From assembly GCA_021161835.1 (NCBI GenBank), contig JAGGZV010000042.1:1-35346 (forward strand): a stretch of 35,346 bases of DNA, in the 5' to 3' direction. The notes beneath the pieces were generated by a model that searched no databases, was not told the DNA's origin, and saw only the letters and a list, made by a program, of their open reading frames with translations. This DNA comes from Thermotogae bacterium. GTDB taxonomy: Bacteria > Thermotogota > Thermotogae > UBA12178. Positions 1 through 35,346 of this stretch are shown here, in pieces. The position numbers were made by a program, and so were the translations under genes. How positions within the stretch are numbered: the first letter of the stretch is position 1; every line of letters starts with the position of its first letter.

Positions 1-2
1 AA

Positions 3-758
3 TTGAGGCAAATTGTGGAAGAGATGAAGTTGGAGAAACTGAACATAGTTCTGGACGTTCAGGATGAAAAGCGTTTAAAGGAACATGATTTTCCTGTTGA
101 TGAGAAACATAAGTTCTATCTTCCCAAACCCTGGGAGGATGAAAAATGGATACGGGAAACGCAGGAACTCGCCGAGGAATTGGGCATACATGTGAACACC
201 GAAACGGCAAGGGTTCTTCTGAACCGTCTTGGTCAGAACAAGGAGCTTATTTATGCCGAATTGTATAAGCTCTCTGTGGAGAAAACAGGTGAAATATGTG
301 AAGAAGATATTTTCGAGCTCACTCCTGTTTTGAAACCGGAAGGGCTGGAAAATTTTCTGGAGATGGTTGCTAAACGTTCACGACAGGCGATCGAGGTGTT
401 GAAGGAAATCCTGGCATCAGTTGAAGTGTCGTTGGTCATATCCGGACTTTATAGTATGTTCAGAGACCTGTTGACCCTGAAATTGCACTTTCCACAGGGA
501 GAAAAGGTGAACTGGAAGATTGTGAAGAAACTGTCCACGGATTTGAAAATGTCAACCGGTAAGGTTGCGAAGTTTCTCGGTTTCAAGTTCAAGGGTTCAT
601 CTTCGGCGGTGAACATCCTCGATCTATGGGAGGTCAAAGAAATCGAAAGAGCGCTGGTAGAATTGCAGAAATTGGAGCAGGGTATAAAAGACGGATTGCT
701 GGAGCCGTATGTTGCTTTTCATATTTTCATGCGAGAGTTCGTGTGTAAAGGTGATTGA
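3..758 (+). CDS. holA: DNA polymerase III subunit delta-like protein, 5' end cut off by the window edge
   Basis: ORF open to the window edge; residues such as 'ELGIHVNTETARVLLNRLGQNKELIYAELYKL' and 'LLTLKLHFPQGEKVNWKIVKKLS' resemble the HolA C-terminal helical domains. Confidence 0.7.
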   Translation: MRQIVEEMKLEKLNIVLDVQDEKRLKEHDFPVDEKHKFYLPKPWEDEKWIRETQELAEELGIHVNTETARVLLNRLGQNKELIYAELYKLSVEKTGEICEEDIFELTPVLKPEGLENFLEMVAKRSRQAIEVLKEILASVEVSLVISGLYSMFRDLLTLKLHFPQGEKVNWKIVKKLSTDLKMSTGKVAKFLGFKFKGSSSAVNILDLWEVKEIERALVELQKLEQGIKDGLLEPYVAFHIFMREFVCKGD

Positions 759-785
759 AATCGTTTTGGTCTGGGGGTGAGCGTG

Positions 786-1418
786 ATGAAAAGGTATTTG
801 ATACTCGTGGTGTTGATGTTAACATGTTCCTTCTTTGGTGTTTCGAAAGTCTTGAGTGGAGGAGGGATGCTGATATATAGCTCCCCGCAGATGAGTTTCA
901 GCGACATAGCGAAGGCTCTGGGCGTGACTGAGCTTTCAACCCCCACCTATCATCTGGGAGGAGGCGGATATGTGGCTGTTTCAACGGATTTTCCGATGTT
1001 TTATATGGTTGTAGGTGGGGAAGGATTCCTCAATGCGGGTATGGAGACAAATCAGCTGGTCGTGGCAGGCGTTGGAGGAATCGGAAGTCTGGGAATCATG
1101 TTTAAGTTCGGCAATCTTGGTTTGATAGGCACTGCAGGTGTGGGCGCGGCCTTCTTCGAAATCAAACAAAATCTCGACGGTCTTCCCATACTGGACGCCC
1201 AGAAGAGCGGTTTCATCTATGGAATAGGCGCAGAGCTTTTCTTCAACATAACGGATCAAATTCAGGCGGGTGTGGGCATGCGCGGATACGGATGGATAAA
1301 CGCTGGCGGTTGGACCACGCCTTTTGGAGAGGAAGTCGAAGTATTGAGTGAATGTGATCCAATGGAAGGGCTGTCCAACAATTACTATATCGTTTTGAGA
1401 TTTGGTGACTTTCGGTGA
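786..1418 (+). CDS. Hypothetical secreted/envelope protein, glycine-rich, possibly beta-barrel
   Basis: N-terminal signal-like 'MKRYLILVVLMLTCSFFGVSKVLS' followed by alternating Gly/hydrophobic segments; ends in an aromatic-containing beta-like strand. Confidence 0.6.
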   Translation: MKRYLILVVLMLTCSFFGVSKVLSGGGMLIYSSPQMSFSDIAKALGVTELSTPTYHLGGGGYVAVSTDFPMFYMVVGGEGFLNAGMETNQLVVAGVGGIGSLGIMFKFGNLGLIGTAGVGAAFFEIKQNLDGLPILDAQKSGFIYGIGAELFFNITDQIQAGVGMRGYGWINAGGWTTPFGEEVEVLSECDPMEGLSNNYYIVLRFGDFR

Positions 1419-1449
1419 GAAAAAACGATCGTGGAAGGTGAGAAAGAAG

Positions 1450-2286
1450 ATGATAATCAGAGCATTCCCTGTTTTCTCCCCCCGACCGTGGGGGGATTTT
1501 TACCTCAACGAACTTTTCAAGGTGGGTGCAGAAGAACCGATAGGTGAAGTCTGGTTGTTGTCTGATGTGTCGCATCTTAGATCGTCCTTCAGATCTCTGG
1601 ACGGTGGGGAAATCACCAGTAAAGAATTGGTGAAAACAACAGGATTAAAGTTACCCCGATTTCCCCTGTTGATAAAGCTCATTTCCACCACCGATTGGCT
1701 TTCAGTGCAGGTTCATCCAGACGACGATGTGGCGCGTTCTCTAGAAGGTGAACCTTGGGGCAAGAACGAAGGCTGGTTGTTTTTGAGTGATGGGGAAGTA
1801 TCGCTTGGAACCGTGGAATCCGAAGAGTTGGAGAGATCCATACAGGAGAATAGGATCGAGAGTGTATTACAAACTGTACATGTACACAAGCATGACTTCC
1901 TCTATCTCCCCGCTGGTGTACTTCACGCTCTTGGTCCAAACACCAGACTCATAGAGATACAGCAAACATCGGATCTGACATATCGAATATACGATTGGGG
2001 CAGGGGAAGAGAACTCCATATCGATAAGGCTCTAAAGGCTGTTAAAAAGGTGGAAACGCATCCCGTGCCGTTTAATGGACGTGTTGAAACTCCCTATTTC
2101 GCTGTGGAGGAGCTTCAGTATGGAGAAGTGAAGGGATTCGCCGTCTTGATCATGGAAGACTTTTCAACGTACATCGTGCCTACAGATGAAAGTTTCCAGG
2201 TAAAGGAAAAATGCCTGGTTGTACGACTCGGGAAATGGTGGTACAGCAACTTCGAAGCTATCGAGGAGGCAGAGAAAGGTGGGTAA
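1450..2286 (+). CDS. manA: Mannose-6-phosphate isomerase, class I (type I PMI cupin)
   Basis: Motifs 'RPWG', 'LLIKLISTTDWLSVQVHPDD', 'GTVESEELERSIQEN', 'FLYLPAGVLHALGPNTRLIEIQQTSDLTYRIYDWGR'; ATG 1450 preferred over the ORF-track start at 1402. Confidence 0.85.
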   Translation: MIIRAFPVFSPRPWGDFYLNELFKVGAEEPIGEVWLLSDVSHLRSSFRSLDGGEITSKELVKTTGLKLPRFPLLIKLISTTDWLSVQVHPDDDVARSLEGEPWGKNEGWLFLSDGEVSLGTVESEELERSIQENRIESVLQTVHVHKHDFLYLPAGVLHALGPNTRLIEIQQTSDLTYRIYDWGRGRELHIDKALKAVKKVETHPVPFNGRVETPYFAVEELQYGEVKGFAVLIMEDFSTYIVPTDESFQVKEKCLVVRLGKWWYSNFEAIEEAEKGG

Positions 2287-4378
2287 AACTAAAGCGTGGG
2301 CCATAACGGTGCTGGTAATACTGGGAAGTGTGACGCTGATCCTTGCCCCCTTTTCACTGATGAGGATGAAGGTGGATGTATCCACCAGAAGTTTGCTACC
2401 GGAAAAAACACATGCTGTCGAAGCTCTTAACAGAATGGAGAGAGTTTTCGGAAGCGAGAACACTATTCTTGTGATCATGAAATCACGTGTAGGGAATGTT
2501 CTGACCAGCGTTGAAGCTCTATCTGAACTCAGAAGATTGATAGGAATTTTCAAAAAATTGAAGGGAGTTATCAGGGTGGAATCTATCTTCGATGCTGCCA
2601 GGTTGAAGATGAAGGGGTTGCGCTTGCAGGAAGAGAAATATCTTGATTCTCCCGATCCTATGGAGCTTCTGGAAGACGGCTTCTATGTTGGAAACCTTGT
2701 GAACGAAACCGGTGATGTGCTGGCCGTTAACATCACGGTGGATCCAACCCATTCTACTGAGATCGTCCGGAAATTGAAGAGTGTGGAAAGCACATTGTTT
2801 GAAATACACTTGATAGGTGATCCGGTGGTAGAGACAGAGATAGCCTCATCGGTTTGGTTGATAGCCATCATCTACCCCCCGATCCTCTTTGGATTGATAT
2901 GGTTCCTGTATTTCCTCAGATTGGGCAATGTGGGCGCTGCTGCGATACCGCCCATTCTTTCCATAACGGCAACGATCTGGGTGTACGAAATTGCGGCGAT
3001 GCTGGGAATACCACTCAATGTTCTTACTGCAACGGTCGGAGCGTTCATAATAGTGGTGAGCTCCACGTACGGTCTTCACTTCATAGACAGGTACATGGAG
3101 CATAGAAAAGAACATGATTTTATGGAATCCATAAAGTTGACACTCAAAGAGGAAAGCAGGCCAATATTTTTATCCGCTTTGACAACGGCTGTGGCTTTTC
3201 TATCTTTTCTCTTCACACCCCTGAAAGCATTCAAATGCCTTGGAATGCTTGTAGCACTTGGTGTCATGGTGAGTTGTTTCATGACGCTGGTGGTCATACC
3301 AGCGTTGGGAGCTCTCTTCAACATCCACAGGAGAGGACATCATGTTGTAAAGATAAGGGCTTCTGCGATAAAATGGCGATGGCGTAAGTGGGCTTTTATA
3401 GCTATAATGGTGATGGTCGCTTTTTCTCCTCTCCTTTTGAAGGATCTTCAGGTAAATTCCGATGATTTCGCGTATTTCAAAAAGGATTCGGAGCTGAGAA
3501 GATCCCTTGATGTAATGTTGGAACATTTCGGATGGGTAACCCCCATATACTTTGTGATTGAAAAGGACAAACCCTTCACAGTTTCCGATCAGCGGAGATT
3601 GCTGGAATTGATAGAAAAGTTCGAGAAAATAGACGGTGTAGCCGGAACGGTGAGTGCACTGGATTTCTACAGAAATTACGGAGTTCCTTTGCCGATGATC
3701 AGCGTGTTCGCACGTATGAACAGGGGTTTGTCTTACTTCGTAAAGGGTAATACCCTTCGTATCATGCTGAAAACACGTATTCATGATGCACAGGGTGTGG
3801 AAACACTGGCCAAAAAATTAAAACAGCTTGTGCCAGAAGATTTCACTTATAGATGGTACATAGCCAGTCCCGTACTCATCACCGCTTCGTTGAACAAGGA
3901 AGTGGTCCGGAGTCAGGTGATAACTATAGTATTCTCATTGCTCTTCATCTTCCTGCTGCTTCTGGTGATCTTCAGAAGTATCAAACTCAGTTTCATGGCC
4001 ACCATACCCGTAGGCTTAACGGTGCTCTTCAATCTCATCTTCATGGCTCTAACAAAGATATGGCTTGAAATATCCACATCCATAATAGGTGGCATGCTGA
4101 CGGGACTCGTGATCGACTATGCGATACATCTGGTGGATGGATGCGTGCGAATGGGGAAAAGTATAGAACACGCCTTTGTGCGCGTGGCTCCTGCCATAGT
4201 AAGTAATGCCAGCGGTCTGGCGATGGGTTTTTTAACTCTCGTGTTCGCCCCCATGTTACTGTACGCCAGGATAGGATGTTTGCTGGTTGTGGGCATAAGT
4301 TTTGGAGTTTTTGCAACACTGACGTTCATTCCTCTCCTGTTTCGATGGTTTCATCCCACCTTACCCCAGACTTCATGA
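2279..4378 (+). CDS. RND/MMPL superfamily exporter
   Basis: ~700 aa, two repeated blocks of TM helices ('IIYPPILFGLIWFLYFLRLGNVGAAAIPPILSI', 'ITIVFSLLFIFLLLLVIFRSIKLSFMATIPVGLTVLF') with large loops; GTG 2279 likely start, overlapping the manA end. Confidence 0.8.
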   Translation: MGKTKAWAITVLVILGSVTLILAPFSLMRMKVDVSTRSLLPEKTHAVEALNRMERVFGSENTILVIMKSRVGNVLTSVEALSELRRLIGIFKKLKGVIRVESIFDAARLKMKGLRLQEEKYLDSPDPMELLEDGFYVGNLVNETGDVLAVNITVDPTHSTEIVRKLKSVESTLFEIHLIGDPVVETEIASSVWLIAIIYPPILFGLIWFLYFLRLGNVGAAAIPPILSITATIWVYEIAAMLGIPLNVLTATVGAFIIVVSSTYGLHFIDRYMEHRKEHDFMESIKLTLKEESRPIFLSALTTAVAFLSFLFTPLKAFKCLGMLVALGVMVSCFMTLVVIPALGALFNIHRRGHHVVKIRASAIKWRWRKWAFIAIMVMVAFSPLLLKDLQVNSDDFAYFKKDSELRRSLDVMLEHFGWVTPIYFVIEKDKPFTVSDQRRLLELIEKFEKIDGVAGTVSALDFYRNYGVPLPMISVFARMNRGLSYFVKGNTLRIMLKTRIHDAQGVETLAKKLKQLVPEDFTYRWYIASPVLITASLNKEVVRSQVITIVFSLLFIFLLLLVIFRSIKLSFMATIPVGLTVLFNLIFMALTKIWLEISTSIIGGMLTGLVIDYAIHLVDGCVRMGKSIEHAFVRVAPAIVSNASGLAMGFLTLVFAPMLLYARIGCLLVVGISFGVFATLTFIPLLFRWFHPTLPQTS

Positions 4379-4469
4379 CGTCCGGGTGAAGATATTGTTA
4401 CCCCATGTGTGATACAAGCTGATTTCGTGTAAAATAAACCCAAACACTCCTCTCACAAGGCGGGAGGTC

Positions 4470-5363
4470 ATGAAGGTGAAAAAGGATTTATTTTCACAAT
4501 CCAGGATTCTTGCACGTGCATCCGAACATATCCGTGACGTATTCGATCTCTGGGGTTATGAGGAGATTTTTTTACCAGCGGTCGAAGAATACTCGGAACA
4601 ACTTCGAGATGGGCTAAAAATAACCTACAACAACGCCTTTTATCTGGTGAAACCCGATATAACCTCGCAAATCGTGGTGAATTTGAAAAACGAGGAACCG
4701 CGCAGGTTGTGTTACATATCCGAAGTGTTGAAAGATGGGATAAACGGGCGATGGCAGGCAGGTGCTGAATTCATAGGTGGTTCGGATATGCAGATGGTGC
4801 TTGAAATTCTCAGCCTGATCATCACTCTGCTGGAACGTTTGGGTATAGAGAATTTCTACATAGACGTGGGATCAATAATGGTGTGGGAGAACGCACTTAA
4901 AGATGTGTCTGAATATCGCGAAGAAGTCTTTCTCGCGCTTAAGAGGAGAAACTTTGGTGTAATAGAGGAGCTGGATATCCCGGATCAGAAAAAGGAGGAA
5001 CTATGGTATCTTTTCAATTTCAGGGGACGGAAAAGCCCCTGTAACAGACTCAACGAGATCGTGGAAAATCTCAACGATGAAAGGGTTTTCATAGACTTTG
5101 GAACCATTCGTTTTTATCCATATTATGAAGACATCGTGTTTGAAGTTTACTCTTCGAATGTGGGGCATCCTCTGGGTGGTGGTGGAAGTTACAGAGTTGG
5201 AAGCATGAAAGCATGTGGATTTGCGATGAATCTGGAGGTTATAGCTGGACTGGCCCGACTGACCGATGAAGATGGACGCATAATTCTGAAAGGGAAAAGC
5301 TGGTCAGCGTACGAACAGGCACGGAAACTCGTCATGGAAAAAAAGAAGGTGAGGGTGATATGA
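4470..5363 (+). CDS. hisZ: ATP phosphoribosyltransferase regulatory subunit (HisRS-like paralog)
   Basis: Class II aaRS catalytic-core-like protein without a C-terminal anticodon domain, directly upstream of short-form hisG. Confidence 0.8.
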
Positions 5364-5364
5364 A

Positions 5365-5991
5365 TTGAAAACACGTTTTGTGATACCGGAAGGACGGTTG
5401 AAAGATCCCTCAATACGACTGTTGAAAAGACTGGGAGTGAATGTTCCTCTCCCTTCAGGAAGAGAACTGGTAGTGGAAACGGAGGATTACATCTTTTTCT
5501 TCGCCAAACCCTTTGATGTTCCTGTTTATGTGGAGCATGGTATAGATCTTGGTATAGCGGGTAGCGATGTGGTTGAGGAAAGAAACTGTGACCTTTTCAT
5601 TCCACTGGAATTGCCCTTCGGCAGATGCAGGTTGAGCGTGATCATGCCTGGAGATCATGTGGTAAAGGTGGAAGAAATGGATGGATTTCGGATAGCCACG
5701 AAATACCCCAACATAGCTTCACGCTACTTTGCCGGGAAAGGTCTCGATGTTGAGATAATGAAACTTCATGGTACGGTGGAGCTAGCACCCAAAACCAGAA
5801 TAGCCGAAGCACTTGTGGACATAGTTGATACCGGTCGAACACTCAGAGCCAACGGATTGGTGGAAGTGGAGAAAATCATGGGTGTTTCCGCGATGCTGCT
5901 GGTGAACAGGATAGCTCAAAAAACCCGTTTTACCATGATAAACGAGCTGGTTATGCGTATGAAGCAGCTCCTGAAGGAGGGAACATCATGA
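5365..5991 (+). CDS. hisG: ATP phosphoribosyltransferase, short form
   Basis: '[55 protein letters not shown]' is a HisG signature; 208 aa short form. Confidence 0.95.
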
Positions 5992-7121
5992 CGCTTGAAA
6001 CGTATGTGGCTAATATATTGAAAGATATAAGGGAAAACGGTGTGGAAGCATTGAAAACATATTCGAAGAAGTTCGATGGTTACGATGGTGAATTGCGGGT
6101 CACACGTGAAGAAATGGAGAACGCGTGTAAGGTGGTATCGGATGAATTCAAAAAAACAACCGAGAGAATCATAAAAAGGCTGGAATCTCATCATAAACAT
6201 CAGCTGGAAAAGGATTTCCTGTATTTGAGTGAGGATGGATCGATTTACGGTATGCTGGTGCGTCCTCTGGAACGCATAGGTATATACGTACCTGGTGGCA
6301 TGCCGCTTCCCTCCACTTTGATGATGATAGCGATACCGGCGAAAATAGCGGGAGTTAGAGAAATGGTGGTTACAACTCCTCCAAAGGAAGGAAAGGTGGA
6401 TCCCCACATTCTTTATCTGGCTGTTCGTCTGGGAATAGAGGAAATGTACAAACTCGGTGGTGTGCAGGCTATAGCGGCTATGGCGTTTGGAGTGGGGATG
6501 AAAAAGGTTGATAAGATTTTCGGGCCCGGCAACAAATATGTCAACGAGGCGAAGAGGCAGGTTTTTGGTTATGTTGGCATCGACAGCCTTGCGGGACCAT
6601 CTGAAATATGCGTGGTAGCCGATGAAAGTGCAGTAGAAGAGTATGTTAAGAGGGACCTGGCTTCTCAACGAGAACATGGAGAAGATTCCAGGGCATTTCT
6701 TCTGACCACATCCGAGAAACTGGCTCGTTACTGCTCCTCACTGGAAGGAGTGAAGGTGGAAATATACCACAGTATCGAAGAATGTTTGAAGCGTGCCAAC
6801 GAGATAGCTCCAGAACATCTGGAGTTAATGGTGAGAGATCCGTTGAAGTTTTTGTCACTTGTTCGAAACGCCGGTGCGGTGTATTTAGGACCCTATACCC
6901 CCGTTGCCTCAGCGGATTACTTCCTGGGTGTAAATCACGTGCTTCCCACCGGAGGGACAGCACGGTTTTCCTCGGTGTTGAACGTGGGAGATTTTTTGAA
7001 GAGGATAAGCGTCGCCATGGTCAGCAAAGAAGAGTTCGAGAAAAACAAGATGCTTGGAATCATCATGGCGGAAATAGAGGGTATGAAAGAACACAGACGT
7101 TCACTGGAGGTAAGAGAATGA
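5988..7121 (+). CDS. hisD: Histidinol dehydrogenase
   Basis: '[33 protein letters not shown]', '[31 protein letters not shown]', '[14 protein letters not shown]'. Confidence 0.97.
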
Positions 7122-7648
7122 AGAGAGAAACAGAAGAGGTGAAAATACGTGTGAGTTTAGGAGAACGTGGGAAGATATCGACGGGCGATCCCGTACTCGA
7201 TCATATGCTCAAGACGCTGTTCTTTTATATGGGAATAAGCGCCGAGGTGGAAGCACAGGGCGACTTGAGGCACCACCTGTGGGAAGATGTTGCCATAGTG
7301 ATAGGGAAAGAGATATCGAGCAAATACGATAGGAATACCATAGCACGTTTCGGTGAAGCCATAGTTCCCATGGACGACGCACTGGTACTAGTTGCCTTGG
7401 ACATTTCCCGTGGATATCTCAACTTCGATCTGAGCACCGTCGAGACGGAAGAGGGGTTCTCCATAGCGTTGATTCGTGAGTTCTTTTCAGCACTGTCACG
7501 CAGCATCCCTGCCACCATACACGTCAAACAACTGGCTGGATTCAACGCGCATCATGTATGTGAGGCGGCATTCAAAGCTCTTGGTATGGCTCTGAAACGA
7601 GCACTGCAACCAAATGCAAGGATAGAAAGTACGAAAGGAGAGGTGTGA
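7118..7648 (+). CDS. hisB: Imidazoleglycerol-phosphate dehydratase, monofunctional
   Basis: '[16 protein letters not shown]', '[15 protein letters not shown]', '[18 protein letters not shown]'; true ATG at 7118 (the ORF track over-extends the N-terminus to 6782). Confidence 0.95.
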
Positions 7649-8242
7649 TTGTTCACCGCGGTCATCGATCTGGGGATAGCGAACCTGTCAAATGTGGTGA
7701 AAGCTCTCGATGGCAGGATAGTAACTCACCCCAGAGAACTGAGAAATGCGGGCAAACTGGTTCTGCCAGGTGTTGGCTCTTTTCAAGCGGTTATCAAAAG
7801 GATGGAAGAATTCAGAGAGGAAATCCTGCGAGCCATAGAACAGGGGAAACCCTTTCTTGGGATATGCCTGGGAATGCAGTTGTTGTTTGAAACCAGCGAA
7901 GAGGGAGAAGGAAGAGGATTGGAAGTGTTGAAAGGCAAAGTCGTGAAATTCAGAGGTGTACGTGTCCCACATATAGGCTGGAACAGGATACATGTGGTAC
8001 GTTCCAATCCTCTGCTTAAGGGAATAGAGGAAGGAGCCTTTTTCTATTTCGTACATTCTTACTACGTGTGTCCCGAGGAGGAAAATGTGGTGGCCTGTAC
8101 AACCGAACATGGTGATGGTAACAGAATCGTCTTTACATCAATGGTAGCCGTCGAGAACATGTTCGGTGTCCAGTTTCACCCTGAAAAATCCAGCACCGTA
8201 GGGTTGAAACTCCTCGAAAACTTCAGGAGGTTGAAGTCATGA
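7649..8242 (+). CDS. hisH: Imidazole glycerol phosphate synthase, glutaminase subunit
   Basis: 'LPGVGSF', 'FLGICLGMQLLFETSEEG', 'GVQFHPEKSS'; TTG start abutting the hisB stop. Confidence 0.95.
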   Translation: MFTAVIDLGIANLSNVVKALDGRIVTHPRELRNAGKLVLPGVGSFQAVIKRMEEFREEILRAIEQGKPFLGICLGMQLLFETSEEGEGRGLEVLKGKVVKFRGVRVPHIGWNRIHVVRSNPLLKGIEEGAFFYFVHSYYVCPEEENVVACTTEHGDGNRIVFTSMVAVENMFGVQFHPEKSSTVGLKLLENFRRLKS

Positions 8243-8928
8243 AGATTTATCCCGCTCTGGACATACTGGGTGGCAAAGTGGTGAGATTGTACAAGGGCAA
8301 AAGAGACTCATACCGTGTGTATGGGGATCCTCTCGAACTGGCGAAGCGCTTTTCACGGCTGGTTGATAAGATACACGTCGTCGATCTGGATGGGGCTTTC
8401 GAAGGCAAACCCAGAAATTTAGCAGTTGTTAAAAAAATAGTGAAAGAAACCGGTCTGCGAGTGCAAATAGGTGGTGGGTTCAGAACGCTGGAAAGTATAA
8501 GAAAAGCTTACAGAACAGGTGTGGAAAATGTCATACTGGGTACCAGGGCACTCGATGTCGATTTCATAAAGATCGTGTCGAATGAATTTCCCGGTTTGAC
8601 GGTAAGCATAGATGTGGTCGATGGTAAAGTGGCAATAAAAGGCTGGAAGGAAACGACTTTTCATCTTCCAGAGGAAATTTTCAATAAACTACGTCCTTTC
8701 GTGCACCGCTTCATATACACTCACATAGACAAGGATGGAACTTTGGAAGGCGTGGGTAATGTGAGGAGATTCTGGGAAGATGAGGAATTCATATATGCCG
8801 GTGGTGTAAGCTCTTTGAAAGATGTTTTGAAACTCAAAGAGATAGGTTTTTCAGGTGTAGTCGTTGGAAAGGCTATTTACGAGAAGGAAGGATTTCTCGA
8901 AGAACTGGTGGAAAACCTGGAGGCTTGA
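8239..8928 (+). CDS. hisA: ProFAR isomerase
   Basis: 'YPALDILGGKVVRLYKG', 'QIGGGFRTLESIRKAYRTGVENVILGTRAL', 'YAGGVSSLKD'. Confidence 0.95.
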   Translation: MKIYPALDILGGKVVRLYKGKRDSYRVYGDPLELAKRFSRLVDKIHVVDLDGAFEGKPRNLAVVKKIVKETGLRVQIGGGFRTLESIRKAYRTGVENVILGTRALDVDFIKIVSNEFPGLTVSIDVVDGKVAIKGWKETTFHLPEEIFNKLRPFVHRFIYTHIDKDGTLEGVGNVRRFWEDEEFIYAGGVSSLKDVLKLKEIGFSGVVVGKAIYEKEGFLEELVENLEA

Positions 8929-9686
8929 AAAGCATGCTGGCGAAGCGTGTGATAGCTGCACTGGATATAAAAGGTGGCAGGGTCGTCAAAGGTATAAAAT
9001 TTGAGAACATAAGAGATGCCGGAGATCCTGTGGAACTGGCAAAACGCTATGAAGAAGAAGGTATAGATGAAGTAGTGTTTCTGGACATTACTGCCTCACA
9101 CGAAAGAAGAAAAATACTTTTCGAGCTTGTCAAAAAAGTGGCAGCAGAGATATACGTTCCTTTCACGGTGGGGGGAGGCATCAGAGAAGTGGATGAGATG
9201 GTGGAGATAATAAAAGCGGGTGCAGATAAAGTGTTCGTAAACACCGCAGCTGTTGAAAATCCTCATCTTATTTTGGAAGCTTCGAAAGTGGTTGGAAGCG
9301 CGAACCTGGTGGTGGCTATAGACGCCAAATGGAATGGTGCATACTGGGAAGTTTATACACACGGTGGGAAAAACCCCAGGGGTATCGATGCTGTGGAATG
9401 GGCTGTGAAGGTGGAGAAACTTGGAGCCGGTGAAATCCTCCTGACTTCCATGGATACCGATGGAACCCAGGGAGGTTATGATCTCAAGTTAACGGCCGAG
9501 GTTGTGAAGGTCGTGAACATCCCTGTGATAGCGTCGGGAGGAGCAGGACATCCAGTGCATTTATACGAAGTGTTCAAGGTGGGAGCAGAGGCAGCACTCG
9601 CAGCGTCCATTTTTCATTATGGACGTTATACCGTAAAAGAAGTCAAGAAATACTTGAAAAGGAGGGGTGTCAATGTCAGATTATGA
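8925..9686 (+). CDS. hisF: Imidazole glycerol phosphate synthase, cyclase subunit
   Basis: '[55 protein letters not shown]', '[19 protein letters not shown]', 'VIASGGAG'. Confidence 0.97.
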
Positions 9687-10320
9687 CATAGATGAAATGC
9701 TCGATAAGATCGACTGGGAAAGGTGTGGAGGGCTGGTGCCAGTTGTTGTACAGGAAAGTTCGGGAAAGGTGTTGACGCTCGCCTACATGAACCGGGATGC
9801 TTTGAAACACACTTTGAAGACAGGTTACGCGCATTATTACTCCCGTTCCAAGAAAAGAGTGAGGATGAAAGGCGAAGTCAGCGGGAACGTTCAAAGGGTG
9901 AAGGAAATCTTTGTGGATTGTGATAACGATGCACTGCTGTTGAAAGTGGATCAAAAGGGTGTGGCCTGTCATACAGGGCACAAAAGCTGTTTTTATAGGA
10001 AGCTAGGGGAAGTGGACGAAGCTGAAGGATCCGACGGGTTGGATTACTCCCTGGTTATTCTCAAAGAGCTGGAAGAAATCGTTAGGGACAGGAAGGAACA
10101 CCCACGCAAAAACTCCTACACCTCGACCCTGTTTGAAAGTGGAAGGGAGAGGATATGCAAGAAAGTTGGTGAGGAAGCCGTGGAAGTTATAGTGGCACGA
10201 AATCGCGAGGAACTCGTTCGGGAGGTCGCGGATCTTCTCTATCATCTGATCGTATTACTGGTTCACGACGGTGTTGAACTTTCGGAAGTAATGAAGGAAT
10301 TGAGAGGGAGGAGAAAATGA
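9673..10320 (+). CDS. hisIE: Bifunctional phosphoribosyl-AMP cyclohydrolase / phosphoribosyl-ATP pyrophosphatase
   Basis: '[29 protein letters not shown]', '[28 protein letters not shown]' (HisI); '[28 protein letters not shown]' (HisE). Confidence 0.95.
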
Positions 10321-11327
10321 GGTTCAATCCGCTGGTTGAAAAGTTCAAATCTTACACCACTGTGAAAGGATCTTACGGAATTTGGCTCAACAAGAACGAG
10401 AATCCTTTTGATTTACCCCCAGAGTTCAAATGGAAAGTGCTCAAAGAGCTGGAGAAGATACCTTTCAACCGTTATCCACACATTACCGCAGATCCGCTCA
10501 GAGAAAAGCTGGCGGTATTTCTCGGTGTGAACATCGATAACGTGGTGGTCGGTAACGGTAGTGATGATCTCATACCTTACATCATAAAGATCTTCGATGG
10601 TGATCACATCGTCATATCCTCTCCTACGTTCGAAATGTACAGTTTTTATGCGGCCCTTGAAGGTATCGAAGTGGTGGATGTACCAATGGATGAGCGATTC
10701 AACCTTGGAAACATTGAAGATCATGTGGAAGGAGCAAGGGCTGTTTTCATCTGTTCACCAAACAGTCCAACGGGGAATGTCCACAGCAGGGAGAAGATAA
10801 TAAGCATTCTCGAGACGGGCGTTCCCGTTGTTCTGGACGAGGCTTACGTTGAATTCTGCGGCTCCTCCAACATGGATTTGCTGCAACGTTTTGATAACCT
10901 CATAATCCTTAGAACACTTTCGAAGGCTTTTGGACTGGCGGGAATAAGGGTGGGGTACGCGGTGGCCAGTGAGGAGATCATCAACCGAATACTCAGGATA
11001 AAGTCTCCTTTCAGTATGAACGTGTTGTCAATGAAGATCGCTGAAATGATGCTGGAAAACTACGAAATTGTGGAAGACAGGGTGCGATTCATAGTAGCCG
11101 AAAGGGAACGATTGTGGAAACGTTTCGCTGACGTGGCTTTTCCCAGTGAAGCCAATTTTCTTCTATTCAGAGCTGATGCCTATGAGTTTCTTTTGAACAG
11201 AGGAATCGTTGTTCGTCAGCTTTCAGGACGACTCAAGGGTATGATAAGGGTGACAATCGGGAGCAAGGAGGAGAACGATGAGTTCATTCGCGCTTTCGAA
11301 GAATATCTGGATGGTATTCGATGTTGA
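10317..11327 (+). CDS. hisC: Histidinol-phosphate aminotransferase
   Basis: '[14 protein letters not shown]', '[10 protein letters not shown]', 'SPNSPTGN', 'LDEAYVEF', '[21 protein letters not shown]'. Confidence 0.93.
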
Positions 11328-12027
11328 TGGAGTTCTGGTAGATCCCAGTGAAAGCTACGATATCACCGTCAAATACACTGTTCTACATTTGATCGGTGGA
11401 CGAGAAAACCTGCCTCGTGTGGAAGAAAATTCCATACGTGAGCTCAGAAGAAAGGGAAGATTCGGTGACGATTTCGATCTCACCGAGGTGATCGTGAGAG
11501 CTCTCATGTCAGGAGAGAGTTTGAGCGATGTGGTTGATTGTTTTCCCAGAGGAGCAGGTGTTGAGTGGGCTAGAAGACGCTGGCCGATGCATGTGGACAG
11601 GAATGAATTGATAAGGATTTTCAACACGTTTTATCTTGGAGATCTTTACGACGAAAGATCCTTCGAATTCGAGGGATTGTGGAAAAAAGACAGGGTTGTG
11701 GTTGACAAGGACCTGCTCAAAAGAGCTAACGATCGCTATCTCCTTGGAGTCATAACAGGCAGGAATGAGCTCGAATTACGCCTTGCATGTGAACTCATAG
11801 GGTTTCATTTTGAACATTACGTAACCAGGGAAATGTACATGAAACCTGATCCCATGTGTCTTAAAGTTCTGGTTAATGGAATGGATGGAATATATGTTGG
11901 TGATACGGTGAACGATGAACTCTTGGTAGAGAGATACAACGGTGAGTTTGGAGGAAACTTTGAATTCGTGATGGTAGGACGGGATTTCGAAGACGTCAAC
12001 GAGTTTCTGAAAAAGGTGCTCGAATGA
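11278..12027 (+). CDS. HAD-superfamily hydrolase, candidate histidinol-phosphatase
   Basis: HAD motifs 'DVDGVLVD', 'LGVITGR', 'MKPDP', 'YVGDTVND'; overlaps the 3' end of hisC (alternative ATG at 11311). Confidence 0.8.
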   Translation: MSSFALSKNIWMVFDVDGVLVDPSESYDITVKYTVLHLIGGRENLPRVEENSIRELRRKGRFGDDFDLTEVIVRALMSGESLSDVVDCFPRGAGVEWARRRWPMHVDRNELIRIFNTFYLGDLYDERSFEFEGLWKKDRVVVDKDLLKRANDRYLLGVITGRNELELRLACELIGFHFEHYVTREMYMKPDPMCLKVLVNGMDGIYVGDTVNDELLVERYNGEFGGNFEFVMVGRDFEDVNEFLKKVLE

Positions 12028-12115
12028 TCCCCGAGTTTTTCATCTTGTACTCCAGAGGAGAATGGTAGCGAACATAGTATAATATTTGTGTGGTCAAAAT
12101 TATGGAGGTGAATAG

Positions 12116-14578
12116 ATGTTCGATAAATTCACAGAAAAAGCAGCTAAAGCTGTTGTTGTGGCACAGGATGAGGCGAAGGCGATGGGACATCCTTATGTTG
12201 GTACCGAGCATTTGTTATTGGGCATTCTCAAGGTCGACGTTGGTCCCACCAGCCAGATACTCAAAGAGATGGGCATAAATTACGAACTTGTGAAAAGTGA
12301 GATCATAGCTATGGTGGGGTTGAACAAGGAAAGAACGGCGGGCTCTCCGCAGATGACTCCACGTGCCAAACGTATCCTTGAACTCGCGTACGACGAAGCC
12401 AAGTTTCTGAATCATGAAAAGATAAACGTTGAACATCTGTTGCTTGGCATAATACGTGAAGGAGAAGGCATAGCAGCACACCTGTTGAGGAGATTTGGAA
12501 TAAATCTTTCCCAGCTCAGAAAGAAAATAATCGAGACCATATCCATAGTGGAAGAAGAGGAAGAGCAGGAAATAGAACCCGTAGGCTACTCGCAGAGCTA
12601 TTTAAGACAATTGGAACCATTTGGGGTCAATTTGACGGCTCTGGCTGCTGAAGGAAAGCTTGATCCTGTCATTGGTAGGGAACAGGAAATCGAGAGGGTA
12701 ATACAGATACTTTCGAGGAGAAAAAAGAACAATCCCGCCTTAATAGGTGAACCGGGTGTGGGGAAAACGGCCATTGTCGAAGGTCTGGCGCAAAAAATCG
12801 TGAGGGGGGATGTGCCGGAAGTCTTGAAAAATAAAATTATATTCTCGTTGGACATCGCTTCACTTGTCGCAGGAACGAAGTACAGGGGAGAGTTCGAAAA
12901 GCGTTTGAAAAAACTACTGCAGATAATATCCAAAAACGGTAACATAATCGTCTTTATAGATGAGATGCATACAATCGTGGGTGCGGGGTCTGCTGAAGGT
13001 GCGGTGGATGCTGCAAACATATTGAAACCCGCTCTTGCAAGAGGAGAATTCAGGTGTATAGGTGCCACCACACCTGATGAGTATCGAAAATACATAGAGA
13101 AGGATGCAGCACTTGAAAGAAGGTTTCAGAAGATTTACGTTTCCGAACCTACCCCTGAGGAAACGCTGGAGATTCTGCGTGGATTGCGTTATAAGTACGA
13201 GATACACCATCGTGTGAGGTACACCGATGAAGCTCTTGAAGCCTCTGTGTACCTGTCCCAGAGGTACATAAGTGATCACTTTTTGCCGGATAAAGCGATA
13301 GATTTGATAGATGAAGCGGGGTCCAGGGCTCGATTGAAAGTATTGACCGTTCCCGAAAGCATAAGGAAAATCCTTAGAAGTATTGACGATCTTAGAACGA
13401 AAAAGGAGCTGGCTGTGGCCAATCAGGATTATGAAACCGCAGCGAAATTGAAGCAGATGGAGGCCGAAAAAGAGAAAGAGTATCAAAGAGAGTATGTGAA
13501 ATGGCGCAAGCAGGCTGAATCCACCATAGCGGTTGTAGATGTAGAGGATATAGCTGAAGTGGTTTCTGCATGGACCGGTATCCCGTTGAAGAAACTGGAA
13601 GAGTCGGAAATGGAGAAGTTGTTGAAACTGGAAAAAGTGTTGCATGAACGTATAGTGGGACAGGATGAAGCTATTCACGCTGTGGCACGTGCCATAAGAC
13701 GTGCCAGGAGTGGAATAAAGGATCCCAGACGGCCTGTAGGTGTTTTCCTCTTCCTTGGACCCACTGGTGTTGGAAAAACCGAGCTGGCGAAGGTGCTCGC
13801 CGAATATCTCTTTGGCGACGAAAAAACTCTTCTCAGGTTCGATATGTCGGAGTACATGGAAAGGTTCTCTGTTTCGAGACTCATCGGTGCTCCCCCAGGT
13901 TATGTGGGGTACGAGGAGGGTGGTACACTTACAGAACAGGTACGCAGAAGGCCATTCTCTGTCATTCTCTTCGATGAAATCGAAAAAGCCCATCCTGACG
14001 TTTTCAATCTGCTGCTTCAGATAATGGATGATGGCAGGCTTACGGATTCCCAGGGTAGAGTTGTGGATTTCAGAAATACGATAATAATAATGACGAGTAA
14101 TCTGGGTGGAGAGTTGATAAACAAGAGCAAGAGATCACTGGGGTTTGTCGAAACCGAAGACGAAGAAAGCGATTATGAAGCCATGAAAGAAACGGTGATG
14201 TCCGAGGTCAAGAAAACCTTCAGACCGGAATTTCTGAACAGAATAGATGAGATCGTGGTATTCCATGCTCTCACCAGGAAGCATGTGGAGGAGATAATAG
14301 ACATAGTGTTGAAGGATGTCAGGAAGCGGCTCGAAGCCAAGGGAATGGCTTTAAAACTGACCAAGAGCGCCAAGAACTTCCTGGTGGAGAAGGGTTACAG
14401 CCCTGTATATGGGGCGAGGCCATTGAAGAGAGCTATACAGACTTATCTTGAAGATCCACTAGCCGAGGCTATACTGCGTGGAGAGTTCGTTGAAGGAGAT
14501 ACCATCGTGTGCTCTGCAAAGAAAGGAAAGATCAAGTTCCGCAAGGAACGCAAAACCGAACCCAATCTTGTGGCATGA
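12116..14578 (+). CDS. clpC: ClpC-type AAA+ unfoldase
   Basis: Two Clp_N repeats ('GTEHLLLGIL', 'NVEHLLLGIIREGEG'), Walker A 'GEPGVGKT' and 'GPTGVGKT', a UVR-like segment 'ELAVANQDYETAAKLKQMEAEKE', C-terminal 'GYSPVYGARPLKRAIQ'. Confidence 0.93.
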   Translation: MFDKFTEKAAKAVVVAQDEAKAMGHPYVGTEHLLLGILKVDVGPTSQILKEMGINYELVKSEIIAMVGLNKERTAGSPQMTPRAKRILELAYDEAKFLNHEKINVEHLLLGIIREGEGIAAHLLRRFGINLSQLRKKIIETISIVEEEEEQEIEPVGYSQSYLRQLEPFGVNLTALAAEGKLDPVIGREQEIERVIQILSRRKKNNPALIGEPGVGKTAIVEGLAQKIVRGDVPEVLKNKIIFSLDIASLVAGTKYRGEFEKRLKKLLQIISKNGNIIVFIDEMHTIVGAGSAEGAVDAANILKPALARGEFRCIGATTPDEYRKYIEKDAALERRFQKIYVSEPTPEETLEILRGLRYKYEIHHRVRYTDEALEASVYLSQRYISDHFLPDKAIDLIDEAGSRARLKVLTVPESIRKILRSIDDLRTKKELAVANQDYETAAKLKQMEAEKEKEYQREYVKWRKQAESTIAVVDVEDIAEVVSAWTGIPLKKLEESEMEKLLKLEKVLHERIVGQDEAIHAVARAIRRARSGIKDPRRPVGVFLFLGPTGVGKTELAKVLAEYLFGDEKTLLRFDMSEYMERFSVSRLIGAPPGYVGYEEGGTLTEQVRRRPFSVILFDEIEKAHPDVFNLLLQIMDDGRLTDSQGRVVDFRNTIIIMTSNLGGELINKSKRSLGFVETEDEESDYEAMKETVMSEVKKTFRPEFLNRIDEIVVFHALTRKHVEEIIDIVLKDVRKRLEAKGMALKLTKSAKNFLVEKGYSPVYGARPLKRAIQTYLEDPLAEAILRGEFVEGDTIVCSAKKGKIKFRKERKTEPNLVA

Positions 14579-14623
14579 ATCCCGGCAATAGCCGGTTAAA
14601 AAAACAAAGAAGGAGGATGTGAC

Positions 14624-14893
14624 ATGGAGATTCTGAAGGTGAGTTCAAACTCCAATCCCAATAAGGTTGCCGGAGCAATCGCCGGTGCACTGGGGAAAAA
14701 TTCCATGGTGGAACTTCAGGCCATAGGTGCAGGAGCGGTAAATCAGGCAGTTAAAGCGGTTGTCATAGCCAACAGGTTTCTCGGCGAGCAGGGTAAGAAA
14801 CTCTTCATGGTTCCTGGCTTCATTGATATCGAGGTGGATGGAAAGGTTAGGACAGGTATGTCCATAAAGGTGTACCTGGATGAGAAGAAATGA
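14624..14893 (+). CDS. spoVS: Stage V sporulation protein S family protein
   Basis: 89 aa 'MEILKVSSNSNPNKVAGAIAGALG....QAIGAGAVNQAVKAVVIANRFL...' matches the SpoVS family; RBS ggagg upstream. Confidence 0.9.
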   Translation: MEILKVSSNSNPNKVAGAIAGALGKNSMVELQAIGAGAVNQAVKAVVIANRFLGEQGKKLFMVPGFIDIEVDGKVRTGMSIKVYLDEKK

Positions 14894-15146
14894 GGTTGTT
14901 GATCCCAACATTCAGATCGTTGCTGAAGCCTGTAAAGAAGATGAGGAACTGAGAAAGATCGTTCAGGCAATTGCTCGCATGAATCGAGAACAGAGGGAAG
15001 AATTCAAGCAGAAAGTCAACGAATACTTTTTCAACCGTGTTTCACCTGAAGATGTGGAAGCGTGGAAGTTCTACAAGTATATCCTCGAAGGTGACAGAGC
15101 CAGAACGATAGTGAGTATACTGGAGGAGGAAAAAGATGGAGCATGA
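14880..15146 (+). CDS. Hypothetical small helical charged protein (88 aa)
   Basis: Start overlaps the spoVS 3' end and its stop overlaps the next gene; charged, helix-like composition. Confidence 0.6.
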   Translation: MRRNEVVDPNIQIVAEACKEDEELRKIVQAIARMNREQREEFKQKVNEYFFNRVSPEDVEAWKFYKYILEGDRARTIVSILEEEKDGA

Positions 15147-16026
15147 AATGAGAGTGGGCGGTCAAGCTGTGATCGAAGGAGTGATGATGCGCGCACGCAG
15201 AACCGTTGTGGCAGTGAGAGCACCCGATGGAGAGATAAAGATATCCGTACTCGAGAATATTCCTTTGCCTCGAAGGACCCCTCTGTCCAGAATTCCTTTC
15301 CTGCGAGGAATAGTGGTGTTGGTAGATTCCATAGTAATCGGTATAAGGGCGTTGAACCTGTCGGCAAATCTGGCGTCAGGAGAAGAGGAAGAGTTCACCA
15401 CCAGAGATATGATCTTCTCATTGTTGTTGGCCATTGTTCTCGCTATCGGTATGTTCATGGTATTGCCGGTGTATCTGACCAGATTGATGGCGATCAGGGA
15501 TACGGGTGTTTTCGCTTTTGTAGAAGGGGTGTTGAGAGCCGGTGTTCTCGTGGTTTATCTGATGGTTATCTCTCTTTTTAAGGATGTCAAACGTCTTTTT
15601 CAGTACCACGGAGCTGAGCACAAAAGTGTACACACTTACGAAAATGGAAAACCACTGAACCTTACCAGTGCAAAAGATTTTTCCGTGCTTCATCCACGCT
15701 GTGGTACAACCTTCCTGGTGGTGGTTGTTCTGGTTTCAATAATCGTGTTCGGCATAGCCGATACTTTTCTGGGACGTTCAATCATGGATCGGGTGATTTC
15801 CAGAATAGTGCTCGTTCCTGTTATAGCTGCGATATCCTATGAAGTGCAGAGAATCGCTTCTAGAAAACCACGGAACTGGGTATCGAAGATTCTCCTAGCA
15901 CCTGGCATGTTGACGCAGAAGATCACCACCGCAGAACCAGATGATTCTCAGCTTGAAGTCGCACTTTCAGCGCTTCGAGCAGCTCTCAAATCTCCCGATG
16001 AGGATCAAAACGCAGAGAACCGCTAA
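15136..16026 (+). CDS. DUF1385 family membrane protein (YqhQ-like)
   Basis: 'VGGQAVIEGVMMRARRTVVAVR', 'FQYHGAEHKSVHTYENG', 'HPRCGTTFLVVVV' are DUF1385 hallmarks. Confidence 0.92.
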   Translation: MEHEMRVGGQAVIEGVMMRARRTVVAVRAPDGEIKISVLENIPLPRRTPLSRIPFLRGIVVLVDSIVIGIRALNLSANLASGEEEEFTTRDMIFSLLLAIVLAIGMFMVLPVYLTRLMAIRDTGVFAFVEGVLRAGVLVVYLMVISLFKDVKRLFQYHGAEHKSVHTYENGKPLNLTSAKDFSVLHPRCGTTFLVVVVLVSIIVFGIADTFLGRSIMDRVISRIVLVPVIAAISYEVQRIASRKPRNWVSKILLAPGMLTQKITTAEPDDSQLEVALSALRAALKSPDEDQNAENR

Positions 16027-16884
16027 TCCGTAGGCGATCATTGCGATAGAAAGTTTTAAACTGGAGAGCAGATTACACACGGCAGAAAATGTTATGAGTA
16101 TTATCACCACTTCACGGGCAGGTAACCCTCTGTCCAGAAGGGTGTAATGGGTGTGCAACCTGTCAGGATGAAAAGGAGATTTCCTTTTCAGCAGTCTTTT
16201 CACGACAACGTATGTGATTTCGTAAACGGGATATCCCATGAAGATCAACATTCTAAAACCTTCACCGTTGAAAAAGTGTGATTTCAGGCTCATCATTGCC
16301 AGCATGCTGCCAAGGAAATAACTTCCTCCATCACCCAGAAAGATACTACCGCGAACATTGAAGATCAGGAATCCCATGGTTGCAGCAACGAAAGGGAGTA
16401 GATCCAATGTTTTGTCCATCAGAGAATGTATCAAAACGGCCATGATGAACACACCTGCAGCCAGGCCATTCAAACCGTCTATGAAATTGAAAGCGTTTGT
16501 GATCGTAATCAACCACACGATCACAAGGATGTAAGTCAGCCACGGAGAAAGGAAATGCCCGAAAAGGGTGAGTTCCCAGTCGTAGAGCAGAACGGCTGAA
16601 ATCGAAATAATCAGTTGAAAACCCAGTTTCCACTTGTATCCCATGTTCAGGAAATCATCTGCAACACCGAGTATAAAGAACAGTGATGGTACAAGTATGT
16701 AATCGATTCCTCCACCGGCTACCAGAAGTGCGAGGTAAATCGCCACACCCCCAAGATGTGGAATAGGGTGTGCATGTCTTTTTCTACCATCGGGATGATC
16801 CAGAAAGAAACGCGATAGGTTGAAATGTGAGAAACAGTAACTCAACAACAGGGCTATGGCAAAGGCAATAGTTTCTTTCAGCAT
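15967..16884 (-). CDS. Undecaprenyl-phosphate glycosyl-1-phosphate transferase, WecA/TagO/MraY family
   Basis: 'HPIPHLGGVAIYLALL', 'GVADDFLNMGYKWKLGFQLI', 'NAFNFIDGLNGLAAGV', 'FLGDGGSYFLGSMLA'. Confidence 0.92.
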   Translation of the reverse strand: MLKETIAFAIALLLSYCFSHFNLSRFFLDHPDGRKRHAHPIPHLGGVAIYLALLVAGGGIDYILVPSLFFILGVADDFLNMGYKWKLGFQLIISISAVLLYDWELTLFGHFLSPWLTYILVIVWLITITNAFNFIDGLNGLAAGVFIMAVLIHSLMDKTLDLLPFVAATMGFLIFNVRGSIFLGDGGSYFLGSMLAMMSLKSHFFNGEGFRMLIFMGYPVYEITYVVVKRLLKRKSPFHPDRLHTHYTLLDRGLPAREVVIILITFSAVCNLLSSLKLSIAMIAYGLAVLCVLILIGRFESCSKR

Positions 16885-16885
16885 G

Positions 16886-18697
16886 TTAACTCTTTACCCT
16901 CATATCTGGAATGAATTTTTTGAGCAGATTAACCATTTCCGTATATTTTCTTCGTCTAGACATATTTATGCACGCGTATATCAGGCTGGTCAACTCTTCC
17001 ACACTCCATCGTTCCTGCGAATCTACTCTGTATATCTTGGGATGCGCGGTTGGAAGAAGGCGTTCATTGTCTGCATACAATTCTTCTACCAGTTTTTCAC
17101 CGGGTCGTATACCCGTGTACACTATTTTAATATCCTTATCCGGTTCGTATCCTGCAAGAACAATCATCTCACGGGCGAGTTTATCGATGGAGATCAGCTC
17201 CCCCATGTCCAGCACATAGAGGCTTCCACTATCTTCAAACGCGCCTGCCTGGATAACCAACGCCACCGCTTCGGATATGGACATGAAGAAGCGCTTCATT
17301 CTATGATCCGTTACCGTCACAGGCCCGCCACGTTCTATTTGCCTCTGGAATTTAGGTATAACACTTCCCCTGCTGCCAAGAACATTGCCAAAACGTACTA
17401 TCGAAAACCTGGTGACACATTCCGTTTGAGCGAGAGCCTTCACGTACATTTCTGCCAGTCTCTTGGATACTCCCATGAAGGACACTGGTTTAACTGCTTT
17501 GTCGGTGGAGATGAGAATCATTCTTTTAACACCGAAACGGCAGCACATGTCCGCCACCATCTTCGTACCGTGTGCGTTCACCCAGAATGCTTCCGAAGGA
17601 TTCTTCTCCATCAGATGGACATGCTTATGAGCCGCTGCATGGAAAACGATCTCGGGCTTGTATTCCTCAAATATTTCATTCAGCCGTGCCGGATTCGTGA
17701 TATCTCCTATTACACTGTGCACTCTGAGTTCCGGATACATTTCCCGAAGTTCCTCATGTATTTGATATATGGAATTTTCCCCTCGTCCCAGCAGAATCAA
17801 TTCATTGGGGGAAAAACGGGCAATCTGGCGGCATATCTCTGAGCCTATACTTCCCCCCGCTCCTGTAACCATGATTTTCTTTCCTTTGATATACTCAGCG
17901 ATGGATGGAATGTCTATCTTTATTTCCTCACGTCCCAGGAGATCCTGTATGGAAACCTCCCTCAACAGTGAAGCGGCGCTCCGCTTACTCATCAACTCGT
18001 ACAATTTCGGTAGTGTTTTAACTCTCACCTTTCTTCTGTCTATATACGACAGAATGCGTTTCATTTCTTCAGAACTCGCGGATGGTATTGCTATGATGAT
18101 CTCGTCTATCTCCAGGGAATCGACGAACTCCATGATGGCAGATATGGGACCGTACACCGGGACCCCGCGTATGGTACGACCTATCTTGCGAGGAGAATCA
18201 TCCACAAATCCAACGACTTTTCCGAGCTCCGGGCGATTCATGAAATCTTCCAGAAGTATGACGCCTCCTTCTCCAGCTCCAACGATCAGAATCCTCTTCC
18301 CGCGTGCCGAAGAGAATTTCCTGTGTCTCACGAACCATATCCAGAACAATCTGCTACCAACTATCATCACAAAGCTACCCATTGCCATCATGGCTCCAAC
18401 TGAGCGTGGAAGAACAAAGGCAGACCAGAAATAAAAGAGAACCACGTGTGATAGATACCCCAATGCCACAGCGCGCAGGAGTATGAACATATCGCGTTCA
18501 TCTGCATATGCCCATATTATTCTGTAGATACCATTTATGATATAGGATATGGTATATATTGGGATGCCCACACAGGTGGGGAATACGAAACGTGACATTG
18601 CAGCAATATCAAAGCCGAATCTGAAAAACAGAGCGGCTATAGCAGATAGGGTTGTAAGCCCCAGATCAATGGTGAACAACACCAATTTACGTCTCAC
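16886..18697 (-). CDS. Polysaccharide biosynthesis nucleoside-diphosphate-sugar epimerase/dehydratase, CapD/FlaA1/PglF-like
   Basis: N-terminal TM region plus 'MVTGAGGSIGSEICRQIARFSP', 'VFHAAAHKHVHLMEKNPSEAFWVNAHGTKMVAD', 'ISTDKAVKPVSFMGVSKRLAE'; likely GTG start at 18697 (ORF track start 18739). Confidence 0.9.
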   Translation of the reverse strand: MRRKLVLFTIDLGLTTLSAIAALFFRFGFDIAAMSRFVFPTCVGIPIYTISYIINGIYRIIWAYADERDMFILLRAVALGYLSHVVLFYFWSAFVLPRSVGAMMAMGSFVMIVGSRLFWIWFVRHRKFSSARGKRILIVGAGEGGVILLEDFMNRPELGKVVGFVDDSPRKIGRTIRGVPVYGPISAIMEFVDSLEIDEIIIAIPSASSEEMKRILSYIDRRKVRVKTLPKLYELMSKRSAASLLREVSIQDLLGREEIKIDIPSIAEYIKGKKIMVTGAGGSIGSEICRQIARFSPNELILLGRGENSIYQIHEELREMYPELRVHSVIGDITNPARLNEIFEEYKPEIVFHAAAHKHVHLMEKNPSEAFWVNAHGTKMVADMCCRFGVKRMILISTDKAVKPVSFMGVSKRLAEMYVKALAQTECVTRFSIVRFGNVLGSRGSVIPKFQRQIERGGPVTVTDHRMKRFFMSISEAVALVIQAGAFEDSGSLYVLDMGELISIDKLAREMIVLAGYEPDKDIKIVYTGIRPGEKLVEELYADNERLLPTAHPKIYRVDSQERWSVEELTSLIYACINMSRRRKYTEMVNLLKKFIPDMRVKS

Positions 18698-18701
18698 CTT
18701 T

Positions 18702-20168
18702 TCACCACCGTGTGGTAAGCTCCGTATCCGTTTCCACAACTATGTTGTACTTTTCGAGAAGTGCCCGTACATCTTCAACGGTGTACACGCGCACCAGCTG
18801 TATCAGATTGTTGCTGAGCAATCTGTAAGCAGGATTCTTCGCTTCGAATTCTTCAAATGATAGCACCTCATCGCTTTTCTCGTCGTACAACAGTACTTTA
18901 TTCACCGTGAATTCTTCAGGATGTACCAGTGTCAACTTGTAAGGAGTATCCACCACAAAGAAATCCTCGAATTTTTCCAGGAGCTCGATCAGCTTTAACC
19001 TGTCCTGCTCCGGAAGATCTTTTTTGGTAAGGATTTCTTGTATTCGTTTCTTCATCCTGTTGAGGATGTCTTCTGCCACCCCTTGACTGACCACCGCGGG
19101 GTCTATTCCCCTGGTTGTAAAAGGTCTTTCAATGAGTAATTTCCAGAGATCACGCCTTATGAGTCTGTGGAGTGTTTCAAAAGCCTCCATCAATTCCTCC
19201 TCTTCCGCTGCTAATTCTTCTTTCTCAACGAGTTTACTGGCTTCGTGAAGGATTTCGATGAATATCCCGTGATCCGTCAACATCAGAAAATTCTTGAGAT
19301 CTTTAACCCTTTCTTCCAGTTTCAGGATTCGATACGCTTTTCGAAGTATCCTCTGTATCATGAGATCAACGGCGCGGGAAGTTTTGTGAAAGTAAACATT
19401 TTTATACATCATGAACCTTCCAAATAGAACGGTGTATATGTCATCTATAACCTTGGTGTTGTAGAGTAAGTTACCATCTTTTATGAGAGCGTGATTAACT
19501 ATTCTGTCCAGCGCTCCCGTTCCAAAGTGCCGAGTACCGCTGAAATAAGAATCCCTGAGAACGAAATCCAATCTATCCGCTCCTAGAGGGCCTTGAACAA
19601 TGTTAAATTCAACACTTCCAATCGTCTCACCTTCATAAATTTCGACGACATCCTTCAACAGCTGGAAAACACTTTCTACGATGTTTGAATCACTCAGTCC
19701 GAGCACCTGCAACTGAGAACGTATACCCTCCAGAACGCGTTCATCTTCAATTCTTTTCAATCTTCTATCAACTTCCTCTGGCAGTATTTCCAGAATGATC
19801 CGTTTTCTGTATTCATCGTGCCCCTCTGTTATTCCCAGTTTTTCTTTGAAGATCACTTCGTCAAACTGGTGGCTGTATGGACCATGTCCAATGTCGTGAA
19901 GCAAGCCTGCCAATCGTAGAAGTGTGAACTTAAGAGGATCTTTGAAAAGATGTTGAGCGTACATACCACATATGTGCATGGTACCGAGAGAATGTAGGAA
20001 CCGCGTGTGTGTAGCTCCCGGATAAACGAATTCCGCCCCGGCCAATTGTGAAAGGAAACGCAATCTCTGTACCGGCAGCGTATCAACTATCAATATTTCC
20101 AATGGCATGAGTTTTATCTCACCATGTACTGGATCTCTGGAAACCTTATGGTACAATCCATCCATCAT
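18702..20168 (-). CDS. HD-domain phosphohydrolase (dGTPase/SAMHD-like)
   Basis: 'DPVHGEIKLMPLEILIVDTLPVQRLRFLSQLAGAEFVYPGATHTRFLHSLGTMHI', 'GLLHDIGHGPYSHQFD', 'GPLGADRLDFVLRDSYF'; ATG at 20168 overlaps the previous stop (ATGA). Confidence 0.88.
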   Translation of the reverse strand: MMDGLYHKVSRDPVHGEIKLMPLEILIVDTLPVQRLRFLSQLAGAEFVYPGATHTRFLHSLGTMHICGMYAQHLFKDPLKFTLLRLAGLLHDIGHGPYSHQFDEVIFKEKLGITEGHDEYRKRIILEILPEEVDRRLKRIEDERVLEGIRSQLQVLGLSDSNIVESVFQLLKDVVEIYEGETIGSVEFNIVQGPLGADRLDFVLRDSYFSGTRHFGTGALDRIVNHALIKDGNLLYNTKVIDDIYTVLFGRFMMYKNVYFHKTSRAVDLMIQRILRKAYRILKLEERVKDLKNFLMLTDHGIFIEILHEASKLVEKEELAAEEEELMEAFETLHRLIRRDLWKLLIERPFTTRGIDPAVVSQGVAEDILNRMKKRIQEILTKKDLPEQDRLKLIELLEKFEDFFVVDTPYKLTLVHPEEFTVNKVLLYDEKSDEVLSFEEFEAKNPAYRLLSNNLIQLVRVYTVEDVRALLEKYNIVVETDTELTTRW

Positions 20169-21841
20169 TCCGCTCCACGCCTCTCGTATATGAGAATGGC
20201 CGTTGGAACGAACGCTTCTTCTTCCGGTTTCTTGTTCAACAATCTTCCTTTCAAAACGAGAGCGGAAGACCTTCCACCATCCAGACACATGGCGTCCTTC
20301 AGATTCAACTGCATCACGAGTTCCACCAATCCATCGTAGTTGAGACCCCTTACCTTTTCCCCCTTCACGGTCATGAAAACCAGCTTTCCATCTTTAGTAA
20401 TCCCCACAACAGTTCTTGGAGCGTATGATTCGGTTATATAAGAAGAATATAGACTTTTCTCCTCGCGGTAATCTATCACGGGGTTTCCATCTTTCAGCAG
20501 GAAAGGACCACCTTCAACGGCGAAATCCAGCTCAGCATCCATGTCGGAAATTTGAATCAGTCTGAAGGTATCACCGGGCTTCACATCTTTCAGGAGATCG
20601 TTGAACTTCTTGTCCACTGCGAGCACGTACGTACCCGTTGCAGGATGCTCCACGTAACCTTCGTCTATTATCCATATACCGTTTGAGATGAAATAACGTT
20701 TCTTATCGCTGAAGGGAATTTTCGGACCATATTCTTCGGTGTACAGAAGCACATCTCCTTTCGCCGGGGTGTTGACACCTTTTACGTAGAAAAGTACGTC
20801 ACCCAGCCGCACGTTGAGTTCGAAGCGTATCCTCCTGATGTCGAACCTCCCATCCGTCGTTTTCAGAAACACCGGTCTGATGGAATATGGGAGATGAAGG
20901 AGCTTTGAGTTTTTGACGATGAACCCGATGGGTGTCATGGTTTTGGGATCGAAGTATCCCCCATTCACTCCGGCGATGGCACCGGTCCTTTTGACCATCT
21001 GTGTTACACGCTCGCCACCCACCACCTTACCATTTGCAAGCTCCAGATCCACATCGTAATAGTTGGGATCCACTTCCATATACGTGAGTATAACCTTTTT
21101 GCCACGTATTTCGATACGCTTTCTGTACCACATTAACCCTTCGGAAACCTTCTCATATTCCTCATAACCGGGAGGAGGACCGAGCACGAGCTTTGCAACC
21201 TTACCATCTACTTCGAGTCGTGGTGTCATTATCTTACCCTCAAATTTCAGCATCACTCCGTTTGCCATGGGCGTCAAATACGATTCTTTACGGAGTTCTG
21301 TTGATGGGACCACACCGTACACATACAGTTCCACCCATCCTTCGCCCACTTCCATTTCAAAAAGTTCACGCATCACCGGCATATCGAAATTCATAATCCA
21401 ACCATCGTCCACCTTCTCGACGGAGACAAGAGCAGGATGCCTGGTGTACAGTATGACCGTTTCTCCAACGCTCAAACTTTCAACGTGCAGGAACCTTTCC
21501 AGTATTCCTTTATCGACCATGAGGGTGGGTGAAGCCCCTTCCTCGTACATATAACAACCACTGGGATACTCCACCAGGAAGTTCTTGGTTACCGTTTCTT
21601 TCCGTCCGTCTACGAAAAGGATATCCCTGTTGCGATTAACGATGTAACCTGCATCTCCTCTACTCGTCAATACCATCTTATCGGCGAAAAATTCCGCCAC
21701 TTCTATGGGTACAAACACACGCTCTTTCTTCACTTCGTAAGTGTACGTTTTTATACCATCGTCTGTTATGACAAGCAGAGGCGCTCCCAACAATACGGAA
21801 GCAGCCAACAAAATCACGAAGAGGAAAATAGATACCTTCAT
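20165..21841 (-). CDS. Secreted phosphodiester glycosidase (NAGPA)-domain protein
   Basis: Signal peptide 'MKVSIFLFVILLAASVLLGAPLLV'; 'GAIAGVNGGYFDPKTMTPIGFIV', 'APRTVVGITKDGKLVFMTVKG', 'LKDAMCLDGGRSSALVLKG'. Confidence 0.85.
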   Translation of the reverse strand: MKVSIFLFVILLAASVLLGAPLLVITDDGIKTYTYEVKKERVFVPIEVAEFFADKMVLTSRGDAGYIVNRNRDILFVDGRKETVTKNFLVEYPSGCYMYEEGASPTLMVDKGILERFLHVESLSVGETVILYTRHPALVSVEKVDDGWIMNFDMPVMRELFEMEVGEGWVELYVYGVVPSTELRKESYLTPMANGVMLKFEGKIMTPRLEVDGKVAKLVLGPPPGYEEYEKVSEGLMWYRKRIEIRGKKVILTYMEVDPNYYDVDLELANGKVVGGERVTQMVKRTGAIAGVNGGYFDPKTMTPIGFIVKNSKLLHLPYSIRPVFLKTTDGRFDIRRIRFELNVRLGDVLFYVKGVNTPAKGDVLLYTEEYGPKIPFSDKKRYFISNGIWIIDEGYVEHPATGTYVLAVDKKFNDLLKDVKPGDTFRLIQISDMDAELDFAVEGGPFLLKDGNPVIDYREEKSLYSSYITESYAPRTVVGITKDGKLVFMTVKGEKVRGLNYDGLVELVMQLNLKDAMCLDGGRSSALVLKGRLLNKKPEEEAFVPTAILIYERRGAE

Positions 21842-23151
21842 GCAACCACCCCATGGATAATGGGTACTTTTGCAGGTTTTGTGGATGTGATGTGATATGC
21901 TTCTTCGACCAGTTCTCGTGCCTTCTGAATTTTCTGAAAATCCGATGCGTATATGTGTGCAATTACATCTCCTTTCTTCACTTTATCGCCACGTTTTTTG
22001 AGTATTTCCACACCGACGGAATGATCTATCCTCTCATCTTTCCTGGTTCTACCTCCACCCAGCATCACAACAGCCATTCCCACTTTTTCAGCATTTATGT
22101 GATCTACAAATCCTTCATCCTGCGCCCTTACATCCACTATGTTCGAAGCAAATGTGAGAACATTTTCTGGATCATCCACTACTCTCGGATTTCCACCTTG
22201 ATATTCCACCATCTGCTTAAATTTTTCAAGAGCTCTTCCATCTTTCAATACCTTTCTCGCTTCCATTCGCGCTCTCTCGAGTTTGGAGTATACTTCTCCA
22301 AGAACCAGCATATGTGCGGCAATTTCCACACACAGCGTTTCGAAATCTTCGGGTCCATGTCCTTGCAATGTTTCCACAGCTTCCAGAACTTCAAGAGCGT
22401 TTCCCACCATCCGACCCAGCGGTTGATCCATGTCGGTTAAAAGTGCCACCGTTCTTCTTCCATGCATCTTTCCTATTTTTACCAGCAGATTCGCCAGTTT
22501 CCTGGCATCTTCTATATTCTTCATAAAGGCACCACTACCAACCTTCACATCTATCACCATGGCGTCGCTACCTACTGCGAGTTTTTTACTCATTATACTG
22601 CTGGCTATCAGGGATATTTCATCCACCGTGGCGGTAACGTCCCTCAGGGCATAAATTTTTTTGTCGGCTGGTGCGATGTTACCCGTTTGTCCGGAAATCA
22701 CTACTCCCACCTTTTTCACACCTTCGACAAACTCTTCCCTATCGAGGGAGGTACGAAAACCGGGTATCGATTCCAGTTTATCGATGGTTCCGCCACTGTG
22801 CCCCAGGGCTCTCCCCGACAATTTTGCAAAATTCAAACCCAGAGCTGCCACCATCGGTCCCACAACCAGTGTCGTTTTATCGCCCACACCACCTGTGGAA
22901 TGTTTATCCACTTTCTTACCGGGGATGCCGGAAAGATCGAGATAGTCTCCCGATCTAGCCATTATCTCGGTCAAAGTATAGGTTTCATCTTCATCCAGGT
23001 GCTTGAAGAATACGGCCATCAGAAATGCAGACATTTGATAGTCTGGTATCTCTCCTTTAACGTATCCTTCGACGACGTATTTCAGTTCTTCTTCTGTGAG
23101 CTTCAGTCCATCACGTTTTTTCCTTATTATTTCCAGCATATTCATCTTCAT
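21838..23151 (-). CDS. Pyrimidine-nucleoside / thymidine phosphorylase
   Basis: 'MLEIIRKKRDGLKLTEEEL', 'VDKHSTGGVGDKTTLVVGPMVAALG', 'KLSGRALGHSGGTIDKLESIPGFR', 'DVKVGSGAFMK'; ORF-track N-terminus trimmed to an internal Met. Confidence 0.93.
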   Translation of the reverse strand: MKMNMLEIIRKKRDGLKLTEEELKYVVEGYVKGEIPDYQMSAFLMAVFFKHLDEDETYTLTEIMARSGDYLDLSGIPGKKVDKHSTGGVGDKTTLVVGPMVAALGLNFAKLSGRALGHSGGTIDKLESIPGFRTSLDREEFVEGVKKVGVVISGQTGNIAPADKKIYALRDVTATVDEISLIASSIMSKKLAVGSDAMVIDVKVGSGAFMKNIEDARKLANLLVKIGKMHGRRTVALLTDMDQPLGRMVGNALEVLEAVETLQGHGPEDFETLCVEIAAHMLVLGEVYSKLERARMEARKVLKDGRALEKFKQMVEYQGGNPRVVDDPENVLTFASNIVDVRAQDEGFVDHINAEKVGMAVVMLGGGRTRKDERIDHSVGVEILKKRGDKVKKGDVIAHIYASDFQKIQKARELVEEAYHITSTKPAKVPIIHGVVA

Positions 23152-24394
23152 CACCTCTGCATGGCGGGAAGAAAACCCTGAAAATGGTTCCGATACCGGC
23201 TTCACTCTCGAATTCCAATCTGGCTCCATGCTTGTCCGCTATTTCCTTCGTTATAGCCAGCCCCAATCCCGTACCTCCCAGTTTTCTGGAACGGTGTTTG
23301 TCCACTCTATAGAATCGTCTAAACAATTTATTCTGAGCGGATTTAGGTATGCCGATGCCGGTATCTTCTACTTCCAGTATCCCCTCACCTTTCTCGTTTC
23401 GATACACCCTGATGAACACTTCTTTATCTCCATGCTCTTTAACTGAGGTGTACTTGATGGCGTTATCCACAAGATTCAGAATCATTTGAACTATTCGATC
23501 GTAATCGCCAAATACGTAAACATCCTCGTCCAGTTCGGTATGGATGCGTACACCCAGTTCTTCACCCAGGGGTTTAACAACTGAGAGTACTCTTTTTACA
23601 GCACTTTTGAGTTTGAGGGGTTCTTTCATCAACTTTATCCTGCCGGTTTCCAGTCTTTCCAGATCCAGAAGATCGTTTATCAATCTTCCCATCCTTGCGG
23701 ATTCTTTTTCTATTATTTCCAGGAAATGCTTCGCCATTTCCTGATCTTTCAACCCATCAGCCAACAGCGTTTCCGCATATCCATGGATGGAGGTAAGTGG
23801 TGTACGGAGTTCGTGGGTAACGTCGGCAACGAATTCCCTCAACATCCTTTCCGCTTCTCGTTCGTTGGTGATGTCGCGTATCACCACAACGGTGTATTTT
23901 TCCCCATCTGAGAGTTCCACCGGTATTACCATTACTCGTACATCACGATGTTCTTTGCGATGTAACGAAGTGTCAAATTCCTGACTTTCACCTGTTTTCA
24001 ATGCTCGCTTTATCCCTTCAAGTATGGGGTACGTTTCTGGAATTTCATGAACTTTCCGACCTTGAAGTTCTGGCATGTCAAAAAATTGCTTGGAACGTTC
24101 ATTTGCAAAAACAATCCTTCCATCCTCTTCAACGATGAGCAATCCATCAGTTATGGCATCCATTATTTTCATGTCGTTTTCCTTATCACTCTGCAATCTC
24201 CGTATTCTTTCCTCAAGATCCTTGAGTCTCTGTTTCAACTGTTCCAACTGATACCACGGAGTGGTATCAACAGACAGGCCCGTCAATCTGGCCAGATGCT
24301 TCGAAATGTTCTTCAACCTTTTTCTGTATTTTCTTACGAAAACAGCCCCCGTTATCACACTGGTAACGAGGGCCACCGTAAGAATCAGAAGCAA
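23111..24394 (-). CDS. Sensor histidine kinase, PhoR-like (TM, PAS, HisKA, HATPase)
   Basis: H-box 'FVADVTHELRTPLTSIHGYAETLL', N-box 'MILNLVDNAIKYT', G-boxes 'VEDTGIGIPKS', 'GGTGLGLAITKEI'. Confidence 0.93.
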   Translation of the reverse strand: MLLILTVALVTSVITGAVFVRKYRKRLKNISKHLARLTGLSVDTTPWYQLEQLKQRLKDLEERIRRLQSDKENDMKIMDAITDGLLIVEEDGRIVFANERSKQFFDMPELQGRKVHEIPETYPILEGIKRALKTGESQEFDTSLHRKEHRDVRVMVIPVELSDGEKYTVVVIRDITNEREAERMLREFVADVTHELRTPLTSIHGYAETLLADGLKDQEMAKHFLEIIEKESARMGRLINDLLDLERLETGRIKLMKEPLKLKSAVKRVLSVVKPLGEELGVRIHTELDEDVYVFGDYDRIVQMILNLVDNAIKYTSVKEHGDKEVFIRVYRNEKGEGILEVEDTGIGIPKSAQNKLFRRFYRVDKHRSRKLGGTGLGLAITKEIADKHGARLEFESEAGIGTIFRVFFPPCRGDEDEYAGNNKEKT

Positions 24395-24406
24395 CTAGAA
24401 TCCTCC

Positions 24407-25123
24407 TCATTCCTTACCCGGGTCTTTGAACTTGTATCCTTTTCCTCTTACCGTGATTATGTACTTGGGATTGGAAGGATCTTCTTCTATTTTTGTTCTC
24501 AAACGTCTTATATGCACATCCACCGTTCGTGTATCGCCGAAGTAATCGAATCCCCAGAGCCTGTCCAATAGTACTTCCCTCGTGAAAACCTTTCCTTCAT
24601 TTTCTGCGAGGAATCTGAGAAGATCGAATTCCAGAGGAGTGAGGTTGACAAGTTTTCCACGCACCCGAACTTCGTAACGCTCAACATCTATTTCCAGATC
24701 TTTAGCCGTTATCTTCTTGGGTTTTTCCTCGGGTACTTTAAGACCTCCTTCAGCTCTTCTGAACACTGCTTTTATACGTGCAGAAAGTTCACGTACGCTG
24801 AACGGTTTTGTCACGTAATCATCGCCGCCTATTTCCAAACCCAGGACTTTGTCGAACTCTTCCGATTTTGCACTCAGGAATATTACGGGGACACTCCTGT
24901 ATTTATCCATGGATCTCAGCGTCCTCACCAGTTCGAAGCCATCCATACCCGGCAGCATTATATCGACTATGAACATATCGACTTCTTCGGTATCTGCTAT
25001 GTTCAAAGCTTCTTCCGCGTCATATGCTTTCAAAACTTCATAGCCTTCCTTCGTCAGATTGTAAGATATCAGTTCCACTATCGAGGGTTCGTCATCAACT
25101 ATAAGTATCTTCTTTCTTGTCAT
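24407..25123 (-). CDS. OmpR/PhoB-family response regulator
   Basis: Receiver 'ILIVDDEPSIVELI...MFIVDIMLPGMDGFELVRTLR...VIFLSAK...GGDDYVTKPFSVREL' and winged helix 'LTPLEFDLLRFLAENEGKVFTREVLLDRLWG'. Confidence 0.95.
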   Translation of the reverse strand: MTRKKILIVDDEPSIVELISYNLTKEGYEVLKAYDAEEALNIADTEEVDMFIVDIMLPGMDGFELVRTLRSMDKYRSVPVIFLSAKSEEFDKVLGLEIGGDDYVTKPFSVRELSARIKAVFRRAEGGLKVPEEKPKKITAKDLEIDVERYEVRVRGKLVNLTPLEFDLLRFLAENEGKVFTREVLLDRLWGFDYFGDTRTVDVHIRRLRTKIEEDPSNPKYIITVRGKGYKFKDPGKE

Positions 25124-25139
25124 CTCGTTATTCCTCCTT

Positions 25140-26573
25140 TCACATATGAATTATTGTATTTGCACTCCTTTCTGCCAGCATATGCACGATACTTTCCCTG
25201 TTCGCATTGCACAACTCATATTGTTTAACGGCATCGGATACGCTTTCAAAATCAACCTTTACTCCAGATGAACGCAGTCCGGCTTTCAAATACCTTTCAC
25301 GTTCTCTGAGTTCTTTTCTGTCCATCATTTTAGTGCCTTCAAAAGGTGTTCCAGGCTTTGGAATCAGGGGATTCACACTCACGTGAACCTTTCCAAAGAA
25401 TTTTCGTGCCTCCTTTACCAGATCAACTATACCCTTGAGATCTTCCTCTGCTTCACCTGGTACACCGTAGATGAAGTAGAGCTTTATGTTCTTAAAACCC
25501 ACATCATGCCCCAGTTTGAATGCTTCAACTATGTGTTTTTCCGTTATACCCTTTCCCAGGCGATTGCGTATCTTCTGCGTTCCACCTTCTGGAGCAATGG
25601 TGAATGTCTTCTGAGTTTTCGCCAGCACTTTCAACAACCTGTGCGTTAGACCATCCAGTCTCATTGAGGAAACGGATACATCGAACTCTTCTTCATCCAG
25701 ATATTTCATCAATTCTTCCAGTTGTGGATGGTCGGTGATCGTCGCGCTGATGAGACCCACACTTCTCGTCCTGTTCTTCACCCTGGACAACCTTCTTTTC
25801 ACTTCATTCACATCCATGAACCGCGCTTTTCCCATGGTATGACCCGCAACGCAGAACTTGCAACGACGTTTGCATCCTCTACCTACTTCCAGCAAAAATC
25901 GCCGTCCGAATGCCCCTTTTTTACTTACAAACATCGATTCTGCGAACATGTCTTCTCCGTAAAATATCACCGGCAATGCCCGAGCGTTTCTACCGAATGT
26001 TGAGATTCCTGGCACCTCGCTGAGACCATCCAGAATCTCTTCTTTTCTTTCACGTTCTTTCAACGTCGCGATAAACTGTTCTGCTCCCACTTCGAAGTCC
26101 CCACAGTACACTGCGTCGAATATACCCGTCAACGCTTTCCCCATGAAGTACGTGAGAGCCCCACCGCATATGAGAAGTGGATGGTATCCTGAACGTTCTT
26201 CTGGCCTCAAGGGTATGTTGTACACCCTCAAAAGTGTCGCAACGTTCAACAAATCCAGCTCGAAATGTACTGAAAAAGCCCAGATTCTGAATTCATCGAG
26301 TCTTCTACCTTCATCTATTGAAAAGATTGGAAGATGTTCCTTTTCCACAACGAATCTTTCGACATATATACCGCTATTGGTGAATATTTCAAAGACCCTG
26401 TTGTAACCCAGATTGGCTATTGCCACACTGTACGAATTGGGATATATCAAAGCTATTTTACACCGTGACGATTTGGTTACCAAATCACGAAATCGTTCTT
26501 CATCTATCGTTAAACCGACATAGAACTTTCGCAAAATCCACTCTTTAGTATTCCGTGGCCTTTTCATGCGCAC
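25140..26573 (-). CDS. Radical SAM protein with N-terminal B12-binding-like region
   Basis: 'LEVGRGCKRRCKFCVAG' (CxxxCxxC), 'TIAPEGGTQKIRNRLGKGIT', 'NIKLYFIYGVPGEAEEDL'. Confidence 0.88.
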   Translation of the reverse strand: MRMKRPRNTKEWILRKFYVGLTIDEERFRDLVTKSSRCKIALIYPNSYSVAIANLGYNRVFEIFTNSGIYVERFVVEKEHLPIFSIDEGRRLDEFRIWAFSVHFELDLLNVATLLRVYNIPLRPEERSGYHPLLICGGALTYFMGKALTGIFDAVYCGDFEVGAEQFIATLKERERKEEILDGLSEVPGISTFGRNARALPVIFYGEDMFAESMFVSKKGAFGRRFLLEVGRGCKRRCKFCVAGHTMGKARFMDVNEVKRRLSRVKNRTRSVGLISATITDHPQLEELMKYLDEEEFDVSVSSMRLDGLTHRLLKVLAKTQKTFTIAPEGGTQKIRNRLGKGITEKHIVEAFKLGHDVGFKNIKLYFIYGVPGEAEEDLKGIVDLVKEARKFFGKVHVSVNPLIPKPGTPFEGTKMMDRKELRERERYLKAGLRSSGVKVDFESVSDAVKQYELCNANRESIVHMLAERSANTIIHM

Positions 26574-26955
26574 GCCTTCTCAGATACTCTACAGATACAA
26601 GGTGTCTGCGAAATCGTACCTTTGCAATCAGTTCCTCGTGGTCGAATACCTCACAGTAAAATTGTACATAATGTTGCGAAACTTTTTCAATATGAATTTT
26701 ACCATTTACGATTCCTCCGTACACAGATGGCGAAAGGTGCTCCACCTCCGCCCACGATATTACCGAGGTAATTCCCGGGGGGAGATGCTTCTGTAAAACA
26801 TCAAAAGATGCATAAAAAACGATGCGCAGAAGACCGGATGTCGATAAAAGATGAAGAGCGTAAAGCTCTTCATTTGGATTCCAGAGTAATTCTTCACTGT
26901 TTATCCTCGTGGAGAAGGTGAAAACCTCATCTTTCAGCTCCATCAATTTTTCCAC
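26545..26955 (-). CDS. Hotdog-fold thioesterase-like protein (fluoroacetyl-CoA thioesterase-like)
   Basis: 'LPPGITSVISWAEVEHLSPSVYGGIVNGKIHIEKVSQHYVQFYCEVFDHEELIAKVRFRRHLVS' matches the hotdog thioesterase pattern; overlaps both neighbours. Confidence 0.7.
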   Translation of the reverse strand: MEKLMELKDEVFTFSTRINSEELLWNPNEELYALHLLSTSGLLRIVFYASFDVLQKHLPPGITSVISWAEVEHLSPSVYGGIVNGKIHIEKVSQHYVQFYCEVFDHEELIAKVRFRRHLVSVEYLRRRAHEKATEY

Positions 26956-28840
26956 TCTCTGCGCTCACCCTTTCAAATGTTTTTACAGGAGCTTCTTTGT
27001 CTTCCTCAACTCTGAGTTCCTTTTTCAGAAGTTTCCTCAATTCGTTTCCTTCTATAACTTCCTTTTCGAGAAGAATCTCAACAATCTCATCCATCTCTTC
27101 CCTGTGCTCCTGAAGAATGCGCTTGGCTTTTTCGTAACATTGTTCCACGATTTTCCGCACTTCTTCATCTATTCTGGCAGCGATTTCCTCACTGTAATTA
27201 CGCATCCTCATCCAATCTCTACCCAGGAACACCTCTTCCTCTTCCTTACCCCATGCCGCAGGTCCCAGAGCTTCACTCATTCCAAATTTGCATACCATCT
27301 GTCTGGCCATTTCCGTTGCCCTTTCGATGTCGTTGCTGGAACCCGTGCTTATCTCCCCTATGGCTATCTCCTCTGCTGCCCTACCACCTAAAAGTCCCGT
27401 TATCTTGTCGAGTATCTCCGATTTGGTGGAAAGGTATTTATCCTCAAGAGGTAGTTGAAGGGTGTAGCCCAGGGCTCTGTAACCACGTGGAATTATCGAT
27501 ATCCTGTGCACGGGATCTGCATTGGGAAGGAGGGTTGAAACTATCGCGTGCCCCACCTCATGATAGGCTATGGTTTTCTTCTCTTTTGGACTTATTATTC
27601 TGGATTTTCTGGCTGGCCCTGCTATGACCATATCTATTGCCTCTTCGAATTCGCTCATGGTCACCTTCTTTTTACCACGTCTTATAGCCAGAAGCGCGGC
27701 TTCATTCACCAGATTCTCGAGGTCCGCTCCCACAAAGCCAGGGGTTCGACGGGCGAGTATGTCAACATCGACATCCTCCGCAATGGGTTTTCCACGCATG
27801 TGTATCTTGAGGATCTCCGCACGTCCCCTTACATCCGGTGGATCCACAACCACCTTTTTATCGAAACGCCCGGGTCTTAACAGAGCTTTATCCAGTATAT
27901 CAGGCCTGTTGGTGGCGGCCATCACCACTATGCCTTCGTTGGGATCGAAACCATCCATCTCAACCAGTAACTGGTTCAGCGTTTGTTCCCGTTCGTCGTG
28001 TCCACCACCTAACCCGGCGCCCCTCTGCCTCCCGACCGCGTCTATTTCATCTATGAACACGATCGCGGGAGCGTTGGCCTTCGCCTGGTTGAAGAGATCC
28101 CTGACACGTGCAGCTCCGACACCCACGAAGAGTTCCACGAAGTCCGAACCGCTGATGTAGAAAAAGGGTACGCCTGCTTCACCTGCCACAGCGCGTGCCA
28201 GCAACGTCTTACCGGTGCCCGGTGGACCAACCAGCAGGATACCTTTGGGTACGCGTGCTCCCATGGAGGTAAAATAACGTGGATTTTTCAGAAACTCCAC
28301 CACCATTTTGAGTTCCTCTACGGCTTCATCGACACCGGCCACGTCCTTGAAAGTAACTTTCCTTTCCTCCGGTTTGAATTTCCGGGCGGGACTCCTAGTG
28401 AAACTGAACGCCTGCGAGTTTCTACCTGAGAATGCTCTCATCATCAACATCCAGAGGAGCAGTATTATCGCGAACGGAAGAATAGTACCCACCACGTTGA
28501 CCCAGAAGCTCGAGGCGGTGCTTCGTTCTGCTACTACTTTTATTCCCTTGTCTGCGAGCTTCTGAACCAATTGGGAATCGTTCAAAAGCCATGGAGCATT
28601 GAACTGGTATATCTCTCCAGATGCACTTACGGCTCTCACGTCACCACTGGACTTTATCCTTATCTCCACTATCTTCTCTTCTGGCCCTTGTGGTGATTCC
28701 ACCATCTTCAAAAAGTCAGAATATCCTATGTTGCGAGCCATATCGGCCGAGGAGAAAAACGCCCGGATGGCTATTATCAGCAACAAGATGATCATCAGAT
28801 AAACTATCACCAGACTAAACCTCGGTTTCAAAATCTTCAC
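26927..28840 (-). CDS. ftsH: ATP-dependent zinc metalloprotease FtsH
   Basis: '[23 protein letters not shown]', '[14 protein letters not shown]', zinc motif 'HEVGHAI', '[19 protein letters not shown]'. Confidence 0.97.
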
Positions 28841-30164
28841 CTCTCAAAAACAGACTCAGCTGTTCAGCTGATTTCATGTATTCATCGCACTTCCCAACAC
28901 CCGCTATCCACAACACCCTTTCATGCCAGATAAGAACAGGCCATTTCCGTCGGAACGAGGCTGGTATTCCATACTCGCGCAACACATCTCTTGTGTTTCT
29001 TTCCACGCCTCTCAACTTTACCTTGCGTACATCCCTTGCCGGTACAAGAAAACTATCTTCTGGAGCGTACACCGAAATTTTCTCGTCACTTACAATACCT
29101 TGACCTACACATACTTGCAATTTTCCCATGCGCCTGCAACCTGCTGAGATCTTCCATCCTTTCCAATCGTCCAGAGCTTTTTCGTTAAGAACGAATAACC
29201 TGGTCCCGGATCTTTCAAAGACTACACCACTACCCGTCTGTATTTTCCATGAGGTTCCTCCATTTTCCTTGATTTTCCTGTATAATTTCTCGATCCTTTC
29301 ATAATCAGGTGGATAGTTCCCTCCACTCACTTCCACATGCAATCTTCTCAACGTTTCTTTCATGATGAAATCATCCAGGAGTTCGATGGCATCGATTCTA
29401 ACAACTTTCCATAGATTCAGGAATCCATTTTCAACACTTGTATTACAGAATTGTGCGACCATTGCGTCTATGTGTTCCCGACATTCTCTCATCAGGCTGT
29501 AGAAACGCCATATGGCACCATGAAAATTGCGATTTATGTCTCGAAATTTCGGTACGATCTCATGACGTATCAAATTTCTGGGTATTCTTCTGTCGAAATT
29601 TGACGGATCAACGACATATTCAATCCCCTTTATTGTAACATAATTTCTCAATTCTTCTGCTGTGAAAGGAAGAAGAGGTCTTATGATGTTTCCAGCCTTC
29701 GGTAGCATGGCAACCATTCCAAAAGGTCCACAACCCTTGACCAGTCTATAGATCATCGTTTCCACGAGGTCATCCATGTTATGGGCGACCGAAATCGATG
29801 TTGCTTTGAACTCCTTTCGCACCCTTTCCAGAAATTTATATCGCAGGTAACGTGCACATTCTTCCAGAGACGACTTCGTGGTTTTCGCATACTCTGGCAC
29901 ATTTTCACGCCCTATCATACATTGAAAACCGTATGCCTCCGCTTTATCGCGGACGAATGAAGCTTCTTCGTCTGATCTCGGTCTTATCATATGATCGAAA
30001 TGTGCGACGATAAGTTCCAGATTGTATTCATTTCTTATCGAGGAAAACAAATCCATCATTGCCATCGAATCCGGCCCACCGGAAACAGCAAGTATCAAGC
30101 GATCACCAGGACGCACCAGATCTTCATTTTTTATGAAAATTTTGAATCTTTCCAGTATGTCCAT
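28815..30164 (-). CDS. tilS: tRNA(Ile)-lysidine synthase
   Basis: PP-loop 'LAVSGGPDSMAMMDLF', 'VAHFDHMIRPRSDEEASFV', 'RNLIRHEIVPKF'; likely ATG at 30164 (GTG at 30173 alternative). Confidence 0.93.
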   Translation of the reverse strand: MDILERFKIFIKNEDLVRPGDRLILAVSGGPDSMAMMDLFSSIRNEYNLELIVAHFDHMIRPRSDEEASFVRDKAEAYGFQCMIGRENVPEYAKTTKSSLEECARYLRYKFLERVRKEFKATSISVAHNMDDLVETMIYRLVKGCGPFGMVAMLPKAGNIIRPLLPFTAEELRNYVTIKGIEYVVDPSNFDRRIPRNLIRHEIVPKFRDINRNFHGAIWRFYSLMRECREHIDAMVAQFCNTSVENGFLNLWKVVRIDAIELLDDFIMKETLRRLHVEVSGGNYPPDYERIEKLYRKIKENGGTSWKIQTGSGVVFERSGTRLFVLNEKALDDWKGWKISAGCRRMGKLQVCVGQGIVSDEKISVYAPEDSFLVPARDVRKVKLRGVERNTRDVLREYGIPASFRRKWPVLIWHERVLWIAGVGKCDEYMKSAEQLSLFLRGEDFETEV

Positions 30165-30184
30165 CTTGCTCACTTCCTACCAAT

Positions 30185-30206
30185 TAAAAAAGCCCCTTGA
30201 GGGGCT
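30185..30206 (-). terminator. Rho-independent terminator immediately 3' of tRNA-Thr
   Basis: Minus strand reads A GCCCC TCAA GGGGC T followed by a 6-T run: 6-bp stem, 4-nt loop, U-tract. Confidence 0.88.
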
Positions 30207-30281
30207 GGAGCCAGCGGAGGGACTCGAACCCTCAACCTACTCATTACGAATGAGCCGCTCTACCGATTGAGCTACGCTGGC
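30206..30281 (-). tRNA. tRNA-Thr (anticodon CGT), CCA encoded
   Basis: Minus strand GCCAGCGTAGCTCAATCGGTAGAGCGGCTCATTCGTAATGAGTAGGTTGAGGGTTCGAGTCCCTCCGCTGGCTCCA folds as a cloverleaf: 7-bp acceptor GCCAGCG/CGCTGGC, anticodon loop TTCGTAA, T-loop GGTTCGAGTCC. Confidence 0.95.
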
Positions 30282-30299
30282 TTCTCGTTACCAAGGAAA

Positions 30300-30328
30300 A
30301 TTATACCGCAAGCTCCGGGTCGTGTCAA
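30300..30328 (-). promoter_or_regulatory. Consensus sigma70 promoter for tRNA-Thr
   Basis: Minus strand TTGACA-17 nt-TATAAT, ~18 nt upstream of the mature tRNA 5' end. Confidence 0.92.
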
Positions 30329-30371
30329 AAGATGGTGTTTGTAAACCCCTAGATGGATATGCAGATATTTA

Positions 30372-30396
30372 CCAGTTATTGATAAGGAATAACTGG
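30372..30396. repeat. Perfect 9-bp inverted repeat CCAGTTATT-7-AATAACTGG
   Basis: Read directly; lies just upstream of a plus-strand TATAAT at 30408-30413. Confidence 0.85.
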
Positions 30397-30694
30397 AGAA
30401 ACTAGTGTATAATTTTTTTGGAATGGTGATTTGCATAGCTTTTCATCCGCCCTTCTTTTATTTATTTAAAATTTGGGGCTTGCGGCTCTGCTCTGTCTTA
30501 AAAAGTGTAGGGAGTTTTCATTTTTACAGCATTTATTTTGCACTGCCTACAATTGCTCTGTGGGGTTTTAACCACAAATCCACCTGCATATCTTGGAGTG
30601 TTCGTGTGTTAGAATTGAGTTGACTATTCTACATATATTAACGCAATGATGTTTAATTAAATGAATTATCACGTCAAAGGGGGAAGATTTACCA

Positions 30695-32208
30695 ATGAAA
30701 GACATAAATTTTGAAGACAAGCTATGGAAAGCTGCCGACAAGTTAAGAAAGAAGATCGAAGTTCATGAGTACAAATATGTAGTTCTTGGACTTATATTCT
30801 TACGCTATGTTTCCTACGCCTTTGAAGAGAAAAGAAAAGAGATTCGTAAAGGGATTAAAAACACTAAATACAGCAATTTGCTCTTTGAGGACATGGATGT
30901 GTACCTTGCAGATGGTGTTCTATACGTTCCGGAGGAAGCGCGGTGGGACTATATTAAAAAGCATGCGAACCAGTCAAACATAGGTGAGATAATTGACAAC
31001 GCAATAGAAGCCCTGGAAAGAGAACATCCCAAGCAGTTAAAAGATGTGATTCCAAAAATCTACGCCAAGGTAAACCTCAGCTCAGACGACTTAGCATACC
31101 TTATAAATGTCTTTTCCATGATAGATTTTGGCACTGATCACAAAAGTAAAGACATCTTCGGCCGCATTTATGAACATTTCCTTGGCAAATTCACAGAAGC
31201 GGAAGGCAAAAAAGGCGGAGAATTTTACACTCCCAGAAGTTTAACAAGGCTCATTGTTGAAGTACTCGATGTAAGAAGTGGCAGGATTTTTGACCCAGCA
31301 TGCGGTAGTGGTGGATTCTTTGTCTCTGCACTTGAAAAGCTTGAAAGGGAAGACATAGATAAAGCTCTGCTGAGCATTTATGGCCAAGAATCCAAAGAGT
31401 TCGTATGGAAAATAGCAAAGATGAACCTTGCCATAAGGGGCGCAGAAGGTGACATAAGAATAGGAGACTCCTATCATGAGGACAGATTCCCTGATTTGAG
31501 GGCTGAATACGTGGTTTCTAATCCTCCCTTCAATGATAGCGAGTGGGGCGCAGATAGGATTAAACCCAGTGATCCGAGGTTTAAATACGGAATCCCCCCA
31601 AACAGCAACGGCAATTACGCCTGGATTCAGCATTACATATATCATCTTGCTCCTAACGGCAAAGCAGGTTTTGTAATGGCAAATGGTGCCCTTTCAACAG
31701 GAGGGGTGGAAGGAAAAATCCGTGAAAAAATCATCAAAGATGATCTCGTCTACGGAATCGTTGCAACTCCTGCTAAGCTTTTTACGCAGTATCTCTCCCC
31801 GTATCGCTATGGTTCCTCAGAAAAAACAAACCAGATCACGTGAAGGGGAAGGTGCTATTCATCTACGCAAAAAACATTTACAAACCCATATCACGCCGTC
31901 AGGTTATATTCACAGAGGAGCATATAAACAAAATAGTAAAGAAATTCCGAAAATTTGAAGCTGGAGAAGATGAAGAAGAGATCAACGAGCTCGGATTTGC
32001 AAAAGTAGCCACGATCGAAGAAATCGAAAAGAACGGCTGGGTTCTAACTCCTGGCAGATATGTGGGAGTAAAGATAGAAGACGACGGAATTCCCTTTGAA
32101 GAAAAGATGAAGGAATACAGCAAGGAACTCTCAAAACTGTTTGAAGAAGAAAAGGAGCTAACGGAAAAGATAAAAGAGGTCTTCAAAGCTTTGGGATTCG
32201 AGGTGTGA
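30695..32208 (+). pseudogene. hsdM: Type I restriction-modification methyltransferase subunit HsdM, split by an apparent 1-nt frameshift (ORFs 30695-31843 and 31840-32208)
   Basis: 'FYTPRSLTRLIVEVLDVRSGRIFDPACGSGGFFVSALEKL' and 'VVSNPPFNDSEWG'; the conserved 'SLPVSLWFLRKNKPDHVKGKVLFIYAKNIYKPISRRQVIF' continues in the other frame from about 31792. Confidence 0.88.
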
Positions 32209-32211
32209 GGT

Positions 32212-33561
32212 GTGGAAACGCAGAACATAGAATACAAGAAAAAATTTGGAGAAAGAGCTCTTAGAGAGATATGTGGAATGGCGAATTCTCAGGGAGGAGT
32301 CGTTTACATTGGGATATCCAATGATGGAGAGGTTGTTGGAGTTGATGTAGACAGCGAAAAGCTTAGGGAAATTGCAGAGAAAATAGACCAAAACCTTGGA
32401 ATACACCCGGAAATAGAAGTCGAAGAGCGAGAAGGTAAAAACATAATAGCTATAAAGGTAAAAAAGTCGAATATTCCCATTTCATACAAGGGGATATATT
32501 ATGAAAGAGTTGGGAACACCACCAGAGAAATGTCTCCTGAAAAATTGAAAGACTTTCTCCTTAGAGGTGTTAACTGGGACAGCCTTATTTGCGAGAATGC
32601 CACGTTCTCTGATATAGATTCAAATACTGTTAGATATTTCATCGCCCGCGCAAGAAAAACGGGACGGCTCTTGTATTTCGACGAAGATTCAAAAATCGAG
32701 GACGTTTTCGAGCATCTCAAACTTTCAATAAACAGGCAGCTAACTAACGGAGCCATTTTGCTCTTTGGAAAAGACCCTCAAAAGTTCTTCATAAACGCAG
32801 TCTTAAGAGTCGTTCGTTTGAAAAGTCCCATAACAATTGTGGGTGATCGCCTTATAGATGGTAATCTTTTCTACCAAGCTGTTCATGGTGAAGAAGCTAT
32901 AAAACAATTCATAAATGTGCGGTACGAGATAAAAGAACTTCAAAGAGAAGAAATCTGGGATTATCCACTTGAGGCTATAAGAGAAACACTTATAAACGCT
33001 CTTATTCACCGTGATTACTTTAAAAGCAATGTTCAAACCCAGATCAAGATGTTCGATGACTATATATGGTTCTACAATCCAGGTGGTCTTCCGGAGGGAA
33101 TCACAATTGAACAGCTCTACGGGCCCCATCCATCTGTACCAAGAAACCCCCTCTTAGTTCATATCTTTTACCTCGCTGGATTCATAGAGGAGGTTGGATC
33201 GGGAATTCAGAGAATAATCAACGCTATGAAACGCTTCAATCTTCCTCAGCCCCAGTTCAAAGAAGAAATGGGAGGGTTTTCGGTATATTTTAGAAAAGAC
33301 ATTTACACAGAAGAGTACCTTAAAGGTTTGGGCTTGAATGAAAGACAGATAAAGGCTGTGCTGTATGTGAAGGAAAAAGGAAAGATCACGAATAGAGAAT
33401 ACAGGAATCTCTTTGGAATTTCCGATAGAACATCTCTCAGTGATCTTAACAAGCTATGCGATATCGGGATTTTGATGAGGAAGGGGACAACAGGAAGGTC
33501 GACAGAATATATACTTGCTCCATATCCCAAACCCGAAGAACCCGAAACAAACCCGAAGTAA
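32212..33561 (+). CDS. AlbA_2/Schlafen-type putative DNA-binding protein with HATPase_c_4-like region and C-terminal winged helix
   Basis: 'IEYKKKFGERALREICGMANSQGGVVYIGISNDGEVVGV' (AlbA_2), 'EAIRETLINALIHRDYF...IWFYNPGGLPEGITIEQLYGPHPSVPRNPLLVHIFYLAGFIEEVGSGIQRI' (RecG-like/HATPase_c_4), wHTH 'ITNREYRNLFGISDRTSLSDLNKLCDIGIL'. Confidence 0.9.
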   Translation: METQNIEYKKKFGERALREICGMANSQGGVVYIGISNDGEVVGVDVDSEKLREIAEKIDQNLGIHPEIEVEEREGKNIIAIKVKKSNIPISYKGIYYERVGNTTREMSPEKLKDFLLRGVNWDSLICENATFSDIDSNTVRYFIARARKTGRLLYFDEDSKIEDVFEHLKLSINRQLTNGAILLFGKDPQKFFINAVLRVVRLKSPITIVGDRLIDGNLFYQAVHGEEAIKQFINVRYEIKELQREEIWDYPLEAIRETLINALIHRDYFKSNVQTQIKMFDDYIWFYNPGGLPEGITIEQLYGPHPSVPRNPLLVHIFYLAGFIEEVGSGIQRIINAMKRFNLPQPQFKEEMGGFSVYFRKDIYTEEYLKGLGLNERQIKAVLYVKEKGKITNREYRNLFGISDRTSLSDLNKLCDIGILMRKGTTGRSTEYILAPYPKPEEPETNPK

Positions 33562-33568
33562 ACCCGAA
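33531..33568 (+). repeat. Four ACCCGAA units in near-tandem (spacing 9, 11, 11 nt) at the 3' end of the AlbA_2 gene
   Basis: Units at 33531, 33540, 33551 and 33562 read directly. Confidence 0.85.
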
Positions 33569-33643
33569 ATTAGAGGACGATTTATTGGGGGGTGAGCCTA
33601 TTGCCCTTAAAATTCAAGGTAGTATAAGATAAATGCTGTAAGA

Positions 33644-33870
33644 ATGGAAAATCTGTACCTTCTAAAGATAAGTTATGCTCAAATCCAATCCAAGAGGATT
33701 CAATCAGGCGCCATGCCATACGAAAAGATAAGCACTGGAAAAACACCCAGGAACGGTTACAAGAGAAACGTGCGCAAAGAACCAAAAGCAAAGATGATAG
33801 GTGCGTTTCCAAGCGGTAAATACCTGCGTGTCATGTGCCAGATTTTTATAGACAGCAGGCCTATCCCTCG
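33644..33870 (+). pseudogene. Possible degraded IS256/Mutator-type transposase remnant
   Basis: 'MPYEKISTGKTPRNGYKRNVRKE' resembles the IS256 N-terminal 'GYEK....RNGY.r.tvrt' pattern; 'FPSGKYLRVMCQIFID' is reminiscent of the C-terminal region; heavily truncated. Confidence 0.4.
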
Positions 33871-34925
33871 ATTGACAGGAGAACTTCTTCAAAGATCCTC
33901 ACGGCTCCGCCGATGAAGGGAGCTTCTCCTTCTGATGAACTCTTTTCTATCGTCACATCGTGTTCACGGCAGGTCTCCCACACTCTTTTCTCTATCTCGA
34001 GCATATCGTTCAATCCCAGCAATTTGCTGTACGGACCGCCCAGAACGACATGTTTGATCCCGATGAGAGCGACTATGTTCGCTACTGCCGCCGTCAGGAG
34101 GTTCACAAGATGCGCCTTACCTTCTTTTTTCCCCGCTTCAACTGCACGCAGGATTCTTTCGTATTCTTCTTCAAAGCAGAAGAGCCCATAGTCGCTCTCG
34201 GTTCCCACCGTGTAAACCATCCTGCCTATCCTCGTGGTACCATATTCATTCATCCCATGGATGTGACCGTTGAGCATCAGAACACCGTTGAGGGTCTTTC
34301 CAAGATACAGATAGAAATAGTTCCAGGGAATATGCCGCGACTTCAACCACTCACCCATGGCGTACACTTTGACACCGTTCACGATGATGACTTTGGTTTG
34401 CAACCGTTTTTCCAGCAGTTCTCCCAACTTCGTACCATGGAAGGTCAAAAGGGTGTCCAAATCCGTTTCCTTAAGACATCCTGAAACACGCGGGAGTACA
34501 ACCGATATCCCCACCAACCTTCCTTTTCTCTCGTTTAACTCAAATTTTTCGAAATCCTTCAGGATTGATTCGACGATATCGGAAATCTGTCTCAATTCTT
34601 TTTGCTCTCTCTTTGCGACTATCTTCAGGGATGCATCGACCAGCGCGGTAGAAACCGAATGTGCATTCACATTAACAACGAGAGCGTGAGCCACCTCCGG
34701 GTCTATATGGAGCAGGTTTCGCGGGCGTCCACCATGAACTCTCTTCTGTCCTGACCTGATGACCAATCCACTTTCCATCAGACGTTTCAGAAGTTGTGAA
34801 ATGGTGGGAGAACCGGTTTCCAGTCTGCGTGCTATCTCGGATACGGAAGTCGGTTGATTGCGCCAGAGATCACACATTACCATCCAGAGATGCAAGCGCC
34901 GCCAGCTCCACGGACTTTTGATCAT
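33861..34925 (-). CDS. ROK-family transcriptional regulator (NagC/XylR-like)
   Basis: N-terminal HTH 'QPTSVSEIARRLETGSPTISQLLKRLMESGLVIRSGQKRVHGGRPRNLLHI', ROK-like sugar-kinase fold; AAGGAGG RBS supports ATG 34925 rather than 34958. Confidence 0.88.
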   Translation of the reverse strand: MIKSPWSWRRLHLWMVMCDLWRNQPTSVSEIARRLETGSPTISQLLKRLMESGLVIRSGQKRVHGGRPRNLLHIDPEVAHALVVNVNAHSVSTALVDASLKIVAKREQKELRQISDIVESILKDFEKFELNERKGRLVGISVVLPRVSGCLKETDLDTLLTFHGTKLGELLEKRLQTKVIIVNGVKVYAMGEWLKSRHIPWNYFYLYLGKTLNGVLMLNGHIHGMNEYGTTRIGRMVYTVGTESDYGLFCFEEEYERILRAVEAGKKEGKAHLVNLLTAAVANIVALIGIKHVVLGGPYSKLLGLNDMLEIEKRVWETCREHDVTIEKSSSEGEAPFIGGAVRIFEEVLLSIEG

Positions 34926-34929
34926 CTCT

Positions 34930-35346
34930 TCATCCTCCTTGAGATAGATATTCATCATCCTGCGTTACCTTACTCTGTGACTTCATCCATGTTTTCCACC
35001 ACGATGTCCAGGATGTCATCGAGTTAAAGAGATGTATTTTCATGCTCGATAGCATTTTGGCATTATCTTCGTACAGCTTGCGTACCTCTGTTTTAGAACT
35101 TTCGAGTGCTCCGACTACCTCAGGATCGTAGAGGGTCCCAGCATGAGCGATTATTTCATTCAGAGCTTCATCGAATGTCCGTGCTTTCCTGTATGGCCGA
35201 TCGTTCGTCATGGCATCGAGACTATCGGCAACGGCCACTATTCTGCTTTCCCAGGGTATCTCCGTACCCTTGAATCCCTGGGGATAACCTGTTCCATTCC
35301 ATCTCTCGTGGTGGGTGAGAGCGATACGGGCTGCCACGTTCAATAT
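34930..35346 (-). CDS. HD-GYP domain protein, C-terminal portion, runs off the window edge; 3' end probably frameshifted
   Basis: 'LTHHERWNGTGYPQGFKGTEIPWESRIVAVADSLDAMTNDRPYRKA' is the HD-GYP signature. Confidence 0.88.
   Translation of the reverse strand: MLNVAARIALTHHERWNGTGYPQGFKGTEIPWESRIVAVADSLDAMTNDRPYRKARTFDEALNEIIAHAGTLYDPEVVGALESSKTEVRKLYEDNAKMLSSMKIHLFNSMTSWTSWWKTWMKSQSKVTQDDEYLSQGG

Follow-up and report, generated by a model that had tools for sequence, protein, structure and literature searches.

Gene content of the locus

The window analysed here is a 35,346-nt stretch of DNA, contig C81 of the draft genome G000, an assembly of 105 contigs that is 85.8% complete. The source, a heat-loving bacterium, is inferred to fall in the Thermotoga class, since the genomes of its class that turned up in the searches include named Thermotogaceae. 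It holds an hsdM gene of the type I RM kind, split over two reading frames, and behind it an intact gene with a SLFN_AlbA_2, a HATPase_c_4 and a wHTH part, which we call the AlbA_2 gene. The features are listed below.

30206-30281, minus strand: tRNA-Thr (CGT), found by ARAGORN; the island lies on the 5' side of the tRNA
30400-30554, minus strand: 5'-end remnant of a probable IS256-type element (terminal repeat and transposase start), reading away from hsdM
30695-31843, plus strand: hsdM, first part (ORF1), 382 codons; HsdM_N 2.1e-25 and N6_Mtase 1.8e-78 (Pfam)
31778-31783, plus strand: short T-run, site of the hsdM frameshift, from ORF frames and alignment with locus L028
31840-32208, plus strand: hsdM, C-terminal part in another frame (ORF2), 122 codons; N6_Mtase positions 238-309, 2e-13
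32212-33561, plus strand: intact SLFN_AlbA_2 - HATPase_c_4 - wHTH gene, 449 aa; SLFN_AlbA_2 1.1e-18 and HATPase_c_4 6e-25 (Pfam)
33602-33617, plus strand: possible hsdS-start stub of 5 codons, weak, ending at the terminal repeat; from position and likeness to the stubs of loci L028 and L178
33611-33860, plus strand: second probable IS256-type remnant (terminal repeat, N- and C-terminal transposase scraps, internal deletion)
33861-34958, minus strand: ROK-family regulator, host gene at the island border; MarR-HTH and ROK (Pfam)

The ORFs agree with the first-pass annotation, in which hsdM is followed at a distance of 3 nt by a 449-aa AlbA_2 gene; the latter opens with a GTG start 3 nt past the hsdM stop. 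ORFs and Pfam also confirmed that neither hsdS nor hsdR adjoins the pair and that the next gene is the opposite-strand ROK regulator, an orthologue of which (54%) is present in the same-family genome G002.

The hsdM frame is broken once, and hsdS and hsdR are missing from the assembly

The closest intact hsdM is that of L028 (84/80%), a locus itself at a contig end. Residues 1-363 of the window hsdM ORF1 are the part alignable to the 508-aa L028 HsdM, matching its residues 3-367 with 84% identity, and the last ~19 of the 382 codons are out of frame. ORF2 aligns with L028 residues 387-508, 97 of 122 positions being identical (80%). Since the two ORFs map to successive parts of L028 HsdM, the window hsdM carries a single frameshift. 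The first-pass annotation left this break out of its reasoning, although its proposed test spoke of repairing the frame. The motifs DPACGSGGF and NPPF are both kept in ORF1, and the two ORFs overlap by 4 nt (GTGA, 31840-31843). The locus has the domains of the HsdM family, in a broken frame, and not an intact HsdM. The frameshift amounts to one base in a homopolymer of a draft assembly and could be an assembly error. At locus L069 (2732-4296), hsdM also forms two ORFs, split at a different position, though hsdS and hsdR follow; this may be a lesion or an assembly error.

We also looked for the missing subunits in the rest of the genome, a check that the first-pass annotation had proposed. Methylase_S was found nowhere else in the 85.8%-complete assembly, while the same search was positive in 9 of 14 control genomes. 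HSDR_N and the type I SWI2_SNF2 domain were likewise found nowhere else in this assembly (searches positive in 9-10 of the 14 control genomes). The 105-contig draft, in which the window hsdM is the only strong HsdM-type N6_Mtase, lacks both the HsdS and the HsdR subunit; the genes could lie on a contig missing from it.

The AlbA_2 protein combines a Schlafen-type domain, an ATPase and a predicted wHTH

The proposed AlbA_2/HATPase_c_4/wHTH architecture was supported by Pfam for its first two parts. No Pfam match was obtained for a wHTH in the window protein; this part is seen in the predicted structure, where residues 377-435 form a unit of three helices and a beta-hairpin, and a tandem paralogue at locus L049 scores for HTH families. 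Overall, the protein has the architecture of a Schlafen RNase, a GHKL ATPase and a wHTH, the last by model only. The AlphaFold prediction, based on a 42-sequence alignment, reached a pLDDT of 88.6. Its Foldseek matches were headed by 3LMM, which covered most of the protein (1e-25); N-domains of Schlafens came next, and ATPase domains of histidine kinases after them.

The catalytic residues of SLFN13 are E205, E210 and D248 (PMC5862951). By profile alignment to 5YD0, with residues mapped by manual counting, they fall on E2, E7 and N37 of the window protein. Nearly all of the 42 sequences keep the residues of the E2 and E7 columns. Column 37 is Asp in 38 of the 42; the window protein has N37 there, with D38 as its neighbour. 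Judged from the alignment, Asn at the third catalytic-acid column possibly weakens the predicted RNase activity. Of 58 near-invariant columns the protein departs from only 2, which is usual among its relatives, so apart from this Asn there is no sign of general decay. The same genome has a second Schlafen-ATPase-wHTH paralogue at a contig edge (G000:C52:308-1705, L139); it shows 46% identity, and its third catalytic-acid column holds Lys.

The segment is an insertion beside tRNA-Thr flanked by remnants of probable IS256-type elements

In the two same-family genomes G001 and G002, the order ftsH-tilS-tRNA-Thr is kept and no hsd or AlbA_2 gene is present there. The absence of the island beside a syntenic tRNA-Thr in both genomes indicates that the window segment is an accessory insertion. 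A full operon at this very site in related strains, which the first-pass annotation had named as a sign of simple decay, was not seen, as these two genomes have no hsd genes at all at the site.

An imperfect 48-nt inverted repeat, 77% complementary, flanks hsdM and the AlbA_2 gene (30507-30554 and 33611-33658). The scraps with matches elsewhere lie outward of its two arms. The left remnant aligns over ~170 nt with a remnant on another contig of the genome (G000:C38, L150), and the left flank is 94% identical over 33 nt to a remnant in genome G037. The right remnant matches the one on G000:C38 with 85% over 48 nt; its peptide scraps match other remnants and, weakly, an IS256 transposase in C89. 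The remnant peptides resemble the start and the end of IS256-type transposases, and Pfam assigned no family to the downstream scrap (33644-33916). From these short remnant-to-remnant and peptide matches, both flanking scraps are probably IS256-type remnants. On G000:C38, the IS256-like 5'-end remnant and a nucleotidyltransferase/HEPN-like pair adjoin a DUF234/ATPase_2 gene, a homologue of the gene upstream of the L028 hsdM.

The right remnant starts about where the start of hsdS is expected. Short HsdS-like stubs of the form M(L/V)RF..TEFK.T, tentatively read by eye, follow the AlbA_2 gene in L028 and L178. We rejected the stub at 33602 as direct proof of hsdS truncation and retain it as a weak hint, since 70 of 500 shuffles and 67 of 500 random window pieces aligned with the L028 DNA at least as well. 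A degenerate pattern for an HsdS-like N-terminus (FKWGTEFK) was tried on 103 relatives as a route to a complete hsdS; the single genome that matched was that of L028, and no complete hsdS was identified in this way.

Relatives carry the full operon and several states of its decay

AlbA_2 loci from the genome collection and relatives were compared, the search of flanks being bounded by contig ends (L028 corresponds to genome G094 and L031 to G102, both named Thermotogaceae). An hsdM gene lies immediately before the AlbA_2 gene in ~10 of 80 loci, and the spacing of a few nt between hsdM stop and AlbA_2 start recurs in the window, L028 (3 nt, as in the window), L030, L034, L041 and L144. The gene order hsdM-AlbA_2-(...)-hsdS-hsdR is present in L027, L041, L049 and L069, with hsdS and hsdR confirmed by Pfam for L049 and L069, and genome G085 has a complete hsdM-AlbA_2-hsdS-hsdR operon. 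AlbA_2/Schlafen genes do occur as accessories of type I RM loci, as the first-pass annotation had held. A full operon with an hsdM of ~84% identity was not seen among these loci.

Intermediate states were found as well. G015, a congener of G085 with the same flanking genes at the corresponding site, has hsdM cut to 195 aa, no hsdS or hsdR and an intact AlbA_2 gene; a 1327-aa DUF4011/AAA_11/AAA_12/MTES_1575 helicase-nuclease ORF occupies the former place of hsdS and hsdR. The pair (L137 in G015, L179 in G085) looks as if one defence system had taken the place of another while the Schlafen gene between the flanks was kept. In G102 (L178:9410-9595), hsdM is reduced to an in-frame stub of 61 codons, the first ~50 joined to the last ~11, which directly precedes an intact AlbA_2 gene with the junction kept and no hsdS or hsdR behind it. 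With the window, these make three examples of an AlbA_2 gene outlasting a damaged hsdM. G042 has the AlbA_2 gene (67%) and no hsd gene nearby. In all, 66 of 87 tabulated loci showed no recognisable hsd neighbour in the flanks available.

The opposite outcome occurs too. In L028, hsdM is kept and the AlbA_2 gene is frameshifted, and broken AlbA_2 genes are also present in L025 and G037. With the AlbA_2 gene broken at these loci and intact beside a damaged hsdM at others, decay runs both ways. In two near-identical loci, L142 and L019 (G006 and G030), an hsdS-like ORF that appears truncated (121 aa) immediately follows a more distant AlbA_2 gene.

The locus is best explained as a decayed type I RM operon

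Taken together, the window segment is very probably what decay has left of a type I RM operon, hsdM-AlbA_2-hsdS-hsdR, that was gained by horizontal transfer and inserted beside tRNA-Thr; the surviving genes are its left part. The first-pass annotation had suggested erosion of a type I RM locus in which AlbA_2 was an accessory gene, and the intact operons elsewhere, the G085/G015 pair and the IS256-like remnants on both sides bear it out. An element would have landed in hsdS or close to it, at about its start, and hsdS and hsdR would later have been deleted together with most of that element. Going by family membership, HsdM, HsdS and HsdR of the intact loci would methylate and restrict, and the AlbA_2 protein would most likely act as a second-line (abortive) RNase effector, its ATPase/wHTH part gating the activity in response to a challenge to the RM complex. 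HsdM depends on HsdS to recognise its target, so the window locus is expected neither to methylate nor to restrict. For the window AlbA_2 gene there are two options: a leftover, or a gene that stands alone.

The second of these outcomes is compatible with decay of the operon, and we put it at somewhat below an even chance. Here the AlbA_2 gene would be a free-standing functional defence or stress gene kept by selection, and hsdM upstream debris that provides translational coupling. The frame is open over all 449 codons, although an open frame is no proof of selection if decay is recent. The near-invariant columns are as well kept as in the relatives, although Asn at the catalytic-acid column may lower activity. 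The gene stands intact beside a gutted hsdM in G102 and G015 and without hsdM in G042, but its breakage in L028, L025 and G037 shows that it is not always kept. The many AlbA_2 loci without hsd genes point the same way as the survivals, with the reservation that their count is limited by contig ends, and such Schlafen fusions are widespread effectors (PMC12839542).

It is unlikely that hsdM is functional, with a frameshift that is either an assembly error or bridged by ribosomal slippage or translational coupling at GTGA, and with HsdS supplied in trans. A lesion of one base in a T-run of a draft assembly, the 4-nt overlap of the ORFs and the intact catalytic motifs are in its favour. Against this, no HsdS domain was found in the draft genome, no other gene in the ORF list of the 35-kb window is obviously split, and hsdM is broken in related loci also. 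For the RM part to be alive, the frameshift would have to be an artefact and HsdS would have to be encoded in an unsequenced part of the genome, a combination to which we give little credence.

The suggestion that hsdM and the AlbA_2 gene form a true two-gene defence or regulatory module working without HsdS and HsdR is very improbable and was largely refuted: the few-nt adjacency does recur, but the window hsdM is frameshifted, the apparent pairs L028, L030 and L034 lie at contig ends, and wherever contigs allowed judgement either hsdS and hsdR are present (L027, L041, L049, L069, G085) or hsdM is truncated (G015, G102), so that no pair with an intact hsdM and without hsdS/hsdR was found on any contig long enough to judge.

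Implications

The question raised by the first-pass annotation is answered in favour of decay and not of a new two-gene system. Neither eroded RM loci nor Schlafen-type accessory genes are new as such, and the window locus adds an example. We regard it as mildly interesting in that a Schlafen gene can outlast its operon; mainly, the locus documents the break-up of RM loci. The loci can be lined up in a small series that runs from a full operon through a truncated hsdM and an hsdM stub to AlbA_2 on its own. Such a series could show whether the Schlafen accessory genes of RM systems persist after the loss of restriction and whether they act autonomously. As a rather doubtful generalization, the Schlafen-ATPase-wHTH gene might be an effector that moves about and swaps partners, outliving its RM operon time and again (window, G015, G102) and then working alone or with a new partner, such as the helicase-nuclease ORF that occupies the hsdS/hsdR place in G015.

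Comparison with known systems

A literature search for AlbA_2 together with type I RM, by Pfam name, returned nothing. The best solved structural match across both domains is DIP2311 of Corynebacterium diphtheriae (PDB 3LMM; Foldseek 1e-25), an uncharacterised protein with 16% identity to the window AlbA_2 protein. The N-domain of mammalian SLFN13 (PDB 5YD0) shares the AlbA_2 core, with E205 and E210 equivalent to E2 and E7 of the window protein. It differs in having D248 where the window protein has N37, and two AlbA_2 lobes per chain instead of one; the SLFN13 N-domain has no GHKL ATPase.

Fusions of a Schlafen RNase, a minimal histidine kinase and a wHTH are described as widespread, serving BREX and BREX-related systems as accessory effectors (PMC12839542). 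These effectors have the same SLFN_AlbA_2 - HATPase_c_4 - wHTH order as the window gene and a similar association with methylation-based defence. The window gene is instead tied to a type I RM remnant, its third catalytic acid is Asn, and its activity is predicted. G102 has a second AlbA_2 copy; in the region L180:4033-14612 it is flanked by an SNF2/NOV_C helicase on one side and a DUF1156 methylase on the other, and this helicase-AlbA_2-DUF1156 layout matches that of BREX-related (BR) systems (PMC12839542).

From a type I RM operon the window differs in its frameshifted hsdM and missing hsdS and hsdR; it is alike in the HsdM_N and N6_Mtase domains, in the motifs DPACGSGGF and NPPF and in operon position, and its relatives carry hsdS and hsdR after the AlbA_2 gene.
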